From Pseudomonadota bacterium (GTDB taxonomy: Bacteria; Pseudomonadota; Gammaproteobacteria; Burkholderiales; Sulfuricellaceae), in assembly GCA_021801705.1 (NCBI GenBank), contig JAJYXP010000072.1, forward strand, positions 1-64,000: a stretch of DNA of 64,000 nt. Reading direction: 5' to 3'. The translations under genes and the position numbers were made by a program. Under the pieces are notes generated by a model that made no database searches, was not told the DNA's origin, and worked only from the letters and a program-made list of their open reading frames with translations. This document shows positions 1 to 64,000 of the stretch, in pieces. Each line of letters opens with the position of its first letter. Position 1 is the stretch's first letter.

Positions 1-95
1 CCGATGAGGAAACCACTGACTGGAGAGCCGTGTGCGGGAGAACCGCACGCACGGTTCGGAGGGAGGGGAGGGCGAGCGCCATTCCCTACCCCTAT
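1..95 (+). mobile_element. 3' end of a group II intron (domains V and VI)
   Basis: Positions 25-57 read GAGCCGTGTGCGG, a GAGA-type loop, then CCGCACGCACGGTTC. This is the hairpin of group II intron domain V with its AGC catalytic triad. A second G-rich/C-rich stem with a terminal CTACCCCTAT (to 95) fits domain VI and the intron 3' end. The intron body and its reverse transcriptase would lie before base 1. From 96 on the sequence matches the end of the 145-bp CTAG repeat found intact at 55965-56109, so the 3' exon is a repeat copy and the boundary after 95 is set by that comparison. Confidence 0.85.
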
Positions 96-134
96 CGAGA
101 TTGTCCACCGGTTTCAATATGACTGACAACTAGG
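96..134 (+). repeat. Truncated end of the 145-bp CTAG inverted-repeat element
   Basis: The segment CGAGATTGTCCACCGGTTTC onward, ending TGACTGACAACTAG, matches the right end of the element at 55965-56109 with one or two changes. The rest of the copy is displaced by the group II intron. Confidence 0.85.
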
Positions 135-146
135 TTCATAGCCGAT

Positions 147-575
147 ATGCATAAACATCATTCCCTTTCCCGACCCATCCCCGGAGCCCGCATCCTGCTT
201 GCGGCGGCGCTGCTGTTCGCCGCCACCGTCCAGGCCGCGCCGTTGCTGCGCTGCCAGGTCAGCTACAGCGGCGAAACCCGGACGCTGGAGGCCGCGCCCG
301 TCTCCGATCCCTACAGCGTCGAAGCCAGCGACATCGGCGGCCGCTTCCGTTTCAAGGCCGTGGTTATCGGCGACGGCCGCCGCATCGACTACATCAAGCT
401 CTATACCTACTATCAGGCAGAGCGCCAGCCGGTACTGTTGCACGAAGCCAAGTATCTCCCTCCTTTCGCGGCATCGGGCGCCCCTTACGCCCTCACCGGA
501 TTGAACTATCTCTACTCGCCTGATCTGGGGCGCGAGCTCCAGTACGGTTGCGCGCTCGACGGGGTGCATCCGTGA
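147..575 (+). CDS. Small secreted protein of unknown function
   Basis: 142 codons. Residues 1-30 form a clear signal peptide (basic start, Leu/Ala core, VQAAP cleavage region), so the product is probably periplasmic. The mature part is about 110 residues with two cysteines, consistent with one disulfide, and many aromatic residues. I do not recognise a family. Its stop overlaps the GTG start of the CapA-like gene (GTGA), so the two are probably translationally coupled and may act together at the envelope; that is inference from position only. Confidence 0.7.
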   Translation: MHKHHSLSRPIPGARILLAAALLFAATVQAAPLLRCQVSYSGETRTLEAAPVSDPYSVEASDIGGRFRFKAVVIGDGRRIDYIKLYTYYQAERQPVLLHEAKYLPPFAASGAPYALTGLNYLYSPDLGRELQYGCALDGVHP

Positions 576-1582
576 CGCGCCATCCGTTTCGCCACCTCGC
601 CCGGCCTTTTATCCTTGCCGCCGCCTGCCTGGGGCTGGCCGTATTCGAAGTTCTCCCCGCCCATGCAGAGCCGGAGCGCGCCGTCACCCTCGCGTTCGCC
701 GGCGATATCGTGCTGGACGGCCTGCCTGGCAAGGCCATCGAACAAGGCCGCGACCCCTTCGCCTCCTTCGCCCGGATACTCGACAGCGCCGACCTGCGCA
801 TCGGCAACCTCGAATGCGTGGCCGCAACCGTCGGCGAGGCGGAGGACAAGATTTACACCTTTCGCGCCCATCCGCGCACCCTGGTCCCGCTCAGGCGCCA
901 CTTCGACGCCGTCTCGCTCGCCAACAACCACTCCGGCGATTTCGGCCGGCCCGCCTTCGGCGAAATGCTCGATCTGCTCGGCAAGCAGGGCATCCTGCGC
1001 TTCGGCGGCGGCCGCAACCTGCGCGAGGCGCACGCCCCGCTCATCGTCGAACGCCATGGCCTGAGAATCGCCCTGCTGGGCTATGATGAATTTCTGCCGC
1101 GCAATTTCGAAGCCGATTACGACGCCCCGGGCGTGGCATGGAGCGAGGACGAACAGGTGGTGGACGACATCAGGAATGCCCGCGCCGTTTACCGCGCCGA
1201 TGTCGTCATCCCCTTCATGCACTGGGGCTGGGAATACGAGCGCTCGGCAGGCATGCGCCAGCGCCAGCTCGCTCGCGCCATGATCGATGCCGGCGCGGAC
1301 GCGGTAGTCGGCGGCCACCCGCACGTCACCCAGGATGTCGAGCACTACAAGGGCAAGCCCATCATCTACAGCCTGGGCAACTTTCTCATGGACGGTTTCG
1401 AGGACGAAGACACCACGACCGGCTGGGTACTGCTGCTGGAACTGGACCGGCACGGCGTGCGGCGCTGGGATACCCGCGTCGCACGCCTCGACAGCGAAGG
1501 CATTCCTCACCCCGCGCCGGAGGCGAAAAGCCCGTGCTGGAAAAGAGGGCTGGCGGAAGTGACGCAGTGCGGAAACCGTTAG
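572..1582 (+). CDS. CapA-family metallophosphatase-like protein
   Basis: About 336 residues. After a signal-anchor segment (residues 6-30) comes the CapA/PgsA-type fold of the calcineurin-like superfamily: FAGDIVLDG near residue 40, GNLEC near 78, SLANNHSGDFG (the NNH motif) near 115, FMHWGWEY near 215 and VGGHPHVTQDVE near 246, followed by YSLGNFLMD. Family members include the PgsA/CapA protein of poly-gamma-glutamate synthesis, but no pgsB or pgsC lies nearby, so substrate and role are open. GTG at 572 overlaps the upstream stop and is preferred; an in-frame TTG at 548 would lengthen it by eight residues. Confidence 0.85.
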   Translation: MTRHPFRHLARPFILAAACLGLAVFEVLPAHAEPERAVTLAFAGDIVLDGLPGKAIEQGRDPFASFARILDSADLRIGNLECVAATVGEAEDKIYTFRAHPRTLVPLRRHFDAVSLANNHSGDFGRPAFGEMLDLLGKQGILRFGGGRNLREAHAPLIVERHGLRIALLGYDEFLPRNFEADYDAPGVAWSEDEQVVDDIRNARAVYRADVVIPFMHWGWEYERSAGMRQRQLARAMIDAGADAVVGGHPHVTQDVEHYKGKPIIYSLGNFLMDGFEDEDTTTGWVLLLELDRHGVRRWDTRVARLDSEGIPHPAPEAKSPCWKRGLAEVTQCGNR

Positions 1583-1680
1583 CCCGACGCCTGCCGCCCC
1601 GTTTTCTTTTGTTTCCGGGGTTTTTCCCCGCCATGAAAAGAAGTAAAATCAATCCCTTTCAAATTTAACTTGCTGCAATA

Positions 1681-2562
1681 ATGCCGACCTTTCAGGAAAT
1701 CATCCTCACGCTGCAACACTACTGGGCCGAGCGCGGTTGCGTGCTGCTGCAGCCCTACGACATGGAAATGGGCGCCGGCACCTTCCATACCGCCACTTTT
1801 CTCCGCGCGCTCGGACCGGAGCCGTGGCGCGCCGCCTACGTGCAGCCTTCGCGCCGCCCCAAGGACGGGCGCTACGGCGAGAACCCCAACCGCCTGCAGC
1901 ATTACTATCAGTACCAGGTGGTGCTGAAGCCCTCCCCGGACAATATTCAGGAGTTGTACCTCGACAGTTTGCGCACTCTGGGCATCGACCCGACCGTACA
2001 CGACGTCCGCTTCGTCGAGGACGACTGGGAATCGCCCACCCTCGGCGCCTGGGGCCTGGGCTGGGAAGTGTGGCTGAACGGCATGGAAGTGACCCAGTTC
2101 ACCTACTTCCAGCAGGTCGGCGGCCTCGATTGCAAGCCGGTGCTGGGCGAGATCACCTACGGCCTGGAGCGGCTGGCGATGTATTTGCAGGGCGTGGAGA
2201 ACGTGTTCGACCTGGTCTGGACGCCGGGCGTGACCTATGGCGACGTCTACCACCAGAACGAGGTGGAGCAGTCCAGATACAATTTCGAGCACAGCAACGT
2301 CAACTGGCTGTTCGAGCAGTTCAACATGTGCGAGTCCGAGGCCGGGCGCCTGATGGAGGCGGGCTTGCCGCTGCCGGGTTTCGAGCAGGTAATGAAGTGC
2401 TCCCATGCCTTCAACCTGCTGGACGCGCGCGGCGCGATCTCGGTCACCGAGCGCGCCGCCTACATCGGCCGGGTGCGGGCGCTGGCGCGGCAGGTGGCGC
2501 AAAGCTATTACGATGCGCGGGAAGCGCTGGGTTTCCCGATGCTGAAACACCAGGAAAAATAA
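1681..2562 (+). CDS. glyQ: Glycyl-tRNA synthetase alpha subunit
   Basis: 293 residues, the normal length for the alpha chain of the bacterial alpha2beta2 class II enzyme that charges tRNA-Gly. Recognisable signatures are [20 protein letters not shown] near residue 20, [20 protein letters not shown] near 60, and [20 protein letters not shown] near 125. The alpha chain carries the aminoacyl-adenylate site. glyS follows, separated only by a palindromic repeat, so this is the usual glyQS operon. A 98-bp gap separates it from the CapA-like gene; GGGGTTTTTCCCC at about 1617-1629 could be a small hairpin. Confidence 0.98.
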
Positions 2563-2631
2563 CCGCAAAGGCGCGAAGACGCAAAGATTTCAATTCTCTT
2601 TAATCTTTAGCGCCTTTGCGCCTTTGCGGTA
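2562..2631. repeat. ACCGCAAAGG-type hairpin between glyQ and glyS
   Basis: The left arm starts ACCGCAAAGGCGCGAAGAC immediately after the glyQ stop. The right arm GCGCCTTTGCGCCTTTGCGG is its near-complement across a short A/T-rich loop. The right arm ends about 17 bp before the glyS start. Confidence 0.9.
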
Positions 2632-2647
2632 AAAATGTGAAAAAATT

Positions 2648-4711
2648 ATGCAAGATACCTTACTGATCGAACTGCTGACCGAGGAACTGCCGCCCAAATC
2701 GCTCAATACGCTGGGGCAGGTTTTCGCCTCCGGCATTTTCGAGGAACTGAAAAAACGCGGTTTCGTCGCGGACGGGGGCTTCACAGCTTACGCCACGCCG
2801 CGGCGCCTGGCCGTTTCGGTTGAGGGCGTGCAGGATCGCCAGCCCGACCAGAACCTGACGCGCAAGGGGCCGGCGGTGGCCGCCGGTTTCGACGCCGAGG
2901 GCAAGCCGACACCGGCGCTGGCAGGCTTCGCCAAATCATGCGGTACCGATGTGGCCGCACTGGAAAAGCACAGCGACGGCAAGGCGGAGTTTTTCGCGTT
3001 CCGCTCGACCAGGGCGGGCGAGCAACTGGAGCAGCACCTGGCGGGGATCGTCGAGGGCGTGCTGAAAAAGCTGCCCATCCCCAAGATGATGCGCTGGGGC
3101 GATTCCGACGTGCAGTTCGTGCGCCCGGTGCATGGATTGGTCATGCTGCACGGCGACCGGATCGTGCCCGGCGAGGTGCTGGGGCTCTCAAGCGGCAACA
3201 AGACGCTGGGCCACCGTTTCCTGAGCAAGGGCGAGATCCTTGTCTCCCGCGCCGACCAGTATGAACAAGCCCTGCAGGAGCAGGGTTCGGTGATCGCCGG
3301 TTTCGACCGGCGCATGGATGCGATCAAGGCGGGGCTGGAACAAGCCGCCGGCGAGGCTGTTCTGGCCGAGCACGAGGCGTTGTTGCCTGAAGTGGCGGCG
3401 CTGGTGGAATACCCGGCGGTGTATGCGGGCAACTTCAACCCCGAATTCCTCAAGGTGCCGCAGGAGTGCCTGATCCTGTCCATGCAGCAGCACCAGAAGT
3501 ATTTCCCGCTGCTGGACAAGGGCGGCAAGCTCCTGCCGCGCTTCCTGCTGGTGAGCAACCTCAAGACCGCCGACCCGTCCCATATCATCCACGGCAACGA
3601 GCGCGTGCTGCGCGCGCGCCTGTCCGACGCCAAGTTCTTCTTCGAGCAGGACCAGAAAACCCGGCTGGATGCGCGGGTGGAGAAACTCGGCAACGTGGTC
3701 TATCACAACAGGCTGGGCACCCAGCTCGAGCGGGTCAACCGCATCAGGAAGCTGGCGGGCGAGATTGCGCGCCGCCTCAGCGCCAGCGCCGAGCTGGCCG
3801 AGCGCGCGGGATACCTGTGCAAGGCCGACCTGCTGACCGACATGGTGGGGGAGTTTCCCGAGCTGCAGGGCATCATGGGGCAGTATTACGCGCTGCATGA
3901 CGGCGAGCGCGATGAAGTGGCGCATGCCATCGAGGCCCATTACCACCCGCGCTTCGCCGGGGACGCCTTGCCGCAGGACAATATCGGCGCGGCGGTCGCG
4001 CTGGCGGACAAGCTCGATACCCTGGTCGGCATTTACGGCATCGGCCTGGTCCCGACCGGCGACAAGGACCCCTTCGGCCTGCGCCGCCATGCCCTGGGCG
4101 TGCTGCGCATCCTGGCCGAGTCGTCGCTGCCGCTCGACCTGGTGCAGTTGCTGCAGCAGGCGAAATCCCTGTTCCCGGCGGAAATGCTGGCGGACAGCGT
4201 GGCGGTGGACGTCCACGGCTTCATGCTGGAGCGCTTGAAGAATTACCTGCGCGACAAGGACTTCGCGCCGGACGAAATCGAAGCCGTGGTGGGGCAGGCA
4301 CCCACCCGCATCGACCTGGTCGTGCCGCGCCTGGAGGCGGTGCGCGCATTTCGCAAAATGCCTGAAGCCGCAGCACTGGCTGCGGCGAACAAGCGGATTC
4401 AGAATATCCTCAAAAAAACCGCAGCACCCGTTGGCCAGGTGGATATTGCGTTGCTGCAGGAAGACGCCGAAAAGGCGCTGTTCGCGGCGGTGAACGAACT
4501 GGCACCGGGCGTGGTCTCATGGGTGGGCAACGGCGGCTATACTGAAGCCTTGACCGCTCTTGCCGGCGTGCGCGCCGAGGTGGACACCTTCTTCGATAAA
4601 GTGATGGTGATGGCGGAAGAACCGCTGCTGCGCAACAACCGCCTGGCCTTGCTCAAAAGCCTGGGCGAGTTGATGAACCAGGTGGCGGACATTTCAAAAC
4701 TGGCGGCCTGA
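2648..4711 (+). CDS. glyS: Glycyl-tRNA synthetase beta subunit
   Basis: 687 residues, typical for the beta chain, which binds tRNA and carries an HD-like domain and a C-terminal anticodon-binding region. It opens with TLLIELLTEELPPKSL, the family's N-terminal hallmark, and contains YATPRRLAV near residue 47, MRWGD near 147 and the HD-region segment ADLLTDMVGEFPELQGIMG near 397. Together with glyQ it makes the tetrameric synthetase. The start ATG lies just past the hairpin's right arm and has only a weak A-rich ribosome site. Confidence 0.98.
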   Translation: MQDTLLIELLTEELPPKSLNTLGQVFASGIFEELKKRGFVADGGFTAYATPRRLAVSVEGVQDRQPDQNLTRKGPAVAAGFDAEGKPTPALAGFAKSCGTDVAALEKHSDGKAEFFAFRSTRAGEQLEQHLAGIVEGVLKKLPIPKMMRWGDSDVQFVRPVHGLVMLHGDRIVPGEVLGLSSGNKTLGHRFLSKGEILVSRADQYEQALQEQGSVIAGFDRRMDAIKAGLEQAAGEAVLAEHEALLPEVAALVEYPAVYAGNFNPEFLKVPQECLILSMQQHQKYFPLLDKGGKLLPRFLLVSNLKTADPSHIIHGNERVLRARLSDAKFFFEQDQKTRLDARVEKLGNVVYHNRLGTQLERVNRIRKLAGEIARRLSASAELAERAGYLCKADLLTDMVGEFPELQGIMGQYYALHDGERDEVAHAIEAHYHPRFAGDALPQDNIGAAVALADKLDTLVGIYGIGLVPTGDKDPFGLRRHALGVLRILAESSLPLDLVQLLQQAKSLFPAEMLADSVAVDVHGFMLERLKNYLRDKDFAPDEIEAVVGQAPTRIDLVVPRLEAVRAFRKMPEAAALAAANKRIQNILKKTAAPVGQVDIALLQEDAEKALFAAVNELAPGVVSWVGNGGYTEALTALAGVRAEVDTFFDKVMVMAEEPLLRNNRLALLKSLGELMNQVADISKLAA

Positions 4712-4723
4712 CGGGATACAACT

Positions 4724-5275
4724 ATGCCCCAACTTAAACTGATCATTCTCGATCGCGATGGCGTGGTGAATTACGACAGCGATCAGTTCATCAAGAGTCC
4801 GGACGAGTGGCGGCCCATACCCGGCAGCCTGGACGCGATCGCGCGCCTGAACCAGGCCGGATTCAAGGTGGTGCTCGCGACCAACCAGTCCGGTGTCGGC
4901 CGCGGCCTGTTCGATATGGCCATGCTCAACACCATCCACGACAAGATGAACAAGGTGCTGGCCCAGGCCGGCGCGCGCATCGACGCGCTGTTCTTCTGCC
5001 CCCACGCCGCGGAGTCGGATTGCGGCTGCCGCAAGCCCAAGCCGGGCATGTTCCAGGAAATCGGCGAGCGCTTCAACATAAGCCTCGCCGGCGTGCCCTG
5101 CATCGGCGACAGCCTGCGCGACCTGCAGGCCGCCGCGGAAGTGGGCGGTCAACCTATCCTGGTGCTCACCGGCAAAGGCAGGCTGACCCAGGAAAAAGGG
5201 AGTATTCCGGAAAATACGCTGGTTTTCGCAGACCTCAGCGAAGCGGTCAAGTATCTGATCCAGAAGAGCGCATGA
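4724..5275 (+). CDS. gmhB: D-glycero-beta-D-manno-heptose-1,7-bisphosphate 7-phosphatase
   Basis: 183 residues of the HAD superfamily. The nucleophile motif LDRDGVVN is at residues 8-15, TNQSGVGRG near 53, and the zinc-binding loop CPHAAESDCGCRKPKPG near 92-108 marks the GmhB/histidinol-phosphatase branch. GDSLRDLQAA near 127 holds the last metal-binding Asp. It removes the C7 phosphate during synthesis of ADP-heptose for LPS inner core. It follows glyS by 12 bp and precedes plsC, the usual betaproteobacterial order glyQ-glyS-gmhB-plsC. Confidence 0.95.
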   Translation: MPQLKLIILDRDGVVNYDSDQFIKSPDEWRPIPGSLDAIARLNQAGFKVVLATNQSGVGRGLFDMAMLNTIHDKMNKVLAQAGARIDALFFCPHAAESDCGCRKPKPGMFQEIGERFNISLAGVPCIGDSLRDLQAAAEVGGQPILVLTGKGRLTQEKGSIPENTLVFADLSEAVKYLIQKSA

Positions 5276-5290
5276 TTTTGATAAATCAGT

Positions 5291-5444
5291 TTAACCACGA
5301 ATTTGCACGAATGTTCACGAATATTCACGAATGCCATAAAGGGTCAAGTAATCAGACGGTCGCTGATGGAGCGAGCCAAACGGGCTGCACTCTCCCCGAT
5401 TTTATTCGTGTTCATTCGCGTTCATTCGTGCCATTCGTGGTTAA
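5291..5444. repeat. CACGAAT-type long inverted repeat
   Basis: The left arm begins TTAACCACGAATTTGCACGA and continues with further ACGAAT motifs to about 5332. The right arm 5401-5444 ends TTCGTGCCATTCGTGGTTAA. The loop of about 60 bp is not shared with the other copies. It separates gmhB from plsC. Confidence 0.85.
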
Positions 5445-5456
5445 AGTACTTTTTGA

Positions 5457-6173
5457 ATGATCTGGGTTCGCTCCTTCATCTTCGCGCTGGGGATGTGGAT
5501 TTTCACGCCGATTTTTTTCTTCGCCGCCTTTTTTTCCCTGCCCTTCGACCCCATCACACGCTACCGGGTCATCGCCCACTGGGCGCGCATCATGCTGCGC
5601 TGGCTGAAGCTGACCTGCGGACTTTCCTACCGCGTCGTCGGCCGCGAGAACATTCCCTCTTCCCAGGCCGTCGTGCTGTCCAAGCATCAGTCGGCATGGG
5701 AGACCCTGGCGTTCCAGGATATCCTGCCGCCGCTGGTCTGGGTGCTGAAAAGGGAGCTGCTGCGCATCCCTTTTTTCGGCTGGGCGCTCGCCATCGCCAG
5801 TCCGATCGCGATTGACCGCGGCGCCGGCCGCGCGGCATTGAAACAGATCCTGGAGCAGGGCAAGGACCGTCTGGCGAAAGGCTTCTGGGTGGTGGTCTTT
5901 CCCGAGGGCACACGCGTCAGGCCAGGCGAGAAGGGCAAGTACAATATCGGCGGCGCCTGGCTCGCCACACACAGCGGCGTTCCCGCGCTGCCGGTGGCGC
6001 ACAACGCCGGCGAGTTCTGGGGCAAGAACGGTTTTATCAAGCGCCCTGGCGTGATCACCATCAGCTTCGGTCCGCCGATCGACTCAAAAGGAATCAAGGC
6101 CGACGAGTTGAATGCGCGGGCGGAAGCCTGGATCGAGGAAGAAATGGCACGCATCGCCGCCGGAAAGGCGTAG
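5457..6173 (+). CDS. plsC: 1-acyl-sn-glycerol-3-phosphate acyltransferase
   Basis: 238 residues. An N-terminal hydrophobic segment (residues 5-27) anchors it in the inner membrane. Acyltransferase motif I appears as KHQSAWETL near residue 75 (H-x4-E in place of the commoner H-x4-D), motif III as FPEGTRVRPG near 149, with LPVAHNAG near 179. It converts lysophosphatidate to phosphatidate in phospholipid synthesis. Three bases separate its stop from the next gene, so the two are probably cotranscribed. Confidence 0.93.
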   Translation: MIWVRSFIFALGMWIFTPIFFFAAFFSLPFDPITRYRVIAHWARIMLRWLKLTCGLSYRVVGRENIPSSQAVVLSKHQSAWETLAFQDILPPLVWVLKRELLRIPFFGWALAIASPIAIDRGAGRAALKQILEQGKDRLAKGFWVVVFPEGTRVRPGEKGKYNIGGAWLATHSGVPALPVAHNAGEFWGKNGFIKRPGVITISFGPPIDSKGIKADELNARAEAWIEEEMARIAAGKA

Positions 6174-6175
6174 CA

Positions 6176-6916
6176 GTGGGTTTCTTCGCCAAGCCGCGTG
6201 CCGCCAGCGAAACCCGCACCATCCGGCTCGACGGCCAGGAAATCGCCTATCTGCTCAAGCGCAGTCCGCGCCGTGCCACCATCGGCTTGCGTATCGACCA
6301 CCGCGGCCTCACCGTGAACGCGCCGCAGCGGGCTGCCCACAGCCACCTGGAAAAAGTGCTGCGGGAGCGCGCCGGCTGGTTGCTGGACAAGCTGCGCGAG
6401 TGGCAGGCGCGCCAGCCGGCGCCATTCGCCTGGCAGCACGGCGAGACCCTGCTGTTTCTCGGCAGCGAATTGAATTTGTGCCTGGCGGAAGGCGCCCGGC
6501 GGGCGCAACCCCTGCTGGAGGATGACGCCCTGGTGGTGAGGCTGCCCGACCTCGCGGATGCGGCAGCGGTCAGGCGCAAGCTGGAGCAGTGGTACCGCGC
6601 CGAGGCGCAGCGCCATTTTCTGCAGCGGCTGGCGCACTACGCCGGTCGCATGGGCCTGGCCCTGCCGTCTCTCGCCTTGTCCGGCGCGCGCAGCCGCTGG
6701 GGCAGTTGCAACTCGCGCGGCGAGATCCGCCTCAGCTGGCGCCTGATCCAGGCGCCCATCAGCCAGATCGACTACGTCGTGGTGCACGAACTGGCCCATA
6801 TCCGGGAGCTCAACCATTCACCCCGCTTCTGGTCCATCGTGCGGGAATATCTGCCCCATTACGAAGCGGCGCACCGGGCGCTCAAGGCCAGCGGCGAGCG
6901 TTACCATCGTTTCTAG
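6176..6916 (+). CDS. YgjP-like zinc metallopeptidase domain protein (DUF45)
   Basis: 246 residues from a GTG start three bases after plsC. The C-terminal half has the YgjP/WLM-type signature [19 protein letters not shown] near residues 175-193 and the metal site [18 protein letters not shown] near 203-220 (HExxH plus a downstream His). Family members are presumed cytoplasmic metallopeptidases of unknown substrate. The gene stands next to plsC and gloA, which says little about its role. Confidence 0.88.
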
Positions 6917-6926
6917 GAGGAAAACC

Positions 6927-7304
6927 ATGAGAATTCTGCATACCATGATGCGCGTCGGCGACCTGGATAAATCCATCGCTTTCTACACCGATGTGCTGGG
7001 CATGAAACTGCTGCGGCGCAAGGATTACCCGGACGGCAAGTACACCCTCGCCTTTGTCGGCTATGGCGAAGAATCCGAGGGCGCGGTGATCGAGCTTACT
7101 TACAACTGGGGCGTGTCGAGTTACGAATTGGGGACGGGTTACGGCCACATCGCCATCCAGGTGGACGACATCCGCAAGACCTGCGAGGAGGTGGCGGCCA
7201 GGGGCGGCAAGGTGGTGTACGGCCCGGCGCTGCACGGCGGGTCGACGTGGATTGCCTTCGTCGAAGACCCGGACGGGTACAAGATCGAGTTTATTGAGCG
7301 GTAG
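6927..7304 (+). CDS. gloA: Lactoylglutathione lyase (glyoxalase I)
   Basis: 125 residues, a single vicinal-oxygen-chelate domain pair. The metal ligands are visible: His5 in RILHTMMRV, Glu in AVIELTYN near residue 56, His in GYGHIAI near 74 and Glu in KIEFIE near 122. It isomerises the methylglyoxal-glutathione hemithioacetal to lactoylglutathione, detoxifying methylglyoxal. A good ribosome site (TAGGAGGAAAACC) precedes the ATG. Confidence 0.96.
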
Positions 7305-7315
7305 GCAGAATCGCA

Positions 7316-7440
7316 TGAGGTGTAAGGTAGGGTGTCAATAAGCGAAGCGCATTGCACCGGATGTTTTGCGAGTTGTGCGACAAGTTGCCCATCCCTGCGA
7401 ACCCCATTTCATTCGGCGCAATAACGACTGCGCCCTACGT
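7316..7440. repeat. GTAGGGTG...GCGCCCTAC intergenic repeat
   Basis: The stretch begins AAGGTAGGGTGTCAATAAGC and ends ACTGCGCCCTACGTGGGC, a low-grade inverted pair. The segment TTTTGCGAGTTGTGCGACAA plus CCCATCCCTGCGAACCCC (about 7362-7407) recurs with small changes at 28272-28318. Confidence 0.7.
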
Positions 7441-7950
7441 GGGCTCGATTGAACGTTGGACCCTCGTGGGAAACTGAAAAAAGCAATCCCCAAACTTCGT
7501 CCGATTTACGATGGTTTTCGTTACAAACGTAACGACCCGCCCAGATGCCGCTGTTACCTTCAGGCAGCTTTGCTGCCAAAGATACCCCTCAAAAGTCACT
7601 GAGGCCACTTTGTCCCCCTTTAGTTCTTGAATAATTTTCCGCTCAAGTTTTTCGGCATATTTCACACACTCGCTGGCAACTTGCCATTTTTCACGCTGCA
7701 GAACTTTGTTGACCAACTCTTGATCAACTTTGACTATTAACTTATATGATCCATAAACCCAACTACTACGGCGGGTTACGAACGTTCTGATAAACTTGTA
7801 TTTTAAAGAATGTGGCGCAGCAACAGCGTCAATATTCATTTCGTTAGCTTCGAGTTCATCAATGCATCGACCGATCTCGTCTGTCTTCTGCTTGGCGCAC
7901 CTCTCCTGAAACTCTTCAAGCTGCGGTCGCAGCAGTTCGCGAATACTCAT
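7435..7950 (-). CDS. Protein of unknown function
   Basis: 171 residues if started at the ATG at 7950, which has GGAGGG six bases upstream; an ATG at 7971 would add seven residues. The first half is charged and probably helical (MSIRELLRPQLEEFQERCAK). The C-terminal half has short beta-like stretches (VASVTFEGYLWQQS). No signal peptide or membrane segment is seen and I recognise no family. G+C is lower than in the neighbouring core genes, which suggests acquisition. It follows a second unknown gene by 17 bp; the pair looks like an operon. Confidence 0.65.
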   Translation of the reverse strand: MSIRELLRPQLEEFQERCAKQKTDEIGRCIDELEANEMNIDAVAAPHSLKYKFIRTFVTRRSSWVYGSYKLIVKVDQELVNKVLQREKWQVASECVKYAEKLERKIIQELKGDKVASVTFEGYLWQQSCLKVTAASGRVVTFVTKTIVNRTKFGDCFFQFPTRVQRSIEPT

Positions 7951-7967
7951 TCTCTGCCCTCCAATTC

Positions 7968-8243
7968 TCAACTGCGATTGATACGCTTAGTGCGGTGCCC
8001 GACGGTTATCACCGTGCCATCGACACTGGAAATCAGGTAAGCATCGAGGCAACGCTCCAGCTGCGTCAAACCGTTTCGCCGCATCAGATTCATTGCGAAG
8101 CGCTTACTCTTCCTGTCAAAGTAATGAACCTCCCCGCCTCGGTGGTCACTTTCAACTGCCCCAAAGTCGAGCAGCCAATCAATAAGGAATGCAGGAATTC
8201 CCCGTTGCTGAACCCTCGTCTGCGCATGTCTCGAAACCATCAT
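7968..8243 (-). CDS. Small protein of unknown function (DUF4258-like appearance)
   Basis: About 91 residues from tandem ATGs at 8243/8240, preceded by GGGAGGG at good spacing. It contains SRHAQTRVQQRGIP near the start and ends AYLISSVDGTVITVGHRTKRI. This layout (SxHAxxRxxQRGI, C-terminal VITVxxR) resembles small DUF4258-type proteins, some of which belong to toxin-antitoxin-like pairs; the match is by eye only. With the next gene it forms a two-gene minus-strand unit. Confidence 0.6.
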   Translation of the reverse strand: MMVSRHAQTRVQQRGIPAFLIDWLLDFGAVESDHRGGEVHYFDRKSKRFAMNLMRRNGLTQLERCLDAYLISSVDGTVITVGHRTKRINRS

Positions 8244-9156
8244 CACCCTCCCAACATGGCACCAATTCACTTGGCATACCAAATCATATGGCAATCAGGC
8301 CGAAAAATAAATTATTTATATTATAATAATCAATATGTTATGTATTCTATGTGTGGAATATAGGATAGCTTGGCAAGCTACTAAAATAGTTACGGATTAG
8401 CGTTACCTAAAGGCTACTAGTAACGAACCCAGAAGGTCTCTGACATAGATAAGTTGATGTCGAAATCTAACTTAGGCAGCGAGTAGCCTCGATGGAGTGA
8501 AGCGGAATCCGGGGAAAAGGGGTACTGCATAAGGTGCGCTACGCGCAGATGATTAGGTGCCGGGGGCTGCCCGGCAGCAGGTTACTTTATTTTGCTTGCC
8601 CAAAATATAAGTAACCAAACAAAAGGGCACCCACCCGCACCGGCCCTTCGGGCTACCCTCGATTTTCCGAAAAGATCGGGCGGCTGCGGAACTCGCGCTA
8701 CGCGCTCAGACAGTCCTCGCCGACGACCCCCGATCTTTTCGGAAAACCGAGGCGGCGCAGAGGGGGAACCGGGTGGTGTGCATAGTAGGGTTGATCCCCT
8801 CCACTTCCGCCCCTCTCTCCAACTCTCTCCCGGAGGGAGAGAGGGTAATGGTTCCTTCCCCTTCAAGGGGAAGGTTAGGATGGGGATGGGGTGATTGGTT
8901 TCAGCATCCCCTTTTCTGCCGCCGAGTAGCGCAGCCAAGCCGGGGGAAGTCGGCGAGGACTGTCTGAGGCCTGAAAGGCCGAGTTCCGCAGCCGCCCGGC
9001 TTGGCGAGCAACGCAGGGAACCCGCAGCGTAGCGGAGGGCGGCGGAATGGGGTCGCCTTTTCTTCGGTTACCTTCTTTTGGCGAAGCAAAAGAAGGAACC
9101 AGCCGCCGGGCTGCCCCCGGCAATCAATCTAACGCGAAGCGCACAAACCCACGGTA
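8244..9156. other. Gene-free gap with composite repeats
   Basis: No convincing gene. 8244-8400 is A/T-rich and may hold the promoter of the minus-strand pair. 8480-8516 (GTAGCCTCGATGGAGTGAAG) and 8540-8660 contain one repeat half (GGCTGCCCGGCAGC, TTGCCCAAAATATAAGTAAC, AAAAGGGCACCCACC). 9030-9125 has a divergent copy of the same half in inverse orientation (GGGGTCGCCTTTTCTTCGGT, GCAAAAGAAGGAACCAGCCG, GGCTGCCC). 8812-8892 is a CTCTCC/GGAGAG hairpin cluster. 8700-8730 and 8945-8985 are a further inverted pair (CAGACAGTCCTCGCCGAC). Confidence 0.75.
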
Positions 9157-9567
9157 CTAAAGAATTTTGGCAATGAACCCGCTGGGCGAGAGTACGGGGT
9201 GTTGTGCGGATAAGCTGAGCAGATCGCCATCGCCGGAAACAAGGCAGTCGGCCTTGCTGGCAATCAAGGTGGCCAGGATGGGGGAGTCGTTCGGGTCTTT
9301 TGGCACGTCTGCGGAAATTCCATCGATGTTGACGATATCCGCTTCGAAGCGCAGCAGGCTAATATAGCGTGCGATTTTTTCTTCATCCCAGCGGATGCGG
9401 CGGCTGATTTTGGGATACGACAATACGCGGGAAATTTCACTCAACATCGGTTCGGACAGGATCAAATCGAACTGCCCGCTACGCCATGCCGCAACGATCC
9501 TGCCCGGAATGCTCTGCGGAATCATCAGCCCGGATATGAAAACATTGCTATCCAGGACAACCCGCAT
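9157..9567 (-). CDS. PIN-domain toxin (PIN_3 type)
   Basis: 136 residues. The PIN fold begins MRVVLDSNVFISGLM with the first acidic residue (Asp6). PKDPNDSPILATLIASKADCLVSGDGDLL near residues 88-116 supplies the remaining acidic cluster (D..D...S.D.D). Such proteins are Mg-dependent ribonuclease toxins. Its ATG overlaps the stop of the upstream antitoxin gene, the classic coupling of a type II module. Confidence 0.88.
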   Translation of the reverse strand: MRVVLDSNVFISGLMIPQSIPGRIVAAWRSGQFDLILSEPMLSEISRVLSYPKISRRIRWDEEKIARYISLLRFEADIVNIDGISADVPKDPNDSPILATLIASKADCLVSGDGDLLSLSAQHPVLSPSGFIAKIL

Positions 9568-9836
9568 CAGTGCTTCCTTGCCGCCGCAACAGCTTCGGCG
9601 ATTTCCGCTTCTGCCAGTGCCGCATCGGTATCCTTGTAGGCGCCTGCCAATTCGGTCGTGAGGCGGTCGAATTCGCTCTTGAGCAAACGGATTTTCTCGA
9701 AAAGGTTTACGTCCACCATCGCGGCCACGGGTTTGCCGCCTTTGGTGATCAGCACCTGGTCGTGCCGGTACTGGATTTCATTGAGCAATTCCCCTAGGTT
9801 TTGGCGAACCGTCATTGCTGTGGCTTCTTTGATCAT
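9567..9836 (-). CDS. Phd/YefM-family antitoxin
   Basis: 89 residues from the ATG at 9836, which has GAGGT at good distance; an in-frame ATG at 9863 lacks a ribosome site. The N-terminus MTVRQNLGELLNEIQYRHDQ and VLITKGGKPVAAMVDV match the Phd/YefM DNA-binding fold. The Ala/Glu-rich C-terminus (DTDAALAEAEIAEAV) would wrap the PIN toxin. The protein probably represses its own promoter. Confidence 0.87.
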   Translation of the reverse strand: MIKEATAMTVRQNLGELLNEIQYRHDQVLITKGGKPVAAMVDVNLFEKIRLLKSEFDRLTTELAGAYKDTDAALAEAEIAEAVAAARKH

Positions 9837-9911
9837 GTCAATTACCTCGATTGATATGGTCATGCCACTATAGCATGATTAAACTATGGTTCGTAGGGGG
9901 GCGCGTGGACG

Positions 9912-10685
9912 CTACATTTTTTGGGAGCAGTGGTTCGCAATCGCCACGAACTCCGCCACCCCCAAATTCTCCGCCCGCAATCCGGGATTTATCCCCAGCG
10001 CCGCAAATCCTGCATCGTCCAGGTAAGCTCTCAGCGTATTGCGCAGGGTCTTGCGCCGCTGGCCGAAGGCGGCGGTGACGATGGCGCCGAACAGGGCCTC
10101 GTCCTGCGCGGGGTGCGGCAGTTGGGCGTAGGGGATCATGCGCACGATGGCGGATTCGACCTTGGGTGCCGGGTGGAAGGCGTCCGGCGGCACGATGAAC
10201 AGCAGTTCCATCGCGTAGCGGTATTGCAGCATCACCGACAGCCTGCCGTATTCCGGCGCGGAGGGCGCGGCCACCATGCGCTCCACCACTTCCTTCTGCA
10301 GCATGAAGTGCATGTCCATGATGTTGGCGACATATTCGCTCAGGTGAAACAGGATGGGCGTGGAGATGTTGTAAGGCAGGTTGCCGACTACCCGGATGCG
10401 CTCGCCCAGCGAAGAAAAATCGAACTTCAGCGCGTCGCCGGCATGGATGGTCAGCCTGGCCTTCGGGTAGTTATTCTCCAGCCGGGCGATGATGTCGCGG
10501 TCTATTTCCACCACATGCAGGCGTGGCAGGATCTTGAGCAGGGGGTCGGTCAACGCGCCCAGGCCCGGCCCGATTTCCACCATGATGTCGTCCGGCTGCG
10601 GGTCGATGGCGCGGACGATGGACTGGATGATGCCCTGGTCGGTGAGGAAGTTCTGGCCGAAGCGCTTTCTTGGGATATGTCGCAT
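9912..10685 (-). CDS. rsmA: 16S rRNA (adenine1518-N6/adenine1519-N6)-dimethyltransferase
   Basis: 257 residues. Start [20 protein letters not shown] is the KsgA hallmark. [15 protein letters not shown] near 37 binds [20 protein letters not shown] near 99 is the adenine-pocket motif NLPY, and [13 protein letters not shown] near 207 is the C-terminal signature. It dimethylates two adenines in helix 45 of 16S rRNA. It is the last gene of the minus-strand lptD-surA-pdxA-rsmA series; a hairpin repeat separates it from pdxA. Confidence 0.97.
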
Positions 10686-10693
10686 GACAAGCT

Positions 10694-10765
10694 ACCACAG
10701 AGACACAGAGACACAGAGATAGAACAGATTATGCATTTTCCTCTGTGTCTCTGTGTCTCTGTGGT
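10694..10765. repeat. CCACAGAGACACAGAG-type hairpin
   Basis: Left arm ACCACAGAGACACAGAGACA, right arm CTCTGTGTCTCTGTGTCTCT followed by GTGGT, loop of about 22 bp. The right arm overlaps the pdxA 3' end and encodes the tail [13 protein letters not shown] second copy lies at 29736-29817. Confidence 0.92.
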
Positions 10766-11784
10766 TGAAGGTTGTTTTTCACCAGTTCCAGCGCCAGTTC
10801 GATGGCGGCCGTGAGGCTGCCGCTTTCTATCCTGCCCGTGCCGGCAAGGGACAGTGCGGTGCCGTGATCCACCGAGGTGCGGATGATCGGCATCCCCAGC
10901 GTGACGTTGACGCCGCCGCCGAAGCTGGCATATTTAAGTACCGGCAGGCCCTGGTCGTGGTACATGGCGAGCTGGCAATCGGAACCGGCCAGGCTGGTCC
11001 GCGTGAACAGGGTGTCGGCGGGCAGCGGCCCGACGAGGTCCATGCCTTCCGCGCGCAAGGCTTCCAGCACGGGGGCGATCACCTCGATTTCCTCGCGCCC
11101 GAGGTGACCGCCTTCCCCGGCATGGGGATTGAGCCCCGCCACCAGGATGCGCGGATGGGCCAGACCGAAGCGCTGGCGCAAATCCCGGTGCAGGATGCGC
11201 AGGGTCTGTTCCAGGCCGGCGCGGGTGATGGCGGCGGCAACGTCTTTGAGCGGCAGGTGGGTGGTGACGAGCGCCACCCGCAAACCGCCACCAGCCAGCA
11301 TCATCACGACTTGCGGCGTGCCGGTCTGTGCGGCGAGAAACTCGGTATGGCCGGTGAAGGGGATGCCGGCATCGTTGATCACGCCCTTGTGCAGCGGGGC
11401 GGTGACCATGGCGGCAAAGGTGCCGGCGAGGCAGCCTTGTGCCGCCGTGGACAAGGTGTCGAGCACGTAGCGGCTGTTGGCGGGGTTCAATGTCCCGGCC
11501 ACGGCGGGTTCTGTCATGTCGCGGTGCAGCACTTCCAGCACGCCGGCCTGGTCCGGCGCGGCGGAGGCGGGGGAAAAATCCACCAGTTCGAGCGGCAGGC
11601 CCAACTGCCGGGCGCGGTCTGCAAGCAGGTTGCGGTCGGCTATGACGACGATGCGCGTTTTGCCGGGATGCTGCGCCAGCATCACGCACAAGTCCGGGCC
11701 GATGCCGGCCGGTTCGCCTGCGGTAAGGGCGATGGTCGAATGTAGGGCCGAATTTATTCGGCCGCTGTGCGAATGAATTCGCAC
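10729..11784 (-). CDS. pdxA: 4-hydroxythreonine-4-phosphate dehydrogenase
   Basis: 351 codons, slightly longer than usual (about 330). Family motifs are [13 protein letters not shown] near 20, [13 protein letters not shown] near 127, [16 protein letters not shown] near 213 and [12 protein letters not shown] near 278, with the metal-binding histidines. It acts in pyridoxal 5'-phosphate synthesis. Both ends are repeat-derived. The only in-frame start before the conserved core is a GTG at 11784, inside a GTGCGAATTCATTCGCAC palindrome directly after the surA stop, and the last dozen residues come from the CACAGAG hairpin. The protein core is intact. Confidence 0.92.
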
Positions 11785-11788
11785 CTAC
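11741..11788. repeat. Core of the 123-bp GAATTCATTCGCAC element at the surA/pdxA junction
   Basis: TGTAGGGCCGAATTTATTCG followed by GGCCGCTGTGCGAATGAATTCGCACCTAC corresponds to the inner palindromes of the elements at 30289-30411 and 32566-32688, without their GTCAGTCA ends. It supplies the surA stop and the pdxA start. Confidence 0.85.
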
Positions 11789-13125
11789 CGGTCTTCGAGG
11801 CGGTATTCGACGAATGCCTGGTCGCGCAGTTGGCGCAGCCAGTTTTCGTAGGCTTCGTCGGCTTTGCGGGCGCGGATTTCCTGGCGTGCCATGAGGTTTT
11901 GACGTTCCTTGCTGACATCTTCGGCGCGGCGCTCCAGCACCTGGATCAGGTGCCAGCCGAAGGGTGATCTGACCGGAGCGCTGATTTCACCCGGCTTGAG
12001 GGCATTCATCGCGCGCTCGAATTCCGGCACCAGGTCGCCCGGGGAGACCCAGCCGAGATCGCCGCCTTTCGAGGCGGAGCCGTCTTCGGAGTGCAGCCGG
12101 GCCAATTCGGCAAAATCCGCGCCGTTGTCGAGGCGCTCCTTGAGCTGTAGCAGGCGGTTCCTGGCATCGGTTTCCGAGACGATTTCACTGGTTTTGATCA
12201 GGATGTGGCGTGCATGGGTTTTCTGCACGATCAGCGCGCCGCCTTTGCTGCGTTTGTCGAGCAGCCTGAGGATATGGAAGCCGTTCGGGCTGCGCAGTAC
12301 GGCGCTGGTTTCGCCCGGCTGCATGGCGCTGACAGCTTCCAGGAACAGAGGAGGAAGACGGCTGGCGGTGCGCCAGCCGAGCGCGCCGCCCTGCAGTGCG
12401 TCCGGCGCATCGGAATAGCTTGCCGCCACCTGGGCGAAGTCCGCCTTGCCGAGTTCAGACAAGGCCTTTTCGGCATGCGCGCGCCTGGCCTGGACCTGCT
12501 CGGGGCTGGCCTGCTCCGGCACGCGAACCAGGATGTGAACCAGATTGAATTCATCTTCTCCGCCGGTTTGGGCAGCGTGGGCGCTGAGGAAATTTTCCAC
12601 CTCGCCCTCGCTGACGTTGATGCGGTTGTCCACTTCGCGTTCGCGCAGCCGGCTCAAGATGATTTCGTCACGGATTTCCTCGCGGAATTTGGAGAAGTTG
12701 ACGCCGTCCTTCTCCAGGGTGGCGCGAAATGCTTCCGGTGTCAGGTTGTTTTCCTGGGCGATGCGCTGCAGGGTTTTGTCGAGTTGCAGGTCGTCCACGC
12801 GGATGCCGGTTTCCTTGGCAAACTGCAACTGAACCCGGTCGGTGATCATGCGCTCCAGCATTTGTTTTTCCAGCACCTCCCGCGGTGGCAGCGGCGTGCC
12901 CCGCTTTTTCAACTGCTGCAGGACGATGTGCATCCGGTCATTGAGGTCGAACTGGGTGATGACTTCGGTGTTGACCACGGCCACGATCCGGTCCACCAGT
13001 TGCGCACCGGGCGCGGTCTGCGCCTGATCGGGCTTGCTTTCCGCGGCCGGTGCGGGAGCAAGGACAAAAAAAGCCAGCAGGATGGCCAGCAGGCTGTTAA
13101 CGGACACGGCGGCGATGTTCATCAT
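11785..13125 (-). CDS. surA: Periplasmic chaperone / peptidyl-prolyl isomerase SurA
   Basis: About 446 residues from tandem ATGs at 13125/13122, which give a proper signal peptide (NIAAVSVNSLLAILLAFFVL then APAPAAES); in-frame starts further upstream would overlap lptD and read through a CTCTCCC repeat. The N-terminal chaperone domain (VDRIVAVVNTEVITQFDL) is followed by two parvulin domains: FNLVHILVRVPEQ... to LRLLDKR, and ARHILIKTSEIV... to LIQVLERR, each with the GGxLGW signature. It escorts outer-membrane proteins, and its place behind lptD is conserved. Confidence 0.95.
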   Translation of the reverse strand: MMNIAAVSVNSLLAILLAFFVLAPAPAAESKPDQAQTAPGAQLVDRIVAVVNTEVITQFDLNDRMHIVLQQLKKRGTPLPPREVLEKQMLERMITDRVQLQFAKETGIRVDDLQLDKTLQRIAQENNLTPEAFRATLEKDGVNFSKFREEIRDEIILSRLREREVDNRINVSEGEVENFLSAHAAQTGGEDEFNLVHILVRVPEQASPEQVQARRAHAEKALSELGKADFAQVAASYSDAPDALQGGALGWRTASRLPPLFLEAVSAMQPGETSAVLRSPNGFHILRLLDKRSKGGALIVQKTHARHILIKTSEIVSETDARNRLLQLKERLDNGADFAELARLHSEDGSASKGGDLGWVSPGDLVPEFERAMNALKPGEISAPVRSPFGWHLIQVLERRAEDVSKERQNLMARQEIRARKADEAYENWLRQLRDQAFVEYRLEDR

Positions 13126-13152
13126 CTGGTGTGGTGCCGCCGCCGTGTCCGT

Positions 13153-13188
13153 CCCCTCTCTCCTACCTCTCCCCCAGGGGGGGAGAGT
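13153..13188. repeat. CTCTCCC hairpin between lptD and surA
   Basis: CCCCTCTCTCCTACCTCTCC then CCCAGGGGGGGAGAG, a short member of the CTCTCCC/GGGAGAG hairpin class. It occupies the surA 5' region and may be transcribed as part of its leader. Confidence 0.75.
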
Positions 13189-13216
13189 GATAAGGTGTCG
13201 CTTCGCGACGGCAACA

Positions 13217-15772
13217 TTAGCGGGGTTGAGTAAGGTCGTTTTCATTGGAGATTTCAGTCGTTTTGGTATAGCCATAAATATTGCGTTTGAGCACGTCCAG
13301 CGGATTAGAGCCGATCGAGCCGATGCCGTTCAATTCCAGTTGGAAGAAAATCGAGTTGCTGCGTTCCGCGGTGGCGGTGGCGAAACTGTGCACGACCGCC
13401 CTGAACGCCCAGCAGCCTGCATTGTATTCGAGCCCGGCCAAGCCTTCCAGCATCTTGCTGTCCAGCATCGAATAGTTCCACCGGGCCAGTCCGTTCCAGC
13501 GGCCGGCCAGGGGCCACTGTGCGGAGGCGTCGATCTGCTTGAGGCCGAGAGGGGTGATGACGGTGCTGTTCGGCGTGTAGCGGTAGCTGAGGTTGAGTAT
13601 TTTTCCCGGTGCGGGCAGGTAGCGGCCGGAGAGCGAAAAATTGCCGGTTTGTTTCAATTGAGGATCGTACTGCCACAGGCTGTTGAGGGTTAACGCGTTC
13701 GTGAGCCTGCCACCGACGGAAGCCAATATGTCGGAGTATTTTCTGCTGGGGGGCACCCCGCCCGGCAGGGTGACCTGGGGCAGGCTCAGGTAATAGCGTT
13801 GCGCGATCGTGCCGTTCACACGCTCGATACCGTTCTGCTCCATGAAGCGGGAAGATACGCCCAGCGTGACCTGGTTGGCGTCGCTGATCCGGTCGCCGCC
13901 GGTAAACCGGTTCTCGCTGAATATCTGGGGAATGCCAAATCCGAAGTCGCCTGTATCGAACAACGGGATCTGGCTCTGGTCGCGGTAGGGCGTGCGGACG
14001 TAATATATGCGCGGCTCCAGCGTTTGCTGGTAGCTCGATCCGAAGAAGCTGGTTTCGCGGTCGAAATACAGGCCGCTGTCAACGCTGAAAACCGGCAGCG
14101 ATCGGGTGATATCCGGTGGTGCGGCGGCGCTGGTGCTATTGTCGAAGCTATAGCGTGTGCTGTGCAACCCGATCTTCGGCGTCAGATACCCGTAAAACCG
14201 CGTTATCGGCAGGCTGACGCTGGGATACAGGGTGAAGCGCCTGCCATTGACCAGGCTGGGGTGGGAGAAGTTGACCAGTTCGCTGTTCAGCGCCAGGCTG
14301 GCTCCCGGGCCAAGGTCGTTTCCGTTCCAGTTGACCATGCGGGCCCCGTTCAGCAGCATCTGGGTGCGGCGGTAAGGGGTGACGATAGGCGCAAGCGGAT
14401 CCTGCAGGGTCTGAAAGCTTTGCGAACGCGTAGCGAAGTTCCAGCCGTTGCCCGCATAGGACAGTATCCCGTCACGCAACAGGTTGACCTGGGAGGTGAC
14501 GCCGATGTGGGTGCTCAGGTCGCGGAAGTAATTGTCGTCGGACGCTTTCTCCAGGGTGAGCGCTCCGGACCAGCCGCGGCCCAGATTGTGCTGGTGCCGC
14601 AAGGACATGAAATTGCGGTCGATGCCCGCCAACTGGTCGTTGGGCAGCATTTCGAGGTTCAGCGAGCCGGCATATTTCGGATCCAGGTAGCGGAATTCGT
14701 TCTTCAGTTGCAGCCCCCGCTTGGTCAGGAAGCGCGGTGTGAAGGTGTCGTCGAGGTTGGGGGCGATATTCCAGTAATAAGGCAGGGAGAACTCCGCGCC
14801 GCTTTTTCCGCTACTGCCGAAGCTGGGGCTGAGAAAGCCCGATTTGCGCTCGCTGTTGAGGGAAAAATTCATCCATGGCATATATAGGATCGGTACCTTC
14901 ATGAAATCGATATAGGCATGGTGCGCCGTTCCGAGCTGTGTGGTGCGGTCGATTTCGAGGTCGTGGGCATGGATGAACCAGTCGTCAGACCCGGCCTGGC
15001 AGGTCGTGTAGCGCGCATCCTCCATGCGGTATTTGTTTTCGCCCTCGAACAGCAGTATTTTGGCATCGCCGCGCCCGGCCGGTTTTTGCTGATTCAACTG
15101 GAATACGGGCTGTTGCATGAAACCGGTCTTGTCCCCGGTCTTGAGCTTCAGTTCCGGCCCTTCGGTGATGTCCCCCTCCTGGTCGATGCGCACATTGCCT
15201 TGGGCGTAAATCTCGTCGTCGGGTTTGTTGTAGCGCAGAAGGTCGGCGGTGACGACCTGTCCCCATTGCCGCAACTCGGCCTCGCCGATGGCCTCGGTCT
15301 CGAGGCCGTGATGACCCTGAATGAGCGTTGCGTCGATGAAAGCCGGTGTGGACCGGGTGCCGGGAGGCGGCGTGAGCGTCAGTTTCCGGCTCGGCTTGAG
15401 TCGCAATGGCGCAGCATCTTCAGTGGCTGTGGTGACATCTGCGGGGGGTAGCGCTACGCCGGTTTCCGCCTGTGGTTGCGAGCTCAGGGGCTCGGCTGAG
15501 TGTATGGGCTTGCTTTCGGCTTGTGGAAGGGGCTCAGTAGCCTGCGGCGCCGGCCCATTCCCAGCGGTAGCGGGCACGGCTTGCTGCTGCGGCTGATCCT
15601 TGGTGGCCGGTTGCAGCAGGCCGGGGTCGATCTGGAAAGACGGCAGATTGAGCGCGGCCTGGGCCGCGGCTGGAAACAGGCAGAGCAGGGCGAGTGTGAG
15701 TGGAGCCGGCCTGAGGTCATGGAAAAGTCCCGCCGCATGATGCGGCGGCTTTTCACGGAAAGGTTTTTTCAT
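13217..15772 (-). CDS. lptD: LPS-assembly outer-membrane protein LptD
   Basis: 851 residues. Signal peptide at residues 15-40 (LTLALLCLFPAAAQA). A Pro/Gln-rich linker leads to the periplasmic OstA-like domain (VTADLLRYNKPDDEIYAQGN near 172), followed by a large beta-barrel with DFMKVPILYMPWMNF near 287 and ending before KTTEISNENDLTQPR. With LptE it inserts LPS into the outer leaflet. The C-terminal barrel strands RAVVHSF and FFQLELNGIGSIG are typical. It leads the minus-strand operon and is divergent from amgK. Confidence 0.96.
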   Translation of the reverse strand: MKKPFREKPPHHAAGLFHDLRPAPLTLALLCLFPAAAQAALNLPSFQIDPGLLQPATKDQPQQQAVPATAGNGPAPQATEPLPQAESKPIHSAEPLSSQPQAETGVALPPADVTTATEDAAPLRLKPSRKLTLTPPPGTRSTPAFIDATLIQGHHGLETEAIGEAELRQWGQVVTADLLRYNKPDDEIYAQGNVRIDQEGDITEGPELKLKTGDKTGFMQQPVFQLNQQKPAGRGDAKILLFEGENKYRMEDARYTTCQAGSDDWFIHAHDLEIDRTTQLGTAHHAYIDFMKVPILYMPWMNFSLNSERKSGFLSPSFGSSGKSGAEFSLPYYWNIAPNLDDTFTPRFLTKRGLQLKNEFRYLDPKYAGSLNLEMLPNDQLAGIDRNFMSLRHQHNLGRGWSGALTLEKASDDNYFRDLSTHIGVTSQVNLLRDGILSYAGNGWNFATRSQSFQTLQDPLAPIVTPYRRTQMLLNGARMVNWNGNDLGPGASLALNSELVNFSHPSLVNGRRFTLYPSVSLPITRFYGYLTPKIGLHSTRYSFDNSTSAAAPPDITRSLPVFSVDSGLYFDRETSFFGSSYQQTLEPRIYYVRTPYRDQSQIPLFDTGDFGFGIPQIFSENRFTGGDRISDANQVTLGVSSRFMEQNGIERVNGTIAQRYYLSLPQVTLPGGVPPSRKYSDILASVGGRLTNALTLNSLWQYDPQLKQTGNFSLSGRYLPAPGKILNLSYRYTPNSTVITPLGLKQIDASAQWPLAGRWNGLARWNYSMLDSKMLEGLAGLEYNAGCWAFRAVVHSFATATAERSNSIFFQLELNGIGSIGSNPLDVLKRNIYGYTKTTEISNENDLTQPR

Positions 15773-15863
15773 GTTCTATGTGTTAAGGCAACGCCCGGTC
15801 ATCGCCCAGCGGCGCGAATCGAGGTCATGTTGTGCACCCGTTGTTATTCTAAAAACCGCCAGT

Positions 15864-15985
15864 TAGCCACGGATGAACACAGATAAAACAATTCGTTGCG
15901 GCAAGTTTTCTATTCATCCGAAACGTGCTTGGGACGAGAAAGGCAACTCCTTGATAATCCGTGCATATCTGTGTAAATCCGTGGC
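15864..15985. repeat. CCACGGAT-type inverted repeat in the lptD-amgK divergent gap
   Basis: Left arm TTAGCCACGGATGAACACAG, right arm ATATCTGTGTAAATCCGTGG, loop of about 75 bp. The 309-bp gap 15773-16081 also must hold the divergent promoters; none was resolved with confidence. Confidence 0.85.
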
Positions 15986-16081
15986 CGAACTGCTTTTATA
16001 GGATTATTCGAGCCGGTATCGGTGATAAAATCGCACAAATTCGCCATTAACGCAATGCGAGATTAACTTTGCGAGACTATC

Positions 16082-17047
16082 GTGGACCGTTCTGAATTAC
16101 TCGAAAACTGGCTGAAACAGCAAGTTCCCGGCATCCCCCATACGCTTGCTCCGGCCTCGGCGGACGCCAGTTTCCGGCGCTACTTCCGGGTCAGCCTGCC
16201 CGACCGCTCGCTGATCGTGATGGATGCGCCGCCCGAGCATGAGGATTGCCGGCCTTTCCTCCATGTGGCGGCATTATTCCGCGACGCCGGCGTTCATGTC
16301 CCGCATGTCCTGGCGCAGGATCTGGAGTCGGGCTTCCTGTTGCTGACGGATCTGGGCAATACCACCTATCTGGATGCGCTGAACGGGAACGAGGCGCTGG
16401 CGGACCCGCTGTACCGTGCCGCGGCAGCGGCTCTGGTCAAGATCCAGCTCGCCAGCCGCCCGTCTGCGCTGCCGGACTACGACGAGGCGCTGCTGCAGCG
16501 CGAAGTGCAGTTGTTTCCGGACTGGTACGTGAGCAAGCACTTGCGGTCGGCGCTGAGCGGATCCCAGGCGGAAGCGCTGCACGGGGTCTTGGCCTTGATC
16601 GTGCGCAACAGTCTGGCGCAGCCAAAAGTTTTCGTGCACCGCGACTACCATTCCCGCAATCTGATGGTGAACGGGGATGAGCCCGGCATCCTGGATTTTC
16701 AGGATGCGGTGTACGGACCGGTGACCTATGATCTGGTCTCGCTGTTCAAGGATGCCTATATTCAGTGGGAGGAGGAGCGGGTGCTGGACTGGGTGATCCG
16801 CTACTGGGAAAAGGCGAAGAAGGCCGGTCTGCCGGTCGCCTCGGATTTCGCCGGGTTTTACCGCGATTTCGAATGGATGGGCGCGCAGCGCCACATCAAG
16901 GTGCTGGGCATTTTCGCCCGCCTGTATCATCGCGACGGCAAGGATGGCTATCTGAAGGACATGCCCCTGGTGATGGCTTACCTGCGCAAGACCTGCGAGC
17001 GCTACCGCGAATTGCATCCGCTGCTGAAGCTGCTGGATGAGGTTTAA
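16082..17047 (+). CDS. amgK: N-acetylmuramate/N-acetylglucosamine 1-kinase-like phosphotransferase
   Basis: 321 residues from GTG. APH-family kinase: SADASFRRYFRV near residue 25 (nucleotide loop), VHRDYHSRNLMV near 189 (Brenner HxDxxxxN) and GILDFQDAVYGPVTYDL near 205 (Mg-binding DFQD). AmgK phosphorylates amino sugars at C1 in the cell-wall recycling bypass that avoids GlcN6P. The next gene is the matching nucleotidyltransferase MurU, and placement opposite lptD-surA-pdxA-rsmA is conserved in pseudomonads and betaproteobacteria. The name rests on family motifs and this context. Confidence 0.85.
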   Translation: MDRSELLENWLKQQVPGIPHTLAPASADASFRRYFRVSLPDRSLIVMDAPPEHEDCRPFLHVAALFRDAGVHVPHVLAQDLESGFLLLTDLGNTTYLDALNGNEALADPLYRAAAAALVKIQLASRPSALPDYDEALLQREVQLFPDWYVSKHLRSALSGSQAEALHGVLALIVRNSLAQPKVFVHRDYHSRNLMVNGDEPGILDFQDAVYGPVTYDLVSLFKDAYIQWEEERVLDWVIRYWEKAKKAGLPVASDFAGFYRDFEWMGAQRHIKVLGIFARLYHRDGKDGYLKDMPLVMAYLRKTCERYRELHPLLKLLDEV

Positions 17048-17049
17048 GG

Positions 17050-17809
<760 letters not shown>

Positions 17810-17819
17810 AACACAAGCC

Positions 17820-18115
17820 AGCCACGGATGAACACAGATGAACACGGATAAACCTTAAAACCGTAATTAACCACGAATGACACGAATGTTCACGAATGAA
17901 CACAAATAGTTAACAAGAAATATCGTCTCACCCAACAGGTGAATCGGGTGAATTTCGTTAATTCTTTGATTATTCGTGAACATTCGTGTGCTATTCGTGT
18001 AAATTCGTGGTTAATCGCTTTTTTCAGGATAAAACCTCCCATCAAGAATTCGTGTTAATCCGTGGCTAAATGTTTAGCTTCCGATTCGTGAACATTCGTG
18101 TCATTCGTGGTCAAA
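17820..18115. repeat. Nested inverted repeats: CACGAAT element inside CCACGGAT arms
   Basis: Outer arms are GCCACGGATGAACACAGATG (17821) and TCGTGTTAATCCGTGGCT (about 18049-18066). Inside, 17851-18030 is a copy of the 178-bp CACGAAT element in reverse orientation (AACCGTAATTAACCACGAAT ... GGTTAATCGCTTTTTTCAGG). A further TTCGTGTCATTCGTGG piece ends at about 18110. No gene is present in this 314-bp gap. Confidence 0.88.
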
Positions 18116-18123
18116 GATTTTAA

Positions 18124-19431
18124 ATGATTGAACTCAGCACATATCAGCAGCGTCGACACCGCCTGGCCGAACAGATGCAGGCGGGCGTCGCCGTCATCCC
18201 CACCGCCCCGGAACGGTCGCGCAACCGCGACAGCCAATATCCTTACCGTTTCGACAGCTATTTCCACTACCTGACCGGTTTTGCCGAGCCTGATGCAGTG
18301 CTGGTGCTGGTTGCCGGGGAAACGCCCGGAAGCATCCTGTTTTGCCGCGAGAAGAATGCCGAGCGCGAGGTCTGGGACGGATTCCGCTACGGCCCCGAGG
18401 CGGCGCGCGACGCGTTCGGTTTCGACGAAGCGCATCCCATTGCCCGGCTGGACGAGATGATGCCCAGGCTGCTGGCCGACCAGCCCAGCCTCTTCTTCCA
18501 CCTCGGCGCCGACAGCGCATGGGATGCGCGGGCGGTGGGCTGGCTCAACGCCGTCCGTGCCGAAGTGCGCAACGGCGTTGTCGCGCCGGCGGCAATCCGC
18601 GACGTGCGCGTGCTGCTGGATGAAATGCGGCTGATCAAAGATGTTGCGGAAATCGCCACGATGCGCCGCGCCGCCGAAATTTCCGCCATGGCGCACCGCC
18701 GCGCCATGCGGCACGCGCGGCCGGGGCGGCACGAATACGAGATCGAGGCCGAACTGCTGCACGAATTCCGCCGCCAGGGCGCGCAGGCGCCGGCCTATTC
18801 ATCCATAGTCGCGGGCGGCGGCAATGCCTGCGTGCTGCATTATGTGTCCAACGGCGGCATGCTCAGGGACGGCGACCTGCTGCTGATCGACGCGGGCTGC
18901 GAGCTGGACGGCTACGCCGCCGACATCACCCGCACCTTCCCGGTCAACGGGCGTTACAGCGCAGCGCAGAAGGATGTGTATGAAGTGGTGCTGGCGGCGC
19001 AGGCGGCGGCGATCGGTGCCGTCGCGCCGGGCGCAAGCTGGGAAGATCCGCACCGGGCGGCACTGAAGGTGCTGGTGCAGGGCATGATCGACCTGGGTCT
19101 GTGCACGGGGAGTGTGGACGGGGTGCTGGAATCGGGCGACTACAAGCGCTTCTATATGCACAAGACCGGCCACTGGCTGGGCATGGACGTGCACGATGTC
19201 GGCGACTACAAGCGTGGCGGCGAATGGCGCAAGCTCGAGGCAGGCATGGTGCTGACCGTCGAACCCGGCTGCTACATCCGCCCCGCCGGGGATGTGCCGG
19301 AACAGTTCTGGAATATCGGCATCCGTATCGAGGACGATGTGGCGGTGACCGAACAGGGGTGCGAGGTGTTGACCGCGGCGGCGCCCAAGACGGTGCGGGA
19401 TGTCGAAGCAGCGATGGGGGCGGCGGCATGA
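18124..19431 (+). CDS. pepP: Xaa-Pro aminopeptidase P
   Basis: 435 residues. The N-terminal creatinase-like domain has SQYPYRFDSYFHYLTGF near 36. The C-terminal pita-bread domain holds the Mn-binding set: LLIDAGCELDGYAADITRTFP near 257 (two Asp), HKTGHWLGMDVHDVG near 344 (His) and TVEPGCYI plus GIRIEDDVAVTEQG (two Glu). It releases N-terminal residues next to proline. In many proteobacteria pepP precedes the ubiquinone monooxygenase ubiH, and the next gene fits that pattern. Confidence 0.95.
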   Translation: MIELSTYQQRRHRLAEQMQAGVAVIPTAPERSRNRDSQYPYRFDSYFHYLTGFAEPDAVLVLVAGETPGSILFCREKNAEREVWDGFRYGPEAARDAFGFDEAHPIARLDEMMPRLLADQPSLFFHLGADSAWDARAVGWLNAVRAEVRNGVVAPAAIRDVRVLLDEMRLIKDVAEIATMRRAAEISAMAHRRAMRHARPGRHEYEIEAELLHEFRRQGAQAPAYSSIVAGGGNACVLHYVSNGGMLRDGDLLLIDAGCELDGYAADITRTFPVNGRYSAAQKDVYEVVLAAQAAAIGAVAPGASWEDPHRAALKVLVQGMIDLGLCTGSVDGVLESGDYKRFYMHKTGHWLGMDVHDVGDYKRGGEWRKLEAGMVLTVEPGCYIRPAGDVPEQFWNIGIRIEDDVAVTEQGCEVLTAAAPKTVRDVEAAMGAAA

Positions 19432-19446
19432 GCAGGGAGCAGGTTC

Positions 19447-19775
19447 ACGGCAAACCCTCACCCCCACCCCTCTCCCAGAGGGCTAATCTATGCGCACATC
19501 TTTGCAAGCTGTTGATTTTACTCCCCTCCCCCGCTTGCGGGGGAGGGGTTGGGGGAGAGGGAAAAAGGGCATGTTAATCAACCAATTCCCTCTCCCTAGC
19601 CCTCTCCCTCGCACCCGCAAGGAGTGTCCCCGCCGGGATTGGCAGCAAGCTGCTCAATCCGGCGAGACGGGAGAGGGGACTTGTGTGCATAGATTAGCCC
19701 AGAGGGGGAGGGGAGCCGTTGCCCTCTCCCCCTGTGGGGGAGAGTTGGAGAGAGGGCCAGCCGGGATGCGACCGG
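19447..19775. repeat. Cluster of CTCTCCC/GGGAGAG hairpins
   Basis: Several units: AACCCTCACCCCCACCCCTC (19453), TCCCCCGCTTGCGGGGGAGGG (about 19527), CTCTCCCTAGCCCTCTCCCTC (about 19590), CGGCGAGACGGGAGAGGGG (about 19660) and CCTCTCCCCCTGTGGGGGAG (19721). ATCTATGCGCACATC near 19486 and its near-complement near 19684 flank the middle units. Nothing here looks like a gene; with 19785-19898 it fills the 525-bp pepP-monooxygenase gap. Confidence 0.85.
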
Positions 19776-19784
19776 CCGCGATTG

Positions 19785-19898
19785 CCCCACAAGGGGACTC
19801 CGATCCGCTATGGGCTGAAGCCCATGCGGAATCGTATGCCCCACAAGGGGACTCCGACCCGCTACGGGCCGTGAAACCGGCTCGTGCGGGATCGTATG
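19785..19898 (-). repeat. Two inverted copies of the 54-bp GATTCCGCATGGGCTT unit
   Basis: 19785-19838 is the exact reverse complement, apart from one or two bases, of the unit repeated inside the next gene (20164-20271). 19839-19898 is a diverged 60-bp relative. Each contains the small palindromes CCCCACAAGGGG and ATGGGCTGAAGCCCAT. Confidence 0.9.
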
Positions 19899-19956
19899 CA
19901 GCCGGACGCCGACACGAGGAAACTGGCGCCGGCATGGCGGATAAGGAGGCGGCGGC

Positions 19957-21249
19957 ATGAGCGAGCAACTGGATTATGACGTGATCATCGTCGGGGCCGG
20001 GCTGGTCGGCGCATCCTTCGCCCTGGCGATGCGGGATAGCGGCCTCAGGCTGGCCCTGGTGGAAAGTGCCGTAGCGCTGGAGCCGTCTCCGGAATGGATC
20101 AACCGGGTGTATGCCGTCAGTCCGGGCAGCGTCGAATTCCTGCACGAAATCGGCGCTTGGCCGCATACGATTCCGCATGGGCTTCAGCCCATAGCGGATC
20201 GGAGTCCCCTTGTGGGGCATACGATTCCGCATGGGCTTCAGCCCATAGCGGATCGGAGTCCCCTTGCGGGGAAGTTCGATGCCGGCCGTATTGCCCCGGT
20301 GCGGAAAATGCACATCCATGGCGACGACGGCAAGGCTTACCTCGAGTTCGACGCGCATCGGTCCGGCCTGGCCGAATTGGCCGTGATTGCCGAGGCGCGC
20401 TGGATGCAGTTCGGGCTGTGGCAGGCGCTGCAGCGCCAGGACAATCTGGCGCTGTTTTGTCCGGCCCGCTGCGCGAGCCTCACGCTGCAGGACGAGATCG
20501 CCGTGGTGCGGCTGGAGGACGGCAAGGCGTTGCGCGCCCCCCTGGTCGTCGGGGCGGATGGGCGCGATTCCTGGGTGCGGTCGCAGGCGGGGATGGATGC
20601 CGAGCCGGCGCCCTACCGCCAGATGGGGGTGATCGCGAACTTCGAAACCGAGCTGCCCCATCATGACGCCGCCTGGGAATGGTTCCGCGGCGACGGTGTG
20701 CTCGCGTTCCTGCCCTTGCCGGGCAACAGGGTGTCGATAGTGTGGACCGCGTTCGATGAGGTCGCCGCGGAACTGATGGCGCTGCCGCCGGACGAATTCT
20801 CGCAGCGGGTGCAGGCGGCAGGCCGCGATGTGCTGGGCAAATTGCGCCTGCTCAACAAGCCCGCTGCCTTTCCCCTGCGGCTGCTGCACCTGGAGCATCT
20901 GGTCAAGTCCAGGGTGGCGCTGATCGGCGATGCCGCCCATAATGTCCATCCGCTTGCCGGGCAGGGGGTGAACCTCGGCTTCCAGGATGCAAGGGAACTG
21001 GCCAGGGTGCTGAAGGATCGCGGCCCGCAGCCGGACTGCGGCGATTATTTCCTGCTGCGCCGCTACGAGCGGGCGCGCAAGGCGGATGTCCTGGCGATGC
21101 AACTGGTCACCGACGGGCTGCAGAAACTGTTCAACAATCGCAGCCCGGCGCTCAAACTGGCCCGGAACTGGGGTCTTTCGCTCACCGGCGGCATGTCCTG
21201 GCTGAAGAACAGCCTGGTGCGGCATGCCGTGGGGCGCCATCTCACTTGA
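19957..21249 (+). CDS. UbiH/UbiF/COQ6-family FAD monooxygenase with inserted repeats
   Basis: 430 residues. FAD-binding start YDVIIVGAGLVGASFALAM, the second FAD motif LVVGADGRDSWVR near 193 and the third LIGDAAHNVHPLAGQGVNLGF near 324 define the aromatic hydroxylase family of ubiquinone synthesis. A good AAGGAGG site precedes the ATG. Residues about 70-105 are two tandem 18-residue copies of HTIPHGLQPIADRSPLVG, encoded by the 54-bp repeat, placed between EIGAW and DAGRIAPV, segments that family members normally have close together. The frame is kept, so the enzyme may still work. UbiH or a paralogue is likely; which ring position it acts on cannot be told. Confidence 0.9.
   Translation: MSEQLDYDVIIVGAGLVGASFALAMRDSGLRLALVESAVALEPSPEWINRVYAVSPGSVEFLHEIGAWPHTIPHGLQPIADRSPLVGHTIPHGLQPIADRSPLAGKFDAGRIAPVRKMHIHGDDGKAYLEFDAHRSGLAELAVIAEARWMQFGLWQALQRQDNLALFCPARCASLTLQDEIAVVRLEDGKALRAPLVVGADGRDSWVRSQAGMDAEPAPYRQMGVIANFETELPHHDAAWEWFRGDGVLAFLPLPGNRVSIVWTAFDEVAAELMALPPDEFSQRVQAAGRDVLGKLRLLNKPAAFPLRLLHLEHLVKSRVALIGDAAHNVHPLAGQGVNLGFQDARELARVLKDRGPQPDCGDYFLLRRYERARKADVLAMQLVTDGLQKLFNNRSPALKLARNWGLSLTGGMSWLKNSLVRHAVGRHLT
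20164..20271 (+). repeat. Two tandem 54-bp repeats inside the monooxygenase gene
   Basis: Units 20164-20217 and 20218-20271 differ at a single base or so and each begins CATACGATTCCGCATGGGCT. Length is a multiple of three and the frame is open through both. Confidence 0.95.
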
Positions 21250-21278
21250 TACTTTTTTATTACCCTGAAGGAAGCATG

Positions 21279-22025
21279 ATGCGTTCAAAACTGATGGTCT
21301 GCCTGTTGTCGGCATGTTTCATGGCAGGCACGGCACTGGCCGACTCCAAGCCCGGCGCGGATGAAATGGCGGTGAAAAATGCCGTCCAGAAACGTTTTCC
21401 CGATATCAGGATCGACAGCCTGCAAAAAACCCAATACGGTGGCCTGTATGAAGCCATATTGGAGGGAAACCAGATTTTCTACACGGACAAAAACGCCAAT
21501 TTCGTTCTGGTCGGCAACCTGATCGACGCCAAGACCCAGCGCAACGTGACCGAGGCGCGCATGCGCGATCTGATGCGGGTGAAGTTCGATACGCTGCCGC
21601 TCGAATCGGCGATCAAACAGGTGAAGGGTAACGGCAGCCGCAAGCTGGCGGTTTTTTCCGATCCGGATTGCCCTTACTGCAAGAAGCTGGATGCCGAACT
21701 GGCTAAAATCACCAACGTGACGGTGTATACGTTCCTGTACCCGATTGCGAGCCTGCATCCCAATGCCGGAGAAAAAGCCAAGGCGGTATGGTGCTCCGCG
21801 GATCGCGCCAAGGCATGGGAAGATCTGATGCAGAAGGGAACGGTGCCGCCGGCTGTGGCCGCAAAGTGCGATACCGCGCCGCTGGCGAAGATCGCCGAAC
21901 TGGGCGGCAGGCTCAAGGTCAACGGCACGCCGACGATGATTTTTGCCGATGGCATGCGTGTTCCCGGCATGGTTCCGGCGGCCCGGCTGGAGAAATTACT
22001 TAATGGGGAAAGGCCGCAGCAATGA
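21279..22025 (+). CDS. dsbC: Periplasmic disulfide isomerase DsbC
   Basis: 248 residues from the second of two adjacent ATGs (21276/21279), which has the better spacing to AAGGA. Signal peptide LMVCLLSACFMAGTALA. The N-terminal dimerisation domain (VKNAVQKRFPDIRIDSLQKT) is followed by a thioredoxin fold with active site FSDPDCPYCKKLD near residue 130 and the cis-Pro loop NGTPTMIFADG near 216. It rearranges wrong disulfides in periplasmic proteins. Its stop overlaps the next start (ATGA). Confidence 0.95.
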   Translation: MRSKLMVCLLSACFMAGTALADSKPGADEMAVKNAVQKRFPDIRIDSLQKTQYGGLYEAILEGNQIFYTDKNANFVLVGNLIDAKTQRNVTEARMRDLMRVKFDTLPLESAIKQVKGNGSRKLAVFSDPDCPYCKKLDAELAKITNVTVYTFLYPIASLHPNAGEKAKAVWCSADRAKAWEDLMQKGTVPPAVAAKCDTAPLAKIAELGGRLKVNGTPTMIFADGMRVPGMVPAARLEKLLNGERPQQ

Positions 22026-22624
22026 AAGATTTCTGGAACGAACGTTACAGCGGAGAGGATTTTTTCTATGGCACCGAGCCCAACGCTTTCCTGGCCTCGC
22101 TGTCGCACCTGATCCATCCCGGCCAGAGCGTTCTGGCCGTGGCCGACGGCGAGGGCCGGAACGGTGTCTGGCTGGCGCGGCAGGGCCTGGAGGTGACGGC
22201 GGTGGATTTTTCCCCGGTAGCGGCGGAAAAGGCAAGCAAGCTGGCCGCGCAATCCGGCGTGCAGGTGCATCACGAAATCAGCGACCTGTTTGACTGGAAT
22301 TGGGGCGAGAACCGCTTTGACGCGATCGTGGCGATTTTTATCCAGTTCGCCGCGCCGGCCGAGCGCCGCAAGCTGAACGAACTCATGCGGCGCGCGCTGA
22401 AACCGGGCGGGATCCTGATACTGCAGGGCTACCGGCCGAAGCAACTGGAATACAAAACCGGCGGCCCGTCCAGCCTGGAGAACCTGTACACCGCGGAAAC
22501 CCTGCGCGAGGAGTTCTCCGCCATGGAAATTCTCCACCTGCGCGAGCATGATGAGGAAATCTGCGAAGGGGCCGGCCACTGCGGCATGTCGGCACTGGTG
22601 GACATGGTGGCGCGCAAGGGATAA
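22022..22624 (+). CDS. Class I SAM-dependent methyltransferase (TehB-like)
   Basis: 200 residues. DFWNERYSGEDFFYGTEPNAF at the start is typical of the TehB/thiopurine-methyltransferase-like group. The SAM site reads VLAVADGEGRNGVWLARQG near residue 38 (a variant of GxGxG) with VTAVDFSP following. LKPGGILILQGY near 129 is motif III. The substrate is unknown. It overlaps dsbC by four bases, so the two are coupled. It is followed by repeats and a bidirectional terminator. Confidence 0.87.
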   Translation: MKDFWNERYSGEDFFYGTEPNAFLASLSHLIHPGQSVLAVADGEGRNGVWLARQGLEVTAVDFSPVAAEKASKLAAQSGVQVHHEISDLFDWNWGENRFDAIVAIFIQFAAPAERRKLNELMRRALKPGGILILQGYRPKQLEYKTGGPSSLENLYTAETLREEFSAMEILHLREHDEEICEGAGHCGMSALVDMVARKG

Positions 22625-22647
22625 AAAGCGCAAATAAACCCGGATTG

Positions 22648-22992
22648 TCCAATAGACCATCAATGCGTCATTCCCGCGAAGGCGGGAATCCAGTTGATCC
22701 TGAAAAAAGCGATTAACCACGAATTTACACGAATAAAACACGAATGTTCACGAATAATCAAAGAATTAACGAAATTCACCCGATTCACCTGTTTGGTGAG
22801 ACGATATTTCTTGTTAACTATTTGTGTTCATTCGTGAACATTCGTGTCATTCGTGGTTAATTACGGTTTTTAGGTTGATTGAAAAATTCCCGCATAGCGG
22901 GTCAACAATGAGGTTTTGTCTGCTTCGCGGAGTGTTGTTCTTGCTGGATTCCCGCCTTCGCGGGAACGACGGGGCTAATGGACAATCCGGGA
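22648..22992. repeat. CACGAAT element nested in a GCGGGAATCCAG inverted pair
   Basis: Outer arms: CATTCCCGCGAAGGCGGGAA followed by TCCAG (22668-22692) and CTGGATTCCCGCCTTCGCGG (22943-22965), with GTCCAATAGACC and AATGGACAATCCGG flanking. Inside, 22697-22876 is a plus-orientation copy of the 178-bp CACGAAT element (ATCCTGAAAAAAGCGATTAA ... TTACGGTTTTTAGGTT). The whole 419-bp gap is non-coding. Confidence 0.88.
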
Positions 22993-22994
22993 CA

Positions 22995-23023
22995 AAAACG
23001 GCTCCGCTGGGAGCCGTTTTCTT
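22995..23023. terminator. Bidirectional hairpin terminator
   Basis: AAAACGGCTCCGCTGGGAGCCGTTTTCTT: an eight-base GC-rich stem with A- and T-runs on either side. It lies between the dsbC/methyltransferase unit and the convergent regulator gene, so it can serve both. Confidence 0.88.
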
Positions 23024-23043
23024 GCCGGTAAAGCGGTTTACGC

Positions 23044-24012
23044 TCAGGCTGGCTGGCAGGATTCTTCCGTGCAGGCATGTTTTTTCATGCGGTAAAGCAG
23101 CGTGTAGCGGCTGATTCCAAGCAGTTTTGCCGCCCGCGTGCGGTTTCCCCGTGCTTGCTCCAGGGCCTGCAGAATAAGATCGCGCTCGGTCTGCTCCAGA
23201 TTCAGCGGGGTAGCGGCAACCGGTGCGGCAGGGGCCGCGAGTTGGCCGCCACGGATGTTAAGCGGCAGGTTTTCCACCCCCAGCGGTTCGCGCTGGAATC
23301 CGCACAGTATCGTCAGGCGCTCGCACAGGTTTTTCAGCTCGCGCACATTGCCGGGCCAGGCATGGGCTTTGAGCGCCTTGATCGCTTCAGGGCTGAAAGA
23401 AACGGCCTGCAGGCTGTGCTGCCGTGCAGCCATTTCAATGAAATGCGCCACCAGCAATCCGATGTCTCCGGCGCGCTCGCGCAGCGGCGGCACTTCCATC
23501 GGCACCACCTGCAAGCGGTAGAACAGGTCGGCACGGAAGCGGCCGAGCTTCACCATTTTTTCCAGATCGCAGTTGGTCGCGGCGATGACGCGCACATTGG
23601 CCCTGATCGGCTGGTCGTAGCCCAGCGGCAGAATTTCGCCGTTCTCCAGGAAACGCAGCAGCTTGGTTTGCGCCGTCAGCGGCAGTTCGCCGATTTCATC
23701 CAGGAACAGCGTCCCGTTGTGGGCCGCCCGCACGATGCCGTCACGGTCCGCGAGGGCATTGCTGAACGCACCGCGGCGGTGGCCGAACAGCTCAGCCTCG
23801 ACCAGGTTTTCCGGCAGGTTGGCGCAGTTGACGGCGACGAACGGCCGGCTGGCCAACGGGCTGTGGGCGTGCAGGAAGCGTGCCAGATTTTCTTTTCCGC
23901 TGCCCGATTCGCCGCTGATCAGCACGGTCGCATGGGTGGCGGCGACCAACTGTGCGGTGTTCAACAGTTGACGGAAGACCGGGGAATTGCCGATGAGCGA
24001 GAAGTTATCCAT
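23044..24012 (-). CDS. Sigma-54-activator-like AAA+ regulator without a sensor domain
   Basis: 322 residues. AAA+ domain from residue 1: Walker A GESGSGKENL near 34, Walker B GTLFLDEIGELP near 97, arginine-finger region LFYRLQVVPMEVPPLRERAGDI near 163, then a Fis-type HTH NRTRAAKLLGISRYTLLYRM near the C-terminus. There is no N-terminal receiver, PAS or GAF domain, as in PspF. The sigma-54 contact loop, normally GAFTGA, reads GAFSNA. It faces the TonB receptor gene across a gap holding a -24/-12-like promoter, so it probably controls that locus. Confidence 0.88.
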   Translation of the reverse strand: MDNFSLIGNSPVFRQLLNTAQLVAATHATVLISGESGSGKENLARFLHAHSPLASRPFVAVNCANLPENLVEAELFGHRRGAFSNALADRDGIVRAAHNGTLFLDEIGELPLTAQTKLLRFLENGEILPLGYDQPIRANVRVIAATNCDLEKMVKLGRFRADLFYRLQVVPMEVPPLRERAGDIGLLVAHFIEMAARQHSLQAVSFSPEAIKALKAHAWPGNVRELKNLCERLTILCGFQREPLGVENLPLNIRGGQLAAPAAPVAATPLNLEQTERDLILQALEQARGNRTRAAKLLGISRYTLLYRMKKHACTEESCQPA

Positions 24013-24103
24013 ATGCGCAAGTATAAAAACCCCTTTTTCTTACGTCAAATATCCTTTCTATTGTTGTTCTTTCTATTGTCCGCTCGCCGTTTGAGGTCGG
24101 CGT

Positions 24104-24117
24104 GTGCGAATTCGCAC
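24104..24117. promoter_or_regulatory. 14-bp palindrome, candidate activator site
   Basis: GTGCGAATTCGCAC is a perfect palindrome about 65 bp upstream of the -24/-12-like element. Spacing suits an upstream activating sequence for the divergent AAA+ regulator. A similar half-sequence is part of the 123-bp repeats, so chance or repeat origin is possible. Confidence 0.4.
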
Positions 24118-24180
24118 GACTGTGCCAGATGGCGCCCGGTTGATTTTTATCAACCGACTGATTCTCATGTATATTTATGC

Positions 24181-24196
24181 TGGAACGAAAGTTGCT
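24181..24196 (+). promoter_or_regulatory. Sigma-54 (-24/-12) promoter candidate
   Basis: TGGAACGAAAGTTGCT fits TGGCACG-N4-TTGC with the key GG and GC exactly ten bases apart. It lies about 100 bp before the receptor start and next to a sigma-54-type activator gene. Confidence 0.65.
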
Positions 24197-24298
24197 TAAG
24201 AAAAACGCTTCGATGTTTTTCGAAAAAATAAGCACAACATGAATGTGCTGGTTTGCGGCAAGTTTGGATATTGTTCTTAAAGGGGTGTTTAAGTCGTG

Positions 24299-26581
24299 AT
24301 GCATAAAAAACCATGGTTGCCGCGCTTGGTCGCGGTTGTCTACGCCGGCGTGGCGGTTCCGGGATTCTGTGCCGATGACGCGGGCCAGAAGGCCGACGCG
24401 CAATTGCAGGAGATGGTGGTGCGCGGCGAGAAACCGGCGGTGGACCGCAATCTGCCCGCTGTCTCCGAAGGCGTCACGGCGGAGGAGATGATGGAGTCCG
24501 TCAACGTGGTCAACACGGAAGACGCGGTGAAGTACCTGCCCAGCCTGCAAATCCGCAAGCGCTACATCGGCGACCGCAACAGCATCGTCGCCTCGCGCTC
24601 GTCCGGTACGCTGGTCAGCGCGCGCTCGCTGGTCTATGCCGACGGCCTGCTGCTGTCCAACCTGCTCGGCAACAGCTACAATTTTCCGCCGCGCTGGAGC
24701 CTGGTGTCGCCCGAGGAAATCGAGCGCATCGATGTGATCTATGGCCCCTATGCGGCGGCCTATCCCGGCAACTCGATGGGCGCCACGATCCTGATGACGA
24801 CGCGCCTGCCGGAGAAATTCGAGGCGCATGCCAGGGTGCAGGGCTTCTGGCAGAACTTCAGGCTCTACGGCACGGACAGCGATTACAACGGCTTTCAGAC
24901 CAACGCCTCGCTGGGCAACCGCCAGGACGACCTGGCCTGGTTCGCCAGCTTCAACCACCTGGACAGCCACGGCCAGCCGATGACTTTTGCCACGCTTCCC
25001 GCCGCCACGTCCGGCGCCGGCGGCACGCCGGTCACCGGCGCATACCGGGACACCAACCCGAACGGCGCCGCGCGCGTGGTTCTGGGTGCGGCCGGCATCG
25101 ACCACTCGGTGCAGGACGCTTTCAAGGTGAAGTTCGCCTATGATTTCTCGCCGGCGCTGCGCGCGGCCTACACGCTGGGCTACTGGCGGAACGATTCCGA
25201 TGTCACCGTGCAAAGCTATCTGCGCGACGCCGCCGGCAATCCCGTTTACAGCGGCAACGTCAATATCGACGGCTTCAAATACACTGTGGCGGCGAACGCC
25301 TTCCAGCCGGGCAAGCGGACAGAAGAGAACTGGCTGCACGGCCTGACGCTTAAAACCCAAAGCGACAAGGAGTGGAACTGGGAAGCCGTTGCCAGTTGGT
25401 ACGGTGTCGGCACGGACGAACAGCGCTCGCCGTCGGCGGCATTGCCGGGGGCGCAGAGCGGCGGCGCGGGACAGATCGCTCTCAACGACGGCACCGGCTG
25501 GCGCACGCTCGACCTCAAGGCCGACTGGCGGCCGGGCCTGGACCAGGGCAGGCACGAGGCGAGCTTCGGCTACCATTACGACCGCTACACGCTCGACAGC
25601 CGCGTCTACAACACCGCCGACTGGCTGTCCGGCGGCACCACCACCCGCGTCAAGGCCTACGCCGGCAACACCGAGACCCAGGCGCTGTTCGCCCAGGACG
25701 CCTGGCGTTTCGCGTCCGACTGGAAGCTTACGCTGGGCGGACGCTACGAGCGCTGGAACGCCTTCGGCGGCGCCATTTCCAACTCGGGCACGACGCTGGC
25801 TTACGCTGCGCGGACGGAGGATTATTTCTCGCCCAAGGCCTCGCTCGCCTGGCAGGCCACCTCCGACTGGCTGCTGCGCGCCTCGCTCGGCAAGGCCTAC
25901 CGCATGCCGACGGTAAGCGAGCTGTTCCAGGGCAGCATCAGTTCCGGCGCCATCGTCAACAACGATCCCAATCTCAGGCCGGAAAAGGCCTTGTCCGGCG
26001 AGCTCAGCGCCGAGCGCAGCCTCGGCAACGGCCTGCTGCGCCTGACCCTGTTCCAGGACGATGCCGAGGACGCGCTTTATTCCCAGACCAACATGACGGT
26101 ATTTCCCACCGTCACCAATATCCAGAACATCGACAAGATCCGCACGCGCGGCGTCGAGGCGGCTTTTCAGGGGAAAGACGTCGGCCTGCGCGGCCTGGAT
26201 CTGTCCGGCAGCATTACCTACGCCAATTCGGAAATCCTGAAAAACGACAAGTTTCCCGCCAGTGCCGGCATGCAGCAGCCGCGCGTGCCGGACTGGCGCG
26301 CCGCCGCCGCCGCCACCTGGCACCAGGGAGATCTGCTGAGCTACACGCTGGCGGCGCGCTACAGCGGGCGGCAGTACGGCACGCTGGACAACACCGACGG
26401 CTATCCCAACACTTACGGCGGAACCAGCCGTTTCTTCGTGGTGGATGCACGGGTGAACTACAGGCTCGCCAAACAGTTTACCGCCTCTGCCGGCGTGGAC
26501 AATCTGAATAATTGCAAATACTACGCGTACCATCCCTACCCGCAGCGCACCTTCCACGCCGAGGTGAAATTTGACTACTGA
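24299..26581 (+). CDS. TonB-dependent outer-membrane receptor
   Basis: 760 residues. Signal peptide LVAVVYAGVAVPGFCA, a TonB-box-like LQEMVVRGEK near 38, plug domain with SLVYADGLLLSN near 105 and IERIDVIYGPYAAAYPGNSM near 143, then a 22-strand barrel with GKAYRMPTVSELFQG near 535 and NPNLRPEK-like DPNLRPEKALSGE. It ends on an aromatic (VKFDY). It imports an unidentified ligand using TonB-ExbBD encoded downstream. A GTG at 24296 is directly before the ATG. The PepSY gene overlaps its 3' end, so the locus is an operon. Iron-siderophore uptake is plausible but unproven. Confidence 0.93.
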   Translation: MHKKPWLPRLVAVVYAGVAVPGFCADDAGQKADAQLQEMVVRGEKPAVDRNLPAVSEGVTAEEMMESVNVVNTEDAVKYLPSLQIRKRYIGDRNSIVASRSSGTLVSARSLVYADGLLLSNLLGNSYNFPPRWSLVSPEEIERIDVIYGPYAAAYPGNSMGATILMTTRLPEKFEAHARVQGFWQNFRLYGTDSDYNGFQTNASLGNRQDDLAWFASFNHLDSHGQPMTFATLPAATSGAGGTPVTGAYRDTNPNGAARVVLGAAGIDHSVQDAFKVKFAYDFSPALRAAYTLGYWRNDSDVTVQSYLRDAAGNPVYSGNVNIDGFKYTVAANAFQPGKRTEENWLHGLTLKTQSDKEWNWEAVASWYGVGTDEQRSPSAALPGAQSGGAGQIALNDGTGWRTLDLKADWRPGLDQGRHEASFGYHYDRYTLDSRVYNTADWLSGGTTTRVKAYAGNTETQALFAQDAWRFASDWKLTLGGRYERWNAFGGAISNSGTTLAYAARTEDYFSPKASLAWQATSDWLLRASLGKAYRMPTVSELFQGSISSGAIVNNDPNLRPEKALSGELSAERSLGNGLLRLTLFQDDAEDALYSQTNMTVFPTVTNIQNIDKIRTRGVEAAFQGKDVGLRGLDLSGSITYANSEILKNDKFPASAGMQQPRVPDWRAAAAATWHQGDLLSYTLAARYSGRQYGTLDNTDGYPNTYGGTSRFFVVDARVNYRLAKQFTASAGVDNLNNCKYYAYHPYPQRTFHAEVKFDY

Positions 26582-28148
26582 GGCGGCTCAGGCCTGCGTC
26601 TTGCCGCAGGCGGGGATGTTCTCGAAACGGCGCCGGGCAAGGTCCGCTGCGCATGTGTGGACGGTCCACCGCGTCCATAAGTGGGCAGGTCTGCTCGCCG
26701 CTTTGTGGCTGGCGGTGCTGGGGCTTACCGGCTTCTTCCTCGATCACCGGGACTGGCGCTGGATGTCGCAACCCGTGATGCCGGCGGCCTGGCTTGCGGC
26801 CCCTGTGGCGGAGAAGAGCCTGTCCGGAGCAATCAGCCTTTACCAGGTGAACCCGCAAAACGCGCTTGCGCGGCTTGCCGGCGGGCTGCGCGGCTTGTGG
26901 GCAAGCGCGGATGGGGGGCGGAAGTGGGCGCCCGTCCGCTTCGAGGGTCTGGGCGTGCAGCCCCAGGTGCTTGCGATCGTTCCCGATCCCGGCCTGCGGT
27001 GGCAACGGCTGTGGCTGGCTACGGATGACGGCGTCTGGCTTTCCGCCGATGGCGGACACCGCTTTGCGCGTTATGCCCTGGCGGGACAGAGGGTGACCGC
27101 GCTGACGCCGTCCGGTCAGGCGGGCATGCTGGGCGTGACCGATCGCAGCCGGGTGTTTCGTCTCGCTACAGAGGGCTCCCAACCGGTTGCCTGGCTCGAT
27201 CTGCAACCGCTTGCCCCGCATCTGCTGCCGGCCAATGTCGATCTTTCCCGGTTCGTGCATGACTTGCACTTCGGCCGCGGTGTTTTTTCCGGCGCCGCCT
27301 CGCTGCTGCTCAACGATCTTGCCGCGATCGCCCTGGTGCTGTTGCCGCTCACCGGCCTGCTCTACTGGGCCATGCCCAAACGCTGGAAACGGCGGCGCCG
27401 CAGCGGGCGCGAAACGCCGGCCCATGTCAGGGTGCGGAGCATACGCTGGCTCTACCGGCTGCACGGGCCGCTGGCGGGCGTCGCGGCGCTGGTGCCTATC
27501 GTCTATCTGGCTCTGACCGGAATACTGATCGACCATGGCAAGGAGCTCGGCCCCTGGATGCGCGCCGTCCCGCTCGTCCGCGACTGGCTGCCGCCGGTAT
27601 ACAGCATGAGCGGCTGGCAGGGGGAGATTTACGCTGTCGCGGGCTATCCCGGCGCAGCGGATACCTTGAGTATCGGCACCCGTGCCGGCCTGTTCACCAG
27701 CACCGACGGCGGCCGCACCTGGTCGCGTGAGGCGGGGGTGAACGGCTTCGTCTGGATGATGCGGCGGGCGGACGACAGCCTGTTCATCGGCGGCATGGGC
27801 AGCCCGAGTTACGTCAAGCGCGATGGCGGCACCTGGCAGCGGTTGCAGCAGGCGGGGCACATGCCCTCCGACGCGAGTGTTTTGCCGGGCGGAGGCTGGC
27901 TGGTGAAAACCCGTCACGGCGCCAGAATGACCGGCGCAAGCGGGAAAATGCCGGCGCCGATGCCGCCTAGCCCCGACGCCACCTGGTTTGATATCATCGA
28001 TGGCTTGCACAGCGGCTTGCTGATCCACGGCCAATGGAAATGGATGAACGATCTGTTCTCCGTTGCAGCCGTGCTGCTGGTGCTGACCGGCATACCGCGC
28101 GTGTGGCGCAGGGGAAAGCCGTCTTTGGGCCGCCGCACGAAGAGGTAA
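26571..28148 (+). CDS. PepSY-type transmembrane protein with BNR-like repeats
   Basis: 525 residues. Helices near 44-62, 245-265, 305-325 and 500-515 match PepSY-associated TM proteins found beside TonB receptors, often viewed as inner-membrane reductases or uptake partners. VHRVHKWAGLLAALWLAVLGLTG-like and IRWLYRLHGPLAGVAALVPI segments carry the usual membrane-edge histidines. Between helices are beta-propeller-type BNR motifs: GLWASADGGRKWAPV, GVWLSADGGHRF and GLFTSTDGGRTWSR. It overlaps the receptor gene by 11 bp. The BNR part is unusual for the family. Confidence 0.82.
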   Translation: MTTEAAQACVLPQAGMFSKRRRARSAAHVWTVHRVHKWAGLLAALWLAVLGLTGFFLDHRDWRWMSQPVMPAAWLAAPVAEKSLSGAISLYQVNPQNALARLAGGLRGLWASADGGRKWAPVRFEGLGVQPQVLAIVPDPGLRWQRLWLATDDGVWLSADGGHRFARYALAGQRVTALTPSGQAGMLGVTDRSRVFRLATEGSQPVAWLDLQPLAPHLLPANVDLSRFVHDLHFGRGVFSGAASLLLNDLAAIALVLLPLTGLLYWAMPKRWKRRRRSGRETPAHVRVRSIRWLYRLHGPLAGVAALVPIVYLALTGILIDHGKELGPWMRAVPLVRDWLPPVYSMSGWQGEIYAVAGYPGAADTLSIGTRAGLFTSTDGGRTWSREAGVNGFVWMMRRADDSLFIGGMGSPSYVKRDGGTWQRLQQAGHMPSDASVLPGGGWLVKTRHGARMTGASGKMPAPMPPSPDATWFDIIDGLHSGLLIHGQWKWMNDLFSVAAVLLVLTGIPRVWRRGKPSLGRRTKR

Positions 28149-28177
28149 TTATTCATCCTTGCTAAAAAAAGCATTGG

Positions 28178-28350
28178 AACCGCAAAGGCGCAAAGAACGC
28201 AAAGGAAAAACAATGTGTTATCGGAATCTACCCAGTCACCGGATAGGTGAATACCCGATGGATTTTATGTCCTTGTTTTGCGAGTTGGGCGATAAAGCCG
28301 CCCATCCCTGCGAACCCCGTTTCTTTGCGCCTTCGCGTCTTTGCGGTTAA
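28178..28350. repeat. ACCGCAAAGG-type long hairpin with a shared inner segment
   Basis: Left arm AACCGCAAAGGCGCAAAGAA (28178), right arm CTTTGCGCCTTCGCGTCTTT then GCGGTTAA (ends 28350). The loop holds GGTGAATACC-type inverted bits and TTTTGCGAGTTGGGCGATAA with CCCATCCCTGCGAACCCC, which recurs at 7362-7407. Confidence 0.88.
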
Positions 28351-28384
28351 TAAACTGCGATTTTTAGGTTCATTGGTACAAGCG

Positions 28385-29053
28385 ATGCCACAGGCTGGAA
28401 TTGACCGGGAATGGCTGCGCTGGCTGCCCGCGCTCGGCCTGGTTGTTCTCCTGCATGTGATGGCATGGTGGGGATACACCCATTTCAGGAGCGAACCCGT
28501 TCCGCCCAGACCCTTGCCGGTCGTGCTGGTTACGCTGCTGGCGCCTCCCGCGCCGCGCATTGCACCGTTGCAGCCGCCAGCGCCTGAAGTGGCGCAGCCG
28601 CCGAAGCCTAAATCCATGACGAAAGAGGTGCCCGCGCCTGTTCCGGCACGGATTGCCGAAGCCGTTGCGGAACAGGCGCCGCAGCAGGCTCCGCCACAGG
28701 TTGCGCCGATTGCGCCGCCGGTTCAGCCGGCTCCCGCGGCACCCCGGCTTGCCCCCGAACCGGTGCTGGAGTTGCCGCGCTATAATGCCGCCTACCTCAG
28801 CAATCCGCCGCCGGCCTATCCGTTTGCGGCGCGTCGCCGCGGCATCGAAGGCACGGTGCTGGTGCGCGCCGAAATTTCGGCCGGCGGCGCGTGCCTGCGC
28901 GCCGGGCTGAAAAAATCCAGCGGCAACGGCATGCTCGACCAGGCGGCCGTGGATGCGGTGAAGGAATGGCGCTTCGTACCGGCCAGGCGCGGCAGCCAGG
29001 CGATTGCCGCCTGGGTGGAAGTGCCGATCACCTTTAAACTCGAAAACAATTAG
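28385..29053 (+). CDS. tonB: Energy transducer TonB
   Basis: 222 residues. One N-terminal membrane helix (LPALGLVVLLHVMAWWGY), a long Pro/Ala-rich periplasmic spacer (residues 35-135) and a C-terminal TonB domain with YNAAYLSNPPPAYPFAARRRGIEGTV-type start and AVKEWRFVPARR. The protein couples proton-motive force to outer-membrane receptors. Tight linkage to exbB (8 bp) and the receptor supports a dedicated system. An in-frame start at 28247 lies in the hairpin and is rejected. Confidence 0.92.
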   Translation: MPQAGIDREWLRWLPALGLVVLLHVMAWWGYTHFRSEPVPPRPLPVVLVTLLAPPAPRIAPLQPPAPEVAQPPKPKSMTKEVPAPVPARIAEAVAEQAPQQAPPQVAPIAPPVQPAPAAPRLAPEPVLELPRYNAAYLSNPPPAYPFAARRRGIEGTVLVRAEISAGGACLRAGLKKSSGNGMLDQAAVDAVKEWRFVPARRGSQAIAAWVEVPITFKLENN

Positions 29054-29061
29054 GATCGCTC

Positions 29062-29718
29062 ATGCTGCATTTTTCCTCATCGGATATCGTGACCGCCACA
29101 CTGTGGGTTCTTGCCGCCTTTTCGGTCGCCACCTGGACGCTGATCGTCGTCAAGGGCTGGATGCAATGGCGGCTGTCGAAGGAGAACAGGCAATTCAGCC
29201 GGGCTTTCTGGAATGCGAAGGGCTTGATCGAGGCGGAAAAATCCGCCCGCAGTGCCGAAGGTCCGCTGGCACGTCTCGCCCATGCCGGGTTTAGCGCGTT
29301 GCGCAATATGCAGAAGGGGGACGAGCAGGATTTGCAGCACAGCGGCGACCAGCAGGATATTCTGGAGCGCTGCCTGCGCAGCCAGGTGCAGAAGGAGCAG
29401 AACCGCCTCGACAGCGGGTTGATGGTGCTGGCCAGCATCGGCTCGACCGCGCCGTTCGTGGGTTTGTTCGGCACCGTGTGGGGGATCATGCACGCGCTGC
29501 AGGATATCAGCAGGAGCGGCTCCGCCGGTCTGGATGTGGTGGCCGGGCCGATCGGCGAGGCGCTGGTCGCCACCGCACTCGGCATCGCCACCGCGATCCC
29601 CGCCGTGCTCGCCTACAATTACGGCCTGCGCCGCACCCGGCTGTATGTGGCGGAACTGGAAGATTTCGCCACCGACTTCCTGCATCTGGCGATGAAGTCC
29701 GGGTTCAGGGTTGAATAA
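29062..29718 (+). CDS. exbB: Biopolymer transport protein ExbB (MotA/TolQ/ExbB family)
   Basis: 218 residues. Helices near 9-29, 125-147 and 160-182; the conserved core is LMVLASIGSTAPFVGLFGTVWGIMHAL near 124-150 and IGEALVATALGIATAIPAVLAYN near 167-189. It forms the proton channel with ExbD. Downstream exbD is 128 bp away because a CACAGAG hairpin intervenes. Confidence 0.95.
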   Translation: MLHFSSSDIVTATLWVLAAFSVATWTLIVVKGWMQWRLSKENRQFSRAFWNAKGLIEAEKSARSAEGPLARLAHAGFSALRNMQKGDEQDLQHSGDQQDILERCLRSQVQKEQNRLDSGLMVLASIGSTAPFVGLFGTVWGIMHALQDISRSGSAGLDVVAGPIGEALVATALGIATAIPAVLAYNYGLRRTRLYVAELEDFATDFLHLAMKSGFRVE

Positions 29719-29735
29719 ATTTGAAAAATTCAATT

Positions 29736-29817
29736 CACCACAGAGACACAGAGGCACAGAGAAATTCAAACGCTTTTCAACGTAAGGGTTTCGGGTTCCC
29801 TCTGTGCCTCTGTGGTT
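29736..29817. repeat. CCACAGAGACACAGAG-type hairpin between exbB and exbD
   Basis: Left arm CACCACAGAGACACAGAGGC, right arm CCCTCTGTGCCTCTGTGGT. It is the second copy of the type seen at 10694-10765. Confidence 0.9.
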
Positions 29818-29846
29818 CAATCACTGCCGGATAACAGGATACGTTC

Positions 29847-30281
29847 ATGGCCATGCACACCCGTTCCGAACAGACCGCGATGAGCGAGATCAACGTCACG
29901 CCCCTGGTGGATGTGATGCTGGTGCTGCTGATCGTGTTCATCGTCACCGCGCCGCTCCTGATGCAGTCAGTCAAGGTGAACCTGCCCAGGACCGCGGCGG
30001 TATCGCCGATGCAGCAGATGCGCACCATCCGGATGGCGATCGACGCACGGGGCGGGGTATTCATCGACCAGCGCCCGATCCGCTTCGAGGCGCTGGAAGA
30101 CGAGCTGAAAAAAATCGCTGCCCGGGACAGCGATCCCCAGGTGCAACTGCGCGCCGACGAGAGCGTCCGCTATGGCCGCGTGGCGCAAGTGATGGCGCTG
30201 TTGCAGCGTGCGGGCATCACCAAGCTGGCTTTTGTCACCTCACCGGCAAACCATGCCGGCCTGGCGGATAAACAGCGCTAA
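29847..30281 (+). CDS. exbD: Biopolymer transport protein ExbD
   Basis: 144 residues. MSEINVTPLVDVMLVLLIVFIVTAP near residue 11 contains the essential membrane Asp (VD in PLVDVMLVLL) of the ExbD/TolR family, followed by a periplasmic domain with VQLRADESVRYGRVAQVMALLQRAGI near 103. It completes the TonB-ExbB-ExbD motor. The 123-bp CTAG element begins eight bases after its stop. Confidence 0.95.
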   Translation: MAMHTRSEQTAMSEINVTPLVDVMLVLLIVFIVTAPLLMQSVKVNLPRTAAVSPMQQMRTIRMAIDARGGVFIDQRPIRFEALEDELKKIAARDSDPQVQLRADESVRYGRVAQVMALLQRAGITKLAFVTSPANHAGLADKQR

Positions 30282-30288
30282 GGTCGTC

Positions 30289-30411
30289 CTAGTTGTCAGT
30301 CAACTTAAAGCGACTGTACGTTTTTTGTAGGTGCGAATTCATTCGCACATTTGGCCGAATGAATTCGGCCCTACAAGAAAATCACGCAAATTCAACATGA
30401 CTGACTACTAG
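30289..30411. repeat. 123-bp inverted-repeat element with CTAG ends (copy 1)
   Basis: Ends are CTAGTTGTCAGTCAA and CATGACTGACTACTAG. Inside are GTGCGAATTCATTCGCAC and GGCCGAATGAATTCGGCC. A second copy is inverted at 32566-32688 and a degenerate one is near 56309-56417. It shares terminal sequence with the 145-bp family but not the interior. Confidence 0.9.
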
Positions 30412-30500
30412 GGTACCTCTATAAATCGTGGTTCCCTTTAGCGTGTTCTCGCGACTGTCCGATTTTTATTATGGCCGCAGCCGTTTATACTGGCGGCGGC

Positions 30501-31211
30501 ATGATCGAATCCAATCCCAACCCGATGGAAAAATCTGGCGACATTGACGCCGCGGGCCGGCTCGTGCTGGCGCTGGGTGCTTCCGTCGCGCTGCATCTGG
30601 CTTTGATGTTTGGTGTCCATGTCAAGGCCATTCAGCAGGCGGGCGGGCCTCGTCCGGCACTGGCGGTGCGGATAGAGCACGCGGCTCCGGGAGGCGAGGG
30701 CGCCGCCGCGCTCTCCGCCGCATTGCCGTCAGGCCCGGTTCAGGTAGAGGAGAAAGCGCCTGCCGGCAGCGAGAACGACGAGCCGCAGCCCGTTGCGGCC
30801 GCTTCGCCTGCCGCGGAGCAAGCCGCGACTGTATTGCCTGCCGTGGAGATTCCCTTGCTCGAGGATCCCACCTGGTATCCGGCCAGGCAGGTGGACGTGC
30901 ATCCCGCGCCACTCTATCCGGTCAAGCCGGACTATCCGGACAAGGGCGCGGAGCAGGGCGTGGAGGGCAGCGTTGTCGTGTTGCTGCTGATAGACGAGGC
31001 CGGCGTGGTGAGGGATGTTTCGGTGGTGGAGGCTGATCCCGAGGGGGTTTTCGAGGAATCCGCGCTGCAGGCATTTCGCGCCGCGCGTTTCACGCCGGCG
31101 CAGAAGAATGGCCGGGCGGTGAAAAGCCGGGTACTGATCCGGGTGACCTATGAGTTGCTGCGGCGCGCCAAGCCGGTAATGGGTCAGCCGCCGCTGCCTG
31201 CCGCCCCCTGA
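30501..31211 (+). CDS. Second TonB-like energy transducer
   Basis: 236 residues from ATG 30501; ATGs at 30471 and 30525 are alternatives. A membrane helix (LALGASVALHLALMFGVHV), a Glu/Ala/Pro linker and a C-terminal TonB domain (PVKPDYPDKGAEQGVEGSVVVLLL-type, then AFRAARFTPAQKNGRAVKSR) are clear. It is not closely similar to the first TonB and may serve a different receptor. Its last 28 bases overlap the convergent mltA gene. Confidence 0.85.
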   Translation: MIESNPNPMEKSGDIDAAGRLVLALGASVALHLALMFGVHVKAIQQAGGPRPALAVRIEHAAPGGEGAAALSAALPSGPVQVEEKAPAGSENDEPQPVAAASPAAEQAATVLPAVEIPLLEDPTWYPARQVDVHPAPLYPVKPDYPDKGAEQGVEGSVVVLLLIDEAGVVRDVSVVEADPEGVFEESALQAFRAARFTPAQKNGRAVKSRVLIRVTYELLRRAKPVMGQPPLPAAP

Positions 31212-32404
31212 TTGTTTCCGGCGGTGCCGTTTTGCGGCAGCGCGTAAGCTTTCGGCAGCAGCACCCACATTTTGCCGCTTTGTTTCATGCCGCCCGCCTG
31301 CTTGCCGGCATCTTTGCCAAAGCCCCAAAAAAAGTCCGCCCGCACCACGCCCCTGATCGCGCCGCCGGTATCCTGCGCCAGCATCAGGCGGTTGAGCGGT
31401 TTCGCGCTGTTCGGCCAGGTGGTGGCAAGAAACACCGGCGCGCCGAGCGGGATATAGCGCGCGTCCACGGCGATGCTGCGCCCGGCGGTAAGCGGCACGC
31501 CCAGGGCGCCGAGCGGGCCGTTCAGTCCGCCCGGCAGTTCGCGGAAGAACACGTAGCTGGCGTTGAGATTAAGCAGTTCGGGCAGTTTGTCCGGGTTCTG
31601 CTTGCCCCAATCCTTGATGCCTTGCATCGAGGCCTTTTCCAGCGGCAGGTCGCCGCGCTCGACCAAAGCCTTGCCGATGGATTTGTAGGGGTAGCCATTC
31701 TGGTCGGCATAGCCCACGTTCATGGTTTCGCCGCTGGGCAGCCTGATTTTTCCGGAACCCTGGATCTGCAGGAAAAACAGTTCAACCGCGTCATCCACCC
31801 AGTAAAGTTCCTTGCCCCTGAGCGGCGCGGCGCCGTTCTCGATTTCGGCACGATTGTAATAAGGCACCACCCGGCGGCCATCGATCCGGCCGCGCAGCCG
31901 CATGTTTTTCAGCTCGGGGTAAACTGAACCCAGGTCCACCACCAGAAGATCGTCCGGCACGCCGTAAAGCGGGTAGCGGTAGCGCCTGGAGGGAGTGCGG
32001 CTGCCATTCAGCAAGGGTTCGTAGTAGCCGGTGACCAGCCCTTCGAAACCGCCGTCGGGCTGGGTGGCCTGATAGGGTGCGAAGTATTGTTCGAAGAACT
32101 CGCGCAGAGCCTGGTTGTTCGAGGGAGGCAGCGCCGCCGCCGCGGTACAGGCCGGTTGCCAACCCGGCCGGCTGTGCAGGGCCGAACAGCTTTGTTTGAA
32201 TGCGTCCCAGGCGGCGGTCAGGTCTTCGTCCCGCCAGCCGGCAACCGCTTCCCAGCCAACGGGCTGGAGCGGCGGCATGGCTGCCGGCGGGGCGGCGGGA
32301 ACGGTTGGAGGCGGTGTGACGGGAGGGGGAATCGCTACCGGTTTTTCAATTGTGGCGCAGGCGGAGACCGCCAGCGTCAGGAACAATGCGAGCAGGTTTT
32401 TCAT
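31184..32404 (-). CDS. mltA: Membrane-bound lytic murein transglycosylase A
   Basis: 406 residues from ATG 32404, which starts a lipoprotein signal (LLALFLTLAVSAC, lipobox LAVSAC). The MltA domain has GFEGLVTGYYEPLLNGSRTP near 121, WVDDAVELFFLQIQGSGKIR near 210 and a 3D domain (SIAVDARYIPLGAPVF, MLAQDTGGAIRG, three catalytic-type Asp). It cleaves the glycan chain to 1,6-anhydro products. It is convergent with tonB and overlaps it by 28 bases. Confidence 0.95.
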   Translation of the reverse strand: MKNLLALFLTLAVSACATIEKPVAIPPPVTPPPTVPAAPPAAMPPLQPVGWEAVAGWRDEDLTAAWDAFKQSCSALHSRPGWQPACTAAAALPPSNNQALREFFEQYFAPYQATQPDGGFEGLVTGYYEPLLNGSRTPSRRYRYPLYGVPDDLLVVDLGSVYPELKNMRLRGRIDGRRVVPYYNRAEIENGAAPLRGKELYWVDDAVELFFLQIQGSGKIRLPSGETMNVGYADQNGYPYKSIGKALVERGDLPLEKASMQGIKDWGKQNPDKLPELLNLNASYVFFRELPGGLNGPLGALGVPLTAGRSIAVDARYIPLGAPVFLATTWPNSAKPLNRLMLAQDTGGAIRGVVRADFFWGFGKDAGKQAGGMKQSGKMWVLLPKAYALPQNGTAGNNQGAAGSGG

Positions 32405-32439
32405 AGGATGAGAGACGGTTGATTCCGGAAAAACATTTC

Positions 32440-32564
32440 GGCCACAGATTTGCACAGATAAACACAGATGTTCATTAAGAGCTTGCTTGTGCCAGGTGGT
32501 TCACCTATGTGGGTGAGTAGATTCTCCGGCAAGCTGTTTTTGGCCTGATCCGTGTTTATCTGTG
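32440..32564. repeat. CCACAGAT/CCACGGAT-type inverted repeat upstream of mltA
   Basis: Left arm GCCACAGATTTGCACAGATA, right arm GATCCGTGTTTATCTGTGGC. The loop contains GGTTCACCTATGTGGGTGAG. Confidence 0.8.
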
Positions 32565-32565
32565 G

Positions 32566-32688
32566 CTGGTAGTCAGTCATGTTGAATTTGCGTGATTTTC
32601 TTGTAGGGCCGAATTCATTCGGCCAGATGTGCGGATGAATTCGCACCTACAAAGAACGTACAGTCGTTTTAAGTTGACTGACAACTAA
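32566..32688. repeat. 123-bp inverted-repeat element (copy 2, inverted)
   Basis: Ends CTGGTAGTCAGTCATG and TTGACTGACAACTAA, with the two GAATTCATTCGC-type palindromes inside. It is the reverse complement of the copy at 30289-30411 with few changes. With the preceding repeat it fills the 300-bp mltA-apaG gap. Confidence 0.9.
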
Positions 32689-32704
32689 TTGACTAGCCTT
32701 TTGG

Positions 32705-33088
32705 TTAATGCAATACGCGCGGCATGTTCAAGGTGAATTCGGCAACCGGTGCTTCGAACTTGGTGCCGTCTTCCGCCACCATTTGATAGCTGCCGCGCAT
32801 GGTGCCGACCGGCGTGGCGATCACGCAGCCGCTGGTGTACTCGAAGCCTTCGCCCGGTTTCAGCAGGGGCTGTTCCCCGATCACGCCCAGTCCGCGCACT
32901 TCCTGCTCCTGGTCGGTGGCATCGGTAATGAGCCAGTGGCGGCTGATCAACTGGGCGGTAATGTTGCCGGTGTTGGTGATGGTGATGGTGTAGGCGAAGA
33001 CGAAACGCTCCGATTCCACGTCGGATTGATCGGGGATGTATTCAGCTTGCGCTTTTACCGTGATTTCGTATTTTTTGCTTTCAGCCAT
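32705..33088 (-). CDS. apaG: ApaG (Co2+/Mg2+ efflux-associated domain) protein
   Basis: 127 residues from the ATG at 33088, giving the usual start MAESKKYEITVKAQAEYIPD; an ATG at 33163 is less likely. Family motifs: RFVFAYTITITNTG near 27, QLISRHWLITDA near 45, GLGVIGEQPLLKPGEGFEYTSG near 66 and VGTMRGSYQMVAEDG near 93. It is a single fibronectin-like domain; its molecular role is poorly defined. It is divergent from rpe. Confidence 0.95.
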   Translation of the reverse strand: MAESKKYEITVKAQAEYIPDQSDVESERFVFAYTITITNTGNITAQLISRHWLITDATDQEQEVRGLGVIGEQPLLKPGEGFEYTSGCVIATPVGTMRGSYQMVAEDGTKFEAPVAEFTLNMPRVLH

Positions 33089-33190
33089 GCGGCTATTCCA
33101 CACGAAATTGCCTTCTCTGGCAAGTACGATAGACCCGTTGCCACCAATTGAGATAAAATTCATGCTTTTGGTTTATTTGAAGGAAGTGCC

Positions 33191-33877
33191 ATGCCCCAAT
33201 ACAGAATTGCGCCGAGCATCCTGTCCGCCAACTTCGCCACGCTGGGCCTGGAGGTGGACAATGTTCTCGCCGCCGGCGCCGATGTCGTTCATTTCGATGT
33301 CATGGACAACCATTACGTGCCCAACCTGACCATAGGCCCGCTGGTGTGCGAGGCCCTGCGCAAGCATGGCGTGACCGCGCCCATCGACGTGCACCTGATG
33401 GTCAAGCCGGTGGACCGCATTATCCCCGACTTCGCCAAGGCGGGCGCCACCTACATCACTTTCCACCCGGAAGCTTCCGAGCACATCGACCGCACCATCG
33501 GCCTGATCAAGGAAAGCGGCTGCAAGGCCGGCCTGGTGTTCAACCCGGCGACCCCGCTGGACGTGCTGGAATACACCCTGGACAAGCTCGACATGGTGCT
33601 GCTGATGTCGGTGAACCCCGGTTTCGGCGGCCAGAAATTCATTCCCTACGTGCTGGACAAGGCACGCAAGGTGCGCCAGATGATCGATGCGCGCGGCCTG
33701 AACGTGAGCCTGGAAATCGACGGCGGCGTTGGCCCCGGTAACATCCTGGAAGTCGCCAGGGCAGGCGTGGACACCTTCGTTGCCGGTTCGGCCGTGTTCG
33801 GCGCAGCCAAGGACAGCGACCCGCACCGTTACGATTCGATCATTGGCGCGATGCGCGCTGAATTGGCGAAGGCTTAA
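33191..33877 (+). CDS. rpe: Ribulose-phosphate 3-epimerase
   Basis: 228 residues, a TIM barrel. Signatures: [14 protein letters not shown] near 5, [18 protein letters not shown] near 34 (metal His/Asp), [10 protein letters not shown] near 70, [19 protein letters not shown] near 138 and [12 protein letters not shown] near 175. It interconverts ribulose-5-P and xylulose-5-P. It heads the conserved run rpe-gph-trpE-trpG-trpD-trpC. Confidence 0.97.
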
Positions 33878-33882
33878 AAGCA

Positions 33883-33966
33883 TTAACCGCTAAGGACGCG
33901 AGGGTTCGCAAAGGAAAACCCATTTTATGGGTTACCTCGCGTTCCTTTGCGTCCCTTGCGGTGAAA
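33883..33966. repeat. ACCGCNAAGG-type hairpin between rpe and gph
   Basis: Left arm TTAACCGCTAAGGACGCGAG (33883), right arm GTTCCTTTGCGTCCCTTGCG ending GTGAAA. The right-arm tail GCGGTGAAAGAGG is the only ribosome-site-like sequence before the gph TTG start. Confidence 0.9.
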
Positions 33967-33976
33967 GAGGTTTTCA

Positions 33977-34666
33977 TTGAAAAATATTTTCCCATTGGCC
34001 GTCAAAGCCGTCGTCATCGACCTTGACGGCACGCTGCTGGACACCGCGCCGGACATCGCCGAGGCGGCGCAGCGCATGCTGCGCGATCTGGATATGGCGC
34101 CAGTCGATCTGGAAAAAATCCGGTCCTACATCGGCAACGGCATCGCCAACCTGGTGAAGCGGGCGCTGACCGGCGAAATGCACGGCAAGCCGGACGACGC
34201 GCTGTTTGCCCGAGCGCTGCCGCAGTTCGAGAAGCATTACGACGAAGTGCTGTACCGCGAAACCCGGCCTTATCCTGGCGTCATGGAAGGGCTGAATGCC
34301 CTGCGCGATGCCGGTTACACCCTGGTCTGCATCACCAACAAGGCGCAGCGCTTCACCCTGCCGCTCTTGGCGGCGATGGGTATGAAGGATTATTTCGACC
34401 TGATCCTGTCCGGCGACAGCCTGCCGCGCAAGAAGCCTGATCCCCTGCCGCTGCGTTATGCCGCGATCTACTATGAGGCCGAGCCCAAGGACCTGCTGCT
34501 GGTGGGCGACTCCCTGAACGACAGCCAGGCCGCCCGCGCCGCCGGTTGTCCCGTGGTCCTGCTGCCTTACGGCTACAACGGCGGCAAGGACGTGCGCGAG
34601 CAGGATTGCGATGCGGTGATCGAAAGCCTGCCGGAAGTGCTGAAGCTGATCAGAAAGGCAAATTAA
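33977..34666 (+). CDS. gph: Phosphoglycolate phosphatase
   Basis: 229 residues from a TTG start six bases after AAAGAGG. HAD fold: VVIDLDGTLLDTAPDIAEAA near residue 12, TNKAQRF near 117 (Ser/Thr motif as ITNK), RKKPDPLPL near 152 (Lys) and LVGDSLNDSQAARAAGCP near 176. It removes 2-phosphoglycolate. The position between rpe and trpE is conserved in betaproteobacteria. Confidence 0.94.
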   Translation: MKNIFPLAVKAVVIDLDGTLLDTAPDIAEAAQRMLRDLDMAPVDLEKIRSYIGNGIANLVKRALTGEMHGKPDDALFARALPQFEKHYDEVLYRETRPYPGVMEGLNALRDAGYTLVCITNKAQRFTLPLLAAMGMKDYFDLILSGDSLPRKKPDPLPLRYAAIYYEAEPKDLLLVGDSLNDSQAARAAGCPVVLLPYGYNGGKDVREQDCDAVIESLPEVLKLIRKAN

Positions 34667-34800
34667 CCGCAAAGGACGCAAAGGTTCGCAAGGGAAACCT
34701 AAAAACCATCATGGCGAGACACTATTTTCAAGCTTTGTGGCCGCACATTGCTTTTGTTAAAGCCTTCCCTTGCGAACCTTTGCGTCCTTTGCGGTGAAAG
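34663..34800. repeat. ACCGCAAAGGACGCAAAGG-type hairpin between gph and trpE
   Basis: Left arm TTAACCGCAAAGGACGCAAA then GGTTCGCAAGGG (34663-34694); right arm CCCTTGCGAACCTTTGCGTC then CTTTGCGGTGAAAG, a near-perfect complement ending at 34800. It starts inside the gph stop codon and ends five bases before the trpE ATG. Confidence 0.95.
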
Positions 34801-34805
34801 ATTTT

Positions 34806-36281
34806 ATGACTGAACACGAATTCAACGCCCTCGCCGCCCAAGGCTACAACCGTATCCCGCTGGTCAGGGAAACCCTGGCCGACCTCGATACGCCCTTAAG
34901 CGTTTATCTCAAGCTGGCCAACCGGCCCTATTCCTATCTGCTGGAATCGGTGGTGGGGGGCGAGCGCTTCGGGCGCTACTCCTTCATCGGCCTGCCGGCC
35001 AGGATCAGGATCAGGGTGCGCGGCCACAGCGTGAGCGTGGAAAACGACTGGGAAGTGCTGGAACAGGTCGAAACCGCCGACCCGCTGCAATTCATACAGG
35101 ATTACCAGTCCCGCTTCAAGGTGGCGCACCGCCCCGGCCAGCCCCGCTTTTGCGGCGGACTGGTGGGCTATTTCGGCTACGACGCCATCCGCTACATCGA
35201 GGCCAGGCTGGCAAGCAATACCAAGCCTGACGCGATCGGCGCACCCGACATCCTGTTGCTGCAGTCGGAAGAGCTGGCGGTAGTGGACAACCTCACCGGC
35301 AAGCTTTACCTCATCGTCTACGCCGACCCGGCCGAACCTCATGCCTACGCCAGGGCGCAGGCGCGGCTCGACGGGTTGCACCGCCTGCTGCGCCGCCCGG
35401 CGGAGATTCCCGCCGTGGTGCCGGGCGCCCGTGCCGAGGCGGAATCCGAATTCGGCGAGGAAGCCTTCAAGCAGGCTGTTGAGCGCGCCAAGCGCTACAT
35501 CTTTGACGGCGACATCATGCAGGTGGTGCTGTCGCAACGCATGTCGCAGCCCTTTTCCGCCTCGCCGCTGTCGCTTTACCGCGCGCTGCGCTCGCTCAAT
35601 CCTTCTCCCTACATGTTCTATTACGATATGGGCGAATTCCAGGTGGTCGGCTCCTCGCCGGAAATCCTGGTGCGGCTGGAAGAGGACACCGTCACCGTGC
35701 GCCCGATCGCCGGCACCCGGCCGCGCGGCAAAACCCGCGAGGAAGACGAGGCGCTGGCAAAAGACCTGCTGGCCGACCCGAAGGAACTGGCCGAGCACCT
35801 GATGCTGATGGATCTGGGCCGCAACGATGCGGGCCGCGTCGCCCAGACCGGCACGGTCAGGGTGACCGAGAATATGCAGATCGAGCGCTACTCCCACGTC
35901 ATGCACATCGTTTCCAACGTCGAAGGCAAGCTCCAGTCCGGGCGCAATGCGATGGACGTGCTGCGCGCCACCTTCCCGGCGGGCACCGTGTCCGGCGCCC
36001 CCAAGGTACGGGCGATGGAGATCATCGACGAACTGGAGCCGAGCAAACGCGGCGTTTACGCCGGCGCGGTGGGCTATCTCGGCTTCAACGGCGACATGGA
36101 TCTGGCCATCGCCATCCGCACGGCGGTGGTCAAGGGCGGCACGCTCTACGTCCAGGCCGGCGCCGGCATCGTCGCCGATTCCGTGCCCGACAGCGAATGG
36201 ACGGAAACCCGCAACAAGGCGCGCGCCGTGCTGCGTGCGGCGGAGCTGGCGCTTAGTGGATTGACTGGCCAGAATGACTGA
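34806..36281 (+). CDS. trpE: Anthranilate synthase component I
   Basis: 491 residues. The N-terminal regulatory region has [21 protein letters not shown] near 38 (the LLES motif of Trp feedback). The chorismate-binding domain has [14 protein letters not shown] near 233, [25 protein letters not shown] near 285, [15 protein letters not shown] near 332 and [22 protein letters not shown] near 432. It makes anthranilate from chorismate with TrpG glutaminase. No Trp-codon leader peptide is seen; the space before it is a hairpin repeat. Confidence 0.97.
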
Positions 36282-36287
36282 AATTCC

Positions 36288-36367
36288 TTACCGCAAGGGA
36301 CGCAAAGGTACGCAAAGGAATTCGGTTAAGGTTTCCTTCGCGTACCTTTGCGTCCTTAGCGGTGAAA
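36288..36367. repeat. ACCGCAAGGGACGC-type hairpin between trpE and trpG
   Basis: Left arm TTACCGCAAGGGACGCAAAG, right arm GCGTACCTTTGCGTCCTTAG then CGGTGAAA. The tail GGTGAAAGGG serves as the ribosome-site-like sequence for trpG. Confidence 0.93.
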
Positions 36368-36377
36368 GGGTTTATCT

Positions 36378-36950
<573 letters not shown>

Positions 36951-36991
36951 ACCCCTCTCCCCTTGCGGGAGAGGGTTGGGGAGAGGGGTGG
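36951..36991. repeat. CTCTCCC hairpin arm upstream of the DUF559 gene
   Basis: ACCCCTCTCCCCTTGCGGGA then GAGGGTTGGGGAGAGGGGTGG. It starts at the trpG stop and ends three bases before the DUF559 ATG. Confidence 0.9.
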
Positions 36992-36994
36992 TGA

Positions 36995-37429
36995 ATGTCG
37001 GCGAAATTGACAAAAGTTGCACGCCTGCTGCGGAAAAGCTCAACTGACACCGAAAGGTTGTTATGGCAGCACCTACGGGCTGGTCGATTTTGTGGGCATA
37101 AATTCAAAAGACAGCAACCGCTCGGCAACTATGTGGTCGATTTTGTATGCTTCGAGGCCAGGCTGATTATAGAACTGGATGGCGGGCAACATGCAGATCA
37201 AGCGGATGCTGATAAAATTCGCGGCCAATGGTTGAATGGCCAAGGGTTTCGAGTCTTAAGATTCTGGAACAATGAAGTATTAACGAACTTGGAGGGGGTT
37301 ATGCAGTGCATGCATGCGGCGCTGTCACCCTCTCCCCGGCCCTCCCCCGTCAAGGGGGAGGGTGAAGGCCATCAAGGATGCTCTATTCCTACCCTCTTTG
37401 CGGGGGCGGGGGGAGAGGAGGAAATATAA
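36995..37429 (+). CDS. DUF559 endonuclease-like protein nested in CTCTCCC repeats
   Basis: 144 residues. LRKSSTDTERLLWQHLRAGR near 12-31, FKRQQPLGNYVVDFVCFEAR near 36-55 and LIIELDGGQHADQADADKIR near 56-75 are the DUF559 core, related to Vsr-like PD-(D/E)XK nucleases (Asp in VVDF, Glu in IELDG, QH). The last 35 residues ([15 protein letters not shown] onward) are translated repeat. The stop overlaps the trpD start (TAATG). G+C and codon use are lower than in the trp genes, which marks it as an insertion in the operon. Its true function is unknown. Confidence 0.85.
   Translation: MSAKLTKVARLLRKSSTDTERLLWQHLRAGRFCGHKFKRQQPLGNYVVDFVCFEARLIIELDGGQHADQADADKIRGQWLNGQGFRVLRFWNNEVLTNLEGVMQCMHAALSPSPRPSPVKGEGEGHQGCSIPTLFAGAGGEEEI
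37325..37421. repeat. CTCTCCC hairpin arms downstream of the DUF559 core
   Basis: CACCCTCTCCCCGGCCCTCC then CCCGTCAAGGGGGAGGGTGA (37325-37364), and TACCCTCTTTGCGGGGGCGG then GGGGAGAGGAGG (37390-37421). The terminal GGAGAGGAGG is the ribosome site of trpD. Confidence 0.88.
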
Positions 37430-38457
37430 TGACACCGCAAGCCGCATTAACCGCGCTGCTCGAAAAGCGCGACCTCACCCGCGACGAGATGCTGTCGGTC
37501 ATGCATCAGATCATGGGCGGGGAGCTGACCCCGGTGCAGATTGCCGGCATCCTTGTTGCGCTGCGTGCCAAGGGCGAAACCGTGGCCGAGATCGCCGCCG
37601 CTGCCGAGGTGATGCGCGAGCTCTCGACCAAGGTGCCGGTCGGTGCCGAAGCGCACCTGGTGGATACCTGCGGTACCGGCGGCGACGGCGTTCATACCTT
37701 CAATATCTCCACTGCCTCCGCGCTGGTTGCGGCAGCGGCGGGCGTGAAAGTGGCCAAGCACGGCGGCCGCTCCGTGTCCTCTACCTGCGGCAGCGCCGAC
37801 GTGCTCGAGCTGCTGGGCGTCAACGTCAACCTCACTCCCGATCAGGTGGCGCAATCCATCCACGAAATCGGTGTCGGCTTCATGTTCGCCCCCAACCACC
37901 ACAGCGCGATGAGATATGCCGCGCCGGTACGGCGCGAGCTGGGCGTGCGCACATTGTTCAACCTGCTCGGCCCGCTCACCAATCCGGCCGGGGCAAAAAA
38001 CCAGGTGATGGGCGTGTTCCGCAAGGATTTGTGCTATCCGCTCGCCGAGGCGCTGAAATCGCTCGGCGCGAACCATGTCATGGTGGTGCACGGCGGCGAC
38101 GGCATGGACGAGATCACCATCACCACCGAAACCCATGTCGCCGAACTGAAGGATGGGGGTGTGATGGAATACGCCGTCGACCCCGAAGCCTTCGGCATGA
38201 AACTCGGGTCGGCCGATGAGCTCAAGGCGCACGACCCGGAACAGGCCAAGGCCAGGCTGCTGTCCGTGCTGGATAACGCACCGGGCGCCGCGCGCGACAT
38301 CGTCGCCCTCAACGCCGGTGCCGCGATCTACGTCGGCGGCGTGGCGCCGACGCTGGAGGAGGGGGTGAAGAAGGCGCTCCAGGTGATTGCCAGCGGCGAG
38401 GCCAAGGCCAGGCTGGAACAGTTGATTGCTTTTTCCAATCGATTTAAAACAACTTGA
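37429..38457 (+). CDS. trpD: Anthranilate phosphoribosyltransferase
   Basis: 342 residues from the ATG at 37429, preceded by GAGGAGG. Motifs: MSVMHQIMGGELTPVQIAGI near 20, DTCGTGGDGVHTFNISTA near 79 (PRPP binding), KHGGRSVSSTCGSADVLE near 107 and VMVVHGGDGMDEI near 215. It transfers phosphoribose to anthranilate. The DUF559 cassette separates it from trpG and the GxxExxY cassette from trpC. Confidence 0.97.
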   Translation: MTPQAALTALLEKRDLTRDEMLSVMHQIMGGELTPVQIAGILVALRAKGETVAEIAAAAEVMRELSTKVPVGAEAHLVDTCGTGGDGVHTFNISTASALVAAAAGVKVAKHGGRSVSSTCGSADVLELLGVNVNLTPDQVAQSIHEIGVGFMFAPNHHSAMRYAAPVRRELGVRTLFNLLGPLTNPAGAKNQVMGVFRKDLCYPLAEALKSLGANHVMVVHGGDGMDEITITTETHVAELKDGGVMEYAVDPEAFGMKLGSADELKAHDPEQAKARLLSVLDNAPGAARDIVALNAGAAIYVGGVAPTLEEGVKKALQVIASGEAKARLEQLIAFSNRFKTT

Positions 38458-38487
38458 ACCGCAAAGGACGCGAAGGTACGCAAGGGA
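38457..38487. repeat. Left arm of the GxxExxY cassette
   Basis: AACCGCAAAGGACGCGAAGG followed by TACGCAAGGGA. It begins at the last base of the trpD stop and ends immediately before the GxxExxY ATG. It pairs with 38873-38908. Confidence 0.95.
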
Positions 38488-38871
38488 ATGCAAGATCAAG
38501 AAGAACGGGTCGGCAAGCAGATAATAGCTGAGGCCATGAAGGTTCATAGTGCTTTGGGCTGCGGGTTGTTGGAAAGTGCATATGAGGTGTGCCTTGCCTA
38601 CGAATTGGAGAAAAATGGGCTTGAGGTTAAACGGCAAGTAGCCCTTCCGGTTGTATATGATGGTTTAAAGCTCGATGCCGGCTATCGGCTTGATTTGCTG
38701 GTTGGTGATTGCGTTATCGTTGAATTAAAGGCGGTTGAAAAGTTGGCGCCCATTCATACTGCCCAGTTATTGAGCTATCTAAAATTAAGCGGCCATAAGC
38801 TTGGTTTTGTTTTGAATTTCAATGTCATCCATATGCGTGACGGCATCAAGCGGATCGTGAATGGTTTATAA
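38488..38871 (+). CDS. GxxExxY-family PD-(D/E)XK nuclease-like protein inside a hairpin element
   Basis: 127 residues. The diagnostic motif is GLLESAYEVCLAYELEKNG near residues 28-46 (G-LL-E-SA-Y). KLDAGYRLDLLVGDCVIVELKAVEKL near 70-95 gives the nuclease-type D...E-x-K core, followed by HTAQLLSYLKLSGHKLGFVLNF and a basic tail. Family members are widespread, often multicopy, and unassigned. The gene fills the loop of a long inverted repeat almost exactly (arm, ATG; stop, one base, arm). G+C is lower than in trpD or trpC, which points to transfer. Confidence 0.9.
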   Translation: MQDQEERVGKQIIAEAMKVHSALGCGLLESAYEVCLAYELEKNGLEVKRQVALPVVYDGLKLDAGYRLDLLVGDCVIVELKAVEKLAPIHTAQLLSYLKLSGHKLGFVLNFNVIHMRDGIKRIVNGL

Positions 38872-38872
38872 G

Positions 38873-38908
38873 TTTTCCTTTGCGTACCTTCGCGTCCTTT
38901 GCGGTGAG
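38873..38908. repeat. Right arm of the GxxExxY cassette
   Basis: TTTTCCTTTGCGTACCTTCG then CGTCCTTTGCGGTGA. It complements the left arm over about 26 uninterrupted bases. A shorter similar piece TGCGTTCTCTGCGGTGAGA follows to 38940 and reaches the trpC ribosome site. Confidence 0.95.
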
Positions 38909-38947
38909 TTATTTTTTCCTGTGCGTTCTCTGCGGTGAGATCTGAAC

Positions 38948-39829
38948 ATGTCCGACATCCTGCAAAAAATCCTTGAAGTAAAGCAAGCCGAAGTCGCCTG
39001 CGCGACGGCAAAAAAATCCTACGCCGCCATCCGCGCCGAGGCGGAAGCCATGCCGCCCGCCCGCGATTTCACCGGCGCCATTCGTGCCAAAATCAACGCG
39101 GGCAAGCCTGCCGTGATTGCCGAAATCAAAAAGGCCAGCCCCTCCAAAGGCGTGATCCGGGAAAATTTCGATCCGGCCGCGATAGCGAAAAGCTACGAGC
39201 AGCACGGCGCAGCCTGTCTGTCGGTGCTCACCGACGTGCAGTTTTTCCAGGGCAGCAAGCAGCATCTTGCCGAAGCGCGCGCCGCCTGCGCTCTGCCGGT
39301 GCTGCGCAAGGATTTCATGATCGATCCCTACCAGGTGTGCCGGGCACGAACGATAGGCGCCGACGCCATTCTGCTGATCGTGGCGGCGTTCACCCTCTCC
39401 CCAGCCCTCCCCCGTCAAGGGGGAGGGGGCAAAACCCCCTCTCCCCTGGTGGGAGAGGGCTGGGGAGAGGGGGGGGGCGAATTTGACCTCGCCAAAATGC
39501 GGGAACTGGAAACCCTCGCCCACGAACTCGGCATGGCGGTGCTGGTGGAAAGCCACGATGCCGCCGAGCTTGATCTGGCGCTTGAACTCCAGACCCCGCT
39601 GATCGGCATCAACAACCGCAACCTGCGCAGCTTCGAAACCCGCCTGCAAACCACCCTCGACCTGTTGCCGCGCATCCCGTCCGACCGCATCGCGATCACC
39701 GAAAGCGGCATCCTCCGTCCAGCCGACGTCCAGTTCATGCGCGGCCACGGCGTCAACGCCTTTCTCGTCGGCGAAGCCTTCATGCGGGCGGAGGATCCGG
39801 GGGTGGAGCTGGGGCGGCTGTTCCGCTAA
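38948..39829 (+). CDS. trpC: Indole-3-glycerol-phosphate synthase with an inserted repeat
   Basis: 293 residues against about 260 usual. Core motifs: [20 protein letters not shown] near 57 (catalytic Lys), [13 protein letters not shown] near 92, [21 protein letters not shown] near 119, [13 protein letters not shown] near 218 and IAITESGI near 248. Between LLIVAA and [17 protein letters not shown] about 31 residues ([18 protein letters not shown] and on) are encoded by a CTCTCCC hairpin inserted in frame, at the loop after beta-strand 4. Activity may survive as the insert lies in a surface loop, but this is unproven. Confidence 0.94.
39390..39475 (+). repeat. CTCTCCC hairpin inserted in frame in trpC
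   Basis: Arms CACCCTCTCCCCAGCCCTCC (39390) and GAGGGCTGGGGAGAGGGGG (to about 39472), with inner CCCCCGTCAAGGGGGAGGG and CCCCTCTCCCCTGGTGGGAG hairpins. The insert keeps the reading frame. Confidence 0.95.
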
Positions 39830-39895
39830 GCGTAAGCGTTCGCTTTGTATCTGTTGCCGTTTCCGAGTATTATTAAGTAATATTTTGGAGGTATT

Positions 39896-40186
39896 ATGGC
39901 TGCGGAAAGAATGTTCACTGCCAGTGTCAAACTGGAACCCGATTTGAAATCCCGTTTGCAACACTTGGCCGAAGCGCGTCGGCGCAAAACCCACTGGCTG
40001 ATGCAGGAAGCGATCCGCGAGTACGTCGAGAGGGAAGAAAAGCGCGAGCAGTTCCGGCAGGACGCCCTCAGGGCCTGGCGGGAATTTCAGGAAACCGGGC
40101 TGCATGTGACGGCGGACGAGGCCGATGCCTGGCTCGCCAAACTGGCGGAGGGGCAAGTCGCGGAACCGCCTGAATGCCACGTTTAG
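39896..40186 (+). CDS. Ribbon-helix-helix (CopG/ParD-like) antitoxin
   Basis: 96 residues. FTASVKLEPDLKSRLQHLAE near 6 and RRKTHWLMQEAIREYVEREE near 30 form the RHH DNA-binding fold; the acidic, Trp-containing C-terminus (DEADAWLAKLAEG) binds the toxin. GGAGGTATT precedes the ATG. It overlaps the toxin gene by 13 bp, so this is a type II module. Confidence 0.88.
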   Translation: MAAERMFTASVKLEPDLKSRLQHLAEARRRKTHWLMQEAIREYVEREEKREQFRQDALRAWREFQETGLHVTADEADAWLAKLAEGQVAEPPECHV

Positions 40187-40464
40187 TCTGGTCACCGCCA
40201 GCGCTGAAAGATGTGCAACGTGTTTGGCGATTTCTGGCCGACAAAAACATGGATGCTGCCAGGCGGGCGGTGAATGCCATCCGTGAGGGCGTCAAGCCAA
40301 TTGGCCAGCACCCGGAAATTGGACGGCCGGTTGATGAGATGCCCCCGGAGTTCCGGGAATGGCCGATCCATTTTGGTGATAGCGGATACATCGCACTGTA
40401 CCGCTATGATGGCAAAGGCGCGGTGATACTGGCGGTACGCCACCAGAAAGAAGCCGGGTTCTGA
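40174..40464 (+). CDS. RelE/ParE-family toxin
   Basis: 96 residues. LVWSPPALKDVQRVWRFLAD at the start, AIREGVKPIGQHPEIGRPVD near 43, and YIALYRYDGKGAVILAVRHQKEAGF at the end follow the ParE/RelE layout, including the C-terminal VRHQKEAG signature. ParE members poison gyrase and RelE members cut mRNA; which applies is not clear. Confidence 0.88.
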   Translation: MPRLVWSPPALKDVQRVWRFLADKNMDAARRAVNAIREGVKPIGQHPEIGRPVDEMPPEFREWPIHFGDSGYIALYRYDGKGAVILAVRHQKEAGF

Positions 40465-40492
40465 CCGGCGAAGGCCGGCCCTTAATCGTGGT

Positions 40493-40600
40493 TTGTCCCC
40501 TTATTTTACGCATGAAGCGTGCCGCGTGAACATAATTCGTGGTCTGTCCCCTATTATTCTGTCCCCTATTATTCCCTATTATTCCGGTTAAGCTCTGTAT
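40493..40600. repeat. GTCCCCTATT repeats (RAYT-linked) upstream of the porin
   Basis: TGGTTTGTCCCCTTATTTTA, TCGTGGTCTGTCCCCTATTA and two more CCCCTATTATT units. These match the ends of the RAYT element at 44263-45066. The rest of this 311-bp gap should hold the porin promoter; a good ribosome site CAAGGAGAG lies at about 40759-40767. Confidence 0.75.
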
Positions 40601-40775
40601 CTCAGATAAAGCCCGTTGCGAAAAAACAACACATTTCCCCCCGGCGGCGAGAAACACGGCGTTTTTCTCATCCATTGCTTGGCATCCGCAGCGCTCTTCA
40701 TGATAATGAAAGCGTCCAAAAGGACATGGCTCTGCAGAGCTTGGCTCTATTTAACCTACTCAAGGAGAGTAATAC

Positions 40776-41906
40776 ATGAACAAGAAACTTCTGGCTTTGG
40801 CAGTTGCTGCCGCTCTGGCCCCTGCCGCAGCGATGGCCGACAGCGGCAACGTGACCATCTACGGCGTCATGGACGCGTCCTACGACCTCACCGACAACGG
40901 CAATGGCGCTGCCACCGCTGGCGGCGCTGTCGTCAACGGCATCCGCGCCAACAAGATCTCCAGCAACAACTCTCGCCTCGGCTTCAAGGGCAGCGAAGAT
41001 CTGGGCAACGGCCTTTCCGCCGTGTGGCAGATCGAAAGCACGATCGCCGTTGATACTGGCGCCAGCTCGCTGGCGACCCGCAACACCTTCGTCGGTCTGA
41101 GCAGCAAGACCGCCGGCACCGCGATCCTCGGCCGTCACGACACCCCTTACAAGATGTCCACCCGTGGCTATGACTACTTCAGCGACGGTCTGGCCGACAA
41201 CCGCAACTTGATGGGCGCCGGCATAACCAAGACTGGCTCCTTTTCCGGCGGTTCCTTTGACGGCCGTCCGAACAATGTGGTCGCTTACATGTCCCCCAAC
41301 ATGAACGGCTTCAAGGCTGCCGCCGCTTACGTGGCTGGCGCTGAAGATGTCGCCACTTCCGGCGACAAGAAGGGCGATGCCTGGTCCCTCAGCGGCAACT
41401 ACGCCAATGGCCCCCTGACCGCTGCCCTGGCCTATGAGCGTCACAAGTTGGGTGGTCTTCTCACCGGCGACTTGGCTGCCACTTCTGCAGCTTTGGTTGA
41501 CAAGACCGAAAAGGCATGGAAACTGGGCGTGGGTTACAGCTTTGGCGACCTGATGGTGAATGGCGTTTACGAGAAAATCAGCGACGATTTCACCACTTCC
41601 AATGGTCACAAAGCTTACACCCTGGGCGCCAAGTACAAGATCGGCAGCAACGATCTTAAACTGGCTTACATCAAGGCCGGCGACCTGGATGGCGGCCAGA
41701 CCTCTACCGGTGCCAAGCAGTGGGCCCTGGGCGTGGATCACCACATGAGCAAACGCACCAAGGTCTTCGCCCAGTACGTCAAGCTGAGCAACGACACGAA
41801 TGCCAAATACGGCCTGACCGGTGCGAATCCGACTGGCAAGGTGTCCGCAAAAGGTTACGATGCTGATCCGTCCGCCTGGTCCTTCGGTATGCGTCACGTC
41901 TTCTAA
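40776..41906 (+). CDS. Betaproteobacterial general porin
   Basis: 376 residues. Signal peptide KKLLALAVAAALAPAAAMA, first strand SGNVTIYGVMDASYDL, then SSNNSRLGFKGSEDLGNGLSAVWQIES near 63 (the porin PEFYG-like eyelet region follows) and a last strand AWSFGMRHVF with the terminal Phe needed for BAM insertion. It is a 16-strand trimeric diffusion channel. Codon use is strongly biased, consistent with high expression. A strong terminator follows. A scar of a second porin's 3' end lies at 45103-45176. Confidence 0.95.
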   Translation: MNKKLLALAVAAALAPAAAMADSGNVTIYGVMDASYDLTDNGNGAATAGGAVVNGIRANKISSNNSRLGFKGSEDLGNGLSAVWQIESTIAVDTGASSLATRNTFVGLSSKTAGTAILGRHDTPYKMSTRGYDYFSDGLADNRNLMGAGITKTGSFSGGSFDGRPNNVVAYMSPNMNGFKAAAAYVAGAEDVATSGDKKGDAWSLSGNYANGPLTAALAYERHKLGGLLTGDLAATSAALVDKTEKAWKLGVGYSFGDLMVNGVYEKISDDFTTSNGHKAYTLGAKYKIGSNDLKLAYIKAGDLDGGQTSTGAKQWALGVDHHMSKRTKVFAQYVKLSNDTNAKYGLTGANPTGKVSAKGYDADPSAWSFGMRHVF

Positions 41907-41944
41907 TTTCCTGCCGGCTTTGCCGGCTTGAAGTTTGAAGATAG

Positions 41945-41974
41945 AAACGGGCCTCTTCGGAGGCCCGTTTTTTT
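41945..41974 (+). terminator. Porin terminator
   Basis: AAACGGGCCTCTTCGGAGGC then CCGTTTTTTT: a nine-base stem, TTCG loop and T-run, 39 bp after the stop. It is duplicated at 45177-45206. Confidence 0.95.
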
Positions 41975-41994
41975 ATGGGGGGCAATGGGGGACA

Positions 41995-42043
41995 GCCTGG
42001 TAGGGTGGGCACGTTTTTTGTGCCCACGCGGAATAACTCCGCT
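41995..42043. repeat. GTAGGGTGGGCACG repeat (copy 1)
   Basis: CCTGGTAGGGTGGGCACGTT followed by TTTTGTGCCCACGCGGAATAACTCCGCT, a GTGGGCAC...GTGCCCAC hairpin. It recurs at 43092-43181. Confidence 0.9.
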
Positions 42044-42050
42044 CAGAAAT

Positions 42051-42283
42051 AATAGGGGACAGACCACCATTTCTTTGATTACCAACAATAGGGGACAGAC
42101 CACCATTTCTTTGATCATCCATCGCATTTTCCATGCGACACCATGCCTCGACGCGCCCGTATAAAGCTCGAGAACACGCCGGTTCATCTGATCCAGCGTG
42201 GCAATAACCGCACAGCTTGATGGCGATTACCAGTTCTATCTTCATCATCTGGCTGTGAGTAATTGTGGTCTGTCCCCTATTCG
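42051..42283 (+). pseudogene. Internally deleted RAYT element
   Basis: It starts with two AATAGGGGACAGACCACCAT units and keeps the RAYT start at 42143 (MPRRARIKLENTPVHLIQRG) for 25 codons, then a small deletion creates a stop at 42218-42220. After a short stretch matching codons 28-42 of the intact gene the copy jumps to the element's right end (GTGGTCTGTCCCCTATT). About 570 bp are missing relative to 44326-45027. It looks like a non-autonomous derivative. Confidence 0.9.
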
Positions 42284-42335
42284 GGGGCACTATTATCGCT
42301 TTACACTATAGAATTGATATGGTGCAATACACCCC

Positions 42336-42614
42336 ATGAGCGCCACCGAACTTTACCGGCTCAAGGAATCCTATGGCAGCGGTTTTATTGAGATTGTGAT
42401 CTGGCGGGTACCTCGCCCGGTATCGCCTTCTGAACATCCTTACAAGTATCGGCTGGTCTATGTGGTAGACGGCGATAGAGTAGTAGGTTACGACAACGAA
42501 CGCGGCAAGGGCGACCACAAGTATCTGGGCGACCGGGAAGAATCCTATTGCTTCGAGAGTCCGAAACAGTTGATGGCCGACTTTATGGCTGACGTCAAGG
42601 GAGCTGAAAAATGA
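42336..42614 (+). CDS. TumE-like (DUF6516) toxin
   Basis: 92 residues. IEIVIWRVPRPVSPSEHPYKYRLVYVVDG near 18-46, VVGYDNERGKGDHKYLGDRE near 49 and FESPKQLMADFMADV near 73 fit the TumE/DUF6516 toxin family. The start overlaps nothing upstream; its stop overlaps the partner's ATG (ATGA). Codon use resembles the rest of this island more than the porin. Family assignment is from memory of the motif pattern. Confidence 0.78.
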   Translation: MSATELYRLKESYGSGFIEIVIWRVPRPVSPSEHPYKYRLVYVVDGDRVVGYDNERGKGDHKYLGDREESYCFESPKQLMADFMADVKGAEK

Positions 42615-42988
42615 GCGAACGAATTTTGAATGTGAAAGTGGGCGAAGGTATTGAGACTGGCCTGGTCCATGCCGCCCAAGTCATGGAGGCATTGGATCGC
42701 GGCGAGAGGGTTGCACCCTATTTTGGCGTTGGCTTTGACGACATCAGCCAGATGTTCGCCGTTTTCACCCCCAGACGGTGGGATTTGCTCGCCGCCTTGC
42801 GCGAGGGAGGTCCCATGACCATCGCCGAACTCGCCCGGAGGGTAAATCGCGACTACAAGAACGTGCACGGTGATGTGGAAAAATTGATTGAGTGGCTGGC
42901 CGTGGAAAAGAACGAACATGGTCGCGTCCATGCACCCTACGCCGAAATCGTGGTGGACGTACGTTTGCCAAGCCGTCGGGCTGCTTAA
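42611..42988 (+). CDS. TumA-like HTH antitoxin (HVO_A0114 type)
   Basis: 125 residues. A winged-helix region RRWDLLAALREGGPMTIAELARRVNRDYKNVHGDVEKLIE-type (residues 55-94) is typical of the HVO_A0114 group that partners TumE/DUF6516 toxins. LVAVEKNEHGRVHAPYAEI-like wing follows. Coupled to the upstream gene by a four-base overlap; toxin-first order is usual for this pair. Confidence 0.78.
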   Translation: MSERILNVKVGEGIETGLVHAAQVMEALDRGERVAPYFGVGFDDISQMFAVFTPRRWDLLAALREGGPMTIAELARRVNRDYKNVHGDVEKLIEWLAVEKNEHGRVHAPYAEIVVDVRLPSRRAA

Positions 42989-42996
42989 CGACCTGA

Positions 42997-43091
42997 CAAT
43001 AGACAATAGGGGACATAGACAATAGGGGACAGACCACCATTTATTTGCTATATTTGACCATCCATCCATTTTCCATGCGACACGATGCCTA
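42997..43091 (+). mobile_element. Second RAYT element remnant (left end only)
   Basis: Two GACAATAGGGGACA units, then TATTTGCTATATTTGACCAT and CCATGCGACACGATGCCTAG, matching 44263-44333 up to the third codon of the transposase. It is then cut by the GTAGGGTGGGCACG repeat. Confidence 0.88.
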
Positions 43092-43181
43092 GCCTGGTAG
43101 GGTGGGCACGTTTTTTGTGCCCACGCGGAATAACTCCGCTGACCGCGTGGGCACAAAGATGTGCCCACCCTACTTGGCTAA
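43092..43181. repeat. GTAGGGTGGGCACG repeat (copy 2) with an inverted partner
   Basis: CCTGGTAGGGTGGGCACGTT to AATAACTCCGCTGA, then CGCGTGGGCACAAAGATGTG CCCACCCTAC in inverse order. The first 49 bp are the same as 41995-42043. Confidence 0.9.
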
Positions 43182-43186
43182 AGGGG

Positions 43187-43267
43187 GGGCTTTACCAGGA
43201 ATTGTTGGACGATTGGAAGCTTTGTGCGGATCGACAGCAGCCGAAGCCGATTCCGCCATTGAGATAA
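43187..43267 (+). pseudogene. C-terminal fragment of a DUF4160-type gene
   Basis: The frame reads YQELLDDWKLCADRQQPKPI PPLR then stop, 9 bp before the DUF2442 gene. DUF4160 proteins commonly end in ELLDNWxxxxxxxPxxKIxPL and precede DUF2442, so this is the tail of the missing partner. The 5' part has been replaced by the GTAGGGTGGGCACG repeat. Confidence 0.72.
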
Positions 43268-43276
43268 GGAGCCGTC

Positions 43277-43531
43277 ATGGAATGGGATGTTGTTGAGGTA
43301 AAGCCGGAACCCGGCATGAGGTTGCAGGTCCGATTCGCGGACGGAACTCGCGGAGTGGTGAGGTTCGAGGAAGGCCACTTGACCGGCGTATTCGAGCCGT
43401 TGAAAGTGCCGGATTTTTTTAACCAGGCGTTTGTTGATGGCGGTGCGGTTGCATGGCCGGGTGACGTGGATTTGGCGCCGGACGCGATGTACCATGAAAT
43501 CAAGCAGCGTGGGGAATGGGTGCTGCGGTAA
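43277..43531 (+). CDS. DUF2442 protein
   Basis: 84 residues. EVKPEPGMRLQVRFADGTRGVVRFE near 7-31, FEPLKVPDFFNQAFVDGGAVAWPGDVDLAPDAMY-type near 40-72 are the DUF2442 core. These proteins are normally encoded after DUF4160 in toxin-antitoxin-like pairs. Here the partner is reduced to a fragment, so this copy is probably an orphan. GATAAGGAG gives a good ribosome site. Confidence 0.85.
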   Translation: MEWDVVEVKPEPGMRLQVRFADGTRGVVRFEEGHLTGVFEPLKVPDFFNQAFVDGGAVAWPGDVDLAPDAMYHEIKQRGEWVLR

Positions 43532-43627
43532 ATGGCGACGAGCCTTATTAACACAACAACACAATAGGGCACACAATAGCCAGCGTAGTGGTTGAACTAT
43601 CCGCCATTGGCGTATACAATACTATCC

Positions 43628-43940
43628 ATGGAATTCATTGAGACTCCGACCTTTACCCGCATGGTTACAACGCTGCTGTCCGACGATGAATACGGGGAAC
43701 TGCAAAACGAACTGGTGGAATATCCCGAGCGCGGCGATCTCATCAAGGGTGGCGGCGGTATCCGCAAGCTGCGCTATGCCGTGCAGGGGGCGTGGCAAGA
43801 GTGGTGGGGTTCGGGTGATTTACTACTGGGTCAAGGACAGCCACCTGATTTACATGCTGGTGGTGTATCCGAAGTCGAAAAAGGACGATCTGACCGACAA
43901 GGAAACCACCATTCTGCGCGAATTTGTGAAGGAGCTATGA
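43628..43940 (+). pseudogene. HigB/RelE-type toxin with a frameshift
   Basis: The first 54 codons read MEFIETPTFTRMVTTLLSDD, then ELVEYPERGDLIKGGGGIRK LRYAVQG. At CAGGGGGCGTGG (about 43785-43796) an extra G in a five-G run breaks the frame. The other frame continues RGKSGGVRVIYYWVKDSHLI YMLVVYPKSKKDDLTDKE to the stop at 43940. Removal of one G restores a complete 103-residue toxin. Its stop overlaps the antitoxin start. It is either a real null allele or a sequencing slip. Confidence 0.88.
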
Positions 43941-44233
43941 GCATGGAAAAGACACTGTTTGATGACCTGGTGCAAAGCCTGAAAGAAGCCAAGGACATTT
44001 CCAAAGGCAAGGCCAAGGCTTCGCGCCGCTTCGAGATCACGCCGCCCGATGTAAAAGCCTTGCGGGAGCAAATCGGGCTGTCGCAAAGCGAGTTTGCGCG
44101 GCTGATGCGGGTCAGCATCAAGACGCTGCAAAATTGGGAACAGCACCGCCGCAACCCGACCGGCCCCGCTGCTGCGCTACTCAAGATCGTATTGACGGCC
44201 CCGGACGTGGTGCTCAAGTCGTTGCACGCCTGA
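43937..44233 (+). CDS. HigA/NadS-type HTH antitoxin
   Basis: 98 residues. ITPPDVKALREQIGLSQSEF near 50 and ARLMRVSIKTLQNWEQHRRN near 70 form an XRE helix-turn-helix with the typical LSQSEFARLMRVSxKTLQNWEQ. The N-terminus DDLVQSLKEAKDISKGKAKA is the partner-binding part. It overlaps the broken toxin gene by four bases (ATGA). A retained antitoxin beside a lost toxin is stable. Confidence 0.9.
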   Translation: MSMEKTLFDDLVQSLKEAKDISKGKAKASRRFEITPPDVKALREQIGLSQSEFARLMRVSIKTLQNWEQHRRNPTGPAAALLKIVLTAPDVVLKSLHA

Positions 44234-44262
44234 CCGTCTCGAAACTCGACGATGAGCCCGCG

Positions 44263-45066
44263 AACAATAGGGGACAGACCACCATTTATTTGCTATATTT
44301 GACCATCCATTTTCCATGCGACACGATGCCTAGACGCGCCCGCATAAAGTTCGATAACACGCCGGTTCATCTGATCCAGCGTGGCAATAACCGCACAGCC
44401 TGCTTCTTCGCTGATGACGATTACCAGTTCTATCTCCATCATTTGGCCGAAGCCTGCCGCGAGGAAGGGGTGCAACTGCATGCTTATGTGCTGATGACCA
44501 ACCATGTCCATCTGCTGTTGACTCCACAACTCGGCGAAGGGCCATCACGGGTAATGAAGCGTCTGGGGCAACGTTATGTTCAATATGTCAACCGCACCTA
44601 CCGTCGTAGCGGGACATTATGGGAGGGGCGCTTCCGTTCTTGTCTTGTTGAAGAGGAAACTTATTTGTTGGGCTGTTGCCGTTATATCGAGCTTAATCCG
44701 GTGCGCGCGGCAATGGTGGTTCATCCGGCGGACTACCCATGGTCCAGCTACCGCGCAAATGCGCGGGGAGACGCTAATTCCCTGATCACGCCTCACCCGA
44801 TTTACCAGGCGCTTGGAACGGATGAGTTGCAACGCCAAGCTGCATACCGAGAGCTTTTCCGCTATCAACTAGAGCAGGGGTTGGTGGATGAAATTCGCGC
44901 GTCTACCAATGGCGGATTTGTGCTTGGCGGAGAGCGATTTCAGAAGGAAATCTCTGCGGTGCTTGGGCGGAGAACATGGCGGGGGCGCGCTGGACGCCAT
45001 GCTGCGGCGAAAGATGGGGCAGAGTGACATCTGGGTGATTGAGTAATGGTGGTCTGTCCCCTATTT
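44263..45066 (+). mobile_element. Intact RAYT element with GGGGACAGACCACC ends
   Basis: The left end is AACAATAGGGGACAGACCAC, the right end TAATGGTGGTCTGTCCCCTA, an inverted pair of about 20 bp. The transposase gene lies between. Partial copies are at 42051-42283, 42997-43091 and 40493-40600. Confidence 0.85.
44326..45027 (+). CDS. REP-associated tyrosine transposase (RAYT, IS200/IS605-like)
   Basis: 233 residues. PRRARIKFDNTPVHLIQRGN at the start, the HUH motif in VLMTNHVHLLLTP near 61-73, GQRYVQYVNRTYRRSGTLWEGRF-type region near 85-107 with the catalytic Tyr, and YLLGCCRYIELNPVRAAMV near 116 are all characteristic of TnpA-REP proteins. It acts on REP-like hairpins in single-stranded DNA. 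The full ORF and the two decayed relatives beside it suggest recent local activity. Confidence 0.93.
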   Translation: MPRRARIKFDNTPVHLIQRGNNRTACFFADDDYQFYLHHLAEACREEGVQLHAYVLMTNHVHLLLTPQLGEGPSRVMKRLGQRYVQYVNRTYRRSGTLWEGRFRSCLVEEETYLLGCCRYIELNPVRAAMVVHPADYPWSSYRANARGDANSLITPHPIYQALGTDELQRQAAYRELFRYQLEQGLVDEIRASTNGGFVLGGERFQKEISAVLGRRTWRGRAGRHAAAKDGAE

Positions 45067-45102
45067 GATGCCCTATTTGATGTGCCTATTTGTGCTATTT
45101 GT

Positions 45103-45176
45103 GTGAACCAGTCCTTCGGTATGCGTCACAACTTCTAATTTCCCGCCGGCCAGTCCGGCTTGATTTGTGAAGATTG
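45103..45176 (+). pseudogene. 3'-end scar of a second porin gene
   Basis: CAGTCCTTCGGTATGCGTCA CAACTTCTAA encodes QSFGMRHNF and stop, matching the porin end WSFGMRHVF, followed by the same post-stop sequence (TTTCCCGCCGGC, GATTGAAAC). The remaining gene body is absent. Small differences show it came from a diverged paralogue rather than a fresh duplication. Confidence 0.9.
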
Positions 45177-45206
45177 AAACGGGCCTCTTCGGAGGCCCGT
45201 TTTTTA
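45177..45206 (+). terminator. Duplicate of the porin terminator
   Basis: AAACGGGCCTCTTCGGAGGC then CCGTTTTTTAT, the same hairpin as at 41945-41974. Confidence 0.93.
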
Positions 45207-45266
45207 TGGTTGACGACAATTTCTTTTATGGCTAGACTTGACTAATAAATTAGCTAAGGAACTGCT

Positions 45267-45509
45267 ATGTCTACCCGAACTGTTAATATCCACGAAGCCA
45301 AAACTCATTTGTCGGAACTGCTGGCGCTGGCGCTGGCGGGCGAGGAGGTGGTCATCGCCAAGGCAAACAAGCCGATTGCGCGCCTGGTGCCGCTAGAGGC
45401 GCCGAGAAAGAAGCGCATATTTGGCCTGCATCGAGGGGAATTCGGCATCAGTAGTGATTTTGATGAGCCGTTGCCGGATGCGTTCTGGCTGGGCAATGGA
45501 GCAATATGA
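45267..45509 (+). CDS. Phd/YefM-family antitoxin
   Basis: 80 residues. TRTVNIHEAKTHLSELLALA at the start, then GEEVVIAKANKPIARLVPLE, is the Phd N-terminal fold. The C-terminal FGISSDFDEPLPDAFWLG is the usual toxin-binding tail (DFDEPLPxxxxxxF). It overlaps the VapC gene by four bases. Confidence 0.92.
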   Translation: MSTRTVNIHEAKTHLSELLALALAGEEVVIAKANKPIARLVPLEAPRKKRIFGLHRGEFGISSDFDEPLPDAFWLGNGAI

Positions 45510-45892
45510 ATCTGCTGCTGGATAGCCATGTTTTTTTATGGCTGATGAATGAGCCTGAGAGGGTGCCGGACCAAGTCCTGACCATGTGCGAGAATGCCGA
45601 AAACACGTTGTATTTGAGTGTTGCGAGTGTCTGGGAGTTGCAAATAAAACACGCTCTCGGCAAATTGACTATGCGGCAGCCCTTGAAGGTGATATTAGAT
45701 GAGCAGCAACAAAGCAACAGCATGGAAATTTTGCCGATCAAACTGACCCATCTGTGGAGATTGGCCGATCTCCCGCGTATTCATAACGACCCCTTCGACC
45801 GACTTCTCATTGCCCAGGCCGTTGTGGAGGATATGCACCTGATTAGCGCTGACCGGGTGTTCTCGGATTACCCAGTCAGGCTTGTCTGGTAG
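45506..45892 (+). CDS. PIN-domain VapC-type toxin
   Basis: 128 residues. NLLLDSHVFLWLMNEPERVP at the start (first Asp), YLSVASVWELQIKHALGKL near 32 (Glu), HNDPFDRLLIAQAVVEDMHLISADRVFSDY near 91-120 (DPFDR and the last Asp). These are the four acidic residues of the PIN nuclease. Partner of the upstream Phd-like antitoxin. Confidence 0.93.
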   Translation: MNLLLDSHVFLWLMNEPERVPDQVLTMCENAENTLYLSVASVWELQIKHALGKLTMRQPLKVILDEQQQSNSMEILPIKLTHLWRLADLPRIHNDPFDRLLIAQAVVEDMHLISADRVFSDYPVRLVW

Positions 45893-45971
45893 CCGGTACC
45901 CTGTAGACCGCAGCCCCCTCTTCCCTCGTCTCGCCGTGCTCGTTCGCTCATCTGGTGCTTCCGGATGAGAA

Positions 45972-48279
45972 TTAGTTGGCGGCTTTCCCGCGCAAATTTT
46001 CGCAACCCTTGCGGTTGCCAAGGTCGCAGCTTCTTTGAAAGCTATCCATAGCCTCTTTTTTTCTGTTCTGGGCAAGCAGAACGAAGCCACGGTTCAAGAT
46101 GGCCTGGCTGTTCCTGGGGTTAAGGGTTAGCGCTTTGTCGTAATCGTTCAGGGCGTCCTGAGTGCGCGATTGGGCTGCATAAATGTTCGCGCGGTTGATG
46201 TAGGCGTTCTCCTGGGCGGGATTGAGGCTAATCGCCTTGCCGAACTCCGCAATTGCTTCCTGCAATCGGCCTGAAACCATGTAAATGCCGCCCCGGTTGA
46301 CATAGGCATCGGCAAGATCCGGGTTGTACCCGATGGCCTTGTTGTAGTCCTGCAATGCATCCTGATGCCGCCCAAGGATAATATGCACATTAGCGCGATT
46401 GTAATAGATTGCGCCGTTTTCCGGCTCAAGCCGGGCGGCGCTGTCCATGTCTGCAAGCGCATCTCTACCGCGACCCAGTTGGGTGTTGACGATGCCTCGG
46501 TTCATGTAGGCCTGGGCGAGTCTTGGGCTGAGTTCGATGGCTTTGTCCAGATCGCTCAACCCGTCCTGCGGCTTGCCCAGCCGTGAATAGGCGAGGCCGC
46601 GGTTTACATAGGCTTCCGCATTCCATGGGCTGAGTTGTAGGGCGCGGTTGAAATCATTCCAGGCCTCGACAGGACGGCCGGTTTGCAGAAAGGCGGTGCC
46701 GCGGTTCAAATAAGCACCGCTGGAATCAGGTTTCAGCGCAATGGCTTTGCTGTAGTCCTGCGGCGCTTCTTCAAGGCGGTTTTGCCTGAAATTCACGATC
46801 CCGAGGTTCAAGTAGCCATCAGAATAATTTGGATTGAGAGCCACCGCCTTTTTGAAGTCAGTTTGTGCTTCCGGCAGGCGGCCAGATTCAAGATGGGCGA
46901 AGCCGCGGTTGTTATAGCTTCTTTCGACCCCCAGCAGTTTCTCGTCATGGTTTTTGGTTTTTTGCGGCAGCGTCGGACCATAGCTTTAAATTATCTGAAA
47001 AACTGTCGAGCCTGTTCCATGCAAGAGCAGCAATTACCAGGCACAGCGCGGAAAGCAGGGTGACAGCGGTTTTCCTGGGTGTTGTGGCGAGAAACGGGAG
47101 CAGCGCCACAGGCAATCCGCTCATCCAGAGATAGCTTCTGTACAGAACGAAAGGTTCCTGAATTCTTACCGAGGAGAGCTCTGTCAGAAAAAGTATCCAG
47201 GGGAACAACATTCCAAAACCGATCAGCCCTTGCCGTCCCCTCTTCAGCAGGAATCTTGCCGCAACTGCCGGATAGGCGAGAAATGCGATAAAACCTGCCA
47301 GTTCCGGCCAGGACAGGAAGTGGGTGGCGAAAGACTGGCGAATATCCACTGACATCCAGCCGGTATAGGGAACAACCCAGAGCAAAAGGTATTTGAAGAA
47401 AAGAAAGCCCTGAGTGATAACGCTCAAGGGGTAGGCGTTTTCGATATTGAGACCCTGCTGGTGCTCGCTCAACTGTGACAGCATTCCCGCCGCAAAGGGC
47501 TCGTAGGGGGCACCCAGAACCCCTTAGAATGACGAGCAGGCCAATGCCGAGGTACAGTGTGTATGGGAGCCACAGTTTTTTGCCAGGGAAAATGAGGGTT
47601 TTTGCAGCAGCAGCGTGAGGGCCAAAGCAACGCCGGGAAGCATGACGCTGTGTTCTTTCGAGAAGACCGCCAGGAAATAGAATAGTGCCGATCCAATGAA
47701 CCACTTGGTCTTGTTCCGGTTTAATCCCTCCATGTAGCAAAGGAGGGCGGCAATGCCGAACAGCGTTGCCATGATGATGCTGCGCTCCATCAGATATGCG
47801 ACACCATAAACAGCGATGGGGTGTAGCGCAAAAAGGAGAGAAGCAAAGAAGGCCGGCCAGCGTGGCTGAAGCGCGGGATTTTGCGGCCGCTCAGCGGCGG
47901 AGAGCAAGCGATAGAAAAAAACGAACAGGATAATGGCGGTCAGCGCATGCAAACTCAGGTTGCCGACGCGGTACCAGAACCAGTCCAGCCCGAACAGGTT
48001 GTACGTCCAGCCGAAGGATGCGTAGGAAAACCATCTCAGGTCAAAATGGAACAGCGAGGAGCCATATTGTTTCAAAGTGGTTTCGACGAAAAAAGGCTTG
48101 TCATCGAAAATCAGGGGGTTCCACAAGAAATGTCCATACAGCAGGATGGTTGCGGCAATCAGGAGCAGCGCGAGGAATAAATTGGCGGCGACGCCGTTGT
48201 TCGCCGTCAGCGTGCGTATCCTTTCCGTCAGGGTGGGGGTTGAGTATGCGGCGAGAGGGTCGTAGTTGCTCGTGGTCAT
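45972..48279 (-). pseudogene. TPR-repeat membrane protein gene with three frameshifts
   Basis: Three frames join into one protein of about 765 residues. 48279 to about 47580 encodes a polytopic membrane part (FLALLLIAATILLYGHFLWN, FALHPIAVYGVAYLMERSII). A shift at CAAAAAACTG (about 47580) leads to LWLPYTLYLGIGLLVILRG. A second at AAGGGGTTCTGGG (about 47525) leads to VLGAPYEPFAAGMLSQLSEH and further helices to about 46950. A third in CAAAAACC leads to about nine TPRs (EAYVNRGLAYSRLGKPQDGL and similar) to 45972. All shifts are at homopolymers. The layout resembles TMTC-like TPR membrane proteins. It may be a true pseudogene or sequence error. Confidence 0.85.
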
Positions 48280-48481
48280 GGGTAACGATTTTCTGCGTTA
48301 AATTAGCAAAGACAGGAAACCTGGCCGATAGAATAAAATGACGTTTATTTTAACCTAATTGTTGCCCATTGTAGTTTCCGCAGCCCTGCCCTTGCTCGAA
48401 CAACAAAAAACGGGGTCTACCGTCGAATTTGCAGATGACGTCCGTCAGCGTGAAGCGTTGATCTCTCTGACGGGAGGCCGG

Positions 48482-48626
48482 CTAGTAGTCAGTCATATTG
48501 AAACCGGTGGACAATCTCGTCATTCCGGCGAAAGCCGGAATCCAGAAAAATCAACAACCTGGACACCGGCTTTCGCCGGTGTGACGGTTCAACTCATCCA
48601 TGCTTTTCACCGTGACTGACTACTAG
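48482..48626 (-). repeat. 145-bp CTAG inverted-repeat element, copy A
   Basis: Ends CTAGTAGTCAGTCATATTGA and CACCGTGACTGACTACTAG, with inner stems ATTCCGGCGAAAGCCGGAAT and ACACCGGCTTTCGCCGGTGT. Its last CTAG contains the stop codon of the nitroreductase gene. In the remaining part of this 343-bp gap, 48355-48480, I see no gene. Confidence 0.95.
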
Positions 48627-49234
48627 CCCTTCACCGGGATATCCCAGTCGCCCTCGAAGAAATGCACGCCCAGCGGGGTTCTTGCTCTTTCGGCCAGTTC
48701 CAGTTCTTTCAGTTCCTGATTGTCATCGAGGACTTCCGGCTCGCCCTGGTAGCCCACCGCAATCATCGCCATGCAGGCGAATTCCTTGGGTACCTTGAAC
48801 GTGCTGCGCACCTTGTCTTCGTCGAAGCCGCCCATCTGGTGCGCCATCAGGCCGGAGGCCACGGCCTGCAAACACAGGTTTTCGGCGGCGGCGCCGGTGT
48901 CGTACTGGCCCCAGCGGTTGGGGTTGCCGTTCTTGCGGAACTGGCTGTTGGCGGTGGCCAGCACCAGCACCGGGGCGTTTTTCACCCAGTTCTGGTTCCA
49001 CTCCCCCAGGCAGTCGAAGGCTTTCTGCCAGGCGGCGGCATCGCTGTTCCTGTCCCACACGATGAAGCGCCATGGCTCGTCGCCGAAGCAGGAGGGCGCC
49101 CAGCGCGCTGCTTCCAGCAGCGAAACGATCTGCTCGCGGCTGACTTTCTTGCTGGCGTCGAAGGCGCGGCAGCTCCAGCGTCTGGCGATGAGGTCGTGTA
49201 CGTCGACCTGGGTCGAGGCGAATTTGTGTTGCAT
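48623..49234 (-). CDS. Nitroreductase-family protein
   Basis: 203 residues from the ATG at 49234 (AAGGA upstream); a start at 49261 is less likely. FMN-binding signatures: RRWSCRAFDASKKVSREQIVSLLEAARWAPSCFGDEPW near 19-56, then ANSQFRKNGNPNRWGQYDTGAAAENLCLQAVASG near 95-128 and GGFDEDKVRSTF. Such enzymes reduce nitro compounds or quinones with NAD(P)H. The TAG stop is provided by the terminal CTAG of repeat copy A. Confidence 0.9.
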   Translation of the reverse strand: MQHKFASTQVDVHDLIARRWSCRAFDASKKVSREQIVSLLEAARWAPSCFGDEPWRFIVWDRNSDAAAWQKAFDCLGEWNQNWVKNAPVLVLATANSQFRKNGNPNRWGQYDTGAAAENLCLQAVASGLMAHQMGGFDEDKVRSTFKVPKEFACMAMIAVGYQGEPEVLDDNQELKELELAERARTPLGVHFFEGDWDIPVKG

Positions 49235-49265
49235 GGCGATTCCTTTATTTAAGAAAAGCAATGTC

Positions 49266-49350
49266 AGCCACGGATTACCAAAAGTAGGCGCCTCTGGGCG
49301 ACACGGATTGGCACGGAAAAATCCGTGTGCATCCGTGTAAATCCGTGGCT
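49266..49350. repeat. CCACGGATT inverted repeat, left side of the ene-reductase gene
   Basis: GCCACGGATTACCAAAAGTA then GGCGCCTCTGGGCGACACGG. Its inverse complement is at about 50593-50634 beyond the ene-reductase gene. A local partner TCCGTGTAAATCCGTGGCTG ends at 49350. Confidence 0.85.
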
Positions 49351-49358
49351 GACAGGCC

Positions 49359-50441
49359 TTATGGGTTTATGTCGAGAAACGGGTAGTCGGTATAGCCCTT
49401 TTCGTCGCCGCCGTAGAAGCTGCTCTGGTCGGGCGTGTTGAGCGGGGCGTTCCTGGCGAAGCGTTCGGGCAGATCGGGATTGGCGATGAACGGCACGCCG
49501 AAGGCCACCAGGTCGGCATAGCCTGAAGCAAGCGCAGTCTCGGCGCGGGCCTTGTCGTAGCAGCCATTGGCCATGTATGGCCCTTTGAAACAGCGGCGCA
49601 TTTGGGCGAAGTCGAAATCCGGTTTTGGTTCGGAGCCGAAGCTGAGTTCCATGCCGTGCAGGTAGGCCAGCCCGAACGTATTCAGGGCGGATGCCATGAA
49701 ATCGAAAGTTTTCTGCGGGTTGGAGTCGTGCATGTCGTTGAAGCTGTTGATCGGCGAGAAGCGCACGCCAACGCGGTCTGCTCCCCACACGCCGGTGACG
49801 GCCGCGGTCACTTCCAGCAGCAGGCGGCTGCGGTTTTCCAGCGAGCCGCCGTAGGCGTCGGTGCGCCGGTTGGAACCGTCGCGGATGAACTGGTCGAGCA
49901 GGTAGCCGTTGGCGGCATGGATTTCCACGCCGTCGAAGCCCGCCGCCATCGCGTTCTGCGCCGCCTGGCGGTAGTCCGCGACGATGCCGGGCAATTCGCC
50001 GGTTTCCAGCGCGCGCGGCGTGACCAGGGGTTGCCAGCCGTTCGGGGTGAAGGTCTGGCTCGCCGGCAGGATGGCGGAAGGCGCAACCGGCAGGATGCCG
50101 CCCGGCTGCAGCGAGGGGTGCGAGACCCGGCCGCAGTGCCAGAGCTGCAGGAAGATTTTTCCCCCGCGGCTGTGCACCGCATCGGTGACCTGCTTCCAGC
50201 CCGCGATCTGTTCCGGGCTGTGAATGCCGGGGGTGGCGAGATAGCCGACGGCGGTGGGGGAAATCTGCGAACCTTCGCTGATGATCAGCCCGGCCGAGGC
50301 GCGTTGGCGGTAATACTCGATATTCATTGCCTGGGGCACATTGCCGGCGCCGGCGCGGTTGCGCGTCAGCGGGGCCATTACGATGCGGTTGGCGAGGGTA
50401 TGGGGGCCCATTTGCAGCGGCGTGAAAAGATCGGTGGTCAT
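49359..50441 (-). CDS. Old-yellow-enzyme family ene-reductase
   Basis: 360 residues. TTDLFTPLQMGPHTLANRIV at the start, MAPLTRNRAGAGNVP, LQLWHCGRVSHPSLQPGG near 100, FDGVEIHAANGYLLDQFIRD near 172 (the H-x-x-N substrate pair) and SNRRTDAYGGSLENRSRLLLE near 192 identify the NemA/XenB branch. FMN-dependent reduction of alpha,beta-unsaturated carbonyls, nitrate esters or maleimides is typical. The gene is bracketed by inverted copies of a 40-bp repeat. Confidence 0.93.
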   Translation of the reverse strand: MTTDLFTPLQMGPHTLANRIVMAPLTRNRAGAGNVPQAMNIEYYRQRASAGLIISEGSQISPTAVGYLATPGIHSPEQIAGWKQVTDAVHSRGGKIFLQLWHCGRVSHPSLQPGGILPVAPSAILPASQTFTPNGWQPLVTPRALETGELPGIVADYRQAAQNAMAAGFDGVEIHAANGYLLDQFIRDGSNRRTDAYGGSLENRSRLLLEVTAAVTGVWGADRVGVRFSPINSFNDMHDSNPQKTFDFMASALNTFGLAYLHGMELSFGSEPKPDFDFAQMRRCFKGPYMANGCYDKARAETALASGYADLVAFGVPFIANPDLPERFARNAPLNTPDQSSFYGGDEKGYTDYPFLDINP

Positions 50442-50467
50442 GTGTTATCCCTGTTAGATAAAAAACA

Positions 50468-50635
50468 TATTAGCCACGGATTAACACAGATAGACACAGA
50501 TGTTCACGGATTCTCAATGAACGTTGCACAAATGGCTGCCATTTCGTGAAATGTAAGAGTAACTTTCAATGGGTTTTTATCTGTGTCTATCTGTGTCGCC
50601 TAGAGGCGCCTACTTTTGGTAATCCGTGGCTAATC
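50468..50635. repeat. CCACGGATT inverted repeat, right side of the ene-reductase gene
   Basis: TTAGCCACGGATTAACACAG (50470) pairs with TCTGTGTCGCCTAGAGGCGC then CTACTTTTGGTAATCCGTGG (to 50634). The inner GCGCCTACTTTTGGTAATCC matches 49272-49297 in inverse orientation. Confidence 0.85.
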
Positions 50636-50655
50636 GCCCTTTGTTGGGTTTATGG

Positions 50656-51354
<699 letters not shown>

Positions 51355-51384
51355 GGTGGTCTCCATCTCAATCGCAAAAAGATT

Positions 51385-51507
51385 AAAACGCAAAGGCGCA
51401 AAGGGCGCAAAGTCAAGGCCTTGAAGTTGCGGGCGGCACGATCACAACCTGCGGGCTATGTTGCCGTCCAAGTTTTTTCTTTGCGTTATTTGCGCCTTTG
51501 CGTTTCC
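51385..51507. repeat. ACGCAAAGGCGCAAAGG-type hairpin
   Basis: Left arm AAAACGCAAAGGCGCAAAGG, right arm TCTTTGCGTTATTTGCGCCT then TTGCGTTT, loop about 65 bp. It belongs to the class that carries GxxExxY at 38457-38908. Confidence 0.88.
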
Positions 51508-51546
51508 GAATGTTTTGTTATGATTGATTGGATGGGAGCGATGCCC

Positions 51547-52488
51547 ATGAGTTTCAAGAAGCCAGGAGAAAACATTATTACATTTTATCGCGGCCGTTTC
51601 GCTCCCTCGCCGACCGGACCGCTGCATTTCGGCTCGCTGGTCGCGGCCGTGGGCAGTTTCCTGGAAGCGCGCAGCCGCGGCGGCGAGTGGCTGGTGCGCA
51701 TGGAAGACCTCGACCTGCCCCGCGCCGTGCCCGGAGCGGCGGACGACATCCTGCGCACGCTCGATGCCCTGGGCTTGCACTGGGATGGCGAGTTGATGTT
51801 CCAGAGCGCGCGCAACGAAGCCTACCGCGCCGCCCTGGCGGAGCTGGAGAAGCTCGGCGCGGTTTACCCCTGCGCCTGCACGCGCAGGGAAATCGCCGAT
51901 TCCGCCCTTTCCGGCATCGATGGCCCGGTTTACCCCGGCACCTGCAGCGGCGGACTGCCCGGCGGCCGTTCGGCCCGCGCCATGAGAGTGCGCGCTGACT
52001 CCGGTGCGGTCGGCTTCGACGATGGGCTGCAGGGGCGAGTCAGCCAAATGCTGGCAACGGAGGTGGGCGATTTCGTCGTGCGCCGCGCCGACGGCCTGTT
52101 CGCCTATCAGCTCGCGGTGGTGGTGGACGATGCCGAACAAGGAGTCACCCACATCGTGCGCGGCGCCGACCTGCTCGATTCCACCCCGCGCCAGATCTAC
52201 CTGCAAAAGCTGCTCGGCCTCCCCACGCCGGCCTACATGCACCTGCCGGTGGCGGTGAACGAACGCGGCGAAAAGCTCAGCAAGCAGACCCTGGCTCCAG
52301 CAGTGAGTGTCGCCAACCCGGTGGGCGCGTTGTTCGATGTGCTGGTGTTTCTCAACCAGTCGCCGCCAAGCGAGTTGATCGATGCCGATCCAGGGTCGTT
52401 CTGGAAGTGGGCGATCGCTCACTGGCGGGCGGGCAGGCTGCCAGCAGTCAGATCGAGGCCGCGATCCAGAGTAAAGGCGCTTGAATAA
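51547..52488 (+). CDS. gluQ: Glutamyl-Q tRNA(Asp) synthetase
   Basis: 313 residues from ATG 51547, the best spaced start after GGGAG; ATGs at 51520 and 51541 are alternatives. Truncated class I GluRS: RGRFAPSPTGPLHFGSLVAA near 17 (HIGH-like), LVRMEDLDLPRAVPGAADDI near 45, zinc site YPCACTRREI near 100 with YPGTC, and GEKLSKQTLAPAV near 236 (KLSKQ for KMSKS). It attaches Glu to queuosine of tRNA-Asp. There is no anticodon-binding domain, as expected. Confidence 0.93.
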   Translation: MSFKKPGENIITFYRGRFAPSPTGPLHFGSLVAAVGSFLEARSRGGEWLVRMEDLDLPRAVPGAADDILRTLDALGLHWDGELMFQSARNEAYRAALAELEKLGAVYPCACTRREIADSALSGIDGPVYPGTCSGGLPGGRSARAMRVRADSGAVGFDDGLQGRVSQMLATEVGDFVVRRADGLFAYQLAVVVDDAEQGVTHIVRGADLLDSTPRQIYLQKLLGLPTPAYMHLPVAVNERGEKLSKQTLAPAVSVANPVGALFDVLVFLNQSPPSELIDADPGSFWKWAIAHWRAGRLPAVRSRPRSRVKALE

Positions 52489-52576
52489 GAGCATGGGTTC
52501 GCAAAGGGGAAGCGATCAGGCGGGTAAGGCGAGCAAACACGATTTTTATACCCTTCAGGGTGTCCCGGGAGAAGGG

Positions 52577-52621
52577 AGTTTTAAAGCCCCTCGCCCTCCG
52601 GGAGGGGTTGGGGTGAGGGAC
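52577..52621. repeat. CTCGCCC...GGGTGAGGG hairpin after gluQ
   Basis: CCCCTCGCCCTCCGGGAGGG then GTTGGGGTGAGGG, a member of the CTCTCCC class. It may act as a terminator for gluQ. The 325-bp gap contains this and the next repeat only. Confidence 0.75.
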
Positions 52622-52672
52622 ACCGCTTGCAGCGCTCTGCGGATTAAGTTCCAAACAGAATGAAGCACTACA

Positions 52673-52817
52673 CTAGTAGTCAGTCATATTGAAACCGGTG
52701 GACAATCTCGTCATTCCGGCGAAAGCCGGAATCCAGAAAAATCAACAACCTGGACACCGGCTTTCGCCGGTGTGACGGTTCAACTCATCCATGCTTTTCC
52801 CCGTGACTGACTACTAG
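52673..52817 (-). repeat. 145-bp CTAG inverted-repeat element, copy B
   Basis: Same orientation as copy A and nearly the same sequence (one change seen near its right end, TTTTCCCC for TTTTCACC). Its terminal CTAG at 52814-52817 contains the rtcA stop codon. Confidence 0.95.
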
Positions 52818-53860
52818 CAGCCTTGCCGAGGTTGGGGTATCACCTCGACCCTCATCAGGGAACCGGCTTCAGTGATGCTGAAGCGCACGGGCAGAAATTG
52901 CTCCAGCAGCCAGATGGTGGTTAGCGCGTGGGACGAGAGCTTTCTTGCCAGGAAGCATGAGGGCCGGGCGCAAAGGGCGAGATAAATCAGCATCTGATCG
53001 GCGGCATGGATGTCGAGGCTGGCCCCGGAAGAAATTTCCTCGCGCAGCAGCCTGCCCGCTTCAGCGCCCAGCAGCTCTGCGGGTACCCCTCGTTGCGCGG
53101 TGGCGGAAGCTCCCAGAATGGTGTGCGCCATGCGCGCGGCCAAAACAATCGCCCCGCCCGCCCCGATGGCTACGTCTGCGCCCAATACGGCCTGATCGAT
53201 GGATGGCGCGGGGAAGGCCGGAAGCTCCGCCAGCGCCGAACTCGCCATGCGTTGAACGATATGCTCCGGCAGGTTGGCAATGTGGGCGTAGCCGCGGATT
53301 TCCGCCAAGTCACCCGGCGTATCCAGCATCAACGGCTGCAGCGGCACGGAGGGCAGCACTTCCACCGCGACCTCGCCGCCGCCGCGCGGGTAGTACCCCC
53401 GCTTCAGCACCTCGATGCGGGCCCGGACGCCCATGCGGGAGAGCAGGGGCAGCAGCACATGGCGCAAGTAATCCAGGGGCGGGGCGGCCCGGACATCGGT
53501 GCCGCCGGTGATGCGCAGCCATAAGCTTACGCCGCTGGCGACCGCAACCGGCAGTGCCGCCTGCAGCACCAGCGTGATGCTGCCGGCAGTGCCGACGTCA
53601 AAATCGAACCGGCCGCCACGCACCCGGCCGGGCCGGAACAGGATTTCCCGCGATTTGACTTCCGCCCCTTCCGTCGCGGCGCCGCACAGCCCGGCCACGG
53701 CCATGACCGCGGTCAGGTGCTGGGGGGCAAGGCCGGGCTTGCTTCTATGGGCACGGATGTTGCGCACATGGACAGATTCCCCGGCAATAGCCGAAAGCGC
53801 CACCGCCGTGCGCAGCAGTTGCCCGCCCCCTTCTCCGTAGGAACCGTCAATTTCGCGCAT
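52814..53860 (-). CDS. rtcA: RNA 3'-terminal phosphate cyclase
   Basis: 348 residues from the ATG at 53860 (GAGG seven bases before). MREIDGSYGEGGGQLLRTAV at the start, HRSKPGLAPQHLTAV near 39, FDFDVGTAGSITLVLQAALP near 86, KRGYYPRGGGEV near 155 and a His in SSGASLDIHAADQMLIYLAL near 290 (the adenylated His region) define RtcA. It makes 2',3'-cyclic phosphate ends using ATP. No rtcB or rtcR is next to it. The TAG stop is provided by repeat copy B. Confidence 0.94.
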   Translation of the reverse strand: MREIDGSYGEGGGQLLRTAVALSAIAGESVHVRNIRAHRSKPGLAPQHLTAVMAVAGLCGAATEGAEVKSREILFRPGRVRGGRFDFDVGTAGSITLVLQAALPVAVASGVSLWLRITGGTDVRAAPPLDYLRHVLLPLLSRMGVRARIEVLKRGYYPRGGGEVAVEVLPSVPLQPLMLDTPGDLAEIRGYAHIANLPEHIVQRMASSALAELPAFPAPSIDQAVLGADVAIGAGGAIVLAARMAHTILGASATAQRGVPAELLGAEAGRLLREEISSGASLDIHAADQMLIYLALCARPSCFLARKLSSHALTTIWLLEQFLPVRFSITEAGSLMRVEVIPQPRQGC

Positions 53861-53942
53861 GCCCACCTCACGGCGAATGCAACACTACCAGTGTAGCAGC
53901 CGCCCCGGCGTGATCTAGAATGAAGCTATAAAAAGCAGTTCA

Positions 53943-54254
53943 GCCACGGATTAACACAGATACACACGGATTATCAATGAGTTACATTTCGCGCCCCGCG
54001 CACCTTTCGGGTATATGGCATATTTAACACAACACGTTGTTTTATCCTGAAAAAAGCGATTAACCACGAATTTACACGAATAGAACACGAATGTTCACGA
54101 ATAATCAAAGAATTAACGAAATTCACCCGATTCACCTGTTGGGTGAGCCGATATTTGTTGTTAACTATTTGTGTTCATTCGTGAACATTCGTGTCATTCG
54201 TGGTTAATTACGGTTTTTAGGTTTATCTGTGTAAATCCGTGTCCATCCGTGGCT
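53943..54254. repeat. CACGAAT element nested in CCACGGAT arms
   Basis: Outer arms AGCCACGGATTAACACAGAT (53942) and TCCGTGTCCATCCGTGGCT (54236-54254). Inside, 54044-54232 is a plus-orientation copy of the 178-bp CACGAAT element (ATCCTGAAAAAAGCGATTAA ... TTACGGTTTTTAGGTT). The 486-bp rtcA-dinB gap has no gene. Confidence 0.9.
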
Positions 54255-54346
54255 AAATAGCGGCTTTATGATGAAATAACGAACCTTGCCGGAGAATGCC
54301 GTGAACGCCTTGATAAGCAGCCGCAACCAGTGACGGGCCATATCCG

Positions 54347-55381
54347 GTGCGGCGCATTCTTCACGTTGACATGGACGCCTTCTTTGCCGCCATCGAGCAG
54401 CAGCGCCACCCCGAGCTCGCCGGCAAGGCGGTGATCGTGGGCGGCCGGGGCGACCCTCATGCCCGCGGCGTGGTTTCCACCGCCTCCTACGAGGCGCGGA
54501 AATTCGGCATCCATTCCGCCATGCCCCTGCGCACGGCCTGCCATCTTTGCCCTGATGGCGTGTTCCTGCCGGTCGACTACGCCGAGTATTCCCGCGTCTC
54601 CGCAGTAATCAAGGGCATCCTGCGCGAGTTTTCCCCGATACTGGAGGATGTGGGGATCGATGAGGCGTATCTGGATATTTCCGGCAGCGACAAAGCCCCG
54701 GCGCAGATCGCCCGCGATATCAAGCACAGGGTCAAAGCGGCCACCGGGCTCACCTGTTCCATCGGCGTCGCGCCCAACAAGCTCCTGGCCAAGATCGCTT
54801 CCGACCTGCACAAGCCGGACGGCTACACCGAAATCGGTGCGGGTGACGTGGAGGCAGTCATCCGGCCGCTGCCGGTGCGCAAGATTCCGGGCGTGGGGTC
54901 GGTCACCGAGGAGCACCTGCACGCCATGGGGGTGCAGACCGTAGGACAGCTTGCGGCACTGCCGCCGGACCGGCTGACGGAAACCTTCGGCCGGGCGCAC
55001 GGGACGTTTTTGCACCAGGCGGCACGAGGGATCGACGAACGCACTCTGGTTACCCACTGGGAACCCAAATCCCATAGCCGAGAAATCACCTTTCAACGCG
55101 ATACCGGCAACTGGCAAACCATCGCCCGCACCCTCGCCGGCCTTTGCCGCGAAGTGGCGGATGACCTGGCGCATGACGGCAGCCGCGGCCGCACCGTGGG
55201 CATCAAGCTGCGCTTCGCCGATTTCGAAACCCATACCCGCGAAAAGACCCTCGACTTCCCCACGGACTCGGCGAACACCATCCGCAGGACCGCCTTCGAG
55301 TGTCTCGGACGGATCGAACTGGACAGGAAAGTGCGGCTGATCGGGGTGCGCGTGGGAGAGCTGGAAAAAACAAGGCCCTGA
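54347..55381 (+). CDS. dinB: DNA polymerase IV
   Basis: 344 residues from GTG. Y-family palm: ILHVDMDAFFAAIEQQRHPE at the start (catalytic Asp), ASYEARKFGIHSAMPL near 47, SPILEDVGIDEAYLDISG near 97 (catalytic Asp-Glu) and IGVAPNKLLAKIASDLHKPD near 139. A little-finger domain follows (SREITFQRDTGNW, VGIKLRFADFETHTREKT). No beta-clamp motif is obvious beyond the C-terminal IELDRKVRLIGVRVGEL. It performs translesion synthesis. I see no clear LexA box upstream. Confidence 0.95.
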   Translation: MRRILHVDMDAFFAAIEQQRHPELAGKAVIVGGRGDPHARGVVSTASYEARKFGIHSAMPLRTACHLCPDGVFLPVDYAEYSRVSAVIKGILREFSPILEDVGIDEAYLDISGSDKAPAQIARDIKHRVKAATGLTCSIGVAPNKLLAKIASDLHKPDGYTEIGAGDVEAVIRPLPVRKIPGVGSVTEEHLHAMGVQTVGQLAALPPDRLTETFGRAHGTFLHQAARGIDERTLVTHWEPKSHSREITFQRDTGNWQTIARTLAGLCREVADDLAHDGSRGRTVGIKLRFADFETHTREKTLDFPTDSANTIRRTAFECLGRIELDRKVRLIGVRVGELEKTRP

Positions 55382-55485
55382 GATACCCTCTGATCCGGCA
55401 GCTTCCCGGGGTGATCACGTTCTTTCTTTCAAACTGAACCTTGGCCGGATTTTCCAATCAAAATCAGTCTCAAGAGAAGGAACAT

Positions 55486-55968
55486 ATGTACCTCGACAAG
55501 ATGCACCGATTCCAAACCGGCGTTACCCTGGAAATCTCCAGCGCTGCCCTGCGGACCCTGATTGCGGATGCCACGGCAGAGGGGCGGGCCTTTGAGCTTG
55601 AGCAGATCAGGCGGCCGGGAGATCTCCATGCCTACCTGTCCGTGACGGTGCGCGAGGGCGCGGAAGGGCTGATCGAGAGACGCCGCCCCTGGGCCGGAAA
55701 AATCAGGGCAGACCTTCTTGCGGGAAAACCGGTTTCATACGGGAGCTTCGCCAACCTGTTCTGGCGCAATCTCGATGAGGCGGATCCGGACGGCGACGAG
55801 TGGTTCCGGCTGGTTGCCAGTGCAAGGTTCGATGCCGAACTGACCGGCTTGCTCGACAAGGTGCGGTCAGCCCAAAGAATCCTGCGCCAGGGCACCAATG
55901 CGAAGTTGCGCATGAACTGGGGCTCATTGGGCAGGAGCGCCGTCCCGGCTGACGTGCCGGCATTCTAG
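55486..55968 (+). CDS. Conserved-looking protein of unknown function
   Basis: 160 residues from ATG with GAGAAGGAACAT before it. It has no signal peptide or membrane helix and is rich in Arg, Leu and Ala; FQTGVTLEISSAALRTLIAD and GKPVSYGSFANLFWRNLDEA are its most distinctive parts. I recognise no family. It stands alone between dinB and a repeat. Its stop TAG is the first TAG of repeat copy C. Confidence 0.7.
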   Translation: MYLDKMHRFQTGVTLEISSAALRTLIADATAEGRAFELEQIRRPGDLHAYLSVTVREGAEGLIERRRPWAGKIRADLLAGKPVSYGSFANLFWRNLDEADPDGDEWFRLVASARFDAELTGLLDKVRSAQRILRQGTNAKLRMNWGSLGRSAVPADVPAF

Positions 55969-56109
55969 TAGTCAGTCACGGTGAAAAGCATGGATGAGTT
56001 GAACCGTCACACCGGCGAAAGCCGGTGTCCAGGTTGTTGATTTTTCTGGATTCCGGCTTTCGCCGGAATGACGAGATTGTCCACCGGTTTCAATATGACT
56101 GACTACTAG
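55965..56109 (+). repeat. 145-bp CTAG inverted-repeat element, copy C
   Basis: Opposite orientation to copies A and B. Its first CTAG (55965-55968) includes the stop of the upstream gene. The hairpin ATTCCGGCTTTCGCCGGAAT at 56050-56069, followed by GA then CGAGATTG, is the site equivalent to the group II intron insertion at 95/96. Confidence 0.95.
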
Positions 56110-56309
56110 CAGCCTGTCGGACGTAAAGGAAATCGGCTGCAAATCCGCCCGTGCGGTCCATATTTCACCGCTTTCTTGGTCAATAGAATGACAATTGACC
56201 TGCAAAACCGGCAAAATCTGTCCTCGCCCAGCCGAATTTTGCGAGCATCCGCTGCGCGGCTTGCCTGCTTGACCCGTTTCGCTTCGATTCTTCAAGTCCG
56301 ACAGGCTGC
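56107..56309. repeat. 203-bp element with 15-bp inverted ends
   Basis: Ends AGCAGCCTGTCGGAC and GTCCGACAGGCTGCT are a perfect inverted pair. The inside has no open frame of note. It abuts copy C on the left and the degenerate 123-bp element on the right. Confidence 0.88.
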
Positions 56310-56417
56310 TGGTCAACTTGAAACGGCTGACCGGATTTTGTAGGTGCGAATTCATTCGCACATTTGGCCGAATGAATTCGGTCCTACAAGAAAATTACGC
56401 AAATTCAACATGACTGA
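56309..56417. repeat. Degenerate 123-bp element (copy 3)
   Basis: TGGTCAACTTGAAACGGCTG, then GTGCGAATTCATTCGCAC and GGCCGAATGAATTCGGTCC, ending AACATGACTGACCAG. It is closest to 30289-30411, but both ends are altered. The remaining 56418-56521 shows no feature. Confidence 0.82.
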
Positions 56418-56521
56418 CCAGACACACCACACCCGCGGCCATACGGGACCAGATTCGAATTGCTTTGCGATCTTGCTGTCGCAGAGAGTGTGGGCGACCG
56501 CCCCTGACCGTAACGGGAACG

Positions 56522-57460
56522 TCATCTTTTGCCGAAAGAAGCGCAGGGGTCGGGCCGGTCGATGCGTGGCGTGAACCAGATCGCGTCGTAGGGAACGCTG
56601 GCTGTGGCGCGCTCTGTCTCGTAGGCTTCGGGAGAGGTCTTTTCCGGGCTGACCTCGACAAAGCCGATCGAGTAGATACGGGCGGCAGGATCGCGGGCAG
56701 CGAGGTAGAGCGGCACGCCGATGTCACGGCGGGCGTGGCCGCTGCCGACAATACCGACGACACCGCGCCCGACCCTCGATAGCGCGGCATCCGCCATTAC
56801 TGCATCGCGCAACCGTTGGCTGCGGACCAGCCCGTCGCGCAGTTCGGCGCCGATCTGGCCGCAGTGCGCTTGCTCGATGAGCCTGGCCATGTATTTCTGG
56901 CGGCCTTCGCTCCACACCTCGTCGACGGCCATGCGCTTTAAGTCTGCCGCGTCAAAGGCGGCGAAACCCTGCCGGACGACCGGCCGCAAGCGCTCGCGCG
57001 AGAGGTTGGCGGCAACGACCGGCAACTTGTGGTCGAGGGCGGTGACGAGCAATGGGCGGTAGAATTGCCAGTCCCAGCCCTTTGTCAGGGTGGCGGCGGT
57101 ATTCAGGGCTTCGTCGCGATTGCTGCCGGCCAGCGCCAAATCGAGGGCCGCCTGGCGTTCGGTGTCGAACTGTTCCATCAGCAATGCCGGGCGAGAGCCG
57201 GACTCGAGGCGGGCTTGCAGCAGCTTTTGCTGGAGTTCATGGTGCACCGGGTTGTCGTGCGTCTCACCGAGCAAGAGGACGTTCGCCTTGTCGATCCGGG
57301 CAAGCAGCGTGGCCTCATCGATGTGGCTGCGGCTGCGCATGTCCCATAGCTTGCCGACCAGCGGATGGCCGGCGTAGCGCAGGGGTTGAGCGTGCGCCAG
57401 GCCGGCGAACAGCATCATGGCGAATACAAGGCGGAAACGAATACGTGCGGCGGTTTTCAT
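56522..57460 (-). CDS. ChaN-family (haem-binding-type) protein
   Basis: 312 residues from the ATG at 57460, which gives a signal peptide (RLVFAMMLFAGLAHAQ). The ChaN domain shows VLLLGETHDNPVHHELQQKL near 58 (GE-x-HDNxxHH), LLMEQFDTERQAALDLALAG near 90, DWQFYRPLLVTALDHKLPVV AANLSRE near 129 and VGIVGSGHARRDIGVPLYL near 240 (GxGHxxxxxGVP). ChaN of Campylobacter binds haem as a periplasmic lipoprotein; here no lipobox Cys is seen. A role in iron uptake is only a family inference. Confidence 0.87.
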   Translation of the reverse strand: MKTAARIRFRLVFAMMLFAGLAHAQPLRYAGHPLVGKLWDMRSRSHIDEATLLARIDKANVLLLGETHDNPVHHELQQKLLQARLESGSRPALLMEQFDTERQAALDLALAGSNRDEALNTAATLTKGWDWQFYRPLLVTALDHKLPVVAANLSRERLRPVVRQGFAAFDAADLKRMAVDEVWSEGRQKYMARLIEQAHCGQIGAELRDGLVRSQRLRDAVMADAALSRVGRGVVGIVGSGHARRDIGVPLYLAARDPAARIYSIGFVEVSPEKTSPEAYETERATASVPYDAIWFTPRIDRPDPCASFGKR

Positions 57461-57580
57461 TCCTGCATGATATTCCTCCGCGCGGCGGAGCAGAAGAGGA
57501 AGCGCATTGAGCGACATCAATTTCGCTTTCGGTCCGGCCGGACAGGGGTTTCCTGTCCCGCACCGAGTACATCAAGCCTT

Positions 57581-57730
57581 TAACAGGCTGTTGAAAAACG
57601 CGCATTGTGCTTCGATACGGCGGCAAAGCCGCCTACTCAGCACGAACGGAATCAATGCACTACCGTTCGCCCCGAGTAGCGCGAAGCGCGTACCGAAGGG
57701 CATTCCGGGCGAATTTCAACAGCCTGTTAA
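57581..57730. repeat. 150-bp element with AACAGGCTGTTGAAA inverted ends
   Basis: Left end TAACAGGCTGTTGAAAAACG, right end CGAATTTCAACAGCCTGTTA. Inside are GGCGGCAAAGCCGCC and TAGCGCGAAGCGCGTA hairpins. It fills most of the 371-bp gap 57521-57891; the remainder shows nothing clear. Confidence 0.9.
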
Positions 57731-57891
57731 CCTCGAGCAGAGCCATGCGCTATACTCCAATCAAGCCTTTCACAAGGCATGGTCAAGCTGCTCGCCGAAG
57801 ACACCCGAACACCCACGGCCTCTTTTATTTATAGACTTTCTTCCAGGCCCGGAGCAATTCCGCTGCGCAACATCCATGGACAGAGCTGACA

Positions 57892-58911
57892 ATGAGACCC
57901 CTGTTCCATCCGCAACTCGTCAACGATCCTTTCGGGGATCCCGCGCTTTATGTCGATTGCCTGTTCGAGAAACGGGCCCTGATGTTCGACCTGGGGGATA
58001 TCAGGAAGCTTGCCCCGCGGAAGATCCTGCGCCTGAGCCACATTTTCGTTTCCCATACCCATATGGATCATTTCATGGGGTTCGACTGGCTGCTCAGGAT
58101 TTCCCTGGGCCGCGAAAAACAGATGCATCTTTTTGGCCCGGCCCGCTTCCTGGAGCAGGTCGAACACAAGCTGGCCGCCTATACCTGGAACCTGGTGGAG
58201 AATTATTCCAGCGATTTCACCCTGGTCGTGACCGAGGTTCAGCGGGAGGGAATGGCGAGAAGGGCCAGGTTCCGCTGCAAGACCGGTTTCCGAAGGGAAG
58301 CCGAAGAAGATCTGGCGCTGGCCGATGGGATCCTTGTGGATGAAGACATGTTTCGCGTCCGCTGCGCCATCCTCGACCACAAAACCCCCTGCCTGGGTTA
58401 CGCGTTAGAGGAGAAGGCGCATGTCAACGTGTGGAAAAACCGCCTGGCGGAAATGCGCCTTCCCATGGGCCCATGGCTGCGGGAATTGAAACAGGCTGTC
58501 CTCCGGGGCGAAGCGGACGATACGCTGTTCCGTGTCTGGTGGAAGGAGGGCGGGCAGGTCCGGGAAACGCATGTTCCGCTCGGCCGGCTCAAGGCCGAAG
58601 TGCTGCGCATCGTGCCGGGACAGAAGATCAGCTACGTCACCGACCTGGTCTATCACTTGGAAAATGCCGGAAAGGTGACCAAGCTGGCCCGCGGCTCGGA
58701 CCTGCTTTTCATCGAAGCCGGCTTTTTGCGGCAGGACGCCGGGCGTGCGGCGCAAAAGTATCACCTGACTGCCCGGCAGGCTGCCGAAATGGCGCGGGAG
58801 GCGGGTGCGAAGAACGTTATTCCGCTTCATTTCTCTCCCGGCTATTCCGGCCGGGAAGCGCTGCTGCGCCAGGAGCTGGAAGACGCGCTTGGCTTGCAGC
58901 CAAACGCTTGA
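57892..58911 (+). CDS. Metallo-beta-lactamase-fold hydrolase, ribonuclease Z-like
   Basis: 339 residues. The zinc motif SHIFVSHTHMDHFMGFDWLL near 49-68 (HxHxDH) and LFIEAGFLRQDAGRAAQKYH LTARQAAEMAREAGA near 283-317 with IPLHFSPGYSG (final His) follow the RNase Z/ElaC layout. There is a further His at AILDHKTPCLGYALEE near 162. It lacks an obvious signal peptide. Family members process tRNA 3' ends, but the long central insert differs from standard ElaC, so the substrate is uncertain. Confidence 0.85.
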   Translation: MRPLFHPQLVNDPFGDPALYVDCLFEKRALMFDLGDIRKLAPRKILRLSHIFVSHTHMDHFMGFDWLLRISLGREKQMHLFGPARFLEQVEHKLAAYTWNLVENYSSDFTLVVTEVQREGMARRARFRCKTGFRREAEEDLALADGILVDEDMFRVRCAILDHKTPCLGYALEEKAHVNVWKNRLAEMRLPMGPWLRELKQAVLRGEADDTLFRVWWKEGGQVRETHVPLGRLKAEVLRIVPGQKISYVTDLVYHLENAGKVTKLARGSDLLFIEAGFLRQDAGRAAQKYHLTARQAAEMAREAGAKNVIPLHFSPGYSGREALLRQELEDALGLQPNA

Positions 58912-58917
58912 TCGGCC

Positions 58918-59062
58918 CTAGTAGTCAGTCACGGTGAAAAGCATGGATGAGTTGAACCGTCACACCGGCGAAAGCCGGTGTCCAGGTTGTTGATTTTTCT
59001 GGATTCCGGCTTTCGCCGGAATGACGAGATTGTCCACCGGTTTCAATATGACTGACTACTAG
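58918..59062 (+). repeat. 145-bp CTAG inverted-repeat element, copy D, with a partial fifth end
   Basis: Full copy in the orientation of copy C, beginning seven bases after the preceding stop. It is followed directly by CTAGTAGTCACGGTGAAAGC (59059 on), the start of another copy that breaks off by about 59088, sharing one CTAG. The rest of this 319-bp gap is A/T-rich and should hold the chemoreceptor promoter. Confidence 0.93.
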
Positions 59063-59230
59063 TAGTCACGGTGAAAGCATGGATGCTGCCGTATCCTCTC
59101 TCGGCCAGCATTGCTAAAAACTGCGCTTCATTCCTGAATTCGCCTTATAATTCAATCGGCATTAAACTTTTTAGAAACCTGTCTGCAATTAATTCCCAAT
59201 CACGGACTTATTTTTCATCAAGGAGATTTC

Positions 59231-60856
59231 ATGCTCAGCCACCTGAAAATCGGCACCCGACTGACCATCCTGACCGTCCTGATGGCGCTTTTCATGTCCG
59301 TCATCGGCATAATCGGCCTGCGCGCAACTTCGGCTGCAGTCAGCGGACTGAAAACGGTTTACGAAGACAGGACGGTACCGTTGATCGATTTGGGAAAAAT
59401 ACTCGACAACGTCCACCGCATCCGGGTGGGGGCGGTGACAGCAACCAGCGCCAGCAGCCAGGATGTGGTCAAGGAGGCCATCGGCAGGATACAGCAGCGG
59501 GATCAGGAAATCGGCGCGCTATGGAGCAAATACATGGCGACCTACCTCACCCCGGAAGAAAAGCAACTGGCCGACGCCTTTGGCCAGCAATGGAAAATCT
59601 ACCAGGAATCGCGCGATCGCACGATGAGCTTTGCAAGCGCCGGAGATTTCGAGGCCGCCAGGGAAAACGCCAAGAACGATGCGGGCCCCAAATACAGCGC
59701 CGCGCATGAAACCCTGTTCAAACTTATTGAACTCCAGGGGGCGGTCGCCAAGGAGGAATTCGACCGGGCCCAAGCCAGCTACGCCATGGAGCGCGCCATC
59801 TCGATCGGCGCCATCGTCGGCGGCGTGGCGTTCGGGCTGCTGCTGGCGTGGCGGATCATCCGCTCGATCACCGGCCCGATGAACCAGATGCGCGTCACCA
59901 TCGCCGAAGTCGAGAAATCCGGCGACTTTACCCGGCGCGTGCCGGTGAGCGCCCAGGACGAGGTCGGCCAAACCGCCCAGGCCTTCAACAACCTGATGGC
60001 GGAACTGCAACAGGCCCTGGGCAAGGTGCTCGTCAGCGTCGGCCAGGTGTCGGGCTCGGCGCAGACCCTCTCCGGCTCGTCGCAGCAGGTCGCTTCCAGC
60101 TCTACCCACCAGAGCGAGGCGACTTCCTCCATGGCGGCCGCCGTCGAGGAGATGACCGTCAGCATCAACCACGTGTCCGACAGTGCGCGCCAGGCGCTGG
60201 AAATCTCCCAGAAAACCGGCCAACTCTCCAGCCAGGGCGGCGGAATCATCCACGACACGGTCAGGGAAATGAACCAAATCGCCGAGACTGTGCGCCAAAC
60301 CGCGCAAACCATCGAGGAACTGGGCCAGCATTCGAACCAGATTTCCTCGATTGTCCAGGTGATCAAGGACGTCGCCGACCAGACCAACCTGCTCGCGCTC
60401 AACGCCGCCATCGAAGCCGCCCGCGCCGGCGAGCAGGGGCGGGGTTTCGCGGTGGTGGCCGACGAGGTGCGCAAGCTGGCGGAGCGCACCACCAAGGCGA
60501 CGGAGGAGATCACCCGGATGATTGCCACGATTCAGGACAGCGCCCAAGCGGCGGTATCGACCATGGGCGAAGCGGTGACCCAGGTCGGCGGCGGCGTGGC
60601 GCTGGCGCAACAGGCCGGCGACGCGATCAATCAGATCAAGGACGGCGCCGAACAGGTCGTTCACGTCGTCAACGACATTTCCTCGGCGCTGACCGAGCAA
60701 AGCGCCGCCAGCAACGACATCGCCAGCCAGGTCGAAACCGTGGCGCAGATGACCGAGGAAAACAGCGCCGCAGCGGCGGAAACCGCCAGCGCGGCGAGCC
60801 ATCTGGGCGACCTGGCAAACACCATGCAGGCGGCGGTGAGCCGGTTCAAAATTTAA
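59231..60856 (+). CDS. Methyl-accepting chemotaxis protein
   Basis: 541 residues. TM1 ([20 protein letters not shown], residues 11-30), a periplasmic four-helix-bundle sensor (4HB_MCP type, [20 protein letters not shown] near 43), TM2 near 189-209 ([20 protein letters not shown]), HAMP domain to about 262 and a signalling domain with the hairpin tip [40 protein letters not shown] near 378-418. It relays a signal to CheA-CheW. The ligand is unknown; it stands next to nitrate transporters. AAGGAGATTTC precedes the ATG. Confidence 0.96.
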
Positions 60857-61215
60857 CCTCCGGCAAGCACGGCGCCGCGGACATCGTCCGGATCGGCGCC
60901 ACCGATTACGCCAGGCCGATGCGCGCCTTTTACGCTTCCGGCCGGCCTTCGGAAACAAAACCGACGCCGGGTTCCCCTGCGGTGAAACGCCGTTTTCAGG
61001 CCGAGCCCGCCGGCTTACCCTTGCTCGGCCGCCTTTTCCCCCCCAAAAAATAACTACCGCCGCTTAGCCATAAGAACTAGTCCCGCCGGCCTGATGGCGG
61101 AGCAGGCCATCGTTCTTTTTTCCTCTTAAAATCCGCAGTCCTGCATATATGCGGCGGCCCTGCGAAAACCTACTATTCACCTATAGTTGACAATAACATC
61201 GATTGGATCGGTCGC
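60857..61215. other. Gap between chemoreceptor and narK1
   Basis: 359 bp with no gene. GCCGGCCTGATGGCGGAGCAGG near 61085 could form a weak hairpin. TTGACAATAACATCGATTGG near 61188 has one FNR/NNR-like half (TTGAC) but no proper ATCAA partner, so a nitrate/anaerobic control site cannot be claimed. Confidence 0.6.
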
Positions 61216-62481
61216 ATGGTTACGCAAAAACACAAGGCATGGTCAGTGGTGACCGCGAGCACAATCGCGTTCACCGTCTGTTTCATGATCTGGATGATGT
61301 TTGCCGTCATCGGCATCCCGATCAAGAAAACCCTGGGGCTCAACGAAACCCAGTTCGGCATCCTGATCGCCATGCCGGTGCTTACCGGCTCCCTGATCCG
61401 TCTGCCCCTGGGCATGTGGACCGATAAATTCGGCGGGCGCATCGTGTTTTTCGTGCTGATGCTGTCCACCGTCATTCCGATTTTCATGATTTCCCGCGCC
61501 ACCGAGTTCTGGCAATTCCTGGTGACCGGCCTGTTTGTTGGCGTTGCCGGCGGCTCGTTCACGGTGGGCATCTCCTACTGCGCGCGCTGGTTCCCCAAAA
61601 ACCAGCAGGGCCTGGCCATGGGCATTTTCGGCGCCGGCAACACGGGGGCGGCGCTGACCAAGCTGATCGCGCCCAGCATCGTGGTGGCTTTCGGCTGGGC
61701 GATGGTGCCGCAGGTTTATGCGGTCCTCATGCTGGTCACCGCGATCCTGTTCTGGCTGTTCAGCTATTCCGACCCGGCCCACAAGGTGGGCAAGGCGGTC
61801 ACCGTACGCGAGCAGCTTGCGGCGCTCAAGGATCCCACGGTGTGGAAATACAGCCAGTACTATTCCATCGTCTTCGGCGGCTACGTGGCCCTGGCCCTGT
61901 GGATGACCAAATACTACGTTTCCGAGTACGGCTTCGACCTCAAGACGGCGGCACTGCTGGCCGCCGCATTCAGCATACCCGGCGGCATCCTGCGCGCGAT
62001 CGGCGGCTACTTCTCCGACAAGTACGGCGCCCATACCATCACTTGGTGGGTGCTGTGGGTGTCGCTGGTCTGCCTGTTCTTCCTCTCCTACCCGCAGACC
62101 GAATTCACCATTATCACCGTGACGGGACGTTTCACTTATCACGTCGGACTCGGCCCGGCCATGTTCACCGTCATCATGTTCACCATGGGCATCGCCTTTG
62201 CGATAGGCAAGGCGTCAGTCTTCAAATACATCGCCGACGACTACCCCAAAAACATCGGCGTGATTTCCGGCGTAGTGGGACTGGCGGGCGGACTGGGCGG
62301 CTTCGTCATGCCGATCATGTTCGGCGCGCTGGTCGACCTGACCGGCATCCGCTCCTCCGCCTTCATGCTGATGTTTGGCATCGTATGGGTGTCCCTGATG
62401 TGGATGTACTGGACCGAGGTGCGGCCGCTGGACGCCAAAAGGCATCGCAAGCACACCGCGGCGCTGGATAACATCGAGTGA
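61216..62481 (+). CDS. narK1: NarK1-type nitrate/nitrite transporter (MFS)
   Basis: 421 residues with 12 predicted helices. FMIWMMFAVIGIPIKKTLGL NETQFGILIAMPVLTGSLIR-type start (the Arg of TM2 binds nitrate), GMWTDKFGGR near 74 (MFS loop 2-3 motif), and the nitrate-porter signature GVAGGSFTVGISYCARWFPK NQQGLAMGIFGAGNTGAALT near 114-153. A second Arg is in SIPGGILRAIGGYFSDKYGA. NarK1 types are viewed as proton/nitrate symporters. narK2 follows by 37 bp, so the two form the pair common in denitrifying betaproteobacteria. Confidence 0.93.
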   Translation: MVTQKHKAWSVVTASTIAFTVCFMIWMMFAVIGIPIKKTLGLNETQFGILIAMPVLTGSLIRLPLGMWTDKFGGRIVFFVLMLSTVIPIFMISRATEFWQFLVTGLFVGVAGGSFTVGISYCARWFPKNQQGLAMGIFGAGNTGAALTKLIAPSIVVAFGWAMVPQVYAVLMLVTAILFWLFSYSDPAHKVGKAVTVREQLAALKDPTVWKYSQYYSIVFGGYVALALWMTKYYVSEYGFDLKTAALLAAAFSIPGGILRAIGGYFSDKYGAHTITWWVLWVSLVCLFFLSYPQTEFTIITVTGRFTYHVGLGPAMFTVIMFTMGIAFAIGKASVFKYIADDYPKNIGVISGVVGLAGGLGGFVMPIMFGALVDLTGIRSSAFMLMFGIVWVSLMWMYWTEVRPLDAKRHRKHTAALDNIE

Positions 62482-62518
62482 ATGGCAATTGCAGCAATTT
62501 TAAAACAAGGAGATAGGC

Positions 62519-64000
62519 ATGCCTGACATTAAAGAATGGGACGTGGAGGACCAGAAGTTCTGGGAATCCACCGGCAAGAAAATTGCCAACCGCAACCTGT
62601 GGATTTCGATACCCAGCCTCCTGCTGGGCTTTGCCATCTGGCTGATGTGGGGCATCATCACGGTGCAGATGTTGAACCTGGGCTTCCCGTTCAAGCCCGA
62701 CGAGCTGTTCACGCTGACGGCGATCGCCGGTCTGGCGGGCGCCACGCTGCGCATCCCGGCCTCCTTTTTCATCCGCATCGCGGGTGGCCGCAACACCATT
62801 TTCCTGACCACCGCCCTGCTGATGATTCCGGCCATCGGCACCGGCCTCGCGCTGCAGGACAAGAGCACGCCGCTGTGGATCTTCCAGTTGATGGCGCTGC
62901 TTTCCGGCATCGGCGGCGGCAATTTCGCCTGCTCGATGTCCAACATCAGCACCTTCTTCCCCAAACGCCTGCAAGGCACGGCGCTCGGCCTCAACGCCGG
63001 CCTCGGCAACTTCGGCGTCACCACCATGCAGATCCTGATTCCGCTGGTCATGACCGCCGGCATTTTCGGCACGCTGGGCGGAGAGCCGATGACGCTGATC
63101 AAGGACAGCGGCTGGATACTCGGAAAAATCGCAGCCGGCACCCCCACCTTCATCCAGAACGCCGGCTTCGTGTGGCTGCTGGCGCTGGTGCCGCTGGCCT
63201 TCCTCAGCTTCTTCGGCATGAACAACCTGGTGCCGATTTCGCCCAATATCGGCTCGACGGTTTCCGCCTTCGTCAAGATCCTGTGGCTGTATGGCCTGGC
63301 TTTCCTGACCGCCGGCGTGGGCCTGTACCTGTACCTCCCGGCGCCGACCGGCCTGGGGCTGCTCAACATGTGGGTGGCGCTGCCGCTGATCATGGTCGGC
63401 ACGCTGTTCGTGATGAAGCTTGCGGCATTCGGCGAAATGAAGGCGAACATTGCCAAGCAATTCGCCATCTTCGGCAACAAGCACACCTGGTCCATGACCG
63501 TGCTCTATGTGCTGACCTTCGGTTCGTTCATCGGCTTCTCCATGGCCCTGCCTCTTGCCATTACGGTGATCTTCGGCTTCCAGCACGTGCCTGATCCGGT
63601 GACCGGCGTGATGACCCATACCCTCAAAAACCCCAACGCGCCTTCCGCCCTGACCTACGCCTGGATCGGGCCCTTCGTCGGCGCGCTGATCCGTCCGCTG
63701 GGCGGCTGGATTGCCGACAAGGTAGGCGGCTCCATCGTGACCCAGCTCATTTCCGTCGTCATGGTGGTGGCTTCCGCGGCAGCCGGCTACGTGATGTTCC
63801 TGGCCTACAGTTCCGCCACGCCCGAGCAGTACTTCACCACTTTCCTGCTGATCTTCGTGGTGCTGTTTGCCGCCTCCGGCATCGGCAACGGATCGACCTT
63901 CCGCACCGTGGGCGTGATCTTCGACCGCGTGCAGGCCGGTCCCGTGCTGGGCTGGACTTCCGCCGTGGCCGCCTACGGTTCCTTCATCGCCCCGGTGGTG
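62519..64000 (+). CDS. narK2: NarK2-type nitrate/nitrite antiporter (partial, cut by window end)
   Basis: 494 codons are present and still open at base 64000. The ribosome site AAGGAGATAGGC precedes ATG. It begins PDIKEWDVEDQKFWESTGKK IANRNLWISIPSLLLGFAIW LMWG, a NarK2/NarU-type N-terminus. TLRIPASFFIRIAGGRN near 76 and SGIGGGNFACSMSNISTFFP KRLQGTALGLNAGLGNFGVT near 134-173 are the nitrate signature; FVGALIRPLGGWIADKVGGS near 388 repeats it in the second half. NarK2 types exchange nitrate for nitrite in nitrate respiration, which suggests narGHJI may follow beyond the window. Confidence 0.93.
   Translation, partial: MPDIKEWDVEDQKFWESTGKKIANRNLWISIPSLLLGFAIWLMWGIITVQMLNLGFPFKPDELFTLTAIAGLAGATLRIPASFFIRIAGGRNTIFLTTALLMIPAIGTGLALQDKSTPLWIFQLMALLSGIGGGNFACSMSNISTFFPKRLQGTALGLNAGLGNFGVTTMQILIPLVMTAGIFGTLGGEPMTLIKDSGWILGKIAAGTPTFIQNAGFVWLLALVPLAFLSFFGMNNLVPISPNIGSTVSAFVKILWLYGLAFLTAGVGLYLYLPAPTGLGLLNMWVALPLIMVGTLFVMKLAAFGEMKANIAKQFAIFGNKHTWSMTVLYVLTFGSFIGFSMALPLAITVIFGFQHVPDPVTGVMTHTLKNPNAPSALTYAWIGPFVGALIRPLGGWIADKVGGSIVTQLISVVMVVASAAAGYVMFLAYSSATPEQYFTTFLLIFVVLFAASGIGNGSTFRTVGVIFDRVQAGPVLGWTSAVAAYGSFIAPVV

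Follow-up and report, generated by a model that had tools for sequence, protein, structure and literature searches.

Inverted arms around a GxxExxY nuclease gene in the trpD-trpC gap and their gene-free hairpins: a possible homing-like element

Introduction

Why does a small nuclease gene lie between trpD and trpC, in the loop of a hairpin whose arms also occur without any gene? The question is raised by a stretch of 64,000 nucleotides (hereafter the window, meaning the whole stretch of DNA analysed) from the genome that we label G000. A preliminary description of this DNA proposed that the gene, a member of the GxxExxY family, is the cargo and possibly the mobilising enzyme of a repeat class, and that the empty hairpins are its non-autonomous derivatives, by analogy with MITEs and transposases or with RAYT and REP. 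The arm sequences were not found in the full-text literature that we searched, and the passage of PMC8934634 that names the family makes no mention of arms. Here, we describe the unit, its relatives in other genomes, and the explanations that may account for it.

Results

The unit in the trpD-trpC gap

The unit consists of a GxxExxY gene between two inverted arms (Table 1). These arms, each 31 nt long and 97% complementary, pair without interruption over positions 1-26, in agreement with the roughly 26 pairs given in the preliminary description; the distances given there between gene and arms were right to within one to three bases, as the A of the start codon belongs to the left arm and the right arm starts 3 bases past the stop. 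We found three GxxExxY genes in G000, each of them armed, with arms of the classes CGCAAAGG, CACGAATG, and CACAAAAA; the window unit is the single gene-bearing unit of class CGCAAAGG in this genome. In both G000 and its relative G011, an apparent second right arm of another class adjoins the right arm of the unit, and the remnant in the window is probably what is left of an earlier hairpin at the junction.

Table 1. Positions of the unit and of related features in the window.
Feature	Position	Strand	Remarks
Gene-free hairpin, CGCAAAGGCG sub-type	2562-2631	.	sequence reading
Gene-free hairpin, CGCAAAGGCG sub-type	28178-28350	.	sequence reading
Gene-free hairpin, window-unit arm class	33886-33962	.	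5' of gph; gene on the other side presumably rpe
Gene-free hairpin, window-unit arm class	34663-34798	.	gph-trpE gap; arms 34 nt, 97%
Gene-free hairpin, window-unit arm class	36290-36363	.	trpE-trpG gap
DUF559 ORF	36995-37429		between trpG and trpD; inverted repeat 36953-37362, CCCTCTCCC type
Near-identical tract shared with G006, enclosing the unit	38431-38946	.	2 substitutions, 1 indel; trpD flank about 87%
Left arm	38458-38488	+	ACCGCAAAGG-ACGCGAAGG-TACGCAAGGGAA, three tandem units, directly 3' of trpD stop (38455-38457)
GxxExxY gene, 127 aa, predicted PD-(D/E)XK nuclease	38488-38871	+	TIGR04256 148 bits (cut-off 35), PF13366 146.3 bits (cut-off 22)
Right arm	38875-38905	-	inverted copy of left arm, one mismatch
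Right-arm remnant, other class (CGCAGAGA)	38918-38936	-	alone, without left arm
Gene-free hairpin, CGCAAAGGCG sub-type	51386-51505	.	arms 27 nt, 89%

The protein carries the residues expected of a PD-(D/E)XK nuclease, a conserved D, an ExK, and a following Q in the core fold: D62, E72, K74, and Q86 are invariant in 25 of 25 sequences. Of five AlphaFold models, the best reached a pLDDT of 93.5, and three had mean pLDDT values of 56-65. The best model matched SSO0001, which we take to be a Cas4 protein, with a Z of 9.9 (rmsd 3.1, 97 aligned), and Hjc with a Z of 7.5 (rmsd 3.3, 85 aligned), where a Z under 8 may reflect just a common arrangement. The closest folds are mostly those of DNA-acting nucleases, and the domain of the homing endonuclease I-Bth0305I appears among the weak Foldseek matches (rank 19, E 0.13). 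A PDB search gave no sequence relative of the window protein at E<=0.001, a single chain at E 0.044 being not meaningful, and at this threshold PDDEXK_3 was the only domain in Pfam and GxxExxY the only one in NCBIfam; neither collection detected a transposase domain, including that of HUH tyrosine transposases. The GxxExxY protein is thus predicted to have a conserved Cas4/Hjc-like PD-(D/E)XK fold.

Gene-free hairpins with the same arms

The preliminary description listed six gene-free places with the same arm type. All six read as hairpins of the window unit's kind, and three of them (those at 2562, 28178, and 51385) turned out to belong to a CGCAAAGGCG sub-type. With up to 3 mismatches allowed, the 19-mer arm was found 10 times in the window, where 0.01 matches were expected, and 134 times in the genome as a whole (2.84 Mb), compared with 4 times for the reversed pattern; it matched the hairpin at 28178 on one arm only and left those at 2562 and 51385 unmatched. 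Among the matches listed, many of the 134 stand as plus/minus pairs, and these together with the window hold at least 50 distinct gene-free hairpins with window-type arms. The gene's arms do not differ from the empty hairpins of its own genome; a difference would have spoken against the proposal. The loops of the empty hairpins are short and mostly unrelated, with 24 of 820 loop pairs clearly alike (loops of at least 20 nt).

We found no clear signal of target duplication of 2-6 nt at 49 hairpins of this genome in three registers: the best values were 0.20 against 0.14 expected for 2 nt and 0.14 against 0.11 for 3 nt, in one register only, and there was none for 4-6 nt. Nor was there left-right covariation within copies in this genome (arm likeness 0.805 within and 0.803 between copies). 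In the gene-bearing arms, read on the sense strand, mismatches that keep a G-U pair are about as frequent as A-C mismatches (145 versus 141). Because the two kinds are equal and covariation within copies is absent, arm pairing is seemingly not what is selected, and RNA-level pairing was rejected as the selected feature; the arms resemble pairs of recognition arrays in duplex DNA. We also considered a mismatch of the base just outside ACC/GGT, which is the same on both arms in 2 of 49 gene-free hairpins of this genome (about 17 expected). As a general feature of the element this was rejected, since gene-bearing loci show excess sameness instead (37 of the 72 loci with ACC starts placeable on both sides; 25 expected).

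Several further hairpins were noted. In G001, G003, G008, and G010 (L097, L099, L102, and L111), the hairpin loop between gph and trpE holds an apparent trp leader peptide, with Trp codons near TGGCGATGG; the arms, which belong to three classes, are in frame and supply its start. The loop at this site in G000 looks inverted, by eye, relative to G006 and G011. Inverted repeats that have this type of unit and arms of other classes (CACGAATG, CACAGAG, and CACGGAT) lie at 17867-18114, 5305-5431, 10694-10765, and 53939-54257 of the window. Four hairpins of CGTCATTCCGGCG type lie at 48518-48586, 52709-52777, 56005-56073, and 58958-59026, and this type is also nested in loops of CGCAAAGG hairpins (L272, L277).

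Armed GxxExxY genes in many phyla

Inverted flanking arms, called at a flank score of at least 28, were found at 118 of 137 GxxExxY loci and in 16 of 1128 shifted windows; the association of gene and arms is firm, and the possibility that most such genes lack arms, which would have refuted the view of the gene as cargo of a repeat class, was not borne out. By sample, arms were present at 27 of 28 loci from relatives (29 matches minus the fragment L048), 26 of 29 from a phylum-wide draw (from a longer match list, best matches first), and 65 of 80 from many phyla (the best 80 of 572 matches in a search seeded with proteins like the window's). The shifted-window controls gave 15 of 909 for the 80 many-phyla loci and 1 of 219 for the 57 loci of the first two samples (real arms in 53 of 57). 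The many-phyla records, mostly metagenome assemblies, include titles such as Methanosarcinales, Nostoc, Chloroflexi, Planctomycetota, Bacteroidetes, and Acidobacteria. By eye, most of the 19 loci below the score still have arm units on at least one side, some of the 19 sit at contig ends, and no arm units were seen at L175 and L224. Each arm is a row of tandem units, for the most part spaced 8-10 bp, and a CRCNNR unit is present in both arms at 111 of the 118 armed loci.

With the window protein as the sole tblastn query, which reaches only fairly close relatives, none of the 50,697 phage records gave a match; 8 of the 72,556 plasmid records did, and all 8 are typed as non-mobilizable. On these results, carriage by phages or plasmids was rejected for the window protein and its fairly close relatives.

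Arm class follows protein type

The preliminary description named co-variation of arm and protein subtype as support for its claim, and the two do vary together. Across 114 loci (arm score at least 30 and at least 95 residues), protein distance and arm similarity are correlated with a rho of -0.33, the lowest of 500 permutations being -0.14. The relation holds across phyla: 4113 cross-phylum pairs, with phylum labels assigned by hand from record titles, gave a rho of -0.275, which none of 1000 permutations reached and which was also unmatched when arms were permuted within phyla only.

Arm copy number points the same way, with exceptions. When CGCAAAGG arms were counted in the family's 22 genomes, allowing up to 2 mismatches, the highest numbers were those of G006 (166), G011 (114), and G000 (99), exactly the three with a gene of this arm class; among the rest, G019 has 83 without a gene, the others have 0-37, and the count by this pattern is 0 in G012, where the gene carries arms of CGCAAAGGCG type. 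For CACGGGG arms, G021 leads the 22 genomes (154), with G017 third (74), both with a gene of that class; G001, with 116, ranks second and has no GxxExxY gene. These rankings ignore kinship, and in all three CGCAAAGG genomes the unit sits at one shared junction. The exceptions, G019 and G001, which have many arms of a class and no GxxExxY match, are 89% and 85% complete. Enrichment of arms of the gene's own class in its surroundings (up to 10 kb), relative to the flanks in other genomes, is suggestive only: it was seen at p<=0.05 in 19 of 56 loci and was weak overall (median p 0.37, Wilcoxon p 0.067).

Empty, filled, and reused junctions

Relatives without the unit exist. Among the 18 family genomes scanned, trpD and trpC adjoin or overlap (gap of -8 to +4 nt) in eight, G012-G019. 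G000 and G011 carry the CGCAAAGG unit at this junction, G006 likewise carries it 3' of trpD, and G008 has a different GxxExxY unit with CGCRGAGG arms. Gene-free CACAGAG hairpins occupy the junction in G005 and G010, a decayed one in G003, and the right half only in G002, at a contig end. In G021, the hairpin is of CACGGGGA type, the class of the arms of this genome's own gene, L057; G004 and G007 hold a small two-gene module that we read as toxin-antitoxin-like. Whether the arms predate the gene by unrelated events, which would also have counted against the proposal, receives a mixed answer, because other arm classes occur, as hairpins or remnants, at this junction in relatives and next to the unit. 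The transporter ATPase-permease junction, where G000 has its second GxxExxY paralogue, shows similar states: among the 15 loci surveyed, seven were classified, namely units with different arms in G000 and G003, a bare junction in G005, G006, G010, and G011, and a gene-free hairpin in G020, and some of the other eight hold other palindromes.

Among the 137 loci, trpD lies directly upstream of the GxxExxY gene in 23 and trpC also downstream in 21, the remaining two ending at contig edges; this share is inflated because the sampling favoured proteins like the window's, best matches first. By hand, we grouped the 23 into 10 beta loci and 13 others, the latter including two contigs titled Zetaproteobacteria. 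TrpD and GxxExxY distances are uncorrelated in the group of 13 (rho -0.005), and rho is 0.45 in the beta group and 0.63 over all 23, with mean between-group distances of 0.52 for TrpD and 0.42 for GxxExxY; given the value in the beta group, vertical descent also contributes. Other shared junctions, named by reading the flank translations, are ribF-ileS (5 loci), pilB-pilC (3, one in a planctomycete), rarA-like-serS (3), and ATPase-permease (3). The ribF-ileS loci fall into apparently separate lineages of the GxxExxY tree, which has low resolution (116 columns, with 71 of its 134 inner branches open) and whose well-supported branches are compatible with one origin.

Local exchange, purifying selection, and broken copies

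Between the species G000 and G006, trpD is 87% identical (870 of 998 positions, bins 37400-38399), and the 516 nt at 38431-38946 differ by two substitutions and one indel, the unit itself being 99.6% identical; past 38946, four mismatches follow in 43 nt up to the end of the G006 contig. As near-identity spans the unit and only 27 and 41 nt of its flanks, next to a trpD at 87%, the unit looks as if it was exchanged on its own, with the caveat that 131 bases separate the gene match from the end of the G006 contig and that this genome is listed with 6% contamination. A similar contrast is seen between L123 and L172 (92-98% over the unit, about 63-88% in most flanking 60-nt bins), and none was found in the pairs L046/L052 and L047/L057. 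In L182/L227 and L170/L227, homology runs roughly from arm to arm with none beyond, the flanks being unrelated. The gene in G000 and G011 has diverged with a dS of 0.50 and a dN of 0.019; the unit is therefore not simply frozen, and its protein is under purifying selection.

Partial or broken GxxExxY copies also lie between inverted arms (score at least 28) in 7 of 11 cases, as a deletion origin of the empty hairpins would predict and in line with the idea that they are derivatives. These include L302 (internal deletion), L303 (a 39-residue remnant), and L299 (frame-broken); in L298, another of the seven, the arms point outward.

Two further gene families between arms

DUF559, which we take to be a nuclease family with a Vsr-like fold, and S23-type four-helix genes (TIGR02436) have an anatomy like that of GxxExxY, each with its own repeat type. 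Inverted arms, most of them of CCCTCTCCC type, bound the DUF559 gene at 26 of 30 fetched loci from relatives and turn up in 1 of 115 shifted windows. For S23-type genes, inverted arms were found at 19 of 28 loci (30 loci, L356-L385, minus the clipped L374 and L383, rRNA context left aside) and in 0 of 112 shifted windows, their arms being tandem, mostly GTGAGTAG-like units.

The window's own DUF559 ORF (Table 1) is overlapped at its end by the right arm of its inverted repeat. A gene-free CCCTCTCCC-type hairpin lies in frame inside trpC at 39393-39471; most family relatives are without it, judging by a split of their TrpC match around residues 151/180, and G002, G005, and G008 have an apparent insertion at that site. 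A hairpin with AGTCCTGAGT units at 17051-17139 resembles the arms around S23-type genes.

Discussion

Three sets of observations bear on the question posed by this locus. GxxExxY genes are widely bounded by inverted arms whose class covaries with the protein across phyla; orthologous junctions occur both empty and filled, with local replacement-like tracts; and broken copies persist between arms, and the intact gene is under purifying selection. The reading that we favour, and to which we give even chances, is that gene and arms form a compact selfish homing-like element, with the empty hairpins as its non-autonomous derivatives. The arms, as arrays of short units, would mark the ends of the element and be the DNA recognised by its own type of nuclease. 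The Cas4/Hjc-like PD-(D/E)XK nuclease would nick or cut the junction, or a related hairpin resident there, and host recombination would then copy the gene-bearing unit in, along with short pieces of its flanks, in the manner of homing. Where internal deletion removed the gene and spared the arms, these could still be acted on in trans, which would give rise to dispersed empty hairpins. That the nuclease recognises the arms and starts the move is what we infer from these patterns, and so would be any route to wholly new sites. Homing or gene conversion is favoured over free transposition because units recur at the same junctions with short replacement-like tracts.

Two alternatives are unlikely, and to about the same degree. 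In the first, the unit would transpose as a single strand in the manner of a REPtron, its nuclease acting on the single-stranded DNA hairpin at replication forks and moving empty hairpins in trans, as is thought for REPs and TnpA-REP. The anatomy of one gene, many dispersed palindromes, and a class match between them is that of REP and RAYT, and the lack of a clear target duplication also fits; however, PDDEXK_3 is the sole Pfam domain in place of an HUH tyrosine transposase, the want of covariation within copies suggests that a folded form is not selected, and the 27 and 41 nt of flank in the G000/G006 tract favour recombination. In the second, the nuclease would be a passenger, perhaps with a role in defence or addiction, and its repeat would owe its movement to another agent or its spread to recombination alone. 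The excess of gene-free CGCAAAGG hairpins over the one gene-bearing unit of this class would fit, as would the genomes with many arms and no gene and the DUF559 and S23-type genes in other repeat classes, which could make inverted arrays a general vehicle. Yet GxxExxY, DUF559, and S23-type genes differ from one another in repeat type, the arm class of GxxExxY tracks the protein subtype, and the scarcity of matches to the window protein in phage and plasmid records would be unusual for defence cargo.

An element acting at the RNA level, with arms that fold and are processed in the transcript so that DNA cutting is irrelevant to its spread, is very improbable. IVS/S23 elements have the form of a hairpin, and units of the kind described here are placed inside operons. 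A small ORF in an inverted-repeat element is also what PMC4990558 describes for IVS/S23. Against this, mismatches that keep G-U pairs are no commoner than those that break pairing, pairs do not covary, and the closest folds are mostly those of DNA-acting nucleases. Chance or ordinary terminators, although palindromes are plentiful in bacterial genomes, have next to no probability and are already refuted by the arm counts, in the genome as against the reversed pattern and at the loci as against shifted windows.

Should the homing-like reading hold, repeat families can be driven by small DNA-cutting enzymes with no transposase involved, and trpD-trpC and similar conserved junctions in operons serve as homing sites. 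An orphan nuclease family (GxxExxY, PF13366, PDDEXK_3), rarely named in the literature that we searched, would gain a likely role, and its armed units would offer an origin for repeats seen in many phyla; the element would also account for arm-encoded protein tails and leader-peptide starts. The reading predicts that a GxxExxY protein binds or cuts its cognate arms. More broadly, and with a probability that we put somewhat below even, these units may represent an undescribed kind of element in bacteria and archaea: a minimal unit, with a small protein between inverted short-unit arrays and no transposase, that spreads into intergenic gaps through recombination triggered by a nuclease and leaves scattered empty hairpins behind. 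GxxExxY, DUF559 (with CCCTCTCCC arms), and S23-type genes (with GTGAGTAG-like arms) would be its branches, and a large part of the short palindromes in these genomes would derive from them.

Among known systems, the likeness of Cas4 and Hjc nucleases to GxxExxY is one of fold only. The 23S rRNA IVS with its S23 ORF is likewise a small ORF within an inverted-repeat element, whereas the GxxExxY unit has another protein family and another repeat type, sits between genes (here trpD and trpC) instead of in 23S rRNA, and bears no trace of selection at the RNA level. With MITEs and their autonomous transposons, the unit shares terminal inverted repeats and internally deleted derivatives that keep both ends, as in most of the armed broken copies (e.g. 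L302; the arms of L298 face outward). The comparison with MITEs and transposases made in the preliminary description nevertheless fits poorly, because there is no clear target duplication and no transposase domain; the empty loops are also mostly unrelated.

Homing endonuclease genes come closer. Free-standing ones include PD-(D/E)XK or Vsr-like types, and they share with our units the reuse of one conserved junction (trpD-trpC, in a biased sample), tracts of apparent local replacement, and a patchy distribution that is in part non-vertical. Unlike most of them, the GxxExxY unit lies outside introns, inteins, and coding sequences, and it is bounded by inverted arms that also stand gene-free at dozens of sites. 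The system of REP/REPIN and RAYT (TnpA-REP), in which protein and palindrome co-evolve according to PMC8266576, likewise ties a protein family to a class of short dispersed palindromes. This half of the earlier analogy stands, as palindromes here are class-matched to the resident protein (with G001 and G019 as exceptions, and kinship ignored), and the half that concerns the enzyme does not: GxxExxY is a PD-(D/E)XK protein and RAYT an HUH transposase. The GxxExxY gene is, in addition, bounded by full-length arms built as short-unit arrays, with replacement-like tracts at fixed junctions. Without the enzyme that defines a REPtron, the unit would nonetheless work like a REPtron or a homing gene.
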